From Rhizobium mayense (GTDB lineage: Bacteria; Pseudomonadota; Alphaproteobacteria; Rhizobiales; Rhizobiaceae), in the NCBI RefSeq assembly GCF_030272705.1, contig NZ_JARFYM010000003.1:248001-312000 (forward strand): a stretch of DNA of 64,000 bases, given 5' to 3'. A program made the position numbers and the translations under genes. The notes beneath the pieces are model-generated. The model was given only the letters and a program-made list of their open reading frames with translations, ran no database searches and had not been told where the DNA came from. The first letter of the stretch is position 1; each line of letters opens with the position of its first letter. Shown in pieces: positions 1 to 64,000 of the stretch.

Positions 1-1
1 C

Positions 2-100
2 CGTGCCCAGTCCGAGCGTGTACAGAAGATGACGGACGACACGATTTCCGACATCGACCGCTTGCTTGCCGAGAAAGAAAAGGAAATCATGCAGGTCTGA
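2..100 (+). CDS. frr: Ribosome recycling factor, C-terminal end (partial)
   Basis: Only the last 32 codons are inside the window; the 5' part lies before base 1. The peptide ends in a charged helix (RAQSERVQKMTDD... then EKEKEIMQV and a TGA stop), which matches the C-terminal end of domain I of ribosome recycling factor. RRF works with EF-G in the cytoplasm to split post-termination ribosomes. Its position directly before uppS fits the common pyrH-frr-uppS-cdsA order. The identification rests on a short tail plus context. Confidence 0.85.
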   Translation, partial: RAQSERVQKMTDDTISDIDRLLAEKEKEIMQV

Positions 101-107
101 TTGCACG

Positions 108-180
108 CTAGAGCATCCCGCTTTCGATCAGGAAGCATTGAAAGCGGCGAGGGTGCGCTAGATTTATAAGCCTAGAGCAT
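108..180 (+). repeat. Short intergenic repeat, paired CTAGAGCAT
   Basis: Between frr and uppS the 9-base word CTAGAGCAT occurs twice (108-116 and 172-180), with partly complementary CGCTTTC and GAAAGCG segments between. Short degenerate palindromic pieces like this are common between rhizobial genes. Function unknown; it may be just a mosaic-repeat remnant in the frr-uppS gap. Confidence 0.4.
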
Positions 181-206
181 TTCCTGCCGAACGAAACCGG
201 ATCCAT

Positions 207-953
207 ATGTCAGCTCCCACCTTCTCTGCGATACCCGATCACGTTGCCATCATCATGGATGGCAACGGGCGCTGGGCCAATGCGCGCGGCCTGCCGCGCA
301 CCATGGGTCACCGCAAGGGCGTAGAGGCTGTACGCGAGACGGTGAGGGCCGCCGGTGATGTCGGCGTAAAATACTTGACGCTCTTCGCTTTCTCCTCGGA
401 GAACTGGCGCCGTCCCGAAACGGAGGTAAGCGACCTTCTTGGTCTGCTGAAAGCCTTCATCCGGCGAGACCTTGCGGAATTGCATCGCCAGAACGTCCGT
501 ATTCGGGTAATCGGCGATCGCTACAATCTACGCAGCGACATCCTGCCGTTGTTGATCGAGGCCGAAGAGACCACCAGGAACAATACCGCCCTGACGCTCG
601 TTATCGCCTTCAATTACGGCTCGCGCGACGAGATCGCCCGCGCCGTCGTCAGTCTCGCCAAGGATGTCGAAGCCGGGCGACTGCGCGCGCAGGATATCCG
701 TCCCGAATTGATCGATGCTCGGCTCGACACCGCCGGAATACCCGATCCTGATCTCATCATCAGGACCAGCGGTGAGGAGCGGCTGTCGAACTTTCTGCTT
801 TGGCAGGCCGCCTACTCGGAATTCATGTTCATGCCGGAATATTGGCCGGACTTCAGCCGCGATCTTTTCTTCTCCGCGCTGGAGAAATATGCCGCGCGCG
901 ACCGGCGCTTTGGCGGTCTTTCCGCCAAGCAGGCCGCTGCCGTGGGGTCCTGA
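207..953 (+). CDS. uppS: Undecaprenyl diphosphate synthase (isoprenyl transferase)
   Basis: Cis-prenyltransferase of 248 aa that condenses isopentenyl-PP onto farnesyl-PP to make the C55 lipid carrier for peptidoglycan and O-antigen. The N-terminal catalytic motif [10 protein letters not shown] is present with Asp18, followed by the GHRKG motif, [11 protein letters not shown], and near the C-terminus [15 protein letters not shown], which holds the conserved Arg and Ser of the IPP site. The length is normal for the family. Its stop codon overlaps the cdsA start (ATGA at 953), indicating translational coupling in the envelope operon. Confidence 0.97.
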
Positions 954-1786
954 TGAGCCGTGAACTCAGGCTGCGCATTATTTCCGGCATCATTCTTGCC
1001 GGGGTTGTTCTGGCTGCCACGTGGTATGGCGGCCTGAGTTTTCGCATCCTGGCGGCGGCGATCGGTCTGCTTGTCTATTACGAATGGTCGACGATAACCG
1101 ATCTGCACGGCCGCGATCCGCAGGGCAATGCGCTCGGCTGGCTCGCCCTGGTTCTGATAGCCGGCGCGACTCTGATGGGAGAATCGGTCTATTCCCTCGA
1201 GGTATTGATCATCTTCGTTGCAATCGCGGCCGTCATGGTTGCCATGCGACACAAAAGTTGGTGGCTGCCTGGCGGAATATTCTATGCTGGATTGACGGCC
1301 ATAGCCCTTGCCGAGATTCGTGACGACGATTTGCGCGGCTTCGTGCTGATGCTGTTCATCTTCGCCACGGTTTGGGCGACGGATATTTTCGCCTATTTCG
1401 TCGGCCGCGCCATCGGAGGACCGAAGCTTGCGCCGCGCATATCACCCGGCAAGACCTGGTCGGGTGCGATCGGTGGCGCTGTCGCCGCCGTTATCGCCGG
1501 GACGGCGGTCGTCTGGAGTTTTTTTTCCGCGGATGGTTTATGGATTCCTGTGCTCGCGCTTGTGCTGTCAATCTGCAGCCAGATCGGCGATTTATTCGAG
1601 TCTTTCATCAAACGCAGTTTCGGAGTTAAAGACTCCAGTCACCTGATTCCCGGTCATGGCGGCGTCATGGATCGGGTCGATGGACTAATTTTTGCTTGTT
1701 TTGCGGCGTTTTTGTTGGCTATCGTAATATCGCTGACAATGAGCGGCGAGACCATGTCATTGGGCGGCGTGCTGCTCGGTGTCTGA
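953..1786 (+). CDS. cdsA: Phosphatidate cytidylyltransferase
   Basis: Makes CDP-diacylglycerol from phosphatidate and CTP, the branch-point precursor of all phospholipids, and is an inner-membrane enzyme. The product is 277 aa from the ATG at 953 ([12 protein letters not shown]...), with several hydrophobic segments. The full CDS signature is visible near the C-terminus: SFIKRSFGVKD followed by PGHGGVMDRVD. The open frame extends further upstream, but that part lies inside uppS, so the overlapping ATGA start is chosen. CDP-diacylglycerol is also the substrate of the phosphatidylcholine synthase at 58.3 kb. Confidence 0.96.
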   Translation: MSRELRLRIISGIILAGVVLAATWYGGLSFRILAAAIGLLVYYEWSTITDLHGRDPQGNALGWLALVLIAGATLMGESVYSLEVLIIFVAIAAVMVAMRHKSWWLPGGIFYAGLTAIALAEIRDDDLRGFVLMLFIFATVWATDIFAYFVGRAIGGPKLAPRISPGKTWSGAIGGAVAAVIAGTAVVWSFFSADGLWIPVLALVLSICSQIGDLFESFIKRSFGVKDSSHLIPGHGGVMDRVDGLIFACFAAFLLAIVISLTMSGETMSLGGVLLGV

Positions 1787-1810
1787 AATCAACGCGAACA
1801 GGATCGTTGT

Positions 1811-3484
1811 ATGGGTAGCGCGGCAGGCATCATCGGCTTCTTGACGAACAACGTCATCACGTTTGTTTTCGTGCTGTCATTGCTCGTCTTTGTACATGAG
1901 ATGGGCCATTATCTGGTCGGGCGTTGGTCCGGCATCCGTATCATGGCCTTTTCGCTCGGATTCGGTCCGGAAATCGCCGGCTTTACCGATCGCCATGGCA
2001 CCCGCTGGAAACTGTCGATCATTCCCCTTGGCGGTTATGTCCGTTTCTTTGGCGATGAGGACGCATCGAGCAAGACCGATGTCGATCAACTCTCCGCTAT
2101 GACGGAGGAGGAGCGCGCCCGGTCCTTCGCCGGTGCCAAGCTCTGGAAGCGGGCCGCGACCGTCGCGGCCGGTCCGATCGCCAATTTCATTCTCGCCATC
2201 GCAATCTTTGCCGTGCTCTTCAGCGTCTATGGCCGCACGGTCGCCGATCCGGTTGTCGCCATGGTCACGCGCGACGGCGCAGCCGCTGAAGCGGGGATTG
2301 AACCCGGTGACCGACTCGTCGCCATCGACGGCACGAAAGTGACGACTTTCGACGAAGTGCAGCGCTATGTCGGTCTGCGGCCCGGCCGCAATATCGTGCT
2401 GACCGTCGAACGCGACGGTCAGAAGCGCGATTTCGGTATTGTGCCGAAACTCGTGGAAGACACCGATCAGTTCGGCAACAAAATGGAGATGGGCCGCATT
2501 GGTATCGCGCTCGTCGACCCGTTGGTGACGGCGGTCGCGCCGAGTGGACCGGCTGCCCAGGCGGGCGTGCAGGCCGGCGACCGTCTGATTGCCGTCGACG
2601 GCAATAATGTCGCGACCTACTACGACATCGCCCGCTATATCGCCGATCGCCCCGGCAAGAGCCTTGTCTTGACCGTCGAGCGCAACGGCCAGTCGCGCGA
2701 TATCCCGATCGTGCCGGAAACCCGGGCAGCAACGGACGCTTCCGGAAACAAAAAGGATGTCGGTAGCATCGGCATTTCGCCGGTGGACCCGCTAGTCGCT
2801 TCGATCGCGCCGGGCAGCCCGGCCGAAGAAGCGGGTATCATGATTGGCGACCGCATTCTGTCCGTGGATGGGCGGGCGATCGAGGCCATCGGTGAGGTGC
2901 AGCGTTATGTCGCGTCCCGTACGGACAAGGCCGTGACGCTGTCCGTCGAGCGCGGCGGCAAGACGCTCGACGTCCAGGTGGTGCCGAGGAAGGCGGAAGA
3001 ACCCGATGCCTTCGGCAAGCAGATGGAGATCAGCAGCATCGGTATCACCGACGGCCAGAAGCCGATCAAACTCCGTTATGAGACATACGGTCCGCTCCAG
3101 GCGCTGGGCGAAGGCGTCAAGCAGACCGGCAGTATTGTTTCCGGCACCTTCGAATACCTTGGCAACGTCATCGGCGGCTATATGAAAGCGGATCAGCTTG
3201 GAGGCCCTATCCGGGTCGCACAGCTTTCCGGGCAGATGGCAACCTTGGGTTTTTCGGCGGTGCTGCAGTTCGCCGCCATACTTTCTGTTTCCATTGGGTT
3301 ATTAAATTTGATGCCGGTGCCGGTACTTGATGGCGGGCACTTGATGTTCTATGCGATTGAAGCCGTAAGGGGAAAACCGCTGGGTGCGCGGGCACAGGAT
3401 ATCGCCTTCCGAATTGGTTTTGCGATGGTGCTGTCACTCATGGTGTTTGCGACATGGAACGACATCAGCTCCAGGATAGGCTGA
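1811..3484 (+). CDS. rseP: RIP metalloprotease RseP with three PDZ units
   Basis: Intramembrane site-2 zinc protease of 557 aa. The zinc motif HEMGH is at residues 29-33 in the first membrane helix, and the second metal-ligand motif (MPVPVLDGGHL) lies near the C-terminus. RseP cleaves anti-sigma factors and leftover signal peptides. Unusually, residues 144-233, 234-323 and 324-413 are three consecutive 90-aa PDZ units, each running from a (V/A)DP(V/L)V start through GDR..(A/S).DG to a closing IGI. By my count units 1 and 2 share about 50% identity, and units 2 and 3 about 41%. E. coli RseP (about 450 aa) has two PDZ domains, and from general knowledge most alphaproteobacterial forms (about 375 aa) have one. 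Position between cdsA and bamA is standard. Confidence 0.95.
   Translation: MGSAAGIIGFLTNNVITFVFVLSLLVFVHEMGHYLVGRWSGIRIMAFSLGFGPEIAGFTDRHGTRWKLSIIPLGGYVRFFGDEDASSKTDVDQLSAMTEEERARSFAGAKLWKRAATVAAGPIANFILAIAIFAVLFSVYGRTVADPVVAMVTRDGAAAEAGIEPGDRLVAIDGTKVTTFDEVQRYVGLRPGRNIVLTVERDGQKRDFGIVPKLVEDTDQFGNKMEMGRIGIALVDPLVTAVAPSGPAAQAGVQAGDRLIAVDGNNVATYYDIARYIADRPGKSLVLTVERNGQSRDIPIVPETRAATDASGNKKDVGSIGISPVDPLVASIAPGSPAEEAGIMIGDRILSVDGRAIEAIGEVQRYVASRTDKAVTLSVERGGKTLDVQVVPRKAEEPDAFGKQMEISSIGITDGQKPIKLRYETYGPLQALGEGVKQTGSIVSGTFEYLGNVIGGYMKADQLGGPIRVAQLSGQMATLGFSAVLQFAAILSVSIGLLNLMPVPVLDGGHLMFYAIEAVRGKPLGARAQDIAFRIGFAMVLSLMVFATWNDISSRIG
2240..3049 (+). repeat. Three tandem 270-bp PDZ-coding units within rseP
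   Basis: Units at 2240-2509, 2510-2779 and 2780-3049 each encode exactly 90 residues with no gap or extra residue between them. Conserved anchors in all three are DP, AG, GDR, DG, RY, VER, VP, D, G and IGI. The exact length match and phase indicate internal tandem duplication followed by divergence. Confidence 0.9.
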
Positions 3485-3683
3485 TGGGGCATTGAAGAGG
3501 AAATTACGATTTATTTACGATGTTTCAAAGCTGTAGTGGCGAATGAGCCACGGTTTGAAATGAAGTAAACAGAAATTAACGTGCTCCCTTGCTTGTATGT
3601 CAAAAGCGGGTAAAACGACACACGTGGCCGGAATCGGGTTCGCCCGGGGCTGGGGACGACTGATAAAAAGGTAAGAAGTTAAG

Positions 3684-6017
3684 ATGAAGGCTGGTTCAAG
3701 ATTTTTGAACGCAGTATCGGCGGTAGCGCTGTCTGCTGGTGTTGTTGCGTCGGGCGCTGGTGTTATCACCCTTGCTTCTGCATCAGTCGCAGAAGCCGCT
3801 GTCATACAGAAGATCGATGTCAGGGGAGCTGAGCGCGTTGGTGCGGAAGCTGTCCGTGACAATATCACGATCAAGCCTGGCAAGAGCTTCTCGCCCTCCG
3901 ATATCGATAGTTCGGTAAAGCAGCTCTATGCCACGGGATACTTCTCCGATGTGCATGTGACCGTCTCTGGCAGCACGCTGGTCATTTCGGTCAAGGAAAA
4001 CCTGCTGATCAACGCGGTGGTCTTCAACGGCAACCACAAGATCAAGGACGACAAGCTGCAGGGCATCGTCCAGACGCGTGCCGCTGGCCCTTATAGCGAA
4101 AGCCAGATCCAGGCCGATATCAAGACCATCAAGGACGCTTACGCCGCGATCGGTCGTAACGAAGTCCAGGTGACGACGCAGACCGTTCCGGTCGCTGAGG
4201 GGCGCATCAACGTGGCCTTCGTCATCAACGAAGGTGATCGCACCAAGATCGACAAGATCAATTTCACGGGCAATCAGGCTTACAGCAGCGGTCGTCTGGC
4301 TTCGGTGATCAGCACCAAGAAGACGAACTTCATGTCGTTCCTGACCCGTAAGGACGTCTACAGCCCTGAGCGCCAGCAAGCCGACCAGGATGCGCTGCGT
4401 CAGTTCTATTACAATCACGGTTATGCCGATTTCCGCATCGTCAGCGCTGATGCGACGTTGAACGAGCAGACCAACGAATACACGCTGAACTTCAACGTCG
4501 ATGAAGGTCCGCGCTACACCTATGGCGACATCAACGTCGTTTCGACGGTTGAGGGCATCAATGCGGATGACCTGAAGAGCCTGGTCATCACGCACAAGGG
4601 TGATGTCTACAGCGCCAAGGACATCCAGGCCTCGATCGAAAACATTTCGAAGCGCGTTGCGTCTGCCGGCTATCCGTTTGCCCACATCACGCCGCGCGGC
4701 AACCGTGACCTGGCAGGCCACACGATCGGGATCGAATATCTGGTTGACCAGGGTGAACGCGCCTATGTCGAGCGCATCGAGATCCGTGGCAACACCCGCA
4801 CGCGTGATTACGTCATTCGCCGCGAGTTCGACCTCAATGAAGGCGACGCCTTCAACCAGGAAATGATTACCCGCGCCAAGCGCCGTCTCGACGCGCTCGG
4901 CTACTTCACGAAGGTCGATATCACCACGGCCCCGGGCAGCGCTCCGGACCGCGTTGTCGTTATCGTCAACGTCGAAGATCAGCCGACCGGTTCGTTTGGT
5001 ATCGGTGCCGGTTACGCTGTCGGCAACAATGGCGGTCTGCTGCTGGAAGCTTCGGTTGAAGAAAAGAACTTCCTCGGTCGTGGCCAGTACATCCGTATCG
5101 CCGCGGGTGCCGGTACACAGGGTAGCCGTACCTATAACATCTCGTTCACCGAGCCCTATTTCCTCGGCTATCGTCTGGCTGCCGGCTTCGACATCTTCAA
5201 GAACCAGACCTCGAGCGACGATTTCTACGATTATTCGGAAGAAGGCTTCTCGCTGCGCGTCACCGCGCCGATCACCGAGAACCTCGCGACGACGCTGCGC
5301 TACAACTATAAGCGCCTTTCGTACGACGGCACCGGCGATTGGCAGAATAATCTGTCTGCTCCCTATATCAATCTGGTGGAGAATAGCCCCTGGGTTCAGT
5401 CGACGGTTTCGCAGACCTTCACCTACAATACTCTGGACGACCAGAACCTGCCGCGTGAAGGTATCATCGCCAAGTTCACGCATGAATATGCTGGTCTGGG
5501 CGGCGACTCCGACTTCTACAAGCTGAGCGGCAAGGCTCGTTACTATAAGATGATTAGTGACGAAGCCGACATCATCGGCTCGCTGACGGTCGGTGCTGGT
5601 TACGTATTGCCGACGAACGGCAAGCTGAATGTCTTCGATCAGTTCACGATCGGCGGTCGCGAAATCCGCGGCTTCGAGAATGCTGGTATCGGTCCGCGTT
5701 CATCGCATGGCGACCCGCTCGGCGGTACGACCTACTTCACCGCGTCGGCAGAAGCGAGCATGCCGATGCCGGGCGTTCCGCAGGACATTGGTCTGCGTCT
5801 CGCAGCCTTTGCCGATGCAGGTACGCTCTATGGCAACAAAGCCGATCTCTTCGGTGACGTATTGCACGATAGCAGCGCGATCCGTGCCTCGCTGGGCGCG
5901 GGCGTGATCTGGGCGTCGCCCTTCGGCGTCATCCGTGTTGACTATGCTGTGCCGGTTCTCAAGCAAGACTTCGACAAGACTGAGAATTTCCGGTTTGGCA
6001 TTGCCAACCAGTTCTGA
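3684..6017 (+). CDS. bamA: Outer membrane protein assembly factor BamA
   Basis: Omp85-family core subunit of the BAM complex that folds and inserts beta-barrel proteins in the outer membrane. The product is 777 aa. A signal peptide covers about residues 1-37 (hydrophobic stretch, then SVAEAA). Five periplasmic POTRA domains follow: the first starts at [12 protein letters not shown] and a later one carries the typical [23 protein letters not shown]-terminal 16-strand barrel carries the conserved [16 protein letters not shown] loop (the VRGF-type motif) and ends in a terminal Phe (FGIANQF), the expected outer-membrane signal. The order rseP-bamA-lpxD is conserved in proteobacteria. Confidence 0.97.
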
Positions 6018-6067
6018 TATCGGCAGCCCAGAACTACACGCTTAACACCGTTCTGGAGCTGGTGCTT

Positions 6068-7135
6068 ATGGAACATACTGGTTTTTTCCCGCCCCATGAT
6101 GGCGTCAGCCTCCGTGCGCTGGCCGAGCATCTTGGGGCGGAGCTTGTTGATGAGGCCTTTGCGGGCGTCGTCATCAAGTCTATCGCTCCCGTGTACAGGG
6201 CTGGCGAAGGCGATGTTTGCTATATCCTTTCTCGGAAGAATCGGGCGGAACTGGAGACCTGTCGGGCTTCGGCGATCATTTGTCTGCCGGCGCTGAAATC
6301 TTTCGTTCCCGCGCATATACCGGTTCTCCTTTCCAAAAAGCCACATACGGATTTCGCGCTGGCCGGAGCCTTGCTGCATCCGCAAGCCATGCGCCCGCTA
6401 GCGCTCACGTCGACCCCGTCGCTGATTTCGCCGGCGGCCTTCATCGATCCGACCGCCAAGCTTGAAGCGGATGTCGGCGTCGAGCCTTGCGCAGTCATCG
6501 GAGCCGGTGTTGAGATCGGCGAGGGAACACGCATCGGAGCCGGCGCCATGATCGGACCGGGTGTCAAGATCGGGCGCAACTGCACGATCAGCGGTGGCGC
6601 CAGCGTGCTTTGCTCCTATCTCGGTAATGGCGTCATTATCCACAATGGCGCGCGTATCGGCCAGGACGGTTTTGGCTACGCGCCGGGGCCGCGGGGCATG
6701 GTGAAGATCGTGCAGATCGGCCGCGTCATCATTCAGGATAACGTCGAGATCGGCGCCAATACCACGATCGATCGCGGCACTATGGATGATACGGTCATCG
6801 GTGAAGGTACCAAGATCGACAATCAGGTGCAGATCGGACATAACGTCCGTATCGGCCGCCATTGCGCCATCGTCAGCCAGGTCGGCATAGCCGGCAGCAC
6901 GGTGATCGGCGACGGTGTGCAGATCGGCGGCCAGGCTGGCCTGAATGGTCATATCCATATCGGCGACGGTGTGCAGATCGGCGCCAAAAGCGGCGTGATG
7001 AACAGCATTCCGGCGGGTGAGCGTTATGCGGGCCTTCCGGCACGGCCGTTGTGGGATTTTTTGAGAGAGTCGGCAGAGATCGCAAAACGGTCAGGAGCCA
7101 GGGATAAGAAGGACGGGAGTGCGGAGCATGACTGA
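6068..7135 (+). CDS. lpxD: UDP-3-O-(3-hydroxyacyl)glucosamine N-acyltransferase
   Basis: Third enzyme of lipid A synthesis; adds the N-linked hydroxyacyl chain from acyl-ACP in the cytoplasm. The product is 355 aa from the ATG at 6068 ([13 protein letters not shown]), which follows a GGAG at a suitable distance. A GTG six bases upstream is in frame but less likely. The N-terminal UDP-binding domain contains CYILSRKNR. From about residue 110 there are left-handed beta-helix hexapeptide repeats (IGxGxxI type), with the catalytic His within [11 protein letters not shown]. The 3' end overlaps fabZ by 8 bases. Confidence 0.96.
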
Positions 7136-7601
7136 AGAAGCCAAGACGTCGATGTCGACGGCCGACGTCATCGAAATCATGAAGCTTTTGCCGCATCGCT
7201 ATCCTCTCCTGATGGTCGATAGGATCATCGAGATCGACAGCGATAATTCCGCGATCGGTATCAAGAACGTCACCGCGAACGAGCCGCAGTTTACCGGCCA
7301 CTTCCCGGGATCGCCGATCATGCCGGGCGTTCTGCTGATCGAAGGCATGGCGCAGACGGCAGGCGCAATCTGCGCCCGCAAGGACGGAATCGGCGGCAAT
7401 CTCGTCTACTTCATGACGATCGACAATGCCCGTTTCCGCAAGCCGGTCGTACCTGGCGACCGTGTTGAATTTCACGTCGCCAAGCTCAAGCAGCGCGGCA
7501 CGATCTGGAAGTTCCACTGTGACGCGAAGGTCGATGGTTCGTTGGTTGCCGAGGCCGATATCGGCGCGATGATCGTACGGAAGGACCAAGAGCAGGCATG
7601 A
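7128..7601 (+). CDS. fabZ: 3-hydroxyacyl-ACP dehydratase FabZ
   Basis: Dehydrates 3-hydroxyacyl-ACP in fatty-acid elongation and competes with LpxA/LpxD for 3-hydroxyacyl-ACP. The product is 157 aa from the ATG at 7128. The hot-dog fold motifs are clear: [13 protein letters not shown], and [20 protein letters not shown] with the catalytic His and Glu. The start overlaps the lpxD stop; a GGACGGGAG segment at about 7111-7119 is the likely ribosome-binding site. An upstream in-frame GTG at 7119 is inside that site and is rejected. The stop overlaps lpxA. Confidence 0.96.
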
Positions 7602-8413
7602 GCAGCATCGCAAAAAGCGCGCGCATTCATAAGCTCGCGGTCGTCGAGGACGGAGCGGTCATCGGCGAGAACGTTGTCGTTGGCCCGTTCTGCCATGTCG
7701 GTCCAAAGGTCGTGTTGCATGATGCTGTCGAACTGCTGACGCATGCGGTCGTGGCTGGCCGGACAACGATCGGCAAGGGCACGAAGATATTCCCGATGGC
7801 GGTCGTCGGCGGCGATCCGCAGAGCGTGCATCACGGCGGCGAAGAGACAACGCTGGACGTCGGCGAGAATTGCACGATCCGCGAAGGAGTGACGATCAAT
7901 ACCGGCACGGCCGATTATGGCGGCAAGACCATCGTCGGCAACAACAATCTGTTCCTTGCAAATTCGCACGTTGCCCATGACTGCCGCGTCGGCAACAATG
8001 TCATCATGTCGAACAATGTCATGCTCGCGGGGCATGTCACCGTCGAAGACCGCGCCATCCTCGGCGGCGGCTGTGCGGTGCATCAATTCACACGCATCGG
8101 CCGGCAGGCTTTCATCGGCGGTCTCTCGGCTGCGAGCTATGATGTGATTCCCTACGGCATGCTGAACGGAAATCCGGGCGTGCTCTCGGGTCTCAACATT
8201 GTCGGTATGAGCCGCGCAGGAATTGAGCGCTCAGTCATCCATACGGTTCGCCGCGCCTACAAAAGCATCTTTGAAGGCGAAGGCTCGATCCGCGACAATG
8301 CGGCAGCGATCCGCGATGAATATGCCGATTGCAAGGAAGTGATGGAGATCCTCGATTTCATCGCCGCCGACAGCGATCGCGCGTTGTCGTCGCCCAATCG
8401 TGGCAAGAGCTGA
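7598..8413 (+). CDS. lpxA: UDP-N-acetylglucosamine acyltransferase
   Basis: First step of lipid A synthesis: O-acylation of UDP-GlcNAc with 3-hydroxyacyl-ACP. The product is 271 aa with an N-terminal hexapeptide-repeat beta helix and a C-terminal helical domain. The catalytic His region [14 protein letters not shown] and the substrate-binding run [20 protein letters not shown] are intact. The ATG overlaps the fabZ stop (ATGA at 7598), and the 3' end overlaps or abuts lpxI, so the whole lpx segment is tightly coupled. Confidence 0.97.
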
Positions 8414-9296
8414 GGTGGCCGCGAGCGGCCAAGACCACAAGGGCAGGCTGGCGATCATCGCGGGCAGTGGCTTCTTGCCCGCCTATGTTGCAGACGCCGC
8501 GCGCCAAGCAGGCGAAAATCCCGTTGTTATCGCACTGACGGATGAAGCGGATCGGGACTGGTCCGCATTCGATCATGCCAATCTCGGTGTCGGAAATTTT
8601 GCCGGCCTGGAGGCCATGTTTCGCCGCTATGGCGTCGACCGGGTCGTGATGTCTGGCGGCGTCGCGCGCCGCCCGGCCTGGCGCGATGTGCGCCCGACCT
8701 GGCGCGTGATCGGGGAGTTGCCATCCACCATCCGCACGCTTCTTTCCGGTGGCGACAATGCCGTGCTGCAGATGGTGATTCGCCTGATCGAGGCTGGCGG
8801 CGTCCGGGTCGTGGGCGCACATGAGATTGCACCGGATCTTCTGGCGACCACCGGACCACTTGGCCGTTTCTCACCATCGGAAGAGGATCTGCGCGATATC
8901 GCGCAAGGCGCAAAAGCCGCCGATGCCCTGGGGCTTCTTGATGTTGGGCAGGGCGCCGTCAGCGTCGGTGGCCGTGTCGTAGCGCTAGAGGGCGCCGAGG
9001 GCACCGACAAGATGATCGAGCGTGTCGCGAGTTTGCGAGCCGAGGGGCGCATATCGAAACGTCGCCGCGGCGTATTGGTGAAGCTCTGCAAGCCGCAGCA
9101 AGATGTACGCGCCGACCTGCCATCGATCGGAGTTTCCACTGTGCTCAACGCCAAGAAGGCTGGCCTTGCCGGCGTCGCCGTCGAGGCGGGCAGGGCGCTG
9201 GTGCTCGACCGCGAGGCGGTGATCGCTGCTGCCGACGAGACGGGACTTTTCGTCTGCGGCATCGACCGTGGCCTCCGTGCGGAGGGCTTCATGTGA
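8400..9296 (+). CDS. lpxI: UDP-2,3-diacylglucosamine diphosphatase LpxI
   Basis: DUF1009/LpxI family hydrolase that removes UMP from UDP-2,3-diacylglucosamine to give lipid X, replacing the unrelated LpxH of gammaproteobacteria. The recognisable N-terminal block is [21 protein letters not shown], and the C-terminal block is [28 protein letters not shown]. The start is uncertain: GTG at 8400 overlaps lpxA by 14 bases, while GTG at 8415 begins right after the lpxA stop; neither has a strong ribosome-binding site. Position between lpxA and lpxB supports the function. Confidence 0.93.
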
Positions 9297-10474
9297 GCGG
9301 CGCACTATTGAAACTCGCTGTTGTCGCCGGCGAGGTCTCCGGCGATTTGCTCGGCGGCGATCTCGTCGCCGCATTGAAGCAACGTTACGAAGGCCCCGTG
9401 GAACTGATCGGAGTCGGCGGCGATGCTCTGGAGGCGCAGGGCTTGCGCTCGCTTTTCGATTATTCCGAACTGTCGATCATGGGGTTTGCGCAGGTCATCA
9501 AACGGCTGCCGAAACTGCTCGCGCGCATTCGCCAGACGGCGGACGCGATCATCGCGGCCAAGCCCGATGTGCTTCTGATCATCGATAGCCCGGATTTCAC
9601 CCATCGCGTCGCCAAGAAGGTGCGGGCGGCGCTACCGGATGTGCCGATCGTTGACTATGTCTGCCCGAGCGTCTGGGCGTGGAAAGAATATCGCGCGCAG
9701 AAAATGCTCGCCTATGTCGATCACGTGCTGGCAATTCTGCCCTTCGAGCCGGCGGCGATGCAGCGGCTGGAAGGACCGGCTACGACCTATGTCGGCCATC
9801 GCTTGAGTGTGGATCCGAACCTGGTCGAGACCCGCCGTCGGCGCGCGCTTCGGGCCCTGAGTGGCCCCGATGGCGAGAAGACGATCCTGCTGTTGCCCGG
9901 CTCGCGCTCCTCGGAAATCCGCCAGCTTCTGCCGGTTTTCCAGCAGGCGGTACAGGAATTTAGCCGGCGAAACGATCGCGTTCGTTACCTGCTGCCGACC
10001 GTTCCGCGACAGGAGGCGTTGGTGCATTCCCTCCTTGAAAATTGGAGCGTCAAGCCGGAAGTCTTCGTAGGCCAGGATGCCAAGTGGAACTCTTTTGCAG
10101 AGGCGGATGCGGCGATGGCGGCTTCCGGCACGGTGGTCCTCGAATTAGGGCTTGCCGGTGTTCCCGTCGTCTCGACCTATAAGACTGAGTGGCTCGCCCG
10201 ATTTGTGATGTCGCGCATCAAGACCTGGACAGCGGCTTTGCCGAACCTGATTGCCGACTATGCGGTCGTACCCGAGCTAATCAACGATGTGCTGCGACCC
10301 GGCCTGCTGGCGCGCTACATGGAGCGCCTGTCCAACGATACGACGGAGCGGAAAGCCATGCTTCAAGGCTATGATCTGCTCTGGCAGCGAATGCAGACCG
10401 AAGAACCGCCGGGCGAAAAGGCGGCGGCGATCGTTCTCGATGTCTTGTCAAAGAAAAAACCCGGCCATTTCTGA
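9293..10474 (+). CDS. lpxB: Lipid-A-disaccharide synthase
   Basis: GT19 glycosyltransferase that joins lipid X and UDP-2,3-diacylglucosamine into the tetraacyl disaccharide at the inner membrane. The product is 393 aa, starting at a GTG that overlaps the lpxI stop. Family blocks are VVAGEVSGDLLGGDL near the N-terminus, DSPDFTHRVAKKVR, YVCPSVWAWKEYRA, LLPGSRSSEIRQLLPVF and the donor-site region ASGTVVLELGLAGVPVV. It is the last gene of the uppS-lpxB operon; its stop codon lies in the loop of the following terminator. Confidence 0.96.
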   Translation: MSGALLKLAVVAGEVSGDLLGGDLVAALKQRYEGPVELIGVGGDALEAQGLRSLFDYSELSIMGFAQVIKRLPKLLARIRQTADAIIAAKPDVLLIIDSPDFTHRVAKKVRAALPDVPIVDYVCPSVWAWKEYRAQKMLAYVDHVLAILPFEPAAMQRLEGPATTYVGHRLSVDPNLVETRRRRALRALSGPDGEKTILLLPGSRSSEIRQLLPVFQQAVQEFSRRNDRVRYLLPTVPRQEALVHSLLENWSVKPEVFVGQDAKWNSFAEADAAMAASGTVVLELGLAGVPVVSTYKTEWLARFVMSRIKTWTAALPNLIADYAVVPELINDVLRPGLLARYMERLSNDTTERKAMLQGYDLLWQRMQTEEPPGEKAAAIVLDVLSKKKPGHF

Positions 10475-10485
10475 CCGGGTTTTTT
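10454..10485. terminator. Bidirectional intrinsic terminator between lpxB and gltA
   Basis: A perfect 11-bp stem (AAAAAACCCGG at 10454-10464 with CCGGGTTTTTT at 10475-10485) surrounds a 10-base loop that contains the lpxB stop codon. The A tract on one side and T tract on the other give a U-run in both directions, so it can end both lpxB (+) and gltA (-) transcripts. Confidence 0.9.
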
Positions 10486-10503
10486 GTTGGCTTGCTTTTC
10501 GGT

Positions 10504-11793
10504 TTAACGCTTGGAAACCGGAACGTATTCGCGCTGTCCTGCGCCGATGTAGAGCTGGCGCGGGCGACCGATACGCTGATCCGGGTCTTCGATCATTTCG
10601 TTCCACTGAGCGATCCAGCCAACCGTGCGAGCAAGAGCGAACAGCACCGTGAACATGGTGGTGGGGAAGCCCAGAGCCTTCAGCGTAATGCCGGAATAGA
10701 AATCGACGTTCGGGTAAAGCTTCTTTTCGATGAAATAATCATCGGTCAATGCGATACGCTCGAGTTCGATCGCGATGTCGAGCAACGGATCGTCCTTGAT
10801 GCCGAGTTCGCCGAGGACTTCGTGCGCCGTCTTCTGCATGATCTTGGCGCGCGGATCGTAGTTCTTGTAGACGCGGTGGCCAAAGCCCATCAGGCGGAAC
10901 GGATCGTTCTTGTCCTTGGCGCGGGCGATATATTCAGGAATGCGATCGACAGTGCCGATTTCCGTCAGCATGTTCAGCGCAGCTTCGTTCGCGCCGCCAT
11001 GGGCTGGGCCCCAGAGGCAGGCGATGCCGGCAGCGATGCAAGCGAACGGGTTGGCGCCGGAAGAGCCGGCGAGGCGAACCGTCGAGGTCGACGCGTTCTG
11101 TTCGTGATCGGCGTGCAGGATGAAAATGCGGTCCATGGCGCGTGCGAGCACCGGGTTGACCACATATTCCTCGCAGGGCACGGCGAAGCACATGCGCAGG
11201 AAGTTCGACGCGTAGTCGAGATCGTTCTTCGGGTAAACGAAAGGCTGGCCGATATGGTACTTGTAGGCCATGGCGGCCAGCGTCGGCATCTTGGCGATCA
11301 TGCGCAGGCTGGCAACCATGCGCTGGTGCGGATCGGTGATGTCGGTCGAGTCGTGATAGAAAGCCGACAGAGCGCCGACGCAGCCGCACATAACAGCCAT
11401 CGGATGCGCATCGCGGCGGAATCCGGTAAAGAAGCGGGACATCTGCTCATGCACCATCGTGTGGTGCACGACGCGATAGTCGAAGTCCTTCTTCTGGGCC
11501 GCAGTCGGCAATTCGCCGTAGAGCAGCAGGTAGCAGACTTCAAGGAAATCGCCGTGTTCGGCAAGCTGTTCGATCGGATAACCGCGATGCAGCAAAACGC
11601 CTTCGTCGCCATCAATAAAGGTGATGCTGGATTCGCACGACGCGGTCGAGGTGAAGCCAGGATCGTAAGTGAAAGTGGAGGTGTTCTTATAAAGGGCACC
11701 AATATCAATGACACTCGGGCCGATGGTTCCGGTTTTCACCGGCAACTCCACCGTCTTTTCACCCCAAGTTAGTTTCGCGCTTTGTTCCGTCAT
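10504..11793 (-). CDS. gltA: Citrate synthase
   Basis: Condenses acetyl-CoA and oxaloacetate at the entry of the TCA cycle. At 429 aa it has the size of the hexameric type I bacterial enzyme. The active-site region [17 protein letters not shown] with its catalytic His, and the segments [34 protein letters not shown] and [14 protein letters not shown], are intact. The start ATG has a strong GGAGGAT ribosome-binding site nine bases upstream. It is convergent with lpxB and divergent from the ComEC-like gene. Confidence 0.97.
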
Positions 11794-12071
11794 GCTGATC
11801 CTCCAAGATTTGGCGGGATTGACGCCTTAAAAAGCGCCAAAAGGTTAAGCGACTACCGATTAGCTATATGATCCAGAGCCTAATGCCAAGTTATCCTTAC
11901 GCCTATTTGTGCAATGCAGTATCAACTTTTGGGCACTGCGATAGGCAGGTCTGCCCAGTTCATCCGCAGATTGCCGTCATTTCTTGACGTTTAGGCCGAT
12001 TTCGGTTGAATTCACCTGATGGTGACGGCAAAAATCTCGTTATAGCTGTAGTTTTGCGTGGGTGCGGGCGA
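11794..12071. other. Divergent intergenic region gltA / comEC
   Basis: About 280 bases carrying the start signals of gltA (-) and of the ComEC-like gene (+). No gene is seen. An AT-rich patch, ATTAGCTATATGAT around 11860-11873, could hold a promoter element for gltA, but no clear -35/-10 pair was identified with confidence. Confidence 0.5.
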
Positions 12072-14531
12072 ATGCCTAATTTAGAGGCACGGGATCAGCC
12101 GGCGGATAGCCGGGGTTTTGCTGCGGTGGCCGTGCGTGACCGTGGTAAGACGACCGTTATTTTTCGCATCAAGGCGACCCAACCGGAGCGGACGCAGGAT
12201 CACGCGCCGCTTACTGCGCGTCTCCGTCTCGCGGCGAACAGCATCCGACTCACCCTTTACCATTTGGCCGAAGAAGAGGCAGCGCATGGCCGCGCAGTGC
12301 TCTTTGCTCCCGTCTATATCGGCGCCGGCGCGATTTTTTGGTTCACGGCTGGTGCCGATCCGCCGCCGCAGACTGTCTTTGCCGCTCTCCTGATTTTCGC
12401 GGTCAGTTTCTTCCTCAAGCAGGAGGCGGGCCGGGTGCTGCGGCACTTGCTGCTTGCCGGCATGCTGCTGAGCGCCGGCATGGCTTTGGCGCAATGCGAA
12501 ACGTGGCGCGCATCGACCGTAATGCTCGATTCCGCGGTGACCACCACTATCACCGGGCGGATTGAGCGGCGCGAAGCCGACGACAAGGGGCGTTGGCGCT
12601 ACGTCGTCGCCATCGAGGCAACGGAAAAGCCGGCTATTCGGCGGCCGCCAGAGCGGGTCACCATTTTTGTGCGCAAGCAGCCGCAGCCATTCGAACTTGG
12701 CGATCGCATCCAGGGTAGGGCGCGGTTGACTCCGCCAGCCGGACCGGCCTTGCCGGGTCTCAACGATTTTGCCTTCAGCGCCTATTTCGACGGTATCGGT
12801 GCAAACGGCTTTGCTTATGGAATGCCGACATTGTTGTCACCAGCCAGTGATGTTGCTGAGGGATCTGTTCTCGACAAGGCGGATATCTGGCTTGCTGGCT
12901 TGCGCAGCAGCATCGGCGACAGAATCAGAACGCTGCTGCCTGGCGACACCGGCGCTTTTGCGGCCTCGCTTGTCACCGATGAGAGACGAGCGATCTCGGA
13001 GGATACGACGGAGGCGCTGCGCACCTCGGGCCTTGCGCATATCATCGCCATCTCCGGCCTGAACATGGCTCTTTCCGCGGGCATCTTCTATGTCGGCCTG
13101 CGCTATGGCCTCAGCCTGTTTTTCGGTGTGGCACAGGCCTGGCCAACAAAAAAGATCGCCGCCTTCGGCGCGCTGATCACGGTGACTGCCTATTACCTCA
13201 TTTCCGGTTTCGGTGTATCGGCCGAACGCGCTTTCATCATGATGGCGATCATGCTGGTCGCCGTGCTTTTCGACCGCCCATCCATCAGCCTTCGCAACGT
13301 GGCGCTGTCGGCGATCGTCATCCTCATTCTGTCGCCGTCGCAGGCGCTCGGTCCAAGTTTCCAGATGTCCTACTCAGCGACCCTGGCATTAGTGTCAGGC
13401 TATTCGCTCTGGACGAGGAGACGCCATCGGGAAAGTGTACACTCCCGGTTCCAGCTCATGCGTCCGCTGCTCTTCATCTCACGTTTCTTCGGAGGCATAT
13501 TGTCGACCTCCTTTATCGGCGGCGCGTCGACGGCAATTTTCTCGATAGAACATTTTCACCGGTTGGCGACATATGGTCTCGTTGCCAATTTGGCGGCCAT
13601 GCCGGTCGTCTCCTTTGTCGTCATGCCGTTTGGCATGGCGGCGACGCTGCTAATGCCATTCGGGATCGATGCTCCCTTTTGGCAAGTCACCGGTGCGGGA
13701 CTCGACGTCGTCATCATCATTGCCAAAACGGTTGCCGCTTGGGGCGGCAATATTCCCTTCGGGCGACTGCCGGTCTGGCTGTTCCCGACAATTATCGCCG
13801 GTTTCCTGTTGATGACCCTGTTGAGGACGTGGCTGCGGCATACAGGTGCGCTTCTGATCATCGCTTCGGTCGCAATCGTGGCGCTCAGCCCCGATGCGCG
13901 AAAGTCCGACCTGATAATTTCCGAAGACGGCACTTTGGTCGCCCTGCTACGAAATGGTGCGTTCACGACCAACCGCGAAAAGCCGCCCGATTTCATCTTC
14001 GAGCAATGGCAACGAGCGCTGGCGATCACCGAGCAGCACCCGCCGCTTCTACTTCCGCCTGACAATCAGTTACCCAAGATCAACAAATCGGACACCCATC
14101 GCCGCCTCAGTTCCGACGAACAGACTGCGGTGCGAAAGGCGATGGATGCGGCACTGGACAATGCGGGTGACGGTGGCTTTGCGTGCCAGAAGCGGGAATG
14201 GTGCGTGGCAATACTGGATAATGGCGACATGCTTGTCACTATCGAAAACGCTGCCTATCTTGCCCCGGCCTGTGACACCGCCAATATCGTCGTCACTCCC
14301 ATCCGGCTGCGTCTCGATCGCTGCCGCTCCGGCGCGAGGCTTTTCACGGGCGCAACGCTACGCAGGACCGGCTCCATCGAGATGGACCTCAGCGCCGACA
14401 AACCGACAACAACAACTGCGTTTCAAGCTTTGGTTCGGCCATGGAACATGCACCGCGCCTATGATTGGCGATCGGGCACGTTCGGAGCGCCGATCGCACC
14501 GGTGTCGCCGGTTAGTGATAACGGCGAATAA
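12072..14531 (+). CDS. ComEC/Rec2-family membrane protein
   Basis: Polytopic inner-membrane protein of about 819 aa related to the DNA-uptake channel ComEC. Residues roughly 60-270 hold N-terminal membrane helices and a soluble DUF4131-like domain ([20 protein letters not shown]). The Competence domain follows, with the hallmark [21 protein letters not shown] and [27 protein letters not shown]. The C-terminal part (about 150 aa) is less conserved; I do not see an intact metallo-beta-lactamase motif, as is usual in rhizobial versions. The start is uncertain: the frame opens at a TTG at 12006; ATG 12072 is chosen. The 3' end overlaps convergent lexA by 20 bp. Confidence 0.88.
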
Positions 14532-15234
14532 GGCCGACGAGCTTGCCCTGCACTTTGACGCGATCCGGTCCGAAGATGCGGGTTTCATAAGCCGGGTTCG
14601 CCGCTTCAAGCGCGATCGAGGCACCCTTGCGGCGGAAGCGCTTCAACGTTGCCTCTTCATCGTCGACAAGAGCGACAACGATATCGCCGGGATTAGCTGT
14701 CGTGGCATTGCGGATAATAACCGTGTCGCCGTCAAAGATGCCGGCATCGATCATCGAATCGCCCTTGACCTCGAGCGCGTAATGTTCGCCCGAACCGAGC
14801 ATGTCGGCCGGAACGGTGATGTCATGGGTATTGTTCTGGATCGCGGAGATCGGCACGCCGGCGGCAATGCGGCCCATGACCGGCACGGAGACGGAACTGT
14901 TGTTTTCCTCATTCGCCGGCCTGGCAGGCGCGGGTGGCGGTACCAGCTGTGGTTTGCCAAGGCTGCCCTCAATGACGCTCGGCGAAAAGCCGCGGCGTGG
15001 CTGAAGACTTGGACTATAGGCTTCGGGCAGTTTGATGACCTCCAGCGCGCGGGCCCGGTTCGGCAGGCGGCGGATGAAGCCACGCTCTTCCAAAGCGGTG
15101 ATGAGGCGGTGAATGCCGGATTTGGACGCGAGGTCCAACGCATCCTTCATCTCATCGAAGGATGGCGGGACACCGGACTCCTTCATTCGTTCGTGAATGA
15201 AGAGAAGCAGTTCCTGCTGCTTGCGTGTCAACAT
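14512..15234 (-). CDS. lexA: LexA repressor, SOS regulator
   Basis: Represses DNA-repair genes and self-cleaves when stimulated by RecA filaments. The product is 240 aa from [17 protein letters not shown], the standard alphaproteobacterial start. The winged-helix N-terminal domain includes [15 protein letters not shown]. The cleavage site is Ala125-Gly126 (GRIAAGVP); the catalytic dyad is Ser160 (KGDSMID) and Lys198 (EATLKRF). The frame is open further upstream, but the LexA box at 15296-15310 lies there and shows that region is the promoter. Convergent with the ComEC-like gene. Confidence 0.97.
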
Positions 15235-15295
15235 CGTCTTCGGACCCCAGAATTGAGAAAAGCGTGGTGAAACAAATCCAGAACGGACACTATAT

Positions 15296-15310
15296 GTTCC
15301 ATATGTGTTC
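15296..15310. promoter_or_regulatory. LexA (SOS) box upstream of lexA
   Basis: Sequence GTTC-CATATGT-GTTC: two GTTC half-sites in direct repeat with exactly 7 bases between, the alphaproteobacterial LexA consensus GTTC-N7-GTTC. It lies 62 bases before the lexA start codon, so lexA is very likely autoregulated. Confidence 0.9.
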
Positions 15311-15653
15311 CGCAAGCCCTTAAATTTTGGTGAAGGTTTTGTAAGCGCATCAAATAAATAAGAACATAACAGGTCCCAGGCGGACGGTTTTTCGCGATAC
15401 GCATGCGTTAACAAACGGAAATATAAGCAGAATCTGACGCAGAGAAATTTTTTCGCTGGAAACCCGAATGTCTCCAAACCGATGAAAAACCGATGCCAAT
15501 TGCGCAATAAGCTCTTTGGAGGACGATATTCTCCGAAGGACGGAGGGCAAGCTGGGAGAGCCGAATCTAAGTAAAAGCGCGAGCGTGGGAGATCGGGCGA
15601 CCCCCAACAAGATCTGGCGCGAATTCAAGAGGTTGGGTGGATTTTGAAATTTG
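15311..15653. other. Intergenic region lexA / DUF2721 gene, no gene seen
   Basis: About 340 bases between the lexA operator and the DUF2721 gene stop. A 92-codon open frame on the minus strand (15350-15628) has no recognisable domain or ribosome-binding site and is not called. No strong terminator was found for the minus-strand gene to its right. Confidence 0.5.
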
Positions 15654-16127
15654 TCATAACCGCTCGCGCCGGTGCTCGATCAAGGCGCGGTCATTGGCGA
15701 TCTGCTTCAGCATGCTGCGACCGGCCAGGAACATCTCAAAGAGAAAGGCCGCAAAGGCGCCCATGAGGGCGACAACGGCAAGACCGAAAAACCAGAGCAG
15801 CAGCTGCTCGCGAAACTGCTGACGAATCGCTCCGCTCATGAGGCCGAGCGTGGCCAGACATGTGAATACGCCCGATACCGTGCCGAGGAGGACGGCAATC
15901 TCCAGTGCCAAAGTTCGCCGGCGCAGATAATAGAGTTGCAGCAGCTTTGCTTCATCCGAATTGTCTGAGATCACCCGCTCAAAAAGGCTGTTCACCCGAT
16001 CCGAGACGCGAGCGAGTCTGGTCGAGAAGACATTGAGGCACCCGGCTGTACCAGCAAGCAGAAAGACTGGCGTCAATGCTACCTGGATAACGTGTGCAGC
16101 ATCGGGTGTTAGCTGGTCGCTCAGCAC
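15654..16127 (-). CDS. DUF2721 domain membrane protein
   Basis: Conserved protein of unknown function, 157 aa. Three hydrophobic segments are visible: about residues 14-33 (VIQVALTPVFLLAGTAGCLNVF), 73-96 (LALEIAVLLGTVSGVFTCLATLGL) and 108-133 (LLLWFFGLAVVALMGAFAAFLFEMFLAG). Between the first two lies a charged segment, RLARVSDRVNSLFERV, typical of the family. It precedes or follows no obvious partner except the MscS-type channel upstream on the same strand, with a gap of about 50 bases that would allow co-transcription. Confidence 0.8.
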   Translation of the reverse strand: MLSDQLTPDAAHVIQVALTPVFLLAGTAGCLNVFSTRLARVSDRVNSLFERVISDNSDEAKLLQLYYLRRRTLALEIAVLLGTVSGVFTCLATLGLMSGAIRQQFREQLLLWFFGLAVVALMGAFAAFLFEMFLAGRSMLKQIANDRALIEHRRERL

Positions 16128-16177
16128 GTTCTGTCTCCTTCCGATCCAATGTCATCCGCCGAAATGACGCACACGTT

Positions 16178-18271
16178 TCACGTTCGCGGTGATGGCGATC
16201 TCGCCATTTGTTCACCCCACTTCTTCTGCAGTGTCAGAGCGGTGGCGTCGGATCTCTCCTCCCCAGCCACCTGAGCGCCCGGCTGAGCGAATTCGATGCC
16301 ATTTTCGATAAAGGCGTCGCGGATCATGGTATAGGCCTGCCGCCGAATGTAGGTCTGCCGGCCGGGGAGGGCGGTGAAGGCAAAGCTGAGTTCGACACCG
16401 AAATCGCCGATCTGCTCGACGCCCTTCATTTCTAGCGTCTCAAGGATCTGCGGGCCGATTTCCGGGTCCTCCTTCAATTGCTCTCCGATTTGCTTGATGA
16501 TCCTTTTTGCCTTGGCCACATCGGTGTTGAAGGGAAATCGAAGGAGGAATTTGTCGGTCACCCAGTCGCGGCTCATATTTTGGACCGCGCCGAGTTCACC
16601 GAACGGAACCGTGAACACCGGACCGCGATGATGCCGGAGCCTGACGGAGCGAAGGCTGAAGGATTCCACCGTTCCCATATAATTCCCGCTTTGAATGTAT
16701 TCTCCGACGCGGAAGGCATCGTCCATCAGGTAGAAAATGCCGCTGACAATATCCTTAACGAGCGTTTGCGAGCCGAAGCCTACGGCCACACCGAAAATTC
16801 CGGCTCCCGCTATCAGCGGTCCGATCTGCACGCCCATTTCAGCCAGTACGGTAAGGACGGCAGCGGCGATGACGACGGCTGCAAGCGCGTTGCGGAAGAT
16901 TGGCAGCAACGTGCGTAGACGGGTTGCACGCGCAGCTTCCGCGGATGGCGACGATGCGGCGCTGTCGACATCACCCATTTTTGCATCAATGTATGCCTTC
17001 GATAGTTGCCAGCAAAGATCGGCTAAAATCAGAATGATGATGCTCTTCAGCGCACCGCGGACCGCGGCGTCGATCGTCGGATTTTCTCTTGCGAGAATAT
17101 TGGGATTGTAGTGCCAGATGAATATGACCCAGGCCGAGGCCGCGACGATGACAATTGCCCGCGAGCCCCGAATGGCCAGCACCATACGCGCGCTGTTCTT
17201 GTCGTCGTTGGGCCAGTGTCCTTTTGCGAATGCCTCGGCCGTTCGACCGACGGCAGTGAGCAGCCTGGGAAGAACAATGAGATAGATTCCCGCCCAGAAG
17301 AGGCCGAGGAAGTTGATCGCCCAGAAAAACCAGAGGCAGATCATGTAAATCGAATAGAGGACGCTCACAACGGTTCGCTGTTCGGCAACAGTTGCATTTG
17401 CCGGTCGTCTCCAGACCGCCTCGATAGCAATTAGCAATAGGAGGATGGAGAAACCGTAGGAGATGATGGTTTCGACATCTCTGTCGACGGAGAGCGGTCT
17501 GGCCACCGAGGTGGTGGCGCCGGCGACCGCCAGAACGGCAATAAAGACACGAATCCTGCGCGTGCCGAAAGCCGACAGAGCGCCAGCGTCCGTCAACGGC
17601 TTACAGACGGCAAACGCCAGGCGGGCGATGATGAACGCCAGCAAATAAAACAGAATCACCACGTGTAGAAGCGGTGGCCAGTCGATCGCAAGGAAGACGG
17701 CGGAGCTGACAAGCGTGAAGGTGACCCACGGTCCGAATTCCCCTACCGCATATGCGACAAGAGGATTCTGAAATCGCGCCTTGACGACGGTTTTCTTGAA
17801 AAACCATTCTGCCGTGAAGCCGACACAGACCAATGCCGTGAACATCACAATGGCGGGCGCAAAGCCGCTATTCCTCGCTTGTTCCCGCACCCTGCTTGCT
17901 GCGGCAGCAATCTGCGCCGGTACGGTTGGAATGGCTGATCGCAGCGCCTGATATCGGGTGCGAGCCCGGGCCTCTCCGGTTTCGATCATGGTCTCGGCGA
18001 TTGCGGGTCTCTGCTGCTCGGCTGCCTGCCGCTTTTCCAGCCATTGGCGCAGTTCCGGATCGTTCATCAGGTGAAGCAGTTCCGACACCTTCGCAGGCAG
18101 GGGCGCGGGAGGCGTTTCCGGCGACTGTGCGTGGCAGGGCTGTTGCGTGATCGCCATGAAAAGAAAGGCAAATATGAAAGGGATCAAGCCATGGGAGAAG
18201 GCAAGAAAGAGACGAGCCGACAGAGACAAGATCGCGCGTGTGGGCGCCCCCTCGACGAGCATCAAGCGCAT
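16178..18271 (-). CDS. MscS-family mechanosensitive ion channel (large form)
   Basis: Inner-membrane channel of 697 aa that probably releases solutes on hypo-osmotic shock. The chosen ATG at 18271 (MRLMLVEGAPTRAIL) has a GGGGAG ribosome-binding site and gives a signal peptide ending near QQPCHAQ. A periplasmic helical region (residues about 45-120) is followed by many membrane helices. The MscS core has the pore-lining helix AGAGIFGVAVGFGSQTLVKDIVSGIFYLMDD and beta domain FRVGEYIQSGNYMGTVESFSLRSVRLR. The open frame extends 64 codons further upstream, but that part has no signal-like features. It is much larger than E. coli MscS (286 aa). Confidence 0.9.
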   Translation of the reverse strand: MRLMLVEGAPTRAILSLSARLFLAFSHGLIPFIFAFLFMAITQQPCHAQSPETPPAPLPAKVSELLHLMNDPELRQWLEKRQAAEQQRPAIAETMIETGEARARTRYQALRSAIPTVPAQIAAAASRVREQARNSGFAPAIVMFTALVCVGFTAEWFFKKTVVKARFQNPLVAYAVGEFGPWVTFTLVSSAVFLAIDWPPLLHVVILFYLLAFIIARLAFAVCKPLTDAGALSAFGTRRIRVFIAVLAVAGATTSVARPLSVDRDVETIISYGFSILLLLIAIEAVWRRPANATVAEQRTVVSVLYSIYMICLWFFWAINFLGLFWAGIYLIVLPRLLTAVGRTAEAFAKGHWPNDDKNSARMVLAIRGSRAIVIVAASAWVIFIWHYNPNILARENPTIDAAVRGALKSIIILILADLCWQLSKAYIDAKMGDVDSAASSPSAEAARATRLRTLLPIFRNALAAVVIAAAVLTVLAEMGVQIGPLIAGAGIFGVAVGFGSQTLVKDIVSGIFYLMDDAFRVGEYIQSGNYMGTVESFSLRSVRLRHHRGPVFTVPFGELGAVQNMSRDWVTDKFLLRFPFNTDVAKAKRIIKQIGEQLKEDPEIGPQILETLEMKGVEQIGDFGVELSFAFTALPGRQTYIRRQAYTMIRDAFIENGIEFAQPGAQVAGEERSDATALTLQKKWGEQMARSPSPRT

Positions 18272-18659
18272 GTCTCCCCGCAAGCACCCGATAAACCAAA
18301 TTAAAGTACTGCCGCGAAATAGAAGCAGCGGCAGATCGCTCTTTTGTCTTTCCGAACTCGGATGGTGAACGGCGCTAGCTCTGGACAATCCGAAACGGAA
18401 GAATGCGCATTTTTGTCTTGCCGTCGGGAAAGAGGCTTTCGGCGCTATCATCACCAGCATCAATTACCTGCGACTGCACTCCGGCTCATTTTGTTGCAGC
18501 ACGGTATGGATAGTGATCGAATTATTGTGCTTCGACAAGGGAGAGTTTCATGCCGGGGCATATGTAATTCGGCTAGTTTGCCAGGGTCTGTCGCAGCGCT
18601 TTCATCTTGAATTGAATGGCAGATGAGCGCAAACCTGCGGACGTGTGAAGGAAGAGACC
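18272..18659. other. Divergent intergenic region mscS-like / VOC gene
   Basis: Roughly 390 bases between two divergently oriented genes. No supported coding region, RNA gene or terminator was seen. It must contain both promoters, but no convincing -35/-10 pair was identified. Confidence 0.45.
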
Positions 18660-19547
18660 ATGACCTCATCGCCCCATCCGCTGGATCACCTCGTTTTGCC
18701 GACCGTCAATATCGCGGTGGTGCGGGAACGGCTAGGCAAGCTCGGTTTTACCGTCGCCGCCGAGGCGCGACATCCCTTCGGTACCGAGAACGCCTGTGTT
18801 TTCCTGTCCGACAAGACCTATCTGGAGCCCTTGGGTATCGCGTCACGCGAGCAGTACGAGACGAGTGTGGGGGAGGGCAATGTTTTCGTCGCCCGCGACC
18901 AGGCCTATCGTTTTCGCGTCGATGAAGAAGGATTTTCGGCCATCGTTTTCGGTACGGACGACGCGGTCGCCGATGACGAGCGGTTCCGGGCCAACGCCAT
19001 GTCGGCCGGAAACATGCTGGATTTTGCCCGGCCGATGCGTATGCCCGATGGGTCGGAAATGACGGCCGGTTTTCGCCTTGCTTTTGCGGCCGATCTGCGT
19101 TCGCCGGACTTCTTCACCTTCTGCTGCCAGCGCATCAATCCATTGCCGGCCGATCGCAGTTCCTTGGAGCGACATGCCAATGGCGTTACGGGTGTCGCAC
19201 GGGTTGCCATGTCGACGCCGAAGCCCGCAGCCTATCGCGGCTTTTTCGAACAGGTCGCCGATGGACCGAAGATATCGACGCATTCCTTCGGCATCACGGT
19301 CGAGACAGCCAATGCCAAGATCGACGTCCTGACCCCGGAAGGCATGGAAGCGTTTTACGATCTAACCGTGCCTGAGGACGATCCCGGCCTTCGGGCGCGG
19401 GCAATCCTTTTCAAGACCCGCGATCTTTCCGTGACATCGGCGCATTTGGCTGCTAACGGCGTCACATACACGCGTAAGAACAATCGTATTCTGGCTAAAC
19501 CCGCCCCAGGACAGGGGGCACTGTTTGCCTTCGAGGAGATAGCATGA
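18660..19547 (+). CDS. VOC (glyoxalase-like) superfamily protein
   Basis: Product of 295 aa with a vicinal-oxygen-chelate fold: the N-terminal [25 protein letters not shown] is typical of glyoxalase/bleomycin-resistance-like modules, and a second module begins near [25 protein letters not shown]. The exact substrate is unknown. The ATG at 18660 follows a GGAAGAG site; the frame opens 5 codons earlier at a GTG. Its stop overlaps the kdsA start (ATGA), so the two genes are translationally coupled, although no metabolic link is evident. Confidence 0.8.
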
Positions 19548-20383
19548 GCACCAATTCCGAAGTGATCGTCGGCGAGGGCGCATCCAAGGTTCTGTTTTCC
19601 AATACCGCCGGACTGTCGCTGATCGCTGGCCCCTGCCAGATGGAAAGCCGCGATCATGCCTTCATGATCGCCGGCGTGTTGAGGGAGTTGTGCGGCAAGC
19701 TCGGCATCGGCCTTGTCTATAAGTCGTCCTTCGACAAGGCGAACCGCACGTCGCTCTCCGGCAAGCGCGGCATGGGGCTGGAAAAATCCATGGAAGTCTT
19801 TGCCGATCTGAAGAAGGAGTTCGGTTTTCCGGTTCTGACCGACATCCATACAGAGGAACAGTGCGCCATCGTCGCCGAGACGGTCGATATTCTGCAGATC
19901 CCCGCTTTTCTGTCCCGACAGACCGACCTTCTTGTCGCCGCCGCCAAGACCGGCCGCGTCATCAACGTCAAGAAGGGTCAGTTCCTCGCGCCCTGGGACA
20001 TGAAGAACGTGCTGGCAAAGCTGAACGGCAGCGGCAACCCCAATGTGCTTCTGTGCGAGCGTGGTGCTTCCTTCGGTTACAACACGTTGGTCTCCGACAT
20101 GCGCTCGCTGCCAATCATGGCGGCGATGGGCGCGCCGGTGATTTTCGATGCGACTCATTCGGTGCAGCAGCCGGGTGGTCAGGGTGGTTCCACCGGTGGT
20201 GAACGTCGTTTCGTGGAGACCCTGGCACGTGCAGCGGTCGCCGTCGGCGTCGCGGGCGTCTTCGTCGAGACGCATGAAGATCCGGACAATGCCCCGTCTG
20301 ATGGCCCGAATATGGTCTACCTGAAGGACATGCCGCAGCTTTTGGAAAAGCTGCTTGCCTTCGACGCGATCGCCAAGGCCTGA
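19544..20383 (+). CDS. kdsA: 3-deoxy-8-phosphooctulonate synthase
   Basis: Condenses arabinose 5-phosphate with phosphoenolpyruvate to give KDO 8-phosphate for the LPS inner core. The product is 279 aa, a normal length. Family blocks: [45 protein letters not shown], the [12 protein letters not shown] segment, and [24 protein letters not shown]. Start overlaps the upstream VOC gene by 4 bases. eno, which makes phosphoenolpyruvate, follows 148 bases downstream. Confidence 0.97.
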
Positions 20384-20489
20384 GAAATAAGAGGCATTCA
20401 ACAGGCTGACATTAAAATGCGCTACGCGGCCTGTAGCAGTGCCAAATCGCGGCGCGGATCGACATTGTAATTTCCGCGCCTTCGGTTAA

Positions 20490-21806
<1,317 letters not shown>

Positions 21807-21905
21807 TAGTTCATGCCCCTGAAAATCCGCAGGGTTTTCAGAAAGGCTTGTTCGCATCGGATAACGATCCGAGTCGCCTTATAAGCCAATATTTTCCTGA
21901 TCTTG

Positions 21906-21931
21906 AACCGCGCCTCCGGGCGCGGTTTTTT
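21906..21931 (+). terminator. Intrinsic terminator after eno
   Basis: Perfect 9-bp GC-rich stem (AACCGCGCC at 21906-21914 with GGCGCGGTT at 21919-21927), TCCG tetraloop, then a T-run to 21931. It lies about 100 bases after the eno stop. Confidence 0.9.
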
Positions 21932-21992
21932 GTTGGAAAAATGGCAGAGTCAACGGATGGTTAATCTCTCACGGCTAGTGTCTTCATGGATG

Positions 21993-22034
21993 TTTGATTT
22001 AGCGTGATCTTATCCGGAACCGCTTCGCATTTCC
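21993..22034 (+). repeat. Dispersed rhizobial intergenic repeat, copy 1
   Basis: The sequence TTTGATTTAGCGTGATCTTATCC followed by GGAACCGCTTCGCATTTCC resembles the segment at 27050-27091 (TTTGATTGAGTGCGATCTTAC...CCGCTCCATATCC) and, in reverse complement, part of 50958-51003 (GGAAAACCGCTTCGCACTTTTCC). Such short elements are scattered between rhizobial genes; function unknown. Confidence 0.6.
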
Positions 22035-22091
22035 GCCGCGCGGACCTGAGGTTCGGGATCATTCTCGGTAGAGCGTTTTGAGCAAGCGAGT

Positions 22092-22403
22092 ATGTGGACA
22101 AAATATCATAAGAAGCGAAAGTTCGGCCGTTTCATTCTTCCCGCCATCACGATCGCCTTCGTGAGCTATTTCGGCTATCACTGCATTCATGGCGACTACG
22201 GTCTGAAGGCAACCGAGGTCTTCGAGCAGCAGCGCATCGATCGCAGCAAGGAGCTCGCCGATCTCGTTGCCAAGCGCGAACACCTTGAAAAGGAAGTAGC
22301 TTTGCTCAGCGATGGCTCGCTGGACAAGGATATGCTCGATCAATATGCGCGCTATCAATTGACCTATTCCAAAGCCGACGAAATCGTTATCTTCAACAAA
22401 TAG
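22092..22403 (+). CDS. FtsB/DivIC-family septum formation initiator
   Basis: Small single-pass membrane protein of 103 aa. A cationic N-terminus (MWTKYHKKRKFGRF) is followed by one membrane helix (about residues 15-30), then a coiled coil (RIDRSKELADLVAKREHLEKEVALLSDG). This matches the FtsB/DivIC family, which with FtsL and FtsQ activates septal peptidoglycan synthesis. It lies between eno and the pyruvate dehydrogenase operon, the same place as in many proteobacteria (eno-ftsB). Confidence 0.88.
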   Translation: MWTKYHKKRKFGRFILPAITIAFVSYFGYHCIHGDYGLKATEVFEQQRIDRSKELADLVAKREHLEKEVALLSDGSLDKDMLDQYARYQLTYSKADEIVIFNK

Positions 22404-22507
22404 TCACAATTAACCGAATTTCAGTTAACAGCCTTTTTCATAAGCATATCAACCGCTTGTGAAGAATATGAGCCATGCAATTATAGCATTGCTGTGGCGA
22501 ACAATCT

Positions 22508-22553
22508 TCCCTATGTTACGCGACACTACAACACGAGGCTACTCACATAGGGA
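22508..22553 (+). promoter_or_regulatory. Possible hairpin masking the pdhA ribosome-binding site
   Basis: TCCCTATGT at 22508-22516 is exactly complementary to ACATAGGGA at 22545-22553, with a 28-base loop. The right arm overlaps the AGGGAGGG ribosome-binding site just before the pdhA ATG at 22561. If formed in the mRNA it would lower pdhA translation. Seen directly; the role is inference. Confidence 0.45.
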
Positions 22554-22560
22554 GGGTTGA

Positions 22561-23604
22561 ATGGCGCCGCGAAAATCCGCGTCCGTTTCCAGCCGCAAGA
22601 CAACATCCAAGCCTGTCAAAGACACCAACGGTGGTGCAATCGCGGAATTCGACCGCGATGCGGAGCTCAAGGCCTATCGTGAGATGCTGCTGATCCGCCG
22701 CTTTGAAGAGAAAGCCGGCCAGCTTTACGGCATGGGCTTCATCGGCGGCTTCTGTCACCTTTATATCGGCCAGGAGGCCGTCGTCGTCGGCATGCAGTTG
22801 GCGCTGAAGGACGGCGACCAGGTCATCACAGGCTATCGTGACCACGGCCACATGCTGGCGACCGGCATGAGCGCCCGCGGCGTCATGGCCGAGCTCACCG
22901 GACGTCGGGGCGGCTATTCCCGAGGGAAGGGCGGCTCCATGCACATGTTCTCCAAGGAAAAGAACTTCTACGGCGGCCACGGCATCGTCGGTGCGCAGGT
23001 CTCGCTCGGTACCGGCCTCGGTTTCGCCAATTGGTATCGCGGCAATGACAATGTCAGTGTCGCCTATTTCGGCGACGGCGCTGCCAACCAGGGCCAGGTC
23101 TACGAAAGCTTCAACATGGCGCAGCTCTGGAAGCTGCCGGTGATCTACGTGATCGAGAACAACCGCTACGCCATGGGCACATCGACGGCGCGCGCAACCG
23201 CGCAGGCCGACTTCTCCAAGCGCGGCTCCTCGTTCGGCATTCCCGGTATCCAGGTCGACGGCATGGATGTTCGCGCCGTGAAGGCGGCCGCCGATGAAGC
23301 GGTCGAGTATTGCCGTTCCGGCAAGGGCCCGATCATTCTGGAAATGCTGACCTATCGCTATCGTGGCCATTCCATGTCGGACCCGGCTAAGTATCGCTCC
23401 AAGGACGAAGTGCAGAAGATGCGCTCCGAGCATGACCCGATCGAGCAGGTTCGTGCCCGTCTCTTGGAAAAGGGTTGGGCGTCGGAAGACGAGCTGAAGG
23501 CCATCGACAAGGATGTTCGCGATATCGTCGCCGACAGCGCCGATTTCGCCCAGGCCGATCCGGAGCCGGATGCTTCCGAGCTCTACACCGACATTCTGCT
23601 CTAA
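22561..23604 (+). CDS. pdhA: Pyruvate dehydrogenase E1 component, alpha subunit
   Basis: Thiamine-diphosphate-dependent decarboxylation of pyruvate as an alpha2beta2 E1. The product is 347 aa. The thiamine motif is complete: GDGAANQGQVYESFNMAQLWKLP to VIENN. Other family blocks are GFCHLYIGQEAVVVGM, GYRDHGHMLA, GKGGSMHMFS and the phosphorylation-loop-like RYRGHSMSDPAKYRSKDEV. The N-terminus has a short basic Ser/Thr/Lys extension. Strong AGGGAGGG ribosome-binding site. First gene of pdhABC. Confidence 0.97.
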   Translation: MAPRKSASVSSRKTTSKPVKDTNGGAIAEFDRDAELKAYREMLLIRRFEEKAGQLYGMGFIGGFCHLYIGQEAVVVGMQLALKDGDQVITGYRDHGHMLATGMSARGVMAELTGRRGGYSRGKGGSMHMFSKEKNFYGGHGIVGAQVSLGTGLGFANWYRGNDNVSVAYFGDGAANQGQVYESFNMAQLWKLPVIYVIENNRYAMGTSTARATAQADFSKRGSSFGIPGIQVDGMDVRAVKAAADEAVEYCRSGKGPIILEMLTYRYRGHSMSDPAKYRSKDEVQKMRSEHDPIEQVRARLLEKGWASEDELKAIDKDVRDIVADSADFAQADPEPDASELYTDILL

Positions 23605-23622
23605 TTCGGGGAGGGACGATCC

Positions 23623-24996
23623 ATGCCCATCGATATTCTCATGCCCGCCCTTTCTCCGACGATGGAAGAGGGCACCCTTTCGAAATGGCTCAAGCAGGAA
23701 GGTGACAAGGTCGCCTCTGGTGACGTCATCGCCGAAATCGAGACCGACAAGGCCACCATGGAAGTGGAAGCTGTCGACGAAGGCACGATCGGCAAGCTGC
23801 TGATCGAAGCCGGCACCGAAGGCGTCAAGGTCAACACCAAGATCGCGATCCTGTTGCAGGACGGCGAGTCCGCTTCGGACATCTCGACCGCCAAGGCCGC
23901 TCCGGTCGCCGAGCCGGTCAAGGCCGAAGCTCCGGCACCCGCCGCTGCTCCAGCACCCGTTGCGGCGCAGCCGAAAGCGGCTCCCGCCGATCCGGAAATT
24001 CCGGCCGGCACGGAAATGGTGTCGATGACGGTGCGTGAAGCGCTGCGCGACGCCATGGCCGAAGAAATGCGCGCCAACCCGGACGTCTTCGTCATGGGCG
24101 AAGAAGTCGCCGAATACCAGGGCGCCTATAAGGTTACCCAAGGCCTGCTGCAGGAATTCGGTCCACGCCGCGTGATTGACACCCCGATCACCGAGCACGG
24201 TTTTGCCGGCGTCGGCGTCGGTGCCGCCATGGCTGGCCTTCGCCCGATCGTCGAGTTCATGACTTTCAACTTCGCCATGCAGGCGATCGACCAGATCATC
24301 AACTCCGCCGCCAAGACGCTCTATATGTCCGGCGGCCAGATGGGTGCCCCGATGGTCTTTCGCGGCCCCAACGGCGCGGCAGCGCGCGTAGCGGCTCAGC
24401 ACAGCCAGGATTATGCGGCCTGGTACAGCCACATTCCAGGCCTCAAGGTGGTCGTGCCCTACACGGCAGCCGACGCCAAGGGCCTGCTGAAAGCGGCGAT
24501 CCGCGATCCGAACCCAGTCATCTTCCTTGAAAACGAAATCCTTTACGGCCAGCACTTCGATGTGCCGAAGCTCGATGATTTCGTTGTGCCGATCGGCAAG
24601 GCCCGCATCCATCGTTCCGGCAAGGACGCAACGGTCGTCTCCTTCGGTATCGGCATGACCTATGCCACGAAGGCGGTCGCCGAGCTCGAAGCCCAGGGCA
24701 TCGATGTCGAGCTGATCGACCTTCGCACCATCCGTCCGATGGACCTGCCGACGATCATCGAATCCGTCAAGAAGACCGGTCGCCTGGTGACCGTCGAGGA
24801 AGGCTATCCGCAGTCGTCCGTCGGCACTGAAATCGCCACCCGCGTCATGCAGCAGGCCTTCGATTATCTCGACGCGCCGATCCTGACGATCGCGGGCAAG
24901 GATGTGCCCATGCCCTACGCCGCCAACCTCGAGAAGTTGGCGCTTCCGAGCGTCGGCGAAGTGGTCGATGCGGTGAAAGCCGTTTGCTACAAATAA
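23623..24996 (+). CDS. pdhB: Pyruvate dehydrogenase E1 component, beta subunit, with N-terminal lipoyl domain
   Basis: E1 beta subunit of 457 aa, longer than the usual about 330 aa because an entire lipoyl domain is fused at the N-terminus (residues 1-80; lipoyl Lys in [17 protein letters not shown]). An Ala/Pro linker (about 85-125) leads to the transketolase-like pyrimidine-binding domain ([16 protein letters not shown]...) and the C-terminal transketolase domain. The lipoyl domain is nearly identical to that of the neighbouring E2. This architecture is known in rhizobia. An 18-base gap after pdhA contains GGGGAGGG. Confidence 0.96.
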
Positions 24997-25011
24997 GGGG
25001 AGGGCTCTTCG

Positions 25012-26379
25012 ATGCCTATCAACATCACCATGCCTGCCCTCTCGCCGACCATGGAAGAGGGCAACCTCGCCAAGTGGCTGGTCAAGGAAGGCGATAAGAT
25101 CAAGTCAGGCGACGTTATCGCCGAGATCGAGACAGACAAGGCAACGATGGAAGTCGAAGCCGTCGATGAAGGCACCGTCGCCAAGATCGTCGTTCCCGCG
25201 GGCACCGAAGGCGTCAAGGTCAATGCGCTGATCGCGGTCCTGGCTGGCGAAGGCGAGGACGTTTCCGCGGCTGCCTCCGGCGCCGCTGCTGCGCCGGCCG
25301 CTCAGACCGCTGCGCCTGCCGCAGCGGCACCAGCGCCGAAGGCGGAGGCGGCTCCGGCCCAATCCGCGCCGGCCGCGCAGCCTGCGCCAGTCGTGCCTGC
25401 TGCCCTTTCAACGGATGGTCATCGCACTTTCGCCTCGCCGCTCGCGCGCCGCCTTGCCAAGGAATCCGACATCGATCTGACTGCGCTCGTCGGCTCCGGC
25501 CCGCATGGCCGCGTGATCAAGAAGGACATCGAAGCCGCTGTTGCCAGCGGTGGCGTTGCAAAGGCTGCTCCGGCGGCCGCTCCCGCTGCCCAGCCGGCCG
25601 CGGCCGCTCAGGCTCCGGCCGCAGCAGCGCCGAAAGGCATGTCGGAAGACGCCGTTCTGAAGTTGTTCGAACCCGGTTCCTACGAACTCGTGCCACACGA
25701 CGGCATGCGCAAGACCATTGCCAAGCGCCTGCAGGAATCCAAGCAGACCGTTCCGCATTTCTACGTCACCGTCGATTGCGAGTTGGATGCACTGTTGGCG
25801 CTGCGTTCGCAGCTCAACGATGCTGCTCCGAAGTCGAAGGATGGCGTTCCGGCCTACAAGCTCTCCGTCAACGACATGGTCATCAAGGCCCTGGCGCTGG
25901 CGCTGCGCGATGTACCGGAAGCCAACGTCTCCTGGACCGACAACAACATGGTCAAGCACAAGCACGCCGATGTCGGTGTTGCCGTGTCCATCCCGGGCGG
26001 TCTGATCACGCCGATCATCCGCAGCGCCGAGCTGAAGACGCTGTCTGCCATCTCCAATGAGATGAAGGACTACGGCAAGCGCGCCAAGGAGCGCAAGCTA
26101 AAGCCCGAGGAATACCAGGGCGGCACGACCGCTGTGTCCAATATGGGCATGATGGGCGTTAAGAACTTCTCGGCTGTCATCAATCCGCCGCATGCGACCA
26201 TTCTGGCCGTTGGCGCGGGCGAGCAGCGTGTGATCGTCAAGAAGGGTGAAATGGCCATCGCCACCATGATGAGCGTCACCTTATCGACCGACCACCGTTG
26301 TGTCGACGGTGCGCTTGGCGCGGAACTTTTGGCAGCCTTCAAGGGCTATATCGAAAACCCGATGGGTATGCTCGTCTGA
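25012..26379 (+). CDS. pdhC: Pyruvate dehydrogenase E2, dihydrolipoamide acetyltransferase
   Basis: Core of the complex; passes the acetyl group to CoA. The product is 455 aa: lipoyl domain (1-80, lipoyl Lys in [10 protein letters not shown]), long Ala/Pro linker, peripheral-subunit-binding domain (about 140-175: [28 protein letters not shown]), second Ala/Pro linker, and catalytic acetyltransferase domain from about 225 with the active-site motif [16 protein letters not shown]. The Ala/Pro linkers are strongly GC-biased. Ribosome-binding site GGGGAGGG matches that of pdhB. Confidence 0.97.
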
Positions 26380-26404
26380 GCCTTGTCGTCAAACGGAGGC
26401 ATGA

Positions 26405-27046
26405 ATGACCAAGACCGTTCTGTGTTATGGCGACTCGCTGACATGGGGCTATAACGCCGAGACGATCGATCGTCATGCCTTCGAAGATCGATGGCCGAGC
26501 GTGCTGCAGAAGGCGCTCGGCGATCAGGCCCGGATGATTCCGGAAGGGCTGAACGGCCGCACCACGGCTTTCGACGACCATCTCGCCGATTGCGACCGCA
26601 ATGGTGTGAAGGTCTTGCCGACGATCCTGCAGACGCACGCGCCGCTCGATCTCGTCATTATCATGCTGGGCACCAACGACATGAAGCCGGTGATCGCCGG
26701 TTCGGCCTTTGCGGCCTTGCAGGGCGTCAGCCGGTTGATTCAGCTGGTGCGCAGTCATACATGGGGTTTTGAATACGATGTCCCCGACATTCTGATTGTG
26801 GCTCCCCCACCCATCAGTGAGACCGCCAATGCTGCCTTCGCCGCTCATTTCCTCGGCGCGGTCAAGGAGTCGGCGAAGCTTGCTACGCTTTATCGCGACC
26901 TGGCCGACGAGCTGGGCTGCGGCTTTTTCGATGCAGGCACAGTCGCCGTCACCACGCCGCTCGACGGCGTGCATCTCGATGCGGAAAACACGCGGGCGCT
27001 CGGCCGTGGCCTCGAACCGATCGTTCGGATGATGCTCGGGCTTTAA
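26405..27046 (+). CDS. SGNH/GDSL-family hydrolase
   Basis: Arylesterase-type hydrolase, 213 aa. The four SGNH blocks are visible: nucleophile Ser in VLCYGDSLTWGYN (block I), a Gly in block II (GLNGRTTAFDDH), Asn in GTNDMKP (block III), and Asp-x-x-His in DGVHLDAEN (block V). No signal peptide, so probably cytoplasmic. It sits 25 bases after pdhC with a GGAGGC ribosome-binding site, inside the pyruvate dehydrogenase block and before lpdA, so it is probably co-transcribed; no substrate can be named. Confidence 0.9.
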   Translation: MTKTVLCYGDSLTWGYNAETIDRHAFEDRWPSVLQKALGDQARMIPEGLNGRTTAFDDHLADCDRNGVKVLPTILQTHAPLDLVIIMLGTNDMKPVIAGSAFAALQGVSRLIQLVRSHTWGFEYDVPDILIVAPPPISETANAAFAAHFLGAVKESAKLATLYRDLADELGCGFFDAGTVAVTTPLDGVHLDAENTRALGRGLEPIVRMMLGL

Positions 27047-27049
27047 CCA

Positions 27050-27091
27050 TTTGATTGAGTGCGATCTTACTCGAAAGCCGCTCCATATCCT
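27050..27091 (+). repeat. Dispersed rhizobial intergenic repeat, copy 2
   Basis: Related to the segment at 21993-22034: both begin with TTTGATT, contain GATCTTA and then a CCGCT block. It lies in the gap between the GDSL hydrolase gene and lpdA. Possibly a mosaic repeat remnant; function unknown. Confidence 0.55.
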
Positions 27092-27176
27092 TGCGGTGCT
27101 TCGGTTCGCTATCGGGCTCCGGGAAAATTAAGGCAGGCTGAGCTTCGACTGGCCGCCAACCAAAGGCAGGAAACAT

Positions 27177-28622
27177 ATGGCTGAGAATTACGACGTCATC
27201 ATCATCGGCTCTGGCCCTGGCGGCTATGTTGCCGCCGTGCGCGCCGGCCAGCTTGGCCTGAAGACGGCGATCGTCGAACGAGAGCACCTGGGCGGTATCT
27301 GCCTGAACTGGGGCTGCATTCCGACCAAGGCGCTGTTGCGCTCGGCCGAAATCCTCGATCATTCCAATCATCTGAAAGACTACGGCCTTGTTCTGGAAGG
27401 CAAGGTTACGCCCGATGTGAAGGCGGTCGTCGCCCGTTCGCGCGGCGTTTCCCTTCGCCTCAACATGGGCGTCGGCTTCCTGATGAAAAAGAACAAGGTC
27501 GACGTGATCTGGGGCGAGGCCAAGATCACCAAGCCCGGCGAAATCGTCGTGGGCAAATCGACCAAGCCTGTCGTCGAGCCGCAGCATCCGCTGCCGAAGA
27601 ACGTCAAGGGCGAGGGCACGTACACCGCCAAGCACATCATCGTCGCCACCGGCGCCCGCCCGCGTGCCCTGCCGGGCATCGAGCCGGATGGCAAGCTGAT
27701 CTGGACCTATTTCGAAGCGCTCAAGCCGGATTTCCTGCCGAAGTCGCTGGTGGTCATGGGTTCCGGCGCGATCGGCATCGAATTTGCGAGTTTCTATCGT
27801 TCGCTCGGCGTCGATGTCACCGTCGTCGAAATCATGCCAACCATCATGCCGGTCGAAGACGCCGAAATTTCCGGCATCGCCCGTAAGCAGTTGGAAAAGC
27901 GTGGCCTGAAGATCTTCACCAAGACGAAGGTCACCAAGGTCGACAAGGGTGCGAACAGCATCACCGCCCATATCGAGACTGAAGACGGCAAGGTGCAGCA
28001 GATCACGGCTGACCGCATGATCTCCGCCGTCGGCGTGCAGGGCAACATCGAGAATCTCGGCCTGGAAGCGCTCGGCGTGAAGACGGATCGCGGTTGTGTC
28101 GTTATAGACGGCTACGGCAAGACCAGCGTGCCGGGCATCTATGCGATCGGCGACGTCGCCGGCCCGCCAATGCTGGCGCACAAGGCCGAGCATGAAGGGG
28201 TAGTCTGCATCGAGAAGATCGCCGGCTTGCCGAACGTGCATCCGACCGACAAGAGCAAGGTGCCGGGCTGCACCTATTGCCAGCCGCAGGTTGCCTCGGT
28301 CGGTCTGACGGAAGCCAAGGCAAAGGAACTCGGCCGTGACATCCGGGTCGGCCGCTTCCCGTTCACCGCCAACGGCAAGGCGATTGCGCTCGGCGAGGAC
28401 CAGGGGCTTTGCAAGGTCATCTTCGACAAGAAGACAGGCGAACTGCTCGGTGCGCACATGGTCGGCGCCGAAGTTACCGAACTGATCCAGGGCTTTGTCG
28501 TCGCTATGAACCTTGAGACGACGGAAGAGGAATTGATGCACACGATCTTCCCGCATCCGACTGTTTCGGAAACGATGAAGGAAGCCGTGTTGGACGCCTA
28601 CGGCCGGGTGCTGAACGCTTGA
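27177..28622 (+). CDS. lpdA: Dihydrolipoyl dehydrogenase (E3)
   Basis: FAD-dependent disulfide oxidoreductase, 481 aa, that reoxidises the lipoyl groups of E2 with NAD. N-terminal FAD motif IIIGSGPGGYVAAVRAGQLG; redox-active disulfide in GGICLNWGCIPTKALL; NAD motif VVMGSGAIGIEFASFYRSLG; second FAD block GIYAIGDVAGPPMLAHKAEHEG; C-terminal active-site HPHPT-type motif (TIFPHPTVSETMKEA). Position after pdhABC indicates the pyruvate dehydrogenase-specific E3. The 130-base gap upstream may carry its own promoter. Confidence 0.97.
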   Translation: MAENYDVIIIGSGPGGYVAAVRAGQLGLKTAIVEREHLGGICLNWGCIPTKALLRSAEILDHSNHLKDYGLVLEGKVTPDVKAVVARSRGVSLRLNMGVGFLMKKNKVDVIWGEAKITKPGEIVVGKSTKPVVEPQHPLPKNVKGEGTYTAKHIIVATGARPRALPGIEPDGKLIWTYFEALKPDFLPKSLVVMGSGAIGIEFASFYRSLGVDVTVVEIMPTIMPVEDAEISGIARKQLEKRGLKIFTKTKVTKVDKGANSITAHIETEDGKVQQITADRMISAVGVQGNIENLGLEALGVKTDRGCVVIDGYGKTSVPGIYAIGDVAGPPMLAHKAEHEGVVCIEKIAGLPNVHPTDKSKVPGCTYCQPQVASVGLTEAKAKELGRDIRVGRFPFTANGKAIALGEDQGLCKVIFDKKTGELLGAHMVGAEVTELIQGFVVAMNLETTEEELMHTIFPHPTVSETMKEAVLDAYGRVLNA

Positions 28623-28677
28623 TAATTTCCTGGTTCGCCCTCTATCCAGAGGGTGGAAATTTACAAAGGAAATCATC

Positions 28678-28938
28678 ATGTCTATCGGTACTGAGGCTTG
28701 GATCGTCTTTCTGCTGATCGGTCTGGTGGCGGGATTTCTCGCCAGCCTGGTTGTTGGCGGTGGCGGCCTGATCAGTTGTTTGTTGAGTGGCGTGATTGGT
28801 GCTTTCGTGGGCGGGTTCCTGTTTAATTGGTTTGGAATTTCGCTGGGCATACAAAATGCGCTCGTGGTTGAAATCATTCATGCAACGGTCGGCGCGATCA
28901 TTGTGGTACTTCTTGCAAGGGCGATAGCGTGGGGGTAA
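28678..28938 (+). CDS. Small membrane protein, GlsB/YeaQ/YmgE-like
   Basis: Protein of 86 aa made almost wholly of three hydrophobic, Gly-rich helices (IVFLLIGLVAGFLASLVVGGGG; LISCLLSGVIGAFVGGFLF; ATVGAIIVVLLARAIAWG). The Gly pattern is that of the GlsB/YeaQ/YmgE (transglycosylase-associated) family of stress-linked membrane proteins; biochemical role unknown. AAAGGAA ribosome-binding site. The next gene, 8 bases on, is a second member. Confidence 0.75.
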   Translation: MSIGTEAWIVFLLIGLVAGFLASLVVGGGGLISCLLSGVIGAFVGGFLFNWFGISLGIQNALVVEIIHATVGAIIVVLLARAIAWG

Positions 28939-28945
28939 AGGCGCG

Positions 28946-29194
28946 ATGGAAGGCGTAGGCTGGCTTGGTCTGATCATCATCGGCGGGCTTGCGGGTTGGC
29001 TCGCGGGCAAGCTGATGGAGGTGCGCTACGGCATCATCCTCAACATCGTTCTTGGCATTGCCGGCTCGGTCATTGCCGCGGGCATTCTGGTGCAATTGCA
29101 TGTCGGTGTGCCCGGCGGCCGGCTTGGTTTTTTCGTCACCGGTTTCATCGGTGCATGCATTCTGATATTTCTCGCCAAACTCGTCCGGCGATGA
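28946..29194 (+). CDS. GlsB/YeaQ/YmgE-family membrane protein
   Basis: Protein of 82 aa: GWLGLIIIGGLAGWLAGKLMEVRYGIILNIVLGIAGSVIA is the family pattern, followed by a third helix GFFVTGFIGACILIFLAKLVRR. It closely resembles the minus-strand protein at 52778-53035 (shared GGLAGWLA, KLME, NI(V/I)LGI, TGFIGACILIF and a C-terminal RR). Role unknown; the family is often stress-induced. Forms a pair with the preceding gene. Confidence 0.85.
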   Translation: MEGVGWLGLIIIGGLAGWLAGKLMEVRYGIILNIVLGIAGSVIAAGILVQLHVGVPGGRLGFFVTGFIGACILIFLAKLVRR

Positions 29195-29230
29195 AAGTGC
29201 CGCGAGTAAGCGGCGGAAAGTAGACGTTTC

Positions 29231-30202
29231 ATGGTCACGATTCTCGACACTGTCAATCCAGACGCAAAGCGCATCAGGCACCCGGAAAAGGCGCATCGGC
29301 CGGATACGGAAGTCCTGCGCAAGCCGGATTGGATCCGTGTCAAGGCGCCGACATCCAAGGGCTATGCCGAGACCCGCTCGATCGTGAAGGAACACAAGCT
29401 CGTTACCGTCTGCGAAGAGGCCGGCTGCCCGAATATCGGCGAGTGTTGGGACAAGAAGCACGCCACCTTCATGATCATGGGCGAGATTTGCACGCGCGCC
29501 TGTGCTTTCTGCAATGTCTCGACCGGCAAGCCGAATGCGCTCGATATGGCCGAGCCCGAAAACGTCGCCAAGGCCGTCAAGGAAATGGGCCTCAGCCACG
29601 TTGTCATCACGTCCGTTGACCGTGACGACCTGGAAGACGGTGGTGCCGAGCACTTCGAAAAGGTGATCTGGGCGATCCGTGCCGCTTCGCCGGCAACGAC
29701 GATCGAGATCCTGACGCCGGACTTCCTGCGCAAGCCAGGCGCTCTGGAACGCGTCGTTGCCGCCAAGCCTGATGTCTTCAATCACAATCTGGAAACGGTA
29801 CCGTCCAAGTATCTGACGGTGCGCCCTGGCGCCCGCTATTTCCACTCGATCCGTCTGCTGCAGCGCGTCAAGGAACTCGATCCGACTATGTTCACCAAGT
29901 CTGGCATCATGGTCGGCCTTGGCGAAGAGCGCAACGAAGTGCTGCAGTTGATGGACGACCTTAGGACTGCTGACGTCGACTTCCTGACCATCGGCCAGTA
30001 TCTGCAGCCGACCCGAAAGCATCATCAGGTCATGAGCTTCGTCACCCCGGACGAATTCAAGTCCTATGAGACGGTTGCCTATACCAAAGGCTTCCTGATG
30101 GTCGCCTCCAGCCCGCTCACTCGCTCTTCCCACCACGCCGGCGATGATTTCGCCCGGCTGCGCGCTGCCCGCGAGAAAAAGGTTCTGCTGGCCGCTGAGT
30201 AA
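29231..30202 (+). CDS. lipA: Lipoyl synthase
   Basis: Radical-SAM enzyme that inserts two sulfurs into octanoyl groups on E2-type proteins. The product is 323 aa. It carries both cluster motifs: auxiliary [12 protein letters not shown] and radical-SAM CTRACAFC. Other blocks are [15 protein letters not shown] and [22 protein letters not shown], with the conserved C-terminal [12 protein letters not shown] containing the RSSYHA-type Ser ligand. It supplies the cofactor for the adjacent pyruvate dehydrogenase complex and is probably in the same transcription unit. Confidence 0.97.
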
Positions 30203-30229
30203 GCCTAACAAGATTAAATCTTGCGTTTC

Positions 30230-30265
30230 GAACAAACCGCGGCGATTGTGCCGCGGTTTTTGTTC
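30230..30265 (+). terminator. Intrinsic terminator after lipA
   Basis: AAACCGCGGC at 30234-30243 pairs perfectly with GCCGCGGTTT at 30250-30259 around a six-base loop, followed by T residues. It lies 28 bases after the lipA stop and ends the pdh-lip block. Confidence 0.88.
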
Positions 30266-30359
30266 GCGTCGCCATCTCTTTGTCATCAAGGCGGCCTACG
30301 GAACACGCCGCCGTTTGTTACCGGTTTCGGCGCTTTAGAATCGACTATGGAGCTGGACC

Positions 30360-30953
30360 GTGGAGCAGGCCGTCGCGCCGCAAGCGCTGCCTTATGCCGT
30401 CGACATAGACCACGCGGCTCACATCGTCGAGAAGGCGGATCGAATCCTCGTCATTGGCTGCTCCGGCACCGGCAAAAGCACGCTGGCGCAGGCGATCGCG
30501 CGATTGCGCGGGCTGACCTACGTATCAATGGACCGTGATATCTTCTGGCTGCCCGGTTGGAAGCATCGGCCACGTCCGGAGGCGATCGCGCTGATCGAGC
30601 AAGCAGTCGCCGGACCGCGTTGGGTCATGGACGGCAACAGCCCCGGAACCTTGCCGTTGAGGCTGCCGCGCACCGATATCGTCATATGGCGAAGACCGCC
30701 GCGGCATGTTGCCTTGAGGGGCGTGATTTCACGTTGGCTACGCTACCGGGGCCGGTCGCGGCCCGAGATGGCTGCCGGCTGCCCCGAGCGGTTGGATTGG
30801 AAATTCCTGCAATACATTTGGACGTTCGAGCGTAACGAAGCGCCGCAGTTTCAGGAGATGTTGGTGCAACACGGCGGCAATATGCCAGTGGTGACGCTGA
30901 GATCCTACCGCGACGGCGAGGAGCTGCTTTCGCGTCTCCGAAACGAGATCTGA
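30360..30953 (+). CDS. P-loop NTPase, adenylate-kinase/topology-modulation-like, copy 1
   Basis: Protein of 197 aa from a GTG start. Walker A motif ILVIGCSGTGKSTLAQAIA is at about residues 29-47; YVSMDRDIFWLPGWKHRP follows, then GPRWVMDGNSPGTLPLRLPRTDIVIWRRPPR. This is the pattern of the FlaR/topology-modulation (adenylate-kinase-like) family, small nucleotide-binding proteins of unknown substrate. The next gene is a tandem paralogue of the same length. Confidence 0.8.
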   Translation: MEQAVAPQALPYAVDIDHAAHIVEKADRILVIGCSGTGKSTLAQAIARLRGLTYVSMDRDIFWLPGWKHRPRPEAIALIEQAVAGPRWVMDGNSPGTLPLRLPRTDIVIWRRPPRHVALRGVISRWLRYRGRSRPEMAAGCPERLDWKFLQYIWTFERNEAPQFQEMLVQHGGNMPVVTLRSYRDGEELLSRLRNEI

Positions 30954-30962
30954 GAGGTGGTC

Positions 30963-31556
30963 ATGGATCAAGTGACGATGCCTGTATTGCGTGCCGAAGT
31001 GGACGATCTCGCCGAAGCGGCTGATCATATCCGCCGGGCGAATCGAATTCTCGTCATGGGCTGTTCCGGCGGCGGAAAATCGACCCTGTCGCAGAAGATC
31101 GCCACCGACTTCGGCCTTACCTATGTCTCGATCGACCGCGACGTCTTGTGGCTGCCGGGCTGGGTTCAGCGCGGACGGGACGAGCAGCGGGCCATCATCG
31201 TCTCCCAGGTGCAAGGCGAGCGCTGGATCATGGATGGCACCAATCCCTCGACTTTTGATGTGCGCCTGCCGCGCACCGACTTCGTCATCTGGGTGCGGAT
31301 GCCTCGGCTGCTGTGCATCTGGGGCGCGGTCTCCCGCTGGATCAAATGGATGGGCCGCACGCGCCCCGAAATGGCACCAGGCTGCATCGAGAAAGTCGAT
31401 TGGGAATTCCTGCGATTCATCTGGACGTTCGAGGAGAAATTCGCACCGCGCGTTGTCGCGGGCCTCGCCGAACACGGCCCCGATGTGCCGGTTCTGCAGC
31501 TAAAATCCCGCCGCGAAATGCGCCAGCTTCTTGATCTTCTGAGCCGTCCTGCTTAA
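30963..31556 (+). CDS. P-loop NTPase, adenylate-kinase/topology-modulation-like, copy 2
   Basis: Protein of 197 aa; ATG at 30963 preceded by GAGAGG. Walker A ILVMGCSGGGKSTLSQKIA, then YVSIDRDVLWLPGWVQRGRDE and RWIMDGTNPSTFDVRLPRTDFVIWVRMPR. Almost every block matches the preceding protein, including the C-terminal FL(Q/R)(Y/F)IWTFE, so the two arose by tandem duplication. The 9-base gap implies one transcript. Enzymatic activity is not known. Confidence 0.82.
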   Translation: MDQVTMPVLRAEVDDLAEAADHIRRANRILVMGCSGGGKSTLSQKIATDFGLTYVSIDRDVLWLPGWVQRGRDEQRAIIVSQVQGERWIMDGTNPSTFDVRLPRTDFVIWVRMPRLLCIWGAVSRWIKWMGRTRPEMAPGCIEKVDWEFLRFIWTFEEKFAPRVVAGLAEHGPDVPVLQLKSRREMRQLLDLLSRPA

Positions 31557-31565
31557 TTGCCGGTC

Positions 31566-32012
31566 ATGCCTCAGTTTGAAACGCACCGCCCCGTTCCGCA
31601 CTCGCCTGACCAGATGTTCGACCTCGTCGCCGACGTCGAGCGTTATCCGGAATTCCTGCCTCTTTGCGAGGCGCTGACTGTCCGCAATCGCAAGGAACGT
31701 GACGGCAAGATATTGTTGGTTGCCGACATGACCGTCGGCTACAAGGCGATCCGCGAAACCTTTACGACGCAGGTGCTGCTCAACAAGCTGGAGCGGGCCA
31801 TCGATGTGAAGTATATCGACGGGCCATTCAAATATCTCGACAATCGTTGGCGCTTCACGCCGTCGGAAAACGGCGGCTGCAGCATTGATTTCTTCATCGA
31901 CTACGAATTCAAGAGTCGCATCCTCGGCGCCCTGATGGGGTCGATGTTCGATCGTGCTTTCCGTATGTTCACGGACGCCTTCGAGACACGCGCGAAGAAG
32001 ATCTACGCCTGA
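31566..32012 (+). CDS. COQ10/RatA-like START-domain protein
   Basis: Protein of 148 aa of the SRPBCC (polyketide-cyclase/START) fold: FETHRPVPHSPDQMFDLVADVERYPEFLPLCEAL at the N-terminus, DGPFKYLDNRWRF in the middle, and the C-terminal helix GALMGSMFDRAFRMFTDAFETRAKKIY. Relatives are mitochondrial COQ10, a ubiquinone-binding chaperone, and bacterial RatA, reported to interfere with 70S assembly; in alphaproteobacteria the coenzyme Q role is the more plausible inference. The ATG at 31566 is used; a TTG occurs 9 bases upstream. Confidence 0.85.
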   Translation: MPQFETHRPVPHSPDQMFDLVADVERYPEFLPLCEALTVRNRKERDGKILLVADMTVGYKAIRETFTTQVLLNKLERAIDVKYIDGPFKYLDNRWRFTPSENGGCSIDFFIDYEFKSRILGALMGSMFDRAFRMFTDAFETRAKKIYA

Positions 32013-32026
32013 AGCGGGAGTAGGCG

Positions 32027-32524
32027 TTACTCGCCGAGAGTGATCAGCATTTCCAATGCAGTCTTCAAAGTGGCGAGCCGAACCTTGTCGCGGCCAATAT
32101 CGCCATAGCGCATTTCATGATGGATGAGTGCGCCACTACGCGCCTTGGCGGCGAGGTGGACCAGCCCGACGGGCTTTTCCGCAGAGCCGCCACCGGGTCC
32201 GGCAACACCGGTGACTGCAACGGCAAAGTCGGCCCGGGAGCGGAAAAGGGCGCCGTGCACCATCTGCAGTGCCGTCTCTTTCGAAACGGCACCGAACTGC
32301 ACGAGCGTCTGCTCCTGAACACCCAGCATCTCCATCTTCGCCGTATTCGTATAGGTGACGAAGCCGCGGTCGACCACCGCCGATGAGCCGGGAATTTCCG
32401 TCAAGGCGCCCACGATCAGTCCCCCGGTGCAGGATTCCGCCGTGGCGACCATCCAGCCCTTCGCTGTGAAATCGGTGATAATGCCGCGGGCGAGAGCCAG
32501 AATATCGTCGGGGAAATGGGTCAT
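32027..32524 (-). CDS. CinA C-terminal-domain protein (nicotinamide-nucleotide amidohydrolase-like)
   Basis: Protein of 165 aa consisting only of the CinA-C (PncC-like) domain that deamidates NMN in NAD recycling. Family motifs: [29 protein letters not shown] and [22 protein letters not shown]. The N-terminal MoCF-like domain of full CinA is absent, as is usual for this rhizobial type. The ATG overlaps the ispDF stop (ATGA at 32521-32524), so it is coupled to ispDF. Confidence 0.9.
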
Positions 32525-33741
32525 GCCTTGCCTCCACGATAAACGACCGTGGCCGTGGCGATGGCCGCAATGCCCTCGCGGCGTCCGACGAAGCCGATCT
32601 TTTCGTTGGTGGTCGCCTTCACCGAGCAGCGCTCGAGGCTGATTCCCAGGAACTCCGAGAGTTTGGCGCGCATCGCCTCGCGGTGCGGCCCGACCTTCGG
32701 AGCTTCGGCGATCAGCGAGACATCGGCATTCATGATCGTGCCGCCGTGATCGCGGACGATCTTCGCCGCATGTTCGATGAAGATGCGGGAGGGTGCGCCC
32801 TTCCATTGCGGATCGGAGGGCGGAAAGTGGTCGCCTATATCGCCGGCGCCGCAGGTGGCGAGCAGGGCGTCCGTCAGCGCATGCAGGGCGACATCGGCGT
32901 CGGAATGGCCCTTCAGCTTCTGGTCATGCGGGATGAAGACGCCGCACAGCGTCACGCCATCGCCCGGTTCGAGCTGGTGGACATCATAGCCGTTGCCAGT
33001 GCGAACGTCCGGCAGGAGGCCGGCGGAAAGCTTTTCATCGGCCATGGCGATATCCCTTTTGACCGTCAATTTAACATTGTCCGAGCTGCCGGCAACCAGC
33101 GTCACCGGCAGGCTGCGCCATTCGGCGATCGCCGCATCGTCGGTGAAATCCGTCTTATTCTCGGCTGCGGCTTTTTCATGCGCCGCCAGGATATCGGCGA
33201 ATCGGAAGGATTGCGGTGTCTGCGCGGCGTAGAGCCCGGCACGGGATACGGTTTCCGTCACCTGTGCATCAGCACCCGCCCGTTTCAGCGTATCCGTCAC
33301 CGGCATGGCGGGCAGCACAGCAGGTGCGCCGGCGGCCAGAGCTGCGGCGACGCGATCGAGCAGTGCATGGTCGCAGAAGGGGCGCACGGCATCATGGATC
33401 ATGACATGCGTGACGCCGGAATTTTCCAGTTGCCGCAGCCCGGCAAGCACCGATTGCTGGCGGGAAGCACCGCCGAAGGCAATTCCGACCTCAGGTGATT
33501 CGGCAAGCTGTTGCAGCGCGGCCTGGAGCAGAGTTTCGTCGTCGCGGTGGATGACGATCACGATCTTTGCCGCCTGCGGCCATGTCACGAATTTTTCAAG
33601 CGTATGCGCAATAACCGACCGGCCGCCGATCGGGCGATACTGCTTCGGGCCTTCCTCGGGCGATCCCGCCCGCTCGCCACGCCCGGCAGCAACGATCACG
33701 ATTCCGACCGACATCGGTTGCATTGAGTGCATTTGCGTCAT
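32521..33741 (-). CDS. ispDF: Bifunctional IspD/IspF enzyme of the MEP isoprenoid pathway
   Basis: Protein of 406 aa that fuses two non-consecutive MEP-pathway enzymes. Residues about 10-235 are the IspD cytidylyltransferase ([47 protein letters not shown]). Residues about 245-406 are IspF, the 2-C-methyl-D-erythritol 2,4-cyclodiphosphate synthase ([46 protein letters not shown]). The fusion is typical of alphaproteobacteria. An internal Met start (MQPMSVGIV) is an alternative. It supplies precursors for undecaprenyl-PP and ubiquinone. Confidence 0.97.
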
Positions 33742-33772
33742 AAACCCCCAGGGATGAAAGGCTTTCGCTGAA

Positions 33773-33817
33773 GCATGACCTCCAAAAGTGTAGAACAGGT
33801 TTTGGACCGGATCATGC
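33773..33817. repeat. Palindromic intergenic element before dusB
   Basis: GCATGA at 33773 and TCATGC at 33817 bracket a segment with TCCAAAA... and ...TTTTGGA also complementary, forming an imperfect hairpin of about 45 bases with AGTGTAGAACAGG in the loop. This form of element is widespread between rhizobial genes. It lies in the 219-base ispDF/dusB gap. Confidence 0.6.
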
Positions 33818-33960
33818 CAAGCAGATCGCCACGCGGGATCTCGCTCCAGCAGGGTCTATCGCCTCGAATGGGCATTTTCCAGCATTTGCCCGAAAAATAT
33901 CGGTATTCTCCGAAACCTCTTGGCAAGCCTCGCAAGACTGTCTAAAAATAGTGCAGATAT

Positions 33961-34989
33961 ATGGTGTGCCTGAAAGATAATCATTTGTTTTTGTCCGAGC
34001 TTGCAGCCCCATTTTCCATCGGCCCAGTGCCTATCCGCAATCGCGTGATCCTCGCGCCGATGTCTGGCGTCACTGATTTGCCCTTCCGGCAGCTCGCCCT
34101 GCGCTATGGGGCTGGCCTGGTCGTAACCGAAATGGTCGCCAGCCGCGAATTGGTGCAGGACACGGTCGAATCCTGGGCGCGGCTGAGAAGCGCCGGGCTG
34201 AAGCCGCATATGGTGCAACTGGCCGGTCGCGAGGCGCACTGGATGGCCGAGGCGGCGAAGATCGCCGCTGATAATGGCGCTGATATCATCGACATCAATA
34301 TGGGTTGCCCGGCCAAGAAGGTCATCGGCGGCTATTCCGGTTCGGCGCTGATGCGCGATCCGGATCATGCGCTGAGCCTGATCGAGGCGACGGTCAAGGC
34401 GGTCGATATTCCGGTAACGCTGAAGATGCGGCTCGGCTGGGACGAAAATTCCATCAACGCGCCGCACATCGCCCGCCGCGCCGAGGAAGGCGGGATTCAG
34501 CTCGTGACCATCCACGGCCGCACGCGCATGCAATTCTACGAGGGCAGGGCGGATTGGGACGCGATCCGCGCCGTTCGTGATGTCGTCTCCATTCCGCTGG
34601 TCGCCAATGGCGATGTCGATACGCCCGAGGACGCGCGGGAGATACTCCGCCGTTCCGGCGCCGATGCCGTCATGGTCGGTCGCGGCTGCCAGGGGTGGCC
34701 ATGGCATGCCGGCGTGCTTGCCGGCCACAGCGAACCGGATCGCAGTGAGGTAGCCGATATCGCCCTTGAGCATTATCAGATGATGCTGGCGTTCTACGGC
34801 GAAGCCGTTGGCATTCGCCATGCCCGCAAACATCTCGGCTGGTATCTGGACCGTTACGCTCCCACCATAACAGGCGCGGAAAAGGCAGGGATCATGATTT
34901 CGAAAGACAGCCGCGACGTGGCGGCATTGTTCCATGCGGCCCTGCGGACCGGGTCCGATCTCGCCCAAGGCGCCCAGGAGGCCGCATGA
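33961..34989 (+). CDS. dusB: tRNA-dihydrouridine synthase (NifR3 type)
   Basis: FMN-dependent reduction of uridines in the tRNA D-loop. The product is 342 aa. Family blocks: [53 protein letters not shown] with the catalytic Cys, [18 protein letters not shown] and [11 protein letters not shown]...[10 protein letters not shown]. In rhizobia this gene is the first of the nifR3-ntrB-ntrC operon; here its stop overlaps ntrB by 4 bases, showing the coupling. Confidence 0.96.
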
Positions 34990-36136
34990 GTTCCAAATCC
35001 GATTCCGGAGCGGCGGATAACATGGGCAGCGTGGCCATGGCCGTTCTCAACGCGATCCAGAACCCGGTCGTCATGGTCGACGAGGCAGGCCTGATCGCTT
35101 TTGCCAACTGGGAGGCCGAAGCCTTCTTCGGCGCCAGCGCCTCGCATCTGGCGCGCCATGAAATTTCCACCTTCATTCCCTTCGGCAGTCCGTTGCTGGC
35201 GCTAATCGACCAGGTGCGCGAACGCCGCGGCCCGGTCAACGAATACCGTGTCGATCTCAGCTCGCCGCGCCTCGGCCAGGATAAGCTGGTGGATATCTAC
35301 GTCGCGCCTGTTTCGAGCGAGCCCGGCTCTGTGGTGATCGTTTTCCAGGAACGGTCCATGGCCGACAAGATCGATCGGCAATTGACGCATCGCGCCGCCG
35401 CCCGCTCGGTGACCGGCCTTGCTTCGATGCTGGCGCATGAGATCAAGAATCCGCTTTCCGGCATCCGCGGTGCAGCCCAATTGCTCGAACAATCGGTTGG
35501 GGATGACGATCGCGGGCTGACGCGCCTCATCTGCGACGAGACCGACCGCATCGTCTCGTTGGTCGACCGCATGGAGGTCTTTTCCGACGAGCGTCCGATC
35601 GACCGTGTGCCGGTCAATATCCATTCCGTCCTCGATCATGTGAAGGCGGTCGCCAAGGCGGGTTTTGCACGCAATATCAAGGTCACCGAGAACTACGACC
35701 CGTCGCTGCCGGCGGTATATGCGAACAGAGACCAGCTCGTGCAGATTTTCCTTAATCTGGTAAAGAACGCTGCCGAAGCCATCGGTGATCGGTCGGATGG
35801 CGAGATCATGCTGACGACCGCCTATCGCCCGGGTATCCGCCTTTCCGTCGCCGGTACGCGCGAGAAGATCTCGTTGCCGCTTGAGTTCTGTGTGATCGAC
35901 AACGGTCCGGGCGTGCCCGCCGACCTCTTGCCGCATCTTTTCGACCCGTTCATCACCACGAAGACGAACGGTACCGGTCTCGGTCTGGCGCTGGTCGCCA
36001 AGATCATCGGTGACCATGGTGGCATCGTCGAATGCGACAGCCAGAACCATCGCACCACTTTCCGCGTCCTGATGCCTGCCTCCAAAGGCACCACACTTGA
36101 AGACGCTCCTCTTCCGAACTCTACAGGGACTACTCG

Positions 36137-36140
<4 letters not shown>
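34986..36140 (+). CDS. ntrB: Nitrogen regulation sensor kinase NtrB
   Basis: Soluble histidine kinase of 384 aa that phosphorylates NtrC under nitrogen limitation and is controlled by PII. An N-terminal PAS domain (about residues 20-125: [24 protein letters not shown]) is followed by the H-box [22 protein letters not shown] (His151), then the N-box [13 protein letters not shown] and G-boxes [22 protein letters not shown] and [18 protein letters not shown]. No membrane helix. Start overlaps dusB and stop overlaps ntrC. Confidence 0.97.
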
Positions 36141-37588
<1,448 letters not shown>

Positions 37589-37873
37589 CAATGTGATCGG
37601 ATGCGTTGCATTTTCGCCACAATGCGTTGCTTAAAGGTCACGCAGCCGGTTCACGGTTTTTGCGGTGGCGATTCGTCGAGTGCGTTACTGCGCAAGGGGA
37701 AATTGTTCAAAAATTTCAGATCATTGCTCAAGTGATTTGAAGCGTAGGTTTTGCGTCCGCGCGAAGCCGGATGACGGTTCCAGCCTTTGCCAGTCGCTCG
37801 TGCCGCCGCCAAAACAGTGCTGATGCAATTTGGCCAAGGCGCCGACCGTCGCCTGTGCCCGGAGAGATTGGGA

Positions 37874-40147
37874 ATGAAGCAGGACGCGGTGTCGCCAGCG
37901 GCGAGCGACGAGGCGGTTGTCAAGGTGACGGACCGCCGTGCATCCTTCGCCCTTCCCGGCCTGATCTTGGCCGGCGGCGCGCTGCTGTGCGCGATTGCTA
38001 CGCTTCTCCTGCTGCTGGGGTTGACGCCGATTGCCCCTACGTCATCCGTCGTCTTCACCTCGGTCGTGATCAACAGTCTGTTCGTTCTAGGGCTGATTGC
38101 CCTGATCGCGCGTGAAGTTGCGCGGCTTCTGAAAGCGCGCAGCCGTGGCCGCGCGGCGGCGCGCCTGCATATCCGCATCGTCGTTCTCTTTTCCATCGTC
38201 GCGATCACGCCCGCGATCCTCGTGGCGATCGTCGCGAGTTTGACGCTGAATGTCGGCCTTGATCGCTGGTTTGCGCTGCGCACGCAGCAGATCATCAGTT
38301 CCTCGCAGAATGTGGCGCAAGCCTATCTGATGGAGAACGCCAGCTATCTGCAGGGCCAGACCGTTTCCATGGCGAACGACCTGGAGCGTAACCGCACGCT
38401 CTACAGTCTCGATCGCACCGGTTTTGCCGATCTGATGACCCGGCAGGCCAAGGGCCGCGGTTTGCTTGGCGCTTTCCTGGTGCGCCCTGACGGCACTGCG
38501 ATTATTCAGGCCGACATCAAGACCGAGCGTCCCTTGCCGGCCATACCAAAGGACGCGCTCGCCGCCTCGGCCGATGGCCAGCCGACGCTGATACCGCCTG
38601 GCGTCACCAACCTCGTCGGTGCGGTCATCAAGCTGGACGAGATTCCCGGCGCTTTTCTCTACACGGTCCGAGCCGTCGATCCGCGCGTCATGAATGCCAT
38701 GCGCATGGTCGAAGACAACACGGCTGAATACAAGGCGATGGAAGAGGGGCGCATGTCCCTGCAGATTGCCTTTGCCGTGCTTTACATCGGCTTTGCGCTG
38801 ATCGTGCTTCTTGCAGCGATCTGGACGGCGATCGCAGTTGCCGATCGCATCGTTCGGCCGATCCGGCTTTTGATCAGCGCCGCCGACAATGTCGCATCGG
38901 GCAACATGAATGTGCTGGTGCCGGTGCGCGCCGCCGATGGTGACGTTGGCAGCCTGTCGCGCACCTTCAACAAGATGATCTCCGAGATACGCACGCAGCG
39001 CGACGAGATCCTCGAAGCCAAGGACGAGGTGGATGATCGCCGCCGCTTCATCGAAGCAGTGCTTGCCGGCGTGACCGCAGCCGTGATCGGCGTTGAACAT
39101 GACCGGCGGATCACCATCGCCAACACATCTGCCGAAGAGCTGTTGACCCTGAAGAGCGACGAGCTTGTCGGCAAGAACCTGGCTGACATCGCGCCTGAGG
39201 TCGATCAGGTCGTTACCGAAGCGACGACACGGCATCGCAGCGATTTCCGCAAGCAGATCAGCCTGGTGCGTGGCGGCACCGTGCGCACGCTGAGTGTCCA
39301 GGTGACGCGAGAAGAATCGCGCGACTCGAACGAATCCTACGTCATCACGCTCGACGACATTACCGATCTGGTCATCGCTCAGCGCTCGACTGCCTGGGCC
39401 GACGTCGCTCGACGCATCGCGCATGAGATCAAGAACCCGCTGACGCCGATCCAGCTTTCCGCCGAGCGTATTCGCCGTCGATTCGGCAAGAATATCGCCG
39501 AAGCCGACCGCCCCGTCTTTGATCAGTGCACCGACACGATCATCCGCCAGGTCGGCGATATTGGCCGCATGGTCGATGAGTTCTCCTCCTTTGCCCGCAT
39601 GCCGAAGCCGACAATGGAACCGAGCGACCTGCGCGATATCCTGCGTGATGCGGTGTTCCTGCGGGAAATGGGCAACAACCACGTCAAGTTCGAGCGCGAA
39701 CTCGGCGATGAACCGCTGGAGGGCATGTTTGACACACGTATGCTCGGCCAGGCCTTCGGCAATCTCATCAAGAATGCTGTCGAGGCGATCGAGGGCGTGC
39801 CGAGCGGCGAGACCCGTGAGGAGCCGAAAGTCCTTGTCCGCTCGTTCCTCGACGCCGAACGCGACCGCTTTACGGTTGATGTCATCGACAACGGCCGCGG
39901 CCTGCCGGTCGAGAACCGGCACAGCATTCTCGAACCCTACATGACGATGCGCGAGAAGGGCACCGGCCTCGGACTCGCGATCGTCAAGAAGATCATTGAA
40001 GACCATGGGGGGCAGCTTGAGCTGCATGATGCCCCCGCCGATTTCGACCAGGGCAGGGGTGCCATGATCCGTGTGCATTTGCCGCGCCGTGAGCAGGCCG
40101 CCGTCGCCCAGCCAGCAAGTGACAAGGAAAGCGTATATGGCATCTGA
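37874..40147 (+). CDS. ntrY: Nitrogen regulation sensor kinase NtrY
   Basis: Membrane-bound histidine kinase of 757 aa. Two membrane helices near residues 20-85 and one near 105-130 precede a periplasmic sensor region, then a further helix (LQIAFAVLYIGFALIVLLAAIWTAIAVADRI) and a HAMP domain. A PAS domain (about 400-480) and kinase core follow: H-box [26 protein letters not shown] (His517), N-box GNLIKNAVEAIEG, G-boxes DNGRGLPVENRHSILEPYMT and GTGLGLAIVKKIIEDHGG. The ATG at 37874 follows a GGAGAG site; the frame is open 29 codons further upstream. Stop overlaps ntrX by 11 bases. Confidence 0.96.
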   Translation: MKQDAVSPAASDEAVVKVTDRRASFALPGLILAGGALLCAIATLLLLLGLTPIAPTSSVVFTSVVINSLFVLGLIALIAREVARLLKARSRGRAAARLHIRIVVLFSIVAITPAILVAIVASLTLNVGLDRWFALRTQQIISSSQNVAQAYLMENASYLQGQTVSMANDLERNRTLYSLDRTGFADLMTRQAKGRGLLGAFLVRPDGTAIIQADIKTERPLPAIPKDALAASADGQPTLIPPGVTNLVGAVIKLDEIPGAFLYTVRAVDPRVMNAMRMVEDNTAEYKAMEEGRMSLQIAFAVLYIGFALIVLLAAIWTAIAVADRIVRPIRLLISAADNVASGNMNVLVPVRAADGDVGSLSRTFNKMISEIRTQRDEILEAKDEVDDRRRFIEAVLAGVTAAVIGVEHDRRITIANTSAEELLTLKSDELVGKNLADIAPEVDQVVTEATTRHRSDFRKQISLVRGGTVRTLSVQVTREESRDSNESYVITLDDITDLVIAQRSTAWADVARRIAHEIKNPLTPIQLSAERIRRRFGKNIAEADRPVFDQCTDTIIRQVGDIGRMVDEFSSFARMPKPTMEPSDLRDILRDAVFLREMGNNHVKFERELGDEPLEGMFDTRMLGQAFGNLIKNAVEAIEGVPSGETREEPKVLVRSFLDAERDRFTVDVIDNGRGLPVENRHSILEPYMTMREKGTGLGLAIVKKIIEDHGGQLELHDAPADFDQGRGAMIRVHLPRREQAAVAQPASDKESVYGI

Positions 40148-41501
40148 TATTCTCGTGGTGGATGACGAGGAAGACATTCGCGAAATCGTTTCGGGAATTC
40201 TTTCGGATGAGGGGCATGAGACTCGTACCGCGTTTGACAGCGATAGCGCTCTGGCAGCGATCTCCGATCGAGCGCCGCGGCTGATCTTCCTGGATATCTG
40301 GATGCAGGGCAGCAAGCTCGACGGCCTGTCGCTGCTGGACGAGATCAAGGCGCGCCACCCGGAATTGCCTGTCGTGATGATCTCCGGTCACGGCAATATC
40401 GAAACCGCGGTCTCCGCCATCAAACGCGGCGCGTTCGATTTCATCGAGAAACCGTTCAAGGCTGATCGGCTGATCCTGATCGCCGAACGCGCGTTGGAAA
40501 ATTCCAAGCTGAAGCGCGAGGTTTCGGAGCTTAAGCGCCGCACGGGCGATGCCGTCGAACTGATCGGCACGTCGGTCGCCGTCTCGCAGCTTCGCCAGAC
40601 CATCGACAAGGTCTCGCCCACCAACAGTCGCGTGATGATCTTTGGCCCGTCCGGCTCCGGCAAGGAGCTCGTGGCCCGCATGATCCACAAGAAGTCGACA
40701 CGGGCCAACGGTCCATTCGTCGCGCTGAACGCCGCGACGATCACGCCCGAACGGATGGAAATTGCCCTATTCGGCACCGAGGGATCGCCAGGTCAGGCAC
40801 GCAAGATCGGCGCGCTGGAAGAGGCGCATCGCGGCATTCTCTATCTCGATGAAGTCGGTGAAATGCCGCGCGAGACGCAGAACAAGATCCTGCGCGTGCT
40901 GGTCGATCAGCAGTTCGAGCGCGTCGGCGGCTCGAAGCGGGTGAAGGTCGATGTGCGGATCATATCGTCCACGGCATACAATCTGGAAAGCCGGATTGCT
41001 GAAAGCCTGTTCCGCGAGGATCTCTACCACCGTCTTGCCGTGGTGCCTGTACGCGTGCCGGCTCTTGCTGAACGGCGCGAGGATATCCCTTTTCTCGTAG
41101 ACCAACTGATGCGGCAGATTTCCGAGCAGGCCGGCATCCGCTCGCGACGGATCGGCGACGACGCCATGGCCGTGCTGCAGGCGCATGATTGGCCGGGCAA
41201 TATCCGCCAGCTTCGCAACAATATCGAGCGTGTGATGATCCTGGCGCGTACGGATGGCCCGGAGACGCCGATCACGGCGGAGATGCTGCCGACTGACCTC
41301 GGCGACATGCTGCCGAAGGTTTCAGCCAAGAACGACTATCACATCATGACCTTGCCGCTGCGCGAAGCCCGCGAGATGTTCGAGCGCGACTATCTGATCG
41401 CGCAGATCAACCGCTTCGGCGGGAATATTTCGCGTACGGCCGAGTTCGTCGGCATGGAGCGCTCGGCGCTGCACCGCAAGCTGAAATCGCTCGGCGTCTG
41501 A
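40137..41501 (+). CDS. ntrX: NtrX response regulator
   Basis: Partner of NtrY, 454 aa. Receiver domain with phospho-acceptor Asp53 (IFLDIWMQG), AAA+ domain with Walker A GPSGSGKE and Walker B GGILYLDEVGEMP-like (RGILYLDEVGEMP), and a C-terminal Fis-type HTH (GGNISRTAEFVGMERSALHRKLKSLGV). The sigma-54 contact loop GAFTGA seen in the neighbouring NtrC is missing: the equivalent region reads LFGTEGSPGQARKIGALEEA. This agrees with alphaproteobacterial NtrX proteins that do not act as classic sigma-54 activators. ATG 40137 gives an 11-base overlap with ntrY. Confidence 0.96.
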   Translation: MASDILVVDDEEDIREIVSGILSDEGHETRTAFDSDSALAAISDRAPRLIFLDIWMQGSKLDGLSLLDEIKARHPELPVVMISGHGNIETAVSAIKRGAFDFIEKPFKADRLILIAERALENSKLKREVSELKRRTGDAVELIGTSVAVSQLRQTIDKVSPTNSRVMIFGPSGSGKELVARMIHKKSTRANGPFVALNAATITPERMEIALFGTEGSPGQARKIGALEEAHRGILYLDEVGEMPRETQNKILRVLVDQQFERVGGSKRVKVDVRIISSTAYNLESRIAESLFREDLYHRLAVVPVRVPALAERREDIPFLVDQLMRQISEQAGIRSRRIGDDAMAVLQAHDWPGNIRQLRNNIERVMILARTDGPETPITAEMLPTDLGDMLPKVSAKNDYHIMTLPLREAREMFERDYLIAQINRFGGNISRTAEFVGMERSALHRKLKSLGV

Positions 41502-41575
41502 AGCCAGTTGCGTGGCAGATCAGAACTGCCACGCAACTCTCTCATATTCTTATAAAATTCTGATCAGGATTTGCC

Positions 41576-42439
41576 ATGCCGAGAATAGCTTATGTGAATG
41601 GTCGTTATGTCAACCACAGCGACGCAATGGTTCATGTGGAGGATCGCGGCTACCAGTTCGCTGATGGTGTCTACGAAGTCTGCGAGGTTCGTCACGGCTT
41701 GATCGTTGATCTCACCCGCCATCTCGACCGTCTCAACCGCTCGCTCGGAGAGCTGCGCATTGCCTGGCCGATGAGCCGCGCGGCGCTCATCCACGTGATT
41801 CGCGAAACCCTGCGCCGCAATCATGTCCGCAATGGACTGTTCTATCTGCAGGTGACCCGCGGCGTCGCGCGCCGTGATCATGTCTTCCCGCCGGCGGGAA
41901 CGCCATCCTCGATCGTCGTCACCGCCAAGAGCACCGATCAGTCTGTCATCGCCAAGAAAAATGCCAATGGCATCAAGGCCATTACCGTGCGCGACAATCG
42001 CTGGGATCGGGTCGATATCAAGTCGGTCGGGCTTTTGTCGAACGCCCTGGTTCGCCAGCAGGCCAAGGAAGCCGGCGCACAGGAGGCGATCTATATCGAC
42101 CATAACGGCATGGTGAAGGAAGGCGCCGCGACCAACGTCTGGATCGTCGATTCTGATGGCAACCTCGTCACGCGACCGGCCGAGCATGGCATTCTGCGCG
42201 GCATCACGCGGACGACGCTGATCGACGTTGCCGCGAAATTAGAGCTTCCCATCGTCGAGCGCTTCTTCTCCGTCGAGGAGATGATGGCCGCGCGCGAAGT
42301 GTTCATCACGGCAGCCACAAGTATTTGTTTTCCTGTGGTTGCCATCGATGGTGAGGCAATCGCCAATGGCCATCCTGGAAGCGTTTCGCAGAAAATTCGT
42401 GAAGCCTTTTTCGACGTTGCGGAAAAGACTGCGATTTGA
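41576..42439 (+). CDS. dat: D-amino-acid aminotransferase
   Basis: Fold-type IV PLP enzyme, 287 aa, that interconverts D-alanine and D-glutamate. N-terminal YVNGRYVNHSDAMVHVEDRGYQFADGVYEV; catalytic Lys149 in RVDIKSVGLLSNALVRQQA (the D-AAT form of the motif, compared with the branched-chain enzyme); PLP-phosphate region EGAATNVWIVDSDG. Its usual neighbours in rhizobia are ntrX upstream and hfq downstream. It lies about 75 bases after ntrX, so joint transcription is possible. Confidence 0.92.
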   Translation: MPRIAYVNGRYVNHSDAMVHVEDRGYQFADGVYEVCEVRHGLIVDLTRHLDRLNRSLGELRIAWPMSRAALIHVIRETLRRNHVRNGLFYLQVTRGVARRDHVFPPAGTPSSIVVTAKSTDQSVIAKKNANGIKAITVRDNRWDRVDIKSVGLLSNALVRQQAKEAGAQEAIYIDHNGMVKEGAATNVWIVDSDGNLVTRPAEHGILRGITRTTLIDVAAKLELPIVERFFSVEEMMAAREVFITAATSICFPVVAIDGEAIANGHPGSVSQKIREAFFDVAEKTAI

Positions 42440-42547
42440 TACCTACAATCGCTGGGGAGGAGAGAGTGAGGATATCTCCTATCCGGGGTCTCAGTATATC
42501 TTGATATTTCACCGGCTTAGGCTGGCAAAAAAGAAAGAAGCGGCGCG

Positions 42548-42790
42548 ATGGCGGAACGTTCTCAGAACTTGCAGGACCTATTTCTCAATACAGTTCGCAA
42601 ACAAAAGATTTCACTCACGATCTTTTTGATTAACGGCGTAAAGCTTACGGGCGTTGTTACGTCCTTCGACAATTTCTGCGTCCTGCTGCGCCGAGACGGC
42701 CATTCGCAGCTCGTCTACAAGCATGCGATCTCGACGATCATGCCTGGTCAGCCGATGCAGATGTTCGAGAGCGAAGAAGTCGCATCCTAA
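42548..42790 (+). CDS. hfq: RNA chaperone Hfq
   Basis: Hexameric Sm-like RNA chaperone that pairs small RNAs with mRNAs; in rhizobia it is required for normal NifA and nitrogen-regulated gene expression. The product is 80 aa. Sm1 motif [44 protein letters not shown] and Sm2 motif [16 protein letters not shown] are complete. The C-terminal tail is short, as in other alphaproteobacteria. AAAGAAAGAAG precedes the ATG. It is followed immediately by hflX in the same reading frame, separated only by its TAA stop. Confidence 0.98.
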
Positions 42791-42805
42791 CTAGGATTTG
42801 CCGCT

Positions 42806-44203
42806 ATCACGACACGCGATACCAAAAATGATTCCATCATCCCGGAAGCAATAAAGCATCGGGATGACACGCATGCCGTTGTTGTTGTTCCCGTTCTGAA
42901 GCAGGCGCGCTCGGCGCGTTCAGCGCAGGCGGATAGCGCGATAATAACCTCACGTTCCCCTGAGAGCCGGCTCGAAGAAGCCAAGGGTCTCGCACTGGCC
43001 ATTGACCTCAATGTGGTCAACGGCTCGATCGTGCCCATCAACGACCCCCGTCCCGCGACGCTACTCGGCACTGGCAAGATCGAAGAAATTCGCGCACTGC
43101 TTGATGAATTCAACGCCGGGCTGGTGATCGTCGATCATCCGCTCACGCCGGTGCAGCAGCGCAATCTTGAGAAGGAATGGAACGCCAAGGTCATCGACCG
43201 CACGGGTCTCATCCTCGAAATCTTCGGCCGCCGCGCCTCCACCAAGGAAGGTACGCTACAGGTCGAACTTGCGCATCTGAACTATCAGAAGGGCCGATTG
43301 GTCCGGAGCTGGACCCACCTTGAGCGTCAGCGGGGCGGTGCGGGTTTCATGGGCGGCCCTGGCGAAACCCAGATCGAAGCCGACCGGCGCTTGCTTCAGG
43401 AGCGCATCATCCGGCTCGAGCGCGAGCTGGAGCAGGTTGTGCGCACCCGTCAGCTTCATCGCGCCAAGCGCCGGAAGGTGCCGCATCCGATCGTGGCGCT
43501 GGTCGGCTACACCAATGCCGGCAAATCGACGCTGTTCAACCGGATCACCGGCGCCGGGGTCTTGGCCGAGGACATGTTGTTTGCGACGCTCGATCCGACG
43601 CTACGGCGCATGAAGCTGCCGCATGGCCGCACCGTCATCTTGTCCGATACCGTCGGCTTCATTTCCGATCTGCCGACCCACCTCGTGGCCGCTTTTCGCG
43701 CTACGCTGGAAGAAGTCTTGGAAGCCGACCTGATCCTGCATGTCCGCGATCTTTCTGATGACGACAATCAGGCGCAGAGCGCCGATGTCATGCGAATCCT
43801 CGGTGATCTCGGCATCGGCGAGGCGGAGGGGGCGGAGCGCATCCTCGAAGTCTGGAACAAGATCGACCGCCTGGAACCGGAGATCCACGACGCCATCGTC
43901 CAAAAGGCATCGACGGCCGAAAACGTCATCGCGGTATCGGCAAGAAGCGGCGAGGGCGTCGATCGCCTGATGGACGAAATCAGCCGCCGGCTCTCCGGTG
44001 TCCTGACCGAGACGACGATCACGCTGCCCGTCGACAGGCTGGCATTGTTGCCGTGGCTCTACAATCACGCCATCGTCGATGCTCGCGAAGACAACGAAGA
44101 CGGCACGGTCACGCTGGATGTGCGCCTCACCGAGACGGAAGCGGCGGAGCTGGAGCGGCGCATGGGCAACGGTCCGAAGCCGCAGCGTGAAGACTGGGAA
44201 TAG
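42806..44203 (+). CDS. hflX: GTPase HflX (start codon not canonical or uncertain)
   Basis: Ribosome-associated translational GTPase that splits stalled ribosomes. N-terminal HflX domain (RLEEAKGLALAIDLNVVNGSIVPI, LLGTGKIEEI), a coiled-coil linker, then the GTPase domain: G1 ALVGYTNAGKSTLF, G3 DTVGFISDLP and G4 NKID. The first canonical start codon is GTG at 43013, but that cuts inside the conserved N-terminal domain. In-frame coding sequence continues upstream to the hfq stop with no ATG, GTG or TTG. The best alternative is ATC at 42806 (ITTRDTKND), nine bases after an AGGA. The 3' end and identity are certain; the start is not. Confidence 0.9.
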   Translation: MTTRDTKNDSIIPEAIKHRDDTHAVVVVPVLKQARSARSAQADSAIITSRSPESRLEEAKGLALAIDLNVVNGSIVPINDPRPATLLGTGKIEEIRALLDEFNAGLVIVDHPLTPVQQRNLEKEWNAKVIDRTGLILEIFGRRASTKEGTLQVELAHLNYQKGRLVRSWTHLERQRGGAGFMGGPGETQIEADRRLLQERIIRLERELEQVVRTRQLHRAKRRKVPHPIVALVGYTNAGKSTLFNRITGAGVLAEDMLFATLDPTLRRMKLPHGRTVILSDTVGFISDLPTHLVAAFRATLEEVLEADLILHVRDLSDDDNQAQSADVMRILGDLGIGEAEGAERILEVWNKIDRLEPEIHDAIVQKASTAENVIAVSARSGEGVDRLMDEISRRLSGVLTETTITLPVDRLALLPWLYNHAIVDAREDNEDGTVTLDVRLTETEAAELERRMGNGPKPQREDWE

Positions 44204-44208
44204 GCGTC

Positions 44209-45045
44209 CTATTCCGCGAGCTGGCGCTCGATCACCTTCGCCGCCTGCCAAATATCTTCCATCCGCTCAAGAGAAGCGCCGTCCAGGGTTTCTCCTTCGG
44301 CGGCGAGCGTCGTTTCGATATGATTGAAACGACGGCGGAACTTCGTGTTCGTGCCGCGCAATGCCTGCTCCGGATCTGCGTTCACATGCCGACCGATGTT
44401 GACGACAGCGAAGATCAGGTCGCCCAGCTCGTCGCTGACCTTGGCCTTGTCGCCGCTCGCAAGTGCCACCCGCAATTCGTCTATCTCCTCCTCGATCTTG
44501 TCGAGGATCGGCTCGGGCGCTGACCAGTCGAAGCCGACATTGGCGGCGCGTTCCTGCAATTTCAGCGCCTCGGTTAAGGCCGGGAATGAGCGCTGCACCG
44601 AACCGAGGAAACCGGTTTTGAAATCCTCGGAAATACCTCGCCGCGCCCGGCGCTCGGCTCGTTCGCGCTTCTCGTCAGCCTTGATCTCTTCCCATTGTAC
44701 TTTCACTGCATCAGGGGTATCGGCGCTGGAGACGGCGAAGACATGCGGGTGCCGGCGGATCATCTTGCGGGTAATGGCTTCCACCACGTCACCGAAGGAG
44801 AATTCGCCTGCCTCCTCGGCCATGCGGGCGTGGTAAACGACCTGCAGCAGGAGATCCCCGAGCTCCTCGCAGAGATCGTCCATATCCTTGCGTTCGATCG
44901 CGTCCGAAACCTCATAAGCTTCCTCGATCGTGTAGGGCTTGATGGTTTCGAAGCTCTGGACGATGTCCCAGGGGCAACCGGTTTCGGGATTACGCAGCGC
45001 CGCCATGACTTCGATCAGGCGGGATATGTCTCGCGATGCTTCCAT
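44209..45045 (-). CDS. mazG: Nucleoside triphosphate pyrophosphohydrolase MazG
   Basis: Hydrolyses NTPs and dNTPs to monophosphates; protects against aberrant nucleotides and modulates (p)ppGpp. The product is 278 aa with two MazG repeats. The first has the metal motif EEAYEVSDAIERKDMDDLCEELGDLLLQVVYHARMAEE; the second, IEEEIDELRVALASGDKAKVSDELGDLIFAVVNIGRHV. An EEIK-type segment lies between them. ATG at 45045 is used; the TTG 15 bases upstream is less likely. Tail-to-tail with hflX with a five-base gap. Confidence 0.95.
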   Translation of the reverse strand: MEASRDISRLIEVMAALRNPETGCPWDIVQSFETIKPYTIEEAYEVSDAIERKDMDDLCEELGDLLLQVVYHARMAEEAGEFSFGDVVEAITRKMIRRHPHVFAVSSADTPDAVKVQWEEIKADEKRERAERRARRGISEDFKTGFLGSVQRSFPALTEALKLQERAANVGFDWSAPEPILDKIEEEIDELRVALASGDKAKVSDELGDLIFAVVNIGRHVNADPEQALRGTNTKFRRRFNHIETTLAAEGETLDGASLERMEDIWQAAKVIERQLAE

Positions 45046-45071
45046 CGGGGCCTCTATCAATCTTGTCTTGG

Positions 45072-45659
45072 TCAGTTCAGTGGAATGTCGTTTTCGCTCT
45101 TGGACGCCTGATAGCTCTCAGAGAGCGCGGCATAGGCGGCCTTGATGCGCGCCGTCTGTTCCTTGAGTGCCGTCTTTAGCGGGTCCGCCTCGGTTTCGAT
45201 GAGATCGGCGACAGCAAAGCTGTTCCAGAACGCGTTTTGCCGGCGGTATCCACCCGGTTCCAGCCCGAACACCTCTTTCAGGATCTTCAGGTCATGCGGG
45301 ATTGCGAAAGCGTCGCGGGAATCCTCGTGGCTGAAGAAATAGTAGAAATTATCGAAACCTGCCCAGGTGATTGCCGACATGCACATGGTGCAGGGCTCAT
45401 GGGTGGAGAGGAAAATCAGGTCCTTGGTCACGGGCTTTTGGCCAAGTTCGTGGAAGCGCTTCAAAGCATGCACTTCGCCATGCCAAAGTGGATTTTCGAG
45501 CTCGTTGTTCGTTTCGGCGATGACCAGCGACAGGTCGGATTTGCGCAGGATCGCGGCGCCGAACACCTTGTTCCCGGCGGCAACGCCCCTTTGCGTCATC
45601 GGCATGATATCGTGTTCCATCACATCAAGGAGGCGAGGGGCGATGGTGTTGGCGGACAA
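45072..45659 (-). CDS. Nucleoside/cytidine deaminase-family protein
   Basis: Zinc deaminase of 195 aa. The zinc-binding and catalytic motifs are present: HGEVHALKRFHELG (His and catalytic Glu) and THEPCTMCMSAITWAGF (PCxxC). The C-terminal half (DLKILKEVFGLEPGGYRRQNAFWNSF) is of a branch other than TadA or CDA, so the substrate (guanine, cytosine or another base/nucleoside) is open. Start: TTG at 45659 with a GGAG eight bases upstream; the first in-frame ATG is 13 codons later without such a site. It is just upstream of mazG (26-base gap), a nucleotide-clean-up pair. Confidence 0.85.
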   Translation of the reverse strand: MSANTIAPRLLDVMEHDIMPMTQRGVAAGNKVFGAAILRKSDLSLVIAETNNELENPLWHGEVHALKRFHELGQKPVTKDLIFLSTHEPCTMCMSAITWAGFDNFYYFFSHEDSRDAFAIPHDLKILKEVFGLEPGGYRRQNAFWNSFAVADLIETEADPLKTALKEQTARIKAAYAALSESYQASKSENDIPLN

Positions 45660-45948
45660 GCGGCATACTCCGAAACATTTTTCCTCATCTTAACGGTATC
45701 GCTGGCTCGGCGGAATGCGCAAATGACGTATGGACTCTGTTTGCCACAGGCAATAGGACTGTCTTTGACGGCAAGAAGTCTTAAAAGTCTATGGATTTCC
45801 TGTATTTATCTTATTTTGGGCGTCTGGTGAGTTTTGCTCAAATCGGAGAGATGTCGAGCAAAAGAATACGGACTCGCCGGCCCATTAGAATTTCTGTTTC
45901 TTCATTCTCTTGGCTGCTAGGGTGATATTCGGGCAATCTCGAAGTGGA

Positions 45949-47391
45949 ATGATAATGCCTCCCAAGACTGACCAGCTCTCGGTGTTTCCTGCCTTCTTTC
46001 GTGTGGAAGGGAAGACGGCGGCTGTCTTCGGCAATGGTGATGAAGCCTTTGCCAAGACGCGGTTGCTGATGAACACGCAGGCGCAGATCGTCGCCTATAC
46101 GCAGACGCCGGAAGCCGACTATCATTCCTTCCTGATCGCCAACCGTATTGAGACCGTGCGTACAGCCTTTTCGCCGGATCAGGTCAAAGGCGCCGCTCTG
46201 GTATTCGCCGCCACCGGCGATGCCGTAGCCGACCGCGCAATTGTCGACGCCGCCCGCGCTGAAAGAATTCCGGCGAACGCCGTCGATCAGCCGGACTATT
46301 GCGATTTCTACACCCCGGCGCTGGTCAATCGTGCCCCTGTGGCCGTTGCGATCGGTACGGAAGGCGCCGGCCCCGTGCTGGCGCAGATGATCCGCGCGCA
46401 GATCGATCAGATACTCTCGCCCTCGCTCGGCAAGCTCGCGGAGCTGGCGACGAGCTATCGCAAGTCTGTCGATCGCCTCGTGCCGCGTGGGGTCGCCCGC
46501 CGCGTTTTCTGGCGTCGCTTCTTTTCCGGTCCTGTCGCCGACGCGGTAAGCGCCGGCCATCTGCCGCAAGCCGAACGGGCCGCCGACAGTCTGCTGCACG
46601 CGATGCACAAGGTCGAAGGTCATGTGTGGCTGGTCGGCGCCGGCCCTGGCGCGGAAGATTTGCTGACGCTGCGCGCTCAGCGGGTGATGATGGAAGCAGA
46701 TGTCATCGTCTATGACGCCCTTGTACCGCAGGCGATCGTCGATATGGGCCGCCGTGATGCCGAACGTCTTTCCGTCGGCAAGCGCAAGGGCTGCCACACC
46801 AAATCGCAGGAAGAGATCAACGATCTGCTGGTGCAGCTTGGCCGCGACGGCAAGCGTGTCGTGCGACTGAAGTCCGGCGACCCCCTGGTCTATGGCAGGG
46901 CAGGCGAGGAAATGGCTGCGCTTCGTGCCGCCGGCGTGACTTATGAGATCGTTCCGGGCATCACCTCGGCCTTTGCCGCTGCGGCCGATTTCGAGCTGCC
47001 GTTGACGCTGCGTGGCGTCGCATCATCGCTGGTCTTCACTACCGGTCACGACCTGACCGGCAACGTCCTGCCGGACTGGGCGAGCCTTGCCGTATCCGGT
47101 GCGACCATCGCCGTCTATATGGGCCGCACGGTCGCCGCTTCCGTTGCCGGCCGCCTGATGGAAGCCGGACTTCCGCCCGAGACCACCGTTGCGGTCATCG
47201 AGAACGCCAGCCGCCGCGACCGCCGTCTCATGCACGGCACATTGAAAGATCTGCCTGACCTGGAGCATCGCGAAGAGCTGAGCGGCCCGGTCATGGTCAT
47301 CATTGGCGATGCTGTCGCCGGCGCTAATTTCGAACAGTCCGAGCCGCTGGTCCGTCAGGAGACCGCCGCTCAAGAATTTGCAAGGAGCTGA
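45949..47391 (+). CDS. cysG: Siroheme synthase (CysG, trifunctional)
   Basis: Makes siroheme from uroporphyrinogen III in three activities. The product is about 480 aa from ATG 45949 (a second ATG is at 45955; the frame opens at a TTG at 45910). N-terminal precorrin-2 dehydrogenase/ferrochelatase part: FFRVEGKTAAVFGNGDEAFAKTRLL (NAD site) and PANAVDQPDYCDFYTPALV. C-terminal SUMT methyltransferase: VWLVGAGPGAEDLLTLRA, VVRLKSGDPLVYGRAGEE and VVPGITSA-type (YEIVPGITSAFAAAADFELPLT). Siroheme is the cofactor of the sulfite reductase two genes downstream. Confidence 0.95.
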   Translation: MIMPPKTDQLSVFPAFFRVEGKTAAVFGNGDEAFAKTRLLMNTQAQIVAYTQTPEADYHSFLIANRIETVRTAFSPDQVKGAALVFAATGDAVADRAIVDAARAERIPANAVDQPDYCDFYTPALVNRAPVAVAIGTEGAGPVLAQMIRAQIDQILSPSLGKLAELATSYRKSVDRLVPRGVARRVFWRRFFSGPVADAVSAGHLPQAERAADSLLHAMHKVEGHVWLVGAGPGAEDLLTLRAQRVMMEADVIVYDALVPQAIVDMGRRDAERLSVGKRKGCHTKSQEEINDLLVQLGRDGKRVVRLKSGDPLVYGRAGEEMAALRAAGVTYEIVPGITSAFAAAADFELPLTLRGVASSLVFTTGHDLTGNVLPDWASLAVSGATIAVYMGRTVAASVAGRLMEAGLPPETTVAVIENASRRDRRLMHGTLKDLPDLEHREELSGPVMVIIGDAVAGANFEQSEPLVRQETAAQEFARS

Positions 47392-47394
47392 TCC

Positions 47395-47709
47395 ATGGTC
47401 GACAAGGTTCTGACCGCAAACCGGCTGACCGACGGAATTGCCGTCTGGTTGAATGCCAACGGTGAGTGGGCGACCTCGCTGCAGGGGGCGCTGGTCGCCC
47501 GTGATGCCGAGGCGGAAACCTCGCTCGAGACGATCGGCAAGAAGGCCTATGCCGACAACAAGGTTGTCGATGTCGCTCTGATCGAGATTCAGGAAACCGG
47601 CGGCAAGCTCTGGCCGCTGCGCCTGCGTGAGCGCATCCGTGCCGAAGGTCCCACCATGGAATACGCGCCCGGTTATGCCGCGGCCGATCCGGAATTCATT
47701 GCAGTCTGA
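47395..47709 (+). CDS. DUF2849 protein
   Basis: Small protein of 104 aa found between cysG and sulfite/nitrite reductase genes in alphaproteobacteria. Sequence features: LTANRLTDGIAVWLNANGEW at the N-terminus, and LWPLRLRERIRAEGPTMEYAPGYAA at the C-terminus. No known catalytic motif. It starts 3 bases after the cysG stop and ends 7 bases before cysI, so it is clearly in the sulfite-assimilation operon; its function there is unknown. Confidence 0.88.
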   Translation: MVDKVLTANRLTDGIAVWLNANGEWATSLQGALVARDAEAETSLETIGKKAYADNKVVDVALIEIQETGGKLWPLRLRERIRAEGPTMEYAPGYAAADPEFIAV

Positions 47710-47716
47710 GGAAATC

Positions 47717-49390
47717 ATGTATCGCTACGACGAATTTGACCACGCCTTTGTCGCGGAACGGGTTGCGCAGTTCCGTGATCAGGTGGAGCGGCGCCTTTCG
47801 GGGGAACTCTCGGAAGATGCGTTCAAGCCGCTGCGCCTGATGAATGGCGTCTATCTGCAGCTCCATGCTTACATGCTGCGCATCGCTATTCCTTATGGCA
47901 CGCTGAGCTCACGCCAGGTGCGCATGCTCGCCCATATTGCGCGCACCTATGACCGCGGTTATGGCCATTTCACCACCCGCCAGAATCTGCAGTTCAACTG
48001 GCCGAAGCTGTCCGATATACCCGCCGTACTTGCCGAGCTTGCTTCGGTCGAGATGCACGCCATTCAGACGTCGGGCAATTGCATTCGCAACGTCACGGCC
48101 GACCATTTTGCCGGTGCCGCCGCCGACGAAGTCGCCGACCCGCGTCCTTATGCGGAAATCCTGCGGCAGTGGTCCTCCGTTCACCCGGAATTCTCCTTCC
48201 TGCCGCGCAAGTTCAAGATCGCCGTCACCGGTGCCGAGCGTGACCGTGCCGCCATTCAGGTGCACGACATCGGCCTGCATTTGAAGAAGAACGACAAGGG
48301 CGAGATCGGTTTTGCCGTCTATGTCGGAGGCGGGCAGGGCCGTACGCCAATGGTCGCCAAGCTGATCCGCGACTTCCTCCCGGAAGAAGACCTGCTGTCC
48401 TACACGACCGCCATCGTGCGCGTGTACAATCTGCACGGTCGCCGCGACAACAAATATAAGGCGCGCATCAAAATCCTCGTGCATGAAACCGGCGCCGAGG
48501 AATTGGCTCGCCAGGTCGAGGTCGAGTTTGCCAAGCTGAAGGACACGGAACTGAGACTTCCCGAGGCGGACGTTCAGGCGATCGCCAACTATTTCGCACC
48601 GCCGGCACTGCCCGAGCGCGCCGAAGGTTGGGAAAACCTCGCCCGTTGGAAGAAGGCCGATCCGGATTTTGCCCGTTGGGTGCAGCAGAATGTGCAGCCG
48701 CACAAGAACCCCGATTATGGCATGGTGACGATCTCGCTGAAGCCGATTGGCGGTATTCCGGGCGATGCTACCGACGCGCAGATGGAAGTGGTTGCCGATA
48801 TCGCCGAAGAATATGCCTTCGACGAAATCCGAGTCAGCCATGAGCAGAATCTGATCCTGCCGCATGTGGCCCTCGCCGATCTCGAAGCGGTGTATCGCGG
48901 CCTGGCTGCCGCCGGCCTGGCGACCGCCAATGCCGGTCTGATCACAGACATTATCGCCTGTCCCGGTCTCGACTATTGCGCTCTTGCCAATGCCCGTTCG
49001 ATCCCGGTTGCGCAGGAAATCTCCAAGCGCTTCGGTTCAGCCGAGCGTCAAGCCGAAATCGGTGAGCTGAAAATCAAGATTTCGGGCTGCATTAATGCCT
49101 GCGGCCATCACCATGTCGGCCATATTGGCCTGCTTGGCGTCGAGAAGAAGGGTGCAGAACTCTATCAGATCACGCTCGGCGGTTCCGGCGACGAGCATAC
49201 ATCGATCGGTGAAATCATCGGCCGCGGCTTTGAGCCGGACAAGGTGACCGACGCGATCGAGACGATCGTCGACACTTATCTCGGCCTGCGCCTGGAACAC
49301 TCCGAAACCTTCCTCGCCGCCTATCGCCGCGTCGGGCCGCAGCCCTTCAAGGATGCGCTCTACGGCTCTGCCGCGGCCGAAGCGGCGTAA
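47717..49390 (+). CDS. cysI: Assimilatory sulfite reductase (siroheme, ferredoxin-type)
   Basis: Reduces sulfite to sulfide using siroheme and a 4Fe-4S cluster. The product is 557 aa. Two ferrodoxin-like/siroheme repeats: first has GYGHFTTRQNLQFNWPKL and TSGNCIRNVTADHF. The C-terminal half has the four Cys of the coupled cluster: CPGLDYCALANARS and SGCINACGHHHVGHIG. Nitrite reductases share the fold, but cysG-DUF2849-DUF934 context supports sulfite. ATG at 47717 with a GAGGAAA site; the longer open frame overlaps the preceding gene and is not used. Confidence 0.93.
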   Translation: MYRYDEFDHAFVAERVAQFRDQVERRLSGELSEDAFKPLRLMNGVYLQLHAYMLRIAIPYGTLSSRQVRMLAHIARTYDRGYGHFTTRQNLQFNWPKLSDIPAVLAELASVEMHAIQTSGNCIRNVTADHFAGAAADEVADPRPYAEILRQWSSVHPEFSFLPRKFKIAVTGAERDRAAIQVHDIGLHLKKNDKGEIGFAVYVGGGQGRTPMVAKLIRDFLPEEDLLSYTTAIVRVYNLHGRRDNKYKARIKILVHETGAEELARQVEVEFAKLKDTELRLPEADVQAIANYFAPPALPERAEGWENLARWKKADPDFARWVQQNVQPHKNPDYGMVTISLKPIGGIPGDATDAQMEVVADIAEEYAFDEIRVSHEQNLILPHVALADLEAVYRGLAAAGLATANAGLITDIIACPGLDYCALANARSIPVAQEISKRFGSAERQAEIGELKIKISGCINACGHHHVGHIGLLGVEKKGAELYQITLGGSGDEHTSIGEIIGRGFEPDKVTDAIETIVDTYLGLRLEHSETFLAAYRRVGPQPFKDALYGSAAAEAA

Positions 49391-49400
49391 GGGGATGGCC

Positions 49401-49913
49401 ATGACGAAGATTTGGCGGGAAACCGGTTTTGTCGCAAACGATCCCTGGGTCATCGAGACCGATGAGGTGAAGGCGACCGAAGAGCAGAAGCCGCTGCTCG
49501 GCCTCGACGCATTGATTGCCAGGGCTGAGGAGAGCAACGATGTCGGCCTCGGCGTGGTGATCAAGCCCGCCGATGACGTGACCAGGCTGGAGCCCTATCT
49601 CTACCGCTTGGAGATTGTCGCCGTCGTTTTCCCGGCTTTCAACGATGGCCGCGCCTTCAGCCACGCTTCGCTACTGCGCCAGCGTCTCGGCTACACCAAC
49701 GAGCTGCGGGCGGTGGGCGATGTGTTGATCGATCAAATTCCGTTGATGCTGCGTGTCGGCATCGACAGTTTCGCGGTCACCAACGAAACGGCGCTCAAGC
49801 GGCTTTCGGAAAATCGCTTGCCGGGTATTCCGCACCACTATCAACCGGCTGTCAGGCATGCAGAAGGCGGCCAGGCCTTTAGCTGGCGGCGGGTATCGGC
49901 CAAATCGGTCTGA
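49401..49913 (+). CDS. DUF934 protein of the sulfite-assimilation operon
   Basis: Protein of 170 aa, KIWRETGFVANDPWVIETDE at the start, then VVIKPADDVTRLEPYLYRLEIVAVVFPAFNDGRAFSHASLLRQRLGYTNELRAVGDVLIDQ, the hallmark of DUF934 (oxidoreductase-like proteins coupled to cysI/cysH). Function unproven; probably an auxiliary of sulfite reduction. ATG 49401 is six bases after AAGGGG; an ATG at 49395 overlaps that site. It begins 10 bases after cysI, so it is the last gene of the operon. Confidence 0.88.
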   Translation: MTKIWRETGFVANDPWVIETDEVKATEEQKPLLGLDALIARAEESNDVGLGVVIKPADDVTRLEPYLYRLEIVAVVFPAFNDGRAFSHASLLRQRLGYTNELRAVGDVLIDQIPLMLRVGIDSFAVTNETALKRLSENRLPGIPHHYQPAVRHAEGGQAFSWRRVSAKSV

Positions 49914-49977
49914 TCTTACGAAGGTGGCAATTCGCGGCAATTTGACCGGGTCGGATTGCCATCATCCTGCCGATCAC

Positions 49978-50023
49978 CATATGTATTCTGGGGTCGGTTT
50001 AATCTTGACCAGAATACGCATAT
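49978..50023. promoter_or_regulatory. Inverted repeat in the fpr upstream region
   Basis: CATATG-TATTCTGG (49978-49991) and CCAGAATA-CG-CATAT (50009-50023) form a 13-bp inverted repeat with a 2-base bulge, around a 17-base loop. It could be an operator or an mRNA hairpin in the leader of fpr. Confidence 0.5.
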
Positions 50024-50064
50024 TTCATCTCCGCACCGCGGGATGGAATAGAATGCCTTTAAAA

Positions 50065-50091
50065 GCGGGCTGTATTATAATATCAGCCCGC
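50065..50091. promoter_or_regulatory. Near-perfect palindrome in the fpr leader
   Basis: GCGGGCTG (50065-50072) and CAGCCCGC (50084-50091) flank TATTATAATA, itself a perfect palindrome, so nearly all 27 bases are symmetric. The core TGT-ATTATAATA-TCA is close to the TGA-N9-TCA iron-responsive (IRO/RirA-type) pattern of rhizobia. It lies 53 bases before the fpr ATG. Operator role is inference. Confidence 0.5.
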
Positions 50092-50144
50092 AACGAGCAG
50101 ACAGCAAGATCGACATAGACGACGAATACGGGATCCGATACCGA

Positions 50145-50957
50145 ATGAACGCCCCTGCCAAGACCGAAGAATTTGTTTCCGCAGTGCCCGCCGGCGTTTT
50201 CGCCGAGAAGGTGCTAAGCGTGACGCATTATACCGACCGGCTCTTTCGTTTCACGATGACCCGGCCGCAGGGCTTCCGTTTCCGCTCGGGCGAATTTGCG
50301 ATGATCGGTCTCATGGTCGACGGCAAGCCGCTTTACCGCGCCTATTCGATCGCCAGCCCCGCCTGGGCCGACGAGCTCGAATTCTTCTCGATCAAGGTGC
50401 CGGACGGTCCGCTGACGTCGCATCTGCAGAATATCAAGCCGGGCGACGAAGTACTGATGCGCAAGAAGCCGACCGGCACGTTGGTGCTCGACGCGCTGAC
50501 GCCGGGCAAGCGGCTCTATATGTTCTCGACGGGGACCGGCATTGCGCCTTTCGCCAGCCTGATCCGCGATCCCGAAACCTATGAGAAGTTCGAGGAAGTG
50601 ATCCTCACCCACACCACCCGCGATGTAGCGGAGCTGAAATACGGCTTCGATCTCGTCGAGGAAATCCGCAACGATGAAATCCTGAGTGAAGTCGTCGGCG
50701 ACAAGCTGCGCCACTATGCGACCGTCACCCGCGAAGAGTTCCCCTTCAAGGGCCGCATCACCGATCTCATCGAAAGCGGCAAGCTCTTCGCCGATCTCGG
50801 CGTTCCCGCGTTGGATTCTGCTATCGACCGCGGCATGATCTGCGGCTCCTCGGCCATGCTGAAGGACACGAAGGACCTGCTTGAAAAGGCAGGGCTGAAT
50901 GAAGGCGCCAACAGCAAGCCGGCCGAATTCGTTATCGAACGTGCTTTCGTCGGCTAA
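50145..50957 (+). CDS. fpr: Ferredoxin--NADP reductase
   Basis: FAD flavoprotein of 270 aa that exchanges electrons between NADPH and ferredoxin/flavodoxin. FAD-binding RFTMTRPQGFRFRSGEFAMIGL and the RAYSIASPAW motif (RxYS); NADP-binding FSTGTGIAPFASLIRDPETYEKFEEVILTH and MICGSSAMLKDTKDLLE; C-terminal FVIERAFVG is the bacterial FPR tail (Fpr subclass ending in Phe-Val-Gly-type residues). It follows the sulfite-reductase operon, for which reduced ferredoxin is a likely donor; in other bacteria fpr responds to oxidative stress or iron. Confidence 0.95.
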   Translation: MNAPAKTEEFVSAVPAGVFAEKVLSVTHYTDRLFRFTMTRPQGFRFRSGEFAMIGLMVDGKPLYRAYSIASPAWADELEFFSIKVPDGPLTSHLQNIKPGDEVLMRKKPTGTLVLDALTPGKRLYMFSTGTGIAPFASLIRDPETYEKFEEVILTHTTRDVAELKYGFDLVEEIRNDEILSEVVGDKLRHYATVTREEFPFKGRITDLIESGKLFADLGVPALDSAIDRGMICGSSAMLKDTKDLLEKAGLNEGANSKPAEFVIERAFVG

Positions 50958-51053
50958 AGCAATTCCAGGAAAAGTGCGAAGCGGTTTTCCGTTCGGGATT
51001 GCGAAAACAAAAAGATGGAGCGGTTCAGCGTTTTTGTGAAAAGCAGAACCGCT
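50958..51053. repeat. Palindromic rhizobial intergenic repeat after fpr
   Basis: AGCAATTCC...GGGATTGC (50958-51003) forms an imperfect palindrome enclosing GAAAAGTGCGAAGCGGTTTTCC, and AGCGGTTC (51019-51026) with GAACCGCT (51046-51053) is a perfect 8-bp inverted repeat. In reverse complement the first part resembles the segments at 21993 and 27050. Mosaic intergenic repeats; function unknown. Confidence 0.65.
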
Positions 51054-51085
51054 GACAATTTTCAAATTCCGGAATAGAGAAGGGT

Positions 51086-51112
51086 GGTCTCGGCAGCGAG
51101 GCCGCCGTTTTT
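51086..51112 (+). terminator. Possible terminator after fpr
   Basis: GGTCTCG (51086-51092) and CGAGGCC (51097-51103) form a 7-bp stem with one G-U pair, followed after GCCG by five Ts. Moderate strength; it lies between convergent fpr and the GntR gene. Confidence 0.45.
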
Positions 51113-51726
51113 CATTTTTCGCTAAGATAATCGATCAGCGTCGCCATCGCCTTGCGGGCGTTATCAGGACTGCCCTGATGGATCGCCCTGATGACCCGTA
51201 CATGCAGCGCGATCGACCGGTCCATGCCGCCGGGCGTCGCGGTCGAATACCAGAGCCGCCGCGAATGGGTCTGCACCGGCCCGAGCGCGGCCGTCATGAA
51301 GCCGTTCGGGCAGGCCTCCTCGAGTATTTCATCGAATGTCTTGTCGGCGGCGAAGAAGCCCGCAAGATCGCCTGTGGCGGCGCAATCGGTCATCAACCTG
51401 GCACAGTCGAGCAGTTGCTCCCGCTGTTCCTGCGTCGCGTGGCTGGCGACCAGCGATGCTGCGATCGGCTCGAGTTCGCGCCTGACCTGCATGACATGCA
51501 TATGGTCTTCCGGCCGAATTTCCGCGATCTGCAACCCGACGCGGGGCCGCACATGGATCAGCCCCTGCCATGCCAGCTTCTGAATCGCCTCGCGCACCGG
51601 CGTGCGCCCATGGCCTGCCAACTCGATCAGCTGCTTCTCCGTTACCAGCGCACCAGGTTTCAGCGCCAGCGTAACGATCAGGTGCTCGAGGGCGAGATAG
51701 GCGAGGTGGCTTTGCGAATTCTGCAT
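51112..51726 (-). CDS. GntR-family transcriptional regulator (FadR/FCD type)
   Basis: Protein of 204 aa. N-terminal winged helix (residues about 10-72): ALEHLIVTLALKPGALVTEKQLIELAGHGRTPVREAIQKLAWQGLIHVRPRVGLQIAEI, with the typical TPVREAIQKLAWQGL recognition region. C-terminal FCD ligand domain with helices containing metal-ligand-type Asp and His residues (DKTFDEILEEACPN; LHVRVIRAI). FCD regulators usually control catabolic genes, but no target gene is beside it. A TGATATATCA palindrome lies 24 bases upstream of its start codon, a candidate autoregulatory site. Confidence 0.9.
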   Translation of the reverse strand: MQNSQSHLAYLALEHLIVTLALKPGALVTEKQLIELAGHGRTPVREAIQKLAWQGLIHVRPRVGLQIAEIRPEDHMHVMQVRRELEPIAASLVASHATQEQREQLLDCARLMTDCAATGDLAGFFAADKTFDEILEEACPNGFMTAALGPVQTHSRRLWYSTATPGGMDRSIALHVRVIRAIHQGSPDNARKAMATLIDYLSEK

Positions 51727-51749
51727 TCTCGGCTAATCCCGATCGGTAC

Positions 51750-51759
51750 TGATATATCA
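51750..51759. promoter_or_regulatory. Candidate GntR operator TGATATATCA
   Basis: A perfect 10-base palindrome, TGATATATCA, 24 bases before the start of the gntR gene. FadR/FCD-type GntR proteins bind AT-rich palindromes of this kind. Autoregulation is inferred, not shown. Confidence 0.5.
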
Positions 51760-52398
51760 CATCGTGCCATGTCGCTTTCGCGATAGCAAGTTGACGAGTC
51801 TCGACTGTCATAGGTGAGGACGCGACCCGGTCGCGGATTATTCCCGATTTTTGAATTCTTTCGACAACGCCGATCCCGTCTACCGATTTGCAACCTCAGT
51901 CAATCTGAATGATGCGCTTCTGGATTGCGTTGTCTGATATAGAGCTAAGAAGAGTTGAGGCTTCTGCTCCTGACCGGTGATCTGCAAACCGGCTATAGGC
52001 GAACAGAAATCAGCTACACAGACGCTGAGGTCAAAAACCAAGAGGTATTGGCTCGCGCTCTGAACGATCGCCCCACAGAAGTGTCGTATGACGAGCTTGC
52101 CGTTGTGGGAAAGCGGCTGTCGCACGACTTTCTTCTGGCACCGAAGAACCTTCGCGGCGCCACCGGCCAAGAATTCGGTATCGAGTTCACCTCGGTCAGC
52201 TACACACAGCACGCTGTGCCAAATCGTGTGCTGGCGACAACGGATAACGTATCCGTGTGGCGTTAAAGTTCGAAACTCGCCGCAAAATCGTTGCCGTCAT
52301 CAAGCGCCGCAGCGAGCCGTCCGGAACTGCCGAAGTTCTGATCTTGGTATAGTCGGAGGGCTCGGCGAGAGTTCGATTGAGATCGCCGCGATATTGGA
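51760..52398. other. Gene-poor stretch with one doubtful ORF
   Basis: Nearly 640 bases without a well-supported gene. A plus-strand frame at 51955-52266 (TTG start, 103 codons; contains NQEVLARALNDRPTEVSYDEL) has a weak AAGAAG site and no recognisable domain; it may be a remnant. Several opposite-strand frames overlap it. No terminator, repeat or RNA was identified. Confidence 0.4.
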
Positions 52399-52605
52399 TC
52401 AACAGCCGATTGCGGAGGAAAGGCTTGGCGGTTTCCGCTTGGCAGCCATCAGCAAATCCAGTTCCGTCGAAGATGGGCCGAATTTGTCGTACAGCCGCTT
52501 GGCCTCCTTGTCGTCGAGGCGATATTTCCGCGCAAATTCAGCGATGCTGTACGGGCGACCGCGTATCACTTTCCGGCCCGGCGTCTGATTGGCGCTTTCC
52601 GTCAT
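52399..52605 (-). CDS. Small conserved-looking hypothetical protein
   Basis: Protein of 68 aa starting MTESANQTPGRKVIRGRPYSI. The ATG at 52605 has a strong GAGGAGGTAGG ribosome-binding site, which decides the start although the open frame extends 31 codons upstream. The body is charged and helical: IAEFARKYRLDDKEAKRLYDKFGPSSTELDLLMAAKRK, resembling a short DNA-binding-like or DUF-type helix pair. No function can be given. Only weakly linked to its neighbours. Confidence 0.7.
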   Translation of the reverse strand: MTESANQTPGRKVIRGRPYSIAEFARKYRLDDKEAKRLYDKFGPSSTELDLLMAAKRKPPSLSSAIGC

Positions 52606-52698
52606 GCTTCCTACCTCCTCTTCCATCCTACCAACGAAGCTAGGGCCGCAGGCGAGGTTGAAAAGGGTCCCGATGGTCGTGATGTCACACAAACGCAA

Positions 52699-52736
52699 TA
52701 AAAAGGGGAAGACGAACTAACTCGTCTTCCCCTTGA
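52699..52736 (-). terminator. Intrinsic terminator for the GlsB/YeaQ gene (minus strand)
   Basis: Perfect 13-bp stem: AAGGGGAAGACGA (52703-52715) with TCGTCTTCCCCTT (52722-52734), six-base loop. Read on the minus strand, the stem is followed by TTTTATTG, so it ends the gene at 52778-53035. Confidence 0.85.
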
Positions 52737-52777
52737 TTATCTCTGTTCCGAAGGGTTTTCACCCGTAGGGCGCGCGT

Positions 52778-53035
52778 TTATCGTCTGATCAACCGGCCGA
52801 CGAAAATTAGGATGCAAGCACCGATAAAGCCGGTGATCAAATAGTTGATCCACGCATTGAACGGCAATGCGATGTGCAGGATTCCCAGGAGCCAGCTAGC
52901 AACAATTGCCCCGACAATGCCGAGGATGATGTTCATGATGAGGCCCATGTTGCTTTCCATGAGCTTTTCGGCGAGCCAGCCAGCGAGGCCGCCGATGATG
53001 ATTGCTGCGATCCAACCGACATGTGCGTCTTCCAT
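52778..53035 (-). CDS. GlsB/YeaQ/YmgE-family membrane protein
   Basis: Protein of 85 aa from the ATG at 53035 (GGGAGG site 8 bases upstream); the frame is open 26 codons further but those are not conserved in type. Three helices: GWIAAIIIGGLAGWLAEKLMESN, GLIMNIILGIVGAIVASWLLGIL and NYLITGFIGACILIFVGRLIRR. It is a paralogue of the proteins at 28678 and especially 28946. The family is linked to stress responses; role unknown. It has its own terminator, so it is monocistronic. Confidence 0.88.
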   Translation of the reverse strand: MEDAHVGWIAAIIIGGLAGWLAEKLMESNMGLIMNIILGIVGAIVASWLLGILHIALPFNAWINYLITGFIGACILIFVGRLIRR

Positions 53036-53176
53036 GAAGAACCTCCCAAGAGAAATCCGCGGGTTGTTAACAAATGGTGATATACACCAAAAGCGATTCG
53101 CCCCGCAAAACAAATGCGTGCGGCTCGCGATCGGGCTGCTCGTTGCAATCGTGATTATTGAGGGAGAATGTTACGG

Positions 53177-53377
53177 TTATTCCGGCGCACCGAGGCAAGC
53201 TCTGAGATCGGCAAGCTGTTTGCTTAGCTCTTCAGTGATTTCATCAGTCGTGTCGATGAAGCGGTTGTTTTCAACGGCATGCACCCGGATACGGCCTTGT
53301 TTCAGACAACGCAAATGAAAACGCAGAAACTGTTCCTGTGCTTCGCACCATTTATAAAGCTCGGCTTTCTGCTTCAT
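53177..53377 (-). CDS. Small hypothetical protein
   Basis: Protein of 66 aa starting MKQKAELYKWCEAQEQFLRF. A G-rich segment (GGGGGGGCGCC) immediately precedes the ATG. The sequence is charged and helical with two cysteines (WCEAQ; LRCLKQ). The open frame is longer (93 codons from 53458), but the upstream part is G-rich and unlike the rest. No domain recognised; coding status is probable but not certain. Confidence 0.5.
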   Translation of the reverse strand: MKQKAELYKWCEAQEQFLRFHLRCLKQGRIRVHAVENNRFIDTTDEITEELSKQLADLRACLGAPE

Positions 53378-53458
53378 GGCGCCCCCCCGATCCCCCAGTG
53401 CCGGACCAAACCTGATACCGAACAGATGACCTAGGAATGCAGCAACAAGCTCCAACAA

Positions 53459-53782
53459 TGCCGTATTCGTTCAAATCATCCCATCAAAACTGTGGTAACA
53501 TTCTGAAGTAACCCTCGCCGAGTCATTCGTTTGAATGAGAAAGGCGTAGTTGGCACGCAAAAATTGTGCGGCAAGCTCCCAAAAAGGCAAGAATAAACTA
53601 TAGGCTAGTCTTAAAATTAGGGGATTGCTTCGTGACTTATCATCAGAACGACTGATCGCCACATCTTGTAACGAAAGACTCGGCAGTCCGCTGATCTTCC
53701 CGATTCCGCCGTGGAGACGGACAGGTTTCGCCACTCCGGCATGCAGAATAGCATTTTGCGTGAGTGCAACGACGATTTTGGG
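53459..53782. other. Intergenic region before tRNA-Lys, no gene seen
   Basis: About 320 bases before the tRNA promoter. A minus-strand frame (53471-53836, 121 codons) has no domain, no good ribosome-binding site and overlaps the tRNA promoter; not called. No repeats of note. Confidence 0.45.
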
Positions 53783-53811
53783 TTGACCGCGATAGGGTGT
53801 CTGCATATGTT
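53783..53811 (+). promoter_or_regulatory. Candidate promoter of tRNA-Lys
   Basis: TTGACC (53783-53788) and TATGTT (53806-53811) are separated by exactly 17 bases, matching the alphaproteobacterial housekeeping promoter pattern, and lie about 40 bases before the mature tRNA 5' end. Confidence 0.5.
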
Positions 53812-53852
53812 CCGCGCACTTCCAGCCGGGGTGCAAATCACCCGCGGACGGG

Positions 53853-53928
53853 GAGAGCGTAGCTCAGCCGGTAGAGCAACTGACTTTTAATCAGTAGGTC
53901 ATGGGTTCGAATCCCATCGCTCTCACCA
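53853..53928 (+). tRNA. tRNA-Lys (anticodon TTT)
   Basis: A complete cloverleaf of 76 nt with encoded CCA. Acceptor stem GAGAGCG pairs with CGCTCTC; D-arm TAGCTCAGCCGGTAGAGCA; anticodon arm ACTGA-CTTTTAA-TCAGT with anticodon TTT at 53886-53888; T-arm with GGTTCGAATCC. tRNA genes are common integration sites, and the small genes that follow look accessory. Confidence 0.97.
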
Positions 53929-53995
53929 AAAATTCGCGAAAATCAGCGACTTGCGGTGGGTTCGCATTGGTGGGACAAGCGCTTTTGCGTGGCCG

Positions 53996-54229
53996 CTATC
54001 CGGCAGACGCTCTTTCCACATAGCGCATGATTCTGGTCACAGTCGATCGGCTGACGCCTGCCTCGCGGGCGATGCAATCCATCGACTTTCCTTCGGCCTT
54101 GAGCCTCAACACGTTCTCGGATTTGTGCCTCATCGCATCGGCCGACGAATCATGCGCGGGAATAATGCCAAGAGGGTTGCCGTTTTCGACCCTCAAGGCT
54201 TCGAAATGCTCTGTCTCGACAGACGCCAT
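53996..54229 (-). CDS. Small helix-turn-helix protein
   Basis: Protein of 77 aa. The ATG at 54229 has a strong AAGGAG site seven bases upstream. The C-terminal half, ENVLRLKAEGKSMDCIAREAGVSRSTVTRIMRYVERA, is a helix-turn-helix of the resolvase/invertase C-terminal type (pattern LxxxGxSxxxIAxxxGVSRSTVxR). The N-terminal 30 residues are not a known domain, and no resolvase catalytic domain is present. It may be a regulator or a relic of a recombinase. Located 67 bases after tRNA-Lys, converging on it. Confidence 0.68.
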   Translation of the reverse strand: MASVETEHFEALRVENGNPLGIIPAHDSSADAMRHKSENVLRLKAEGKSMDCIAREAGVSRSTVTRIMRYVERASAG

Positions 54230-54635
54230 AACACGCTCCTTGCAGTCATTGGACGATTAGAAACAATGGTGCCCATGTTGAACCAGGTAAATTCGGATAT
54301 TAGCGGTATGTGAAAAGGCCCCCAATTGGTAAGCTGCTTCCGCCATCCGTATACGCCGCTATACGGTGCCATAGCCCAGAATGCTGGGAGGCGGTCTGAC
54401 AGGCAATTCCACGCGGGCCGATGCCGCTTCTCCATCTTGCATGGCCATCAAACTCTTCGCTCATCGGGATACGTGTTTTTGAAACACCGCTATTGAGCAT
54501 AAGGCGCCTGAGTTATATTCGGTTGGTCTCGCAACGTAGTTTGCGGGCGTGGTTTTATGCAATTGGGGATTGCAGGTAATATAGGTGACCGACATCGGGG
54601 GTAGGGGTCGAATAAGTTTTTAAAGGAATTACCCG
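54230..54635. other. Intergenic region, no confident gene
   Basis: About 400 bases. Minus-strand frames at 54193-54435 and 54300-54500 lack domains and overlap each other; not called. A GC-poorer patch precedes the next gene, with AAAGGA as its ribosome-binding site. Confidence 0.4.
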
Positions 54636-54935
54636 ATGATAGGACGACATCGATTGAGTTGGCTGACCGCGACTATCGCGGCGGCGCTTGCCACAGCCGC
54701 CGAGGCAGCCCCTCCCGCCAGCAATCCCGACACCGCCAATCCCGCCTCCAGCTTCCAATACAGGCGTGCGGACCTCGGCAGTGGATATGCGACCGTCAAC
54801 ATATTGAAGATGCCGGACCGGTCGTCATATTTCATCACCTGTAACTGTGACGATCGCACACTTCAGGACATGGTTTGCCCGACCCGGGCATATGCCTGCA
54901 CATGCGTGCCGAGCGCTTATCTGGTGTGCCAGTAA
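54636..54935 (+). CDS. Small secreted cysteine-rich hypothetical protein
   Basis: Protein of 99 aa. N-terminal signal peptide: MIGRHRLSWLTATIAAALATAAEAA, with a predicted AEA signal-peptidase I site, so the mature protein is about 74 aa and should go to the periplasm or outside. The mature part has six cysteines, all in the last 35 residues (CNC, VC, ACTC, VC). AAAGGA lies 9 bases before the ATG. No known family was recognised. A stable TTCG hairpin (54986-55003) follows. Confidence 0.72.
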   Translation: MIGRHRLSWLTATIAAALATAAEAAPPASNPDTANPASSFQYRRADLGSGYATVNILKMPDRSSYFITCNCDDRTLQDMVCPTRAYACTCVPSAYLVCQ

Positions 54936-54985
54936 CAAGGCTGCGAAAGCCAGCATTCACCGGCCGACTTTCGGCGAGACGAGAG

Positions 54986-55003
54986 AGCCCGCTTCGGCGG
55001 GTT
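54986..55003 (+). terminator. Weak hairpin after the secreted protein gene
   Basis: AGCCCGC and GCGGGTT (one G-U) pair around a TTCG tetraloop; the following bases are TTCCCC rather than a T-run, so terminator function is uncertain. Confidence 0.35.
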
Positions 55004-55136
55004 CCCCTCGTGCCTCAAGGATTTTTATTCGATGACCAACGTCGCGGCGTCGCCCGCGCCACCCGCGAAAAGGTGATTGGCCTTCCGGCCGTCGTAACGC
55101 TAGTAAGACGATGGAATGACATAGCCGGAGTCTATC

Positions 55137-55889
55137 GTGTCGCTTGCTGATATCTCGCTTCTGAGCGCTTTGTTCGCCGGAGCGCTGTCCTTTCTTTCGC
55201 CCTGCGTATTGCCGCTGGTGCCGCCTTATCTCTGTTATATGGCCGGCATTTCCGTCGAGCAATTCCGCGGCGGCGGCGCGGCTGTTGCAACAGGGCCAAG
55301 CGTTCGCGGCAATGTCTTGTTTTCGGCGCTGTTCTTCACGCTCGGCTTTGCGACCGTGTTCATTGCGCTCGGTGCCGGCGCATCCTCGATCGGCATTCTG
55401 CTGCGCCAGCATCTCGATATCCTGGCGAAAATCGGCGGCCTGATCATCGTTATCATGGGCCTGAATTTCCTCGGCGTTTTTCGGCTTGGCATTCTCGCTC
55501 GCGAGGCGCGTTTTCAAGGCGGCGGCAAGCCGGCGACGCTGACGGGCGCCTATATCATGGGCCTTGCCTTTGCGTTCGGCTGGACGCCATGCATCGGTCC
55601 GGTGCTCGGGGCGATCCTCGGCGTTGCGGCTTCGCGTGAGACGATCGGCGCCGGCGCCGGGCTGCTCGCCATCTATTCGCTCGGCCTTGCCGTACCCTTC
55701 TGGATCGCCGCCGGTTTTTCCGGTGCCTTCATGAGCTTTCTCGTGCGCTTCCGCCGCCATCTCGGGACTGTCGAGAAGGTCATGGGCGGGCTGCTCGTAT
55801 TGACCGGCCTGGCATTCATATTCGGCTATGTCAGCGACATGGCGATATGGTTCCAGCAGACCTTTCCAGTTCTGATGCAAATCGGTTAA
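55137..55889 (+). CDS. ccdA: Cytochrome c biogenesis protein CcdA
   Basis: Inner-membrane thiol-disulfide conduit that passes reducing power to periplasmic thioredoxin-like proteins for cytochrome c maturation. The product is 250 aa, GTG start with a GGAG site. Six membrane helices; the conserved Cys pairs are in FLSPCVLPLVPPYLCYMAG (first helix) and FGWTPCIGPVLGAIL (helix 4), and GLGLAVPFWIAAGF-like helices follow. The six-cysteine secreted protein upstream (54636) could be a related target, but no direct evidence exists. Confidence 0.94.
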   Translation: MSLADISLLSALFAGALSFLSPCVLPLVPPYLCYMAGISVEQFRGGGAAVATGPSVRGNVLFSALFFTLGFATVFIALGAGASSIGILLRQHLDILAKIGGLIIVIMGLNFLGVFRLGILAREARFQGGGKPATLTGAYIMGLAFAFGWTPCIGPVLGAILGVAASRETIGAGAGLLAIYSLGLAVPFWIAAGFSGAFMSFLVRFRRHLGTVEKVMGGLLVLTGLAFIFGYVSDMAIWFQQTFPVLMQIG

Positions 55890-55934
55890 GCATCTCCCGC
55901 CCTCCTTTCCAATCATCCAAAGTGGATATGCCCG

Positions 55935-56897
55935 ATGGCTGACATTGTCGGTCTGTTGCTGCCGTTCTTCGGCCTGATCGTGATCGGTTACATCGCCGCG
56001 CGCATTACGAAACAGCCGGCCGAGGCGCTCGGCTGGCTCAATACCTTCATTATCTATGCCGCGCTGCCCGCCCTGTTCTTCAAGCTCGTCTCGCAAACGC
56101 CGATCGAGCAGTTGACGCGCGTCGATTTCATCGCGACCGATCTTGCCGCGACCTATCTGATCTTCCTGTTGCTGTTCCTGATCGGGTGCTTCCTGCGCCG
56201 CAATTCGCTGGCGGATAGCACGATCCAGGCCTTTGCCGGTGCTTACGGCAATATCGGCTACATGGGTCCCGGTCTGGCGCTGCTGGCGCTCGGCGAGAGG
56301 GCCGCCGTTCCCGTCGCCTTGATCGTCTGCTTCGAAAACGCGCTGCATTTCATCGTCGCGCCCGGGCTGATGGCAGTCGAGCGCGGCGATAAGCGTTCGC
56401 CCTGGCGACTTGCCGCCGACATTGTCAGGAAGGTGCTGCTGCATCCCTTCATTTTATCGACGGCCCTCGGCTTTACCGCCGCCGCCTTTTCGATCGGCCA
56501 GCCGATCGCCTTCCAACGTTTCGTCGATTATCTCGCGCAGGCCGCCGCGCCCTGCGCGTTGTTTGCCATGGGTGTGACATTGGCGCTGAGGCCGCTGAAA
56601 CGCATCCCGACGGAGATCGGCTATATCGTGCCGGTCAAGCTTATCCTGCATCCACTGGTCGTTTATGTCGTGCTGCAGGCTGTCGGCGGCTTCGATCCGA
56701 TCTGGATCGAATCGGCGGTGCTGCTCGCAGCCTTGCCAACGGCGACGAATGTATTCGTCATCGGCCAACAATATGGCGTCTGGCAGGAGCGGGCCTCCGC
56801 CACGATCCTGATCACCACCGCCTGTTCGGTGGTGACGGTGTCGCTGGTGCTTTACCTGATCAAATCCGGTGCCTTACCGGTGCAACTTTTCCTTTAG
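55935..56897 (+). CDS. AEC-family transporter (auxin efflux carrier-like)
   Basis: Membrane carrier of 320 aa with about ten helices; MADIVGLLLPFFGLIVIGYIAARITKQPAEALGWLNTFIIYAALPALFFKLVSQTP at the N-terminus is typical of bacterial AEC (MdcF/YfdV-like) proteins. Middle GNIGYMGPGLALLALGERAAVPVALIVCFEN and C-terminal ALPTATNVFVIGQQYG are conserved. Likely substrate a small organic acid (malonate, malate or similar); not resolvable here. Its 3' end overlaps convergent ubiH-like gene by 24 bp. Confidence 0.88.
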   Translation: MADIVGLLLPFFGLIVIGYIAARITKQPAEALGWLNTFIIYAALPALFFKLVSQTPIEQLTRVDFIATDLAATYLIFLLLFLIGCFLRRNSLADSTIQAFAGAYGNIGYMGPGLALLALGERAAVPVALIVCFENALHFIVAPGLMAVERGDKRSPWRLAADIVRKVLLHPFILSTALGFTAAAFSIGQPIAFQRFVDYLAQAAAPCALFAMGVTLALRPLKRIPTEIGYIVPVKLILHPLVVYVVLQAVGGFDPIWIESAVLLAALPTATNVFVIGQQYGVWQERASATILITTACSVVTVSLVLYLIKSGALPVQLFL

Positions 56898-58076
56898 CAT
56901 CGAGGGAAAGCCGCGCAGGCTGCCGCCCGGTTCGATGCCCTCGCGCATAACGAGGTTGCGCAGCGGCGGAATGGCCGAAAGGATGTGCAGTCCCGCGGCC
57001 CGAAGCATCTGCACGGGCAGGAAATCCGTAAGCAGCGAGCGATTCAGCAGATCGACGCTAGCCGTGCGGCTGATGATATCGAGCCGGCGGCGGCGGTCGA
57101 AGCGGTCGCCGGCGGATGCTGAAATCGGCTGGCCCGTGGGGCTTGCCAGAATTTCGACGAGCGTCAGTATATCGCGCAGGCTGAGGTTCAGCCCCTGAGC
57201 ACCGATCGGCGGAAAGACGTGGGCGGCTTCGCCGATCAACGCGACCCGTCTCTTGCCGAAGCTGTAGGCCGTCATGCCGGAGAGCGGCCAGACTTGGACA
57301 TTGTCTTCGACCGTGACTTTGCCGAGCATCGACTGCATGCGGTCCTCGATCGCGCGGCCGAGCTCTTCCAGCGACTTCTCGGCGTTGAGGGCGGCGTCCG
57401 CCGGCTTCTGCACCCAGACGAGGCTGGAGCGATTGCCGGGCAGGGGGACCTGGGTGAATGGCCCGCTTTCGGTGTGGAATTCGGTTGAAATATTCTGATG
57501 AGGCAGTGAATGTGTGAAGTTCAGCACCATGGCCGATTGCGGATAGGACCAGCGCTTTACCTTGATCCCGACTGTTTCCCGCACCATCGAATTGCGCCCG
57601 TCCGCGCCGACGACAAAAGCCGCTTCGACCGTCTCGCCATCCTCCAGCGTAACAGTAACGCCATCGTCGCGGATGGCGATCCCCGCCGCGCTGGTCTCGA
57701 TAAGCTTGATATTGCCTTCCGCCTTTACGGCTTCACCGAGGGTGTCGAGTAGCGAGTCGTTCGGGATATTGTAGCCGAAGGCATCGAGGCCGATCTCCGA
57801 GGCTCGAAAGGCGACGGTCGGCGCACGCAATAGTCGCGTCGTCCCGTCGATGATCTGCATGGTCGTCAACGCGGCGGTGGAAGGCACGATCTTGTCCCAC
57901 AGCGCCAGCCGCTCCAGGAAGCGAATCGATTGATCCATCAGTGCCGTCGTCCGCCGGTCGGCCTTGTGATGCGCCGCGGCCACGAGGGCAACGGCTCGCC
58001 CACCCCGCGCCAATGCGATCGCCGCAATCATGCCCGCCAGACCGCCGCCGATAACGGCTATTTCAACCTGCTTCAT
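56874..58076 (-). CDS. UbiH/UbiF-family FAD-dependent hydroxylase
   Basis: Flavoprotein monooxygenase of 400 aa, probably hydroxylating the ring of a ubiquinone precursor. GGGLAGMIAAIALARGGRAVALV is the N-terminal FAD-binding fold; VVGADGRNSMVRETVGI is the DG motif; RVALIGEAAHVFPPIGAQGLNLSLRDILTLVEIL is the GD motif. Conservation around the GD motif is the Coq6/UbiH type; which ring position cannot be told. It converges with the AEC transporter and diverges from pcs. Confidence 0.9.
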   Translation of the reverse strand: MKQVEIAVIGGGLAGMIAAIALARGGRAVALVAAAHHKADRRTTALMDQSIRFLERLALWDKIVPSTAALTTMQIIDGTTRLLRAPTVAFRASEIGLDAFGYNIPNDSLLDTLGEAVKAEGNIKLIETSAAGIAIRDDGVTVTLEDGETVEAAFVVGADGRNSMVRETVGIKVKRWSYPQSAMVLNFTHSLPHQNISTEFHTESGPFTQVPLPGNRSSLVWVQKPADAALNAEKSLEELGRAIEDRMQSMLGKVTVEDNVQVWPLSGMTAYSFGKRRVALIGEAAHVFPPIGAQGLNLSLRDILTLVEILASPTGQPISASAGDRFDRRRRLDIISRTASVDLLNRSLLTDFLPVQMLRAAGLHILSAIPPLRNLVMREGIEPGGSLRGFPSMLKEKLHR

Positions 58077-58290
58077 ATCGATGCCTCATTGTCTTTGGTT
58101 CTGAAAATAAACGCTTAGCCTGTTGAAATCCATGGGATGAAACATCGCAACGGGTGAAAATGACAGGAACTCGCGCTAGCCTGTGGTGGCACAGACGTTT
58201 TTGCGCTGGCAGTGCCGTGCAAAGGGTGCATATTAGCAAGAAAAAATCGCCTGCCGGGGCAGGTAGATAAGCAGGCGAGTGACGGGGAGC

Positions 58291-59016
58291 ATGAAAATCT
58301 TCAACTACAAGCGGGTGCCTTACGCGGAGATCCGTGCATTTTCCGTGCATATATTGACGGCATCCGGCTCTTTTCTTGCCTTCCTCGGCGTTGTCGCGGC
58401 GGCAGAACATCGCTTCGTCGATATGTTCTGGTGGCTCGGTCTGGCTTTGCTTGTCGATGGCATCGATGGACCGATCGCCCGCAAGGTCAGCGTCAAGGAA
58501 GTTTTGCCGAATTGGTCCGGCGATACGCTCGATAACATCATCGACTATGTGACCTATGTGCTTCTACCGGCCTTCGCGCTTTATGAAAGCGGCATGATCG
58601 GTGAACCCTGGTCCTTCGTCGCCGCGGGGATGATCGTCGTATCCAGCGCCATCTACTATGCTGACACGGGCATGAAGACGGATGAATATTTTTTCTCCGG
58701 ATTCCCGGTCGTCTGGAACATGGTGATCTTCACACTCTTCGTCATCGGCGCTAGCGCGACGATCGCCTTGGTTCTTGTCGGCGTTTCGGTGGTTTTGACG
58801 TTCCTGCCGATCAATTTTCTGCATCCTGTGCGGGTCAAGCGGTTGCGGCCGCTCAATCTCGGAATATTCCTGTTTTGGTCCGCGCTCGGCATGTATTCCT
58901 TGCTGATGCACTTCGTCATGCCGCAATGGGCCGTTGTCTTGTTTGTGGTCAGCGGGCTCTATCTCTATTGCATCGGCGCCGTGTTGCAGTTTTTCCCGTC
59001 CCTTGGGCGCCATTAG
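58291..59016 (+). CDS. pcs: Phosphatidylcholine synthase
   Basis: Condenses choline with CDP-diacylglycerol in one step to give phosphatidylcholine, characteristic of rhizobia and some pathogens. The product is 241 aa, the usual length. CDP-alcohol phosphotransferase motif: DGIDGPIARKVSVKEVLPNWSGDTLDNIIDYVTYV (D-G-x2-A-R-x(n)-G-x3-D-x3-D form), and eight or so membrane helices. ATG 58291 follows GGGGAGC; an upstream GTG in the frame (58279) is less likely. It consumes the product of CdsA (953). Confidence 0.95.
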   Translation: MKIFNYKRVPYAEIRAFSVHILTASGSFLAFLGVVAAAEHRFVDMFWWLGLALLVDGIDGPIARKVSVKEVLPNWSGDTLDNIIDYVTYVLLPAFALYESGMIGEPWSFVAAGMIVVSSAIYYADTGMKTDEYFFSGFPVVWNMVIFTLFVIGASATIALVLVGVSVVLTFLPINFLHPVRVKRLRPLNLGIFLFWSALGMYSLLMHFVMPQWAVVLFVVSGLYLYCIGAVLQFFPSLGRH

Positions 59017-59028
59017 GATTTGCAGGCA

Positions 59029-60009
59029 ATGAAGAAGACCCAGGCCATTCGCATCCATCAAAACGGCGGTCCGGAAGTCATGAAGCTGGAGGAGGTCGAT
59101 CTGCCTTCGCCAGGCGCTGGCGAGGTGCAGATCCGCCATGCCGCCATCGGATTGAATTTCGTGGATATCTACTTCCGCTCTGGCCTCTACAAGGCGCCTT
59201 ATTTCCCGCTGCCGCTTGGCAAGGAAGCGGCTGGCACGATATCAGCCGTTGGACCGGGCGTGAGCGATTTTTCTGTCGGCGATCGTGTTGCATATGTCGG
59301 CGGTGATGGTGCCTATAGCGTCGAACGCAACATCGAAGCGCGTTTCGTCGTCAAGGTGCCGGATGATATCGAGCTCGAGACCGCAGCGTCGATGATGCTG
59401 AAGGGGATGACGGCTGAATATCTCCTCAATCGCACCTTTAAGGTCGGACCCGAAACGGTGCTGCTGTTTCATGCCGCGGCCGGCGGCGTCGGGTTGATCG
59501 CCGGCCAATGGGCAAAGGCGCTCGGCGCCACGGTGATCGGAACGGCCGGTTCGCCGGACAAGGTCAAACTGGCGCTGGCGCATGGTTATGACCATGTCAT
59601 CGATTACAGCAGCGAAAGTTTCCTGGACCGCGTCCGGGAGATCACAGGCGGCAAGGGTGTCGATGTTGTCTACGATTCGGTCGGCCGTGACACCTTTCCA
59701 CAATCTCTCGATTGCCTGAAGCCGCGCGGCATGTGGGTGACCTTTGGTCAATCCTCTGGCCCGATTAAGAATTTTGACCTTGCGATCCTCAATCAGAAGG
59801 GTTCGCTTTTTGCCACACGGCCGAGTATTTTCGCATATATCGCAACCCCCGAGGAGCTGAGAGCTAGCGCAAAGGCATTATTTGCTGTTGTGCAAGGCAG
59901 CAAAGTGCGTATCAATATCAACCAGACTTATCCGCTGAGCGATGCGGGGCGCGCGCACACGGATCTGGAAACAAGAAAAACGAGTGGAACTACGCTGCTG
60001 ATCCCATAG
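59029..60009 (+). CDS. Quinone oxidoreductase (zinc-independent MDR)
   Basis: NADPH:quinone oxidoreductase of the medium-chain dehydrogenase/reductase superfamily, 326 aa. N-terminal AIRIHQNGGPEVMKLEEVDLPSPGAGEVQIRHAAIGLNFVDIYFRSG; LPLGKEAAGTISAVGPGVSDFSVGDRVAYVG; nucleotide-binding LFHAAAGGVGLIAGQWAKALGATVIGTAGSPDKV; no zinc-ligand Cys cluster. ATG at 59029 is chosen; a TTG lies 9 bases upstream. It is 12 bases after pcs and may be co-transcribed. Confidence 0.9.
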   Translation: MKKTQAIRIHQNGGPEVMKLEEVDLPSPGAGEVQIRHAAIGLNFVDIYFRSGLYKAPYFPLPLGKEAAGTISAVGPGVSDFSVGDRVAYVGGDGAYSVERNIEARFVVKVPDDIELETAASMMLKGMTAEYLLNRTFKVGPETVLLFHAAAGGVGLIAGQWAKALGATVIGTAGSPDKVKLALAHGYDHVIDYSSESFLDRVREITGGKGVDVVYDSVGRDTFPQSLDCLKPRGMWVTFGQSSGPIKNFDLAILNQKGSLFATRPSIFAYIATPEELRASAKALFAVVQGSKVRININQTYPLSDAGRAHTDLETRKTSGTTLLIP

Positions 60010-60024
60010 ATCCAAAAGGGCGGG

Positions 60025-61623
60025 ATGTGGGAAAGAAATGAGGGGATCGTGTCGTCATCCGATGTGCCGGCAACCGGTGCGTTACTGTCGGTTTGCAAGC
60101 TGACGAAGATGTTCGGTAGCTTTGCTGCCTGCAATGGAATTGATCTGGAAATTCAACCGGGCGAGATTCATGCTCTGCTCGGCGAAAACGGTGCAGGCAA
60201 ATCCACTCTGGTCAAGATGCTGTTCGGCGTTTTGGAGCCGACTGAAGGCGAGATTGCCTGGGAGGGCCGGCCCATTTCGATTGGCTCGCCGAGTGAAGCG
60301 CGCAAGCTCGGCATCGGCATGGTGTTTCAGCATTTCTCGTTGTTCGAGGCGCTGACGGTCGCCGAAAATATCGCCCTTTCCCTCGACGACAGAATCCCGA
60401 TCGGCAGGATCGCCGAGGAGGCTGCGACGCTGTCGCGTGCCTATGGCCTGCCGCTGGACCCCGGTGCGCATGTCGCCGACCTTTCCGTTGGCGAGCGCCA
60501 GCGCATCGAAATCGTCCGGGCGCTGCTGCAAAACCCGAAGCTGATCATCCTCGACGAGCCGACTTCGGTGCTGACGCCGCAGGAGGCCGACCGCCTGTTC
60601 GAAACGCTGTTTCAGCTTCGCGACGAAGGTCGCTCGGTCCTCTATATCAGCCATCGTCTGGAGGAGGTGCAGCGGATCTGCTCCCGCGCCACCGTGCTGC
60701 GTCACGGCCGAGTGACCGGTTTCTGCGATCCGCGGCGGGAAACGCCCGCTTCGCTCGCACGCATGATGGTCGGCAGCGATGTTCCGAGCGTGCGGCATGA
60801 AGGCATCCAGAAAAAGGGTGACATTCAGCTCGAGGTCACCGGTCTTTCGGTGCCCGCGCGCACGCCTTTTGCAATGTCGCTCAAGGACGTTTCGCTGCGT
60901 GTCCGCGCCGGTGAAATTCTCGCGATCGCGGGCGTTGCGGGCAATGGGCAGGGGGAGCTGTTCGACGTCGTTTCCGGTGAGCATACCGTAGCCTCCGACG
61001 AATTGATCTCGGTACGCGGCCAGGCGGTTGGCACCAAGGGCATCAACGCGCGCCGCCTGCTCGGTGCCGGCTTCGTGCCCGAGGAGCGGCATGGTCATGC
61101 CGCCGTTACCAGCCTCAAGCTTTCAGACAATCTCATACTGGCGCGTGGCCAGTCCGACCGAAGGACATTCCTCGGCGGCGGCTTCCTGAAAGTCATCAAG
61201 CACCGTGCCGTCAAACAGGCGGCCAGGCGCATCTCAGAAGCCATGGACGTACGCAAGAGCGGCGACGACCCGACGGCCGGATCGCTGTCGGGCGGCAATC
61301 TGCAGAAGTTTATTGTCGGACGTGAACTCGACCGGCAGCCCGCGGTCCTTGTCGTCAACCAGCCGACCTGGGGCGTCGATGCCGGCGCGGCGAGCCGCAT
61401 CCGCCAGGCGCTCGTCGATCTTGCCAGCGCCGGATCGGCCGTTCTGGTCATCAGCCAGGATCTCGATGAGATATTCGAGGTGGCCACCGACGTCGCCGTG
61501 ATCTCGGAAGGGCGGCTGTCGCCTTCCTACCCTGTCGGCGAACTGACGCGCGAGAAGATCGGCCTGCTGATGGGTGGCCTGCATGAATCCAAGACCCATT
61601 CGGAGCCTTCGCATGCGCATTGA
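60025..61623 (+). CDS. ABC transporter ATP-binding protein, nucleoside/purine (BMP) type
   Basis: Double ATPase of 532 aa. First nucleotide-binding domain: HALLGENGAGKSTLVKMLFG (Walker A), VADLSVGERQRIEIVRALL (signature), LIILDEPTSVL (Walker B). Second domain: GEILAIAGVAGNGQGELFDVVSG, GGNLQKFIVGREL, VLVVNQPTWGVD, with an atypical Walker A. This double-NBD form serves simple-sugar and nucleoside importers. ATG 60025 (GGGCGGG site); GTG 60049 after GAGGGG is a good alternative. First gene of the four-gene transporter operon. Confidence 0.92.
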   Translation: MWERNEGIVSSSDVPATGALLSVCKLTKMFGSFAACNGIDLEIQPGEIHALLGENGAGKSTLVKMLFGVLEPTEGEIAWEGRPISIGSPSEARKLGIGMVFQHFSLFEALTVAENIALSLDDRIPIGRIAEEAATLSRAYGLPLDPGAHVADLSVGERQRIEIVRALLQNPKLIILDEPTSVLTPQEADRLFETLFQLRDEGRSVLYISHRLEEVQRICSRATVLRHGRVTGFCDPRRETPASLARMMVGSDVPSVRHEGIQKKGDIQLEVTGLSVPARTPFAMSLKDVSLRVRAGEILAIAGVAGNGQGELFDVVSGEHTVASDELISVRGQAVGTKGINARRLLGAGFVPEERHGHAAVTSLKLSDNLILARGQSDRRTFLGGGFLKVIKHRAVKQAARRISEAMDVRKSGDDPTAGSLSGGNLQKFIVGRELDRQPAVLVVNQPTWGVDAGAASRIRQALVDLASAGSAVLVISQDLDEIFEVATDVAVISEGRLSPSYPVGELTREKIGLLMGGLHESKTHSEPSHAH

Positions 61624-62698
61624 ACTCGAAAGGCGCCTGCAGGTCTCGAAACTGTTCGGCTTCCTGTCGCCGCTCCTTGCCCTCGCACTCGCGCTGATCG
61701 CCGGCACCATCATGTTCGCCGTGCTCGGCAAGGATCCTGTGGAGGCACTGGACGCTTTCTTCGTTGAGCCTCTGCTCGAAGTCTGGTCGCTGCACGAACT
61801 GGCAATCAAGGCCGGACCGCTGATCCTCATCGCCGTCGGCCTTTGCGTCTGCTACCGCTCCAACAATTGGAACATCGGCGCGGAAGGCCAGTTCACCATT
61901 GGCGCGGTCGCCGGCTCCTACATACCGATCGTTTTCACCGATTGGCATTCGCCGATGGTCTTGCCGCTGATGCTGATCGCGGGCGCCGTGGGCGGCGCGC
62001 TCTATGCCGCCATTCCGGCGTTGTTGAAGGCGCATTTCAATACCAATGAGATCCTGACCAGCCTGATGCTCGTCTACATAGCGCAGCTCTATCTGGATTG
62101 GCTCTCACGCGGGCCGTGGCGCGATCCGCAGGGCCATAATTTCCCGCAAAGCATCGATTTTCCACCAGAAGCGACGCTGCCGGCCATCTGGGCGGATTCC
62201 GGCCGTGCTCATTGGGGGATCGTCTTTGCCGTCGTCGCGGCGATCCTTGCCTGGTTCATGATGAAATACACGCTGAAGGGTTTTGAGATAACCGTTCTCG
62301 GCCAATCTGCAAGGGCAGGGCGCTTTGCCGGCTTCTCCTCGCGGAAAATGGTCTGGTTCGGCTTCCTGTTCTCCGGCGCGCTCGCGGGCCTTGCCGGCAT
62401 TTCCGAGGTTTCCGGCTCGATCGGTCATCTGCAGCCGGCGATTTCGCCGGGCTACGGCTTCACCGCCATCATCGTGGCTTTCCTGGCGCGTCTCAATCCG
62501 CTCGGCGCAATCCTCTCCGGCTTCGTGCTGGCGCTTACCTATCTCGGCGGCGAGGCGGCGCAATTGTCGCCCGGTATTTCCGCCAAGGCGGCCAGCGTCT
62601 TCCAGGGACTGCTGCTGTTCTTCGTGCTCTCTTGCGATACGTTGATCTACTACAAGATACGGCTGACTTGGTCGCGGGTTCGAGGAGGTGCGGCATGA
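61613..62698 (+). CDS. ABC transporter permease, nucleoside/purine type (1)
   Basis: Permease of 361 aa from MRIELERRLQVSKLFGFLSPLL; the ATG at 61613 overlaps the ATPase stop by 11 bases. It has an N-terminal helix with FGFLSPLLALALALIAG, then AIKAGPLILIAVGLCVCYRSNNWNIGAEGQFTIGAVAGSY, the typical BPD_transp_2 (AraH/YufP-like) fold with about 8-10 helices and GFTAIIVAFLARLNPLGAILSGFVLALTYLGG near the C-terminus. Forms a heterodimer with the next product. Confidence 0.93.
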   Translation: MRIELERRLQVSKLFGFLSPLLALALALIAGTIMFAVLGKDPVEALDAFFVEPLLEVWSLHELAIKAGPLILIAVGLCVCYRSNNWNIGAEGQFTIGAVAGSYIPIVFTDWHSPMVLPLMLIAGAVGGALYAAIPALLKAHFNTNEILTSLMLVYIAQLYLDWLSRGPWRDPQGHNFPQSIDFPPEATLPAIWADSGRAHWGIVFAVVAAILAWFMMKYTLKGFEITVLGQSARAGRFAGFSSRKMVWFGFLFSGALAGLAGISEVSGSIGHLQPAISPGYGFTAIIVAFLARLNPLGAILSGFVLALTYLGGEAAQLSPGISAKAASVFQGLLLFFVLSCDTLIYYKIRLTWSRVRGGAA

Positions 62699-63615
62699 GC
62701 GTCTTTGAAGCCATCCTCCTCACGATCATCACGGCCTCGACTCCGCTCGTCATCGCCGGTCTCGGCGAGCTGGTGGTGGAGCGCTCCGGTGTGCTCAATC
62801 TCGGCGTCGAAGGCATGATGATCATGGGCGCGGTCGCCGCCTTCGTCGGCGCGCAGATGAGCGGATCGCCTTATGTGGGCCTTATAACAGGCATCGTCGC
62901 CGGCGCGCTGTTTTCGCTGCTTTTCGCGTTCCTGACGCTGACGTTGGTGACCAATCAGGTGGCTACGGGTTTGGCGCTCACGATCCTCGGTCTCGGCCTC
63001 TCCGGCATGATCGGCGAAGGCTATGTGAGCGTACCCGGGGTACAGCTGCGCCCAATTGTTTTCCCGGTGCTGTCAGACATCCCGATCGTCGGGTCGGTGC
63101 TCTTCAAGCAGGACCTCACGTTCTATCTCTCGATCGTACTGCTCATCGGCGTCAGCTGGTTCCTCTTCCGCAGCCGCGCCGGCCTGAAGCTGCGCGCGGT
63201 CGGGGACAGTCACGACTCCGCGCATGCCCTCGGCGTCGACGTCATCCGCACGCGCTATCTCGCCGTCATGTTCGGTGGCGCCTGTGCGGGGCTAGCCGGC
63301 GCGCAGTTGTCGCTGGTCTACACGCCGCAATGGGTCGAGAACATGTCGGCCGGCCGCGGCTGGGTAACGCTCGCGCTTGTCGTCTTCGCGTCCTGGCGGC
63401 CGATGCGCGTCCTGGCGGGCGGCTACCTCTTTGGCGCGGTTACGATCCTGCAGTTTCATGCGCAGGGCTTCGGCGTCGGCATACCCTCACAATTTCTGTC
63501 GATGTTGCCCTATGCGTCGACTATTGTGGTTCTCGTCATCATCTCTCAAAATCGCCGCGCGACCTTGATCAACACGCCAGCGTCGCTCGGCAAGGCCTTC
63601 GTTCCGGAGCGCTAA
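62695..63615 (+). CDS. ABC transporter permease, nucleoside/purine type (2)
   Basis: Permease of 306 aa. ATG overlaps the preceding stop (ATGA at 62695). MSVFEAILLTIITASTPLVIAGLGELVVERSGVLNLGVEGMMIMGAV is the classic start of the YufQ/BmpC type. ALGVDVIRTRYLAVMFGGACAGLAGAQLSLVYTPQWVENMSAGRGWVTLALVVFASWRP is the conserved core. Pairs with the 61613 permease. Confidence 0.94.
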   Translation: MSVFEAILLTIITASTPLVIAGLGELVVERSGVLNLGVEGMMIMGAVAAFVGAQMSGSPYVGLITGIVAGALFSLLFAFLTLTLVTNQVATGLALTILGLGLSGMIGEGYVSVPGVQLRPIVFPVLSDIPIVGSVLFKQDLTFYLSIVLLIGVSWFLFRSRAGLKLRAVGDSHDSAHALGVDVIRTRYLAVMFGGACAGLAGAQLSLVYTPQWVENMSAGRGWVTLALVVFASWRPMRVLAGGYLFGAVTILQFHAQGFGVGIPSQFLSMLPYASTIVVLVIISQNRRATLINTPASLGKAFVPER

Positions 63616-63667
63616 GAAGAACAAACCGGACGGAATTCGTAAATATGTCAAACCAGCAGGGGTAACC

Positions 63668-64000
63668 ATGAGAAAACTAGCACTCGCACTCGCCACCACG
63701 GCTGCTGCCATTATCGGCTTTGCCGCCGCGGCAGAAGCGGCGCCGACCAAGATCTGCTTTGTCTATGTCGGCTCGCACACGGACGGCGGTTATTCGCAGG
63801 CGCACGATCTCGGCCGCCAGCAGATCCAGAAGGAGTTCGGCGACAAGATCGATACGCCGTATCTCGAAAACGTTCCGGAAGGTCCCGACGCCGAGCGCGC
63901 CATCGAGCGTCTCGCGCGCTCCGGCTGCGCGCTGATCTTCTCCACTTCGTTCGGCTTCATGGATGCGACCGCCAAGGTCGCCGCAAAGTTCCCGAACGTG
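63668..64000 (+). CDS. BMP-family substrate-binding protein (5' part; runs off the window)
   Basis: The first 111 codons of a periplasmic binding protein of the basic-membrane-protein (Med/BmpA) family. Signal peptide MRKLALALATTAAAIIGFAAAAEAA, then APTKICFVYVGSHTDGGYSQAHDLGRQQIQKEFGDKIDTPYLENVPEGPDAERAIERLARSGCALIFSTSFGFM, the standard BMP beginning. AGGGG lies before the ATG. With the three genes before it, it completes a nucleoside- or purine-type importer. Confidence 0.93.
   Translation, partial: MRKLALALATTAAAIIGFAAAAEAAPTKICFVYVGSHTDGGYSQAHDLGRQQIQKEFGDKIDTPYLENVPEGPDAERAIERLARSGCALIFSTSFGFMDATAKVAAKFPNV

Follow-up and report, generated by a model that had tools for sequence, protein, structure and literature searches.

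In Escherichia coli RseP, a Group I site-2 protease, the PDZ tandem forms, according to passages of PMC7728848, a size-exclusion filter that the PCT-H1 helix (residues 323–349) connects with the protease. Passages of PMC10202637 and PMC7593790 also describe the RseP PDZ tandem as a filter, and the PDZ domains of site-1 proteases are described as signal sensors in PMC7593790. As far as these passages show, the role of PDZ number in substrate choice by site-2 proteases is not settled. We describe here an rseP gene of Rhizobium mayense that encodes three PDZ units in tandem, together with the distribution, probable origin and possible function of this form.

The rseP gene and its neighbourhood

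The window (the whole stretch of DNA analysed, 64,000 nucleotides) contains an ORF at positions 1811–3484 of the + strand, with an ATG start and no internal stops, which was assigned by family and equivalog matches as rseP; its product is a Group I site-2 protease of 557 aa that contains three PDZ units. The deduced protein matches the Peptidase_M50 and PDZ families and scores 368.5 bits with TIGR00054 (RseP), for which the cut-off is 147.55 bits, bearing out the identification as RseP in a first-pass annotation made from the sequence alone. The cut-off of NF008046, which covers the Escherichia-type RseP (sigma E protease regulator), was not reached (332 vs 477 bits). The nearest solved structures by sequence are the RseP proteins of E. 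coli, Kangiella and Aquifex.

Both catalytic motifs are present: the zinc/catalytic motif HEMGH (residues 29–33; positions 1895–1909, + strand), with H29, E30, G32 and H33 invariant in 69/69 aligned sequences, and NLMPVPVLDG (residues 499–508; positions 3305–3334, + strand), with N499, P502, P504, L506, D507 and G508 invariant across the same 69 sequences. In M50B proteases the HExxH and LDG zinc motifs belong to membrane helices, and the structural model described below has predicted helices at residues 2–39 and 481–499; the three PDZ units sit between predicted helices 111–140 and 428–455/481–499, corresponding to the PDZ position between TMH2 and TMH3. A search of the genome found this ORF to be the only full-length RseP, the three other matches each being limited to PDZ ranges. 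The protein is an ordinary single-copy housekeeping RseP with its catalytic motifs intact.

Genes near rseP were named by family match as uppS, bamA, lpxD, fabZ and lpxA. The gene between uppS and rseP (positions 947–1783) gave no NCBIfam match at 1e-40 and is cdsA-like by motif and place, carrying an HGG..DR.D motif which we take to be of the CdsA type. Since an RseP gene adjoining cdsA, uppS and bamA has been described previously (in passages of PMC6411480), the neighbourhood can be regarded as ordinary.

Three tandem PDZ units of 90 residues

Residues 144–413 consist of three gapless 90-residue units, namely unit 1 (residues 144–233; positions 2240–2509), unit 2 (residues 234–323; positions 2510–2779) and unit 3 (residues 324–413; positions 2780–3049), all on the + strand. 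The numbers of identical residues, out of 90, are 45 between units 1 and 2, 38 between units 1 and 3, and 37 between units 2 and 3; the corresponding DNA identities, out of 270 bases, are 170, 161 and 158. With 200 shuffled versions of the protein, no 90-residue window compared at offset 90 exceeded 17 identities, and in the real protein offsets from 80 to 99 other than 90 gave 12 identities at most. This self-alignment confirms the first-pass description of three gapless 90-residue units at residues 144–413, and the identities agree with its estimates of about 50% for units 1 and 2 and about 41% for units 2 and 3. A PDZ domain search found that each unit scanned alone exceeds the Pfam gathering score for PDZ_6 (cut-off 27 bits), with 52.3 bits for unit 1, 58.6 bits for unit 2 and 57.9 bits for unit 3.

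An AlphaFold2 model of the full protein, built from an alignment of 69 rows (pLDDT 84.9, pTM 0.75), gave the same succession of strands and helices in all three units and placed them between a helix ending at residue 140 and a helix starting at residue 428. Prediction for residues 143–415 by themselves, with no alignment supplied, was of poor quality (pLDDT 53). The predicted helix following unit 3 (residues 428–455; positions 3092–3175, + strand) corresponds in position to PCT-H1 of E. coli RseP, and the protein from residue 424 onward aligns with E. coli RseP from residue 319 onward. E. coli RseP (7w6x) was the top structural match both with Foldseek (E = 2.6e-37) and with VIA-align (Z = 33.1, rmsd 9.0 Å over 428 residues), and isolated RseP PDZ domains matched at about 1.5–2.3 Å rmsd with these programs. 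Since the overall rmsd to 7w6x was 9.0 Å and none of the VIA matches listed was confined to unit 3, it is uncertain how the units are arranged above the membrane.

Distribution of the three-PDZ form

In Rhizobium, the genus of the window, the three-PDZ form was found in 41/148 genomes, including one (G110) in which it is split over two contigs; the RseP frames of the other 107/148 genomes, whose PDZ number was taken from frame length, are 302–402 aa, too short for two units. RseP relatives were sampled within Pseudomonadota (249 genomes at the phylum level). Of 485 relatives the best 80 loci were counted by profile, 11 of them having three units and the other 69 one. The records of these 11 loci (L001–L010 and L057, with L009 cut by a contig end and classed from its match range alone) are labelled R. 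tropici, R. freirei, R. rhizogenes, R. calliandrae, unnamed Rhizobium strains, two "Rhizobiales bacterium" isolates and one metagenome bin. In a family-level sample of 394 genomes, four Rhizobium genomes were the only ones with the form among the matches listed, and in this sample and that of 397 order-level genomes none of the matches listed placed it outside Rhizobium. The expectation of the first-pass annotation that near relatives have one PDZ domain is upheld by the 69 single loci and by the single-PDZ rows L020 and L024, which are sisters to the three-PDZ clade (see below); a prevalence of three units in Rhizobiaceae, which would have spoken against the novelty it proposed, was not found, either in the 148 Rhizobium genomes or among the family-level matches listed.

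From a first set of loci 147 RseP proteins were extracted, of which 51 have three units, 85 have one and 11 have two. The 51 three-PDZ loci, many of which represent the same genome in two collections, encode proteins of 557 aa (49 loci) or 555 aa (2 loci, L090 and L153, from the same genome, G029), and 39 distinct 557-aa proteins remain. As the form is shared by 39 distinct proteins, an assembly or frameshift artefact could be ruled out.

Several individual frames are worth noting. The match of the 555-aa protein (L090/L153, G029:C1) to the window protein ends at residue 522, and its C-terminus is unlike those of the other three-PDZ proteins; it was left out of the unit identities, core tree, omega and motif counts. 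A 302-aa RseP frame (L152, G036:C1:3479800–3481900), from one of the 107 short-form genomes, which is listed as complete, is devoid of the C-terminal LDG motif; either the gene is broken or the sequence contains an error. Nine long frames considered as hidden three-PDZ forms (a 555-aa frame in G149, and those in G363, G373, G320, G335, G607, G760, G650 and G866) each proved to have one PDZ domain, their surplus length presumably being open frame upstream of the start. As a check for diverged three-PDZ forms, 30 family- and order-level genomes with one listed match were chosen by hand; 29 proteins were extracted (all except L183), 28 with one PDZ domain and one (L176) with two. Within open-licence PubMed Central papers, no description of an RseP with three PDZ domains was found, and no paper was found for Rhizobium tropici with RseP or for "three PDZ" with "site-2 protease".

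Origin of the repeat

A core tree was constructed from the RseP cores and CdsA, with the units left out, for 31 three-PDZ and 69 single-PDZ rows (quick LG model, rooted on L080, long rows flagged). In this 100-row tree the three-PDZ form is one clade with a single change of state (SH-aLRT 100), within which no single-PDZ row falls, and the nearest rows outside it are L020 and L024, both with one PDZ domain. The commonest length of the single-PDZ RseP is 377 aa, and 377 + 180 = 557.

Trees of the individual PDZ units, as proposed in the first-pass annotation, grouped units 1, 2 and 3 together against the single PDZ domains, with support of 100/100 in the trees containing 25 and 21 singles and of 99 in a quick tree containing 35. 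These trees are based on 90 columns; the bootstrap of the 25-singles tree had not converged, the tool warned for the quick tree that the long branches of units 2 and 3 meet, and a wider unit tree separated the units from four Rhizobiaceae singles at 96/56 only. Given the 100/100 grouping, it is most likely that one ancestral PDZ domain was tandemly duplicated to three inside this Rhizobium clade.

Unit 1 is the ancestral-like copy, and units 2 and 3 have diverged faster. Mean identity to the single PDZ domains is 58% for unit 1, 46% for unit 2 and 37% for unit 3, and identity between orthologous units is 0.907, 0.793 and 0.719, respectively. Unit 1 adjoins the singles in the drawn unit trees (the quick and 21-singles trees); it forms one group in the quick tree (support 73) but not in the 25- and 21-singles trees (two changes each). 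Units 2 and 3 each form one group across species in all three unit trees, so there was no sign of gene conversion among the units. As to the order of the two duplications, the best tree joins units 2 and 3 (98/91), but the alternative joining units 1 and 2 was not rejected (p-AU 0.217).

The distance between the units had led the first-pass annotation to state that the duplication is not recent, and one could suppose that it predates the clade, the single-PDZ Rhizobium lineages having lost two units. AU tests did not reject trees in which unit 1 was held with the near singles (cost 19.3 lnL, p-AU 0.083) or with the two sister singles (cost 12.5 lnL, p-AU 0.117). However, an older duplication sits badly with the 100/100 grouping of the three units, and with 107/148 Rhizobium genomes carrying the short form and the sister rows being single it would need repeated exact losses; we consider it improbable. 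As the 100/100 grouping and the single-PDZ sister rows indicate, a duplication within the clade followed by rapid divergence accounts better for the low identity between the units, and the statement that the duplication is not recent is probably wrong.

Selection and possible function of the additional units

Omega was estimated by the Nei-Gojobori method, with pairs of dS outside 0.15–2 dropped (731–739 of 741 three-PDZ pairs and 72–77 of 78 single-PDZ pairs were used). Mean omega for the 39 distinct three-PDZ genes was 0.034 in the N-terminal core, 0.063 in unit 1, 0.157 in unit 2, 0.194 in unit 3 and 0.045 in the C-terminal core, and that for the PDZ domain of 13 near single-PDZ genes was 0.118. 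All units are under purifying selection, with units 2 and 3 less constrained than unit 1; their higher omega is as compatible with a relaxation of constraint as with a new role.

We propose, with a probability of roughly 70%, that the window protein is a housekeeping RseP whose PDZ region expanded to three units within the clade and whose extra units most likely tune substrate discrimination, leaving catalysis unchanged. The single ancestral periplasmic PDZ domain would have expanded in tandem to three 90-residue units within the Rhizobium clade, all three probably on the periplasmic side, over the active site. By analogy with the E. coli enzyme, the two extra units would most likely enlarge or reshape the size-exclusion filter, or add peptide-binding surface, so that the choice of substrate would be tuned and the catalytic reaction would stay the same. 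An altered substrate filter is plausible on these grounds.

The rise of omega from unit 1 to unit 3 could also be read as a near-neutral expansion, in which the extra PDZ domains are tolerated spacers that leave substrate choice unaltered, their fold being maintained only to avoid the harm that misfolding of a periplasmic insert would do. The parallel drop in identity between orthologous units is in keeping with such an expansion, as is the replacement in unit 2 of the Phe at unit position 78, a residue present in 62/62 single PDZ domains counted. Yet omega is far below 1, the 39 distinct proteins all retain three units with no indels, and the 100-row core tree has no reversion to a single PDZ domain inside the clade, all of which indicate constraint, although function is not proven thereby. 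A near-neutral expansion is on balance unlikely, if still a serious alternative to tuned substrate discrimination.

Each unit also contains the tripeptide IGI, at residues 230–232 in unit 1 (positions 2498–2506), 320–322 in unit 2 (positions 2768–2776) and 410–412 in unit 3 (positions 3038–3046), all on the + strand. I322 of unit 2, which has the same repeat position as the IGI of unit 1, is aligned with I304 of E. coli RseP, and the structure of the E. coli I304A mutant (3id3) is among the VIA matches listed. The IGI strand presumably has a part in ligand binding. In the 39 distinct three-PDZ proteins the I, G and I residues are conserved in 39, 39 and 39 cases in unit 1, in 37, 39 and 39 in unit 2, and in 39, 39 and 36 in unit 3. 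Moreover, at 8 sites in unit 2 and 7 in unit 3 a residue differing from that fixed in unit 1 has become fixed (≥95%). These features are what one would expect if units 2 and 3 were peptide-binding sensors, which would bind C-termini (e.g. of misfolded outer-membrane proteins or of the site-1 protease product) and open the protease, a role resembling the signal sensing ascribed to site-1 protease PDZ domains in the passages of PMC7593790. For RseP itself, however, the passages of PMC7728848, PMC10202637 and PMC7593790 describe the PDZ tandem as a filter, and we regard a sensor role of units 2 and 3 as decidedly doubtful. A bolder version, which seems very improbable, is that the extra PDZ domains made RseP itself sense envelope peptides, rather than act as a filter awaiting the site-1 protease; if true, envelope-stress signalling or symbiosis-related substrates would be gated in this clade unlike in other rhizobia.

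Comparison with other RseP proteins

The window protein shares with E. coli RseP (Group I S2P, 7w6x), its best structural match, the HExxH and LDG motifs, periplasmic PDZ domains that follow the second core helix and precede the third, and a helix in the place of PCT-H1, which is predicted here. It differs in having three 90-residue repeats in tandem where E. coli RseP has two PDZ domains (as described in passages of PMC7728848) and, unlike the E. coli-type RseP, it falls below the NF008046 equivalog cut-off.

The single-PDZ RseP proteins of other Rhizobium and Rhizobiaceae have the same motifs at the same place, six of them (L011, L013, L017, L020, L024 and L025) being 75–77% identical to the window protein, but they contain one PDZ domain, from which the two additional ones of the three-PDZ clade most likely derive. 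A single genus thus offers the enzyme in natural forms with one and with three PDZ domains, about 75–77% identical, so that the size-exclusion model could be put to a direct test by deleting or exchanging domains.

Two-PDZ RseP proteins were found at 12 other loci of Hyphomicrobiales belonging to six family codes (L120–L122, L124–L130, L132 and L176). Their extra PDZ domain is at the same position as those of the three-PDZ form, but they have two units, not three. A unit tree was constructed for 8 of the first 11 of these loci (L126–L128 were left out). Away from the three-PDZ clade, the L121 copies are each other's sisters (100/89) and the copies of L122 and L130 come together (94/82), which fits separate gains. 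The second unit of L120 groups with the copies of L125 and L129 (94/94), whereas the first unit of L120 is placed elsewhere, with the first unit of L124 (89/84); since the two units of L120 lie apart, a private duplication in this locus does not fit. The tree gives no settled placement for the copies of L124 and L132. On these placements, the number of PDZ domains appears to have increased repeatedly in the order, although some of the two-PDZ loci might instead have an old pair that evolved in concert. Further natural replicates may come from those other families of the order in which RseP has two PDZ domains.

The first-pass annotation had called the three-PDZ protein the clearest architectural novelty in the window. 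The expansion is real and inherited, but the claim was overstated, as the PDZ number of Group I site-2 proteases has already been described as variable; the three-PDZ RseP is accordingly best viewed as one clade's own variant within a known family of proteases.
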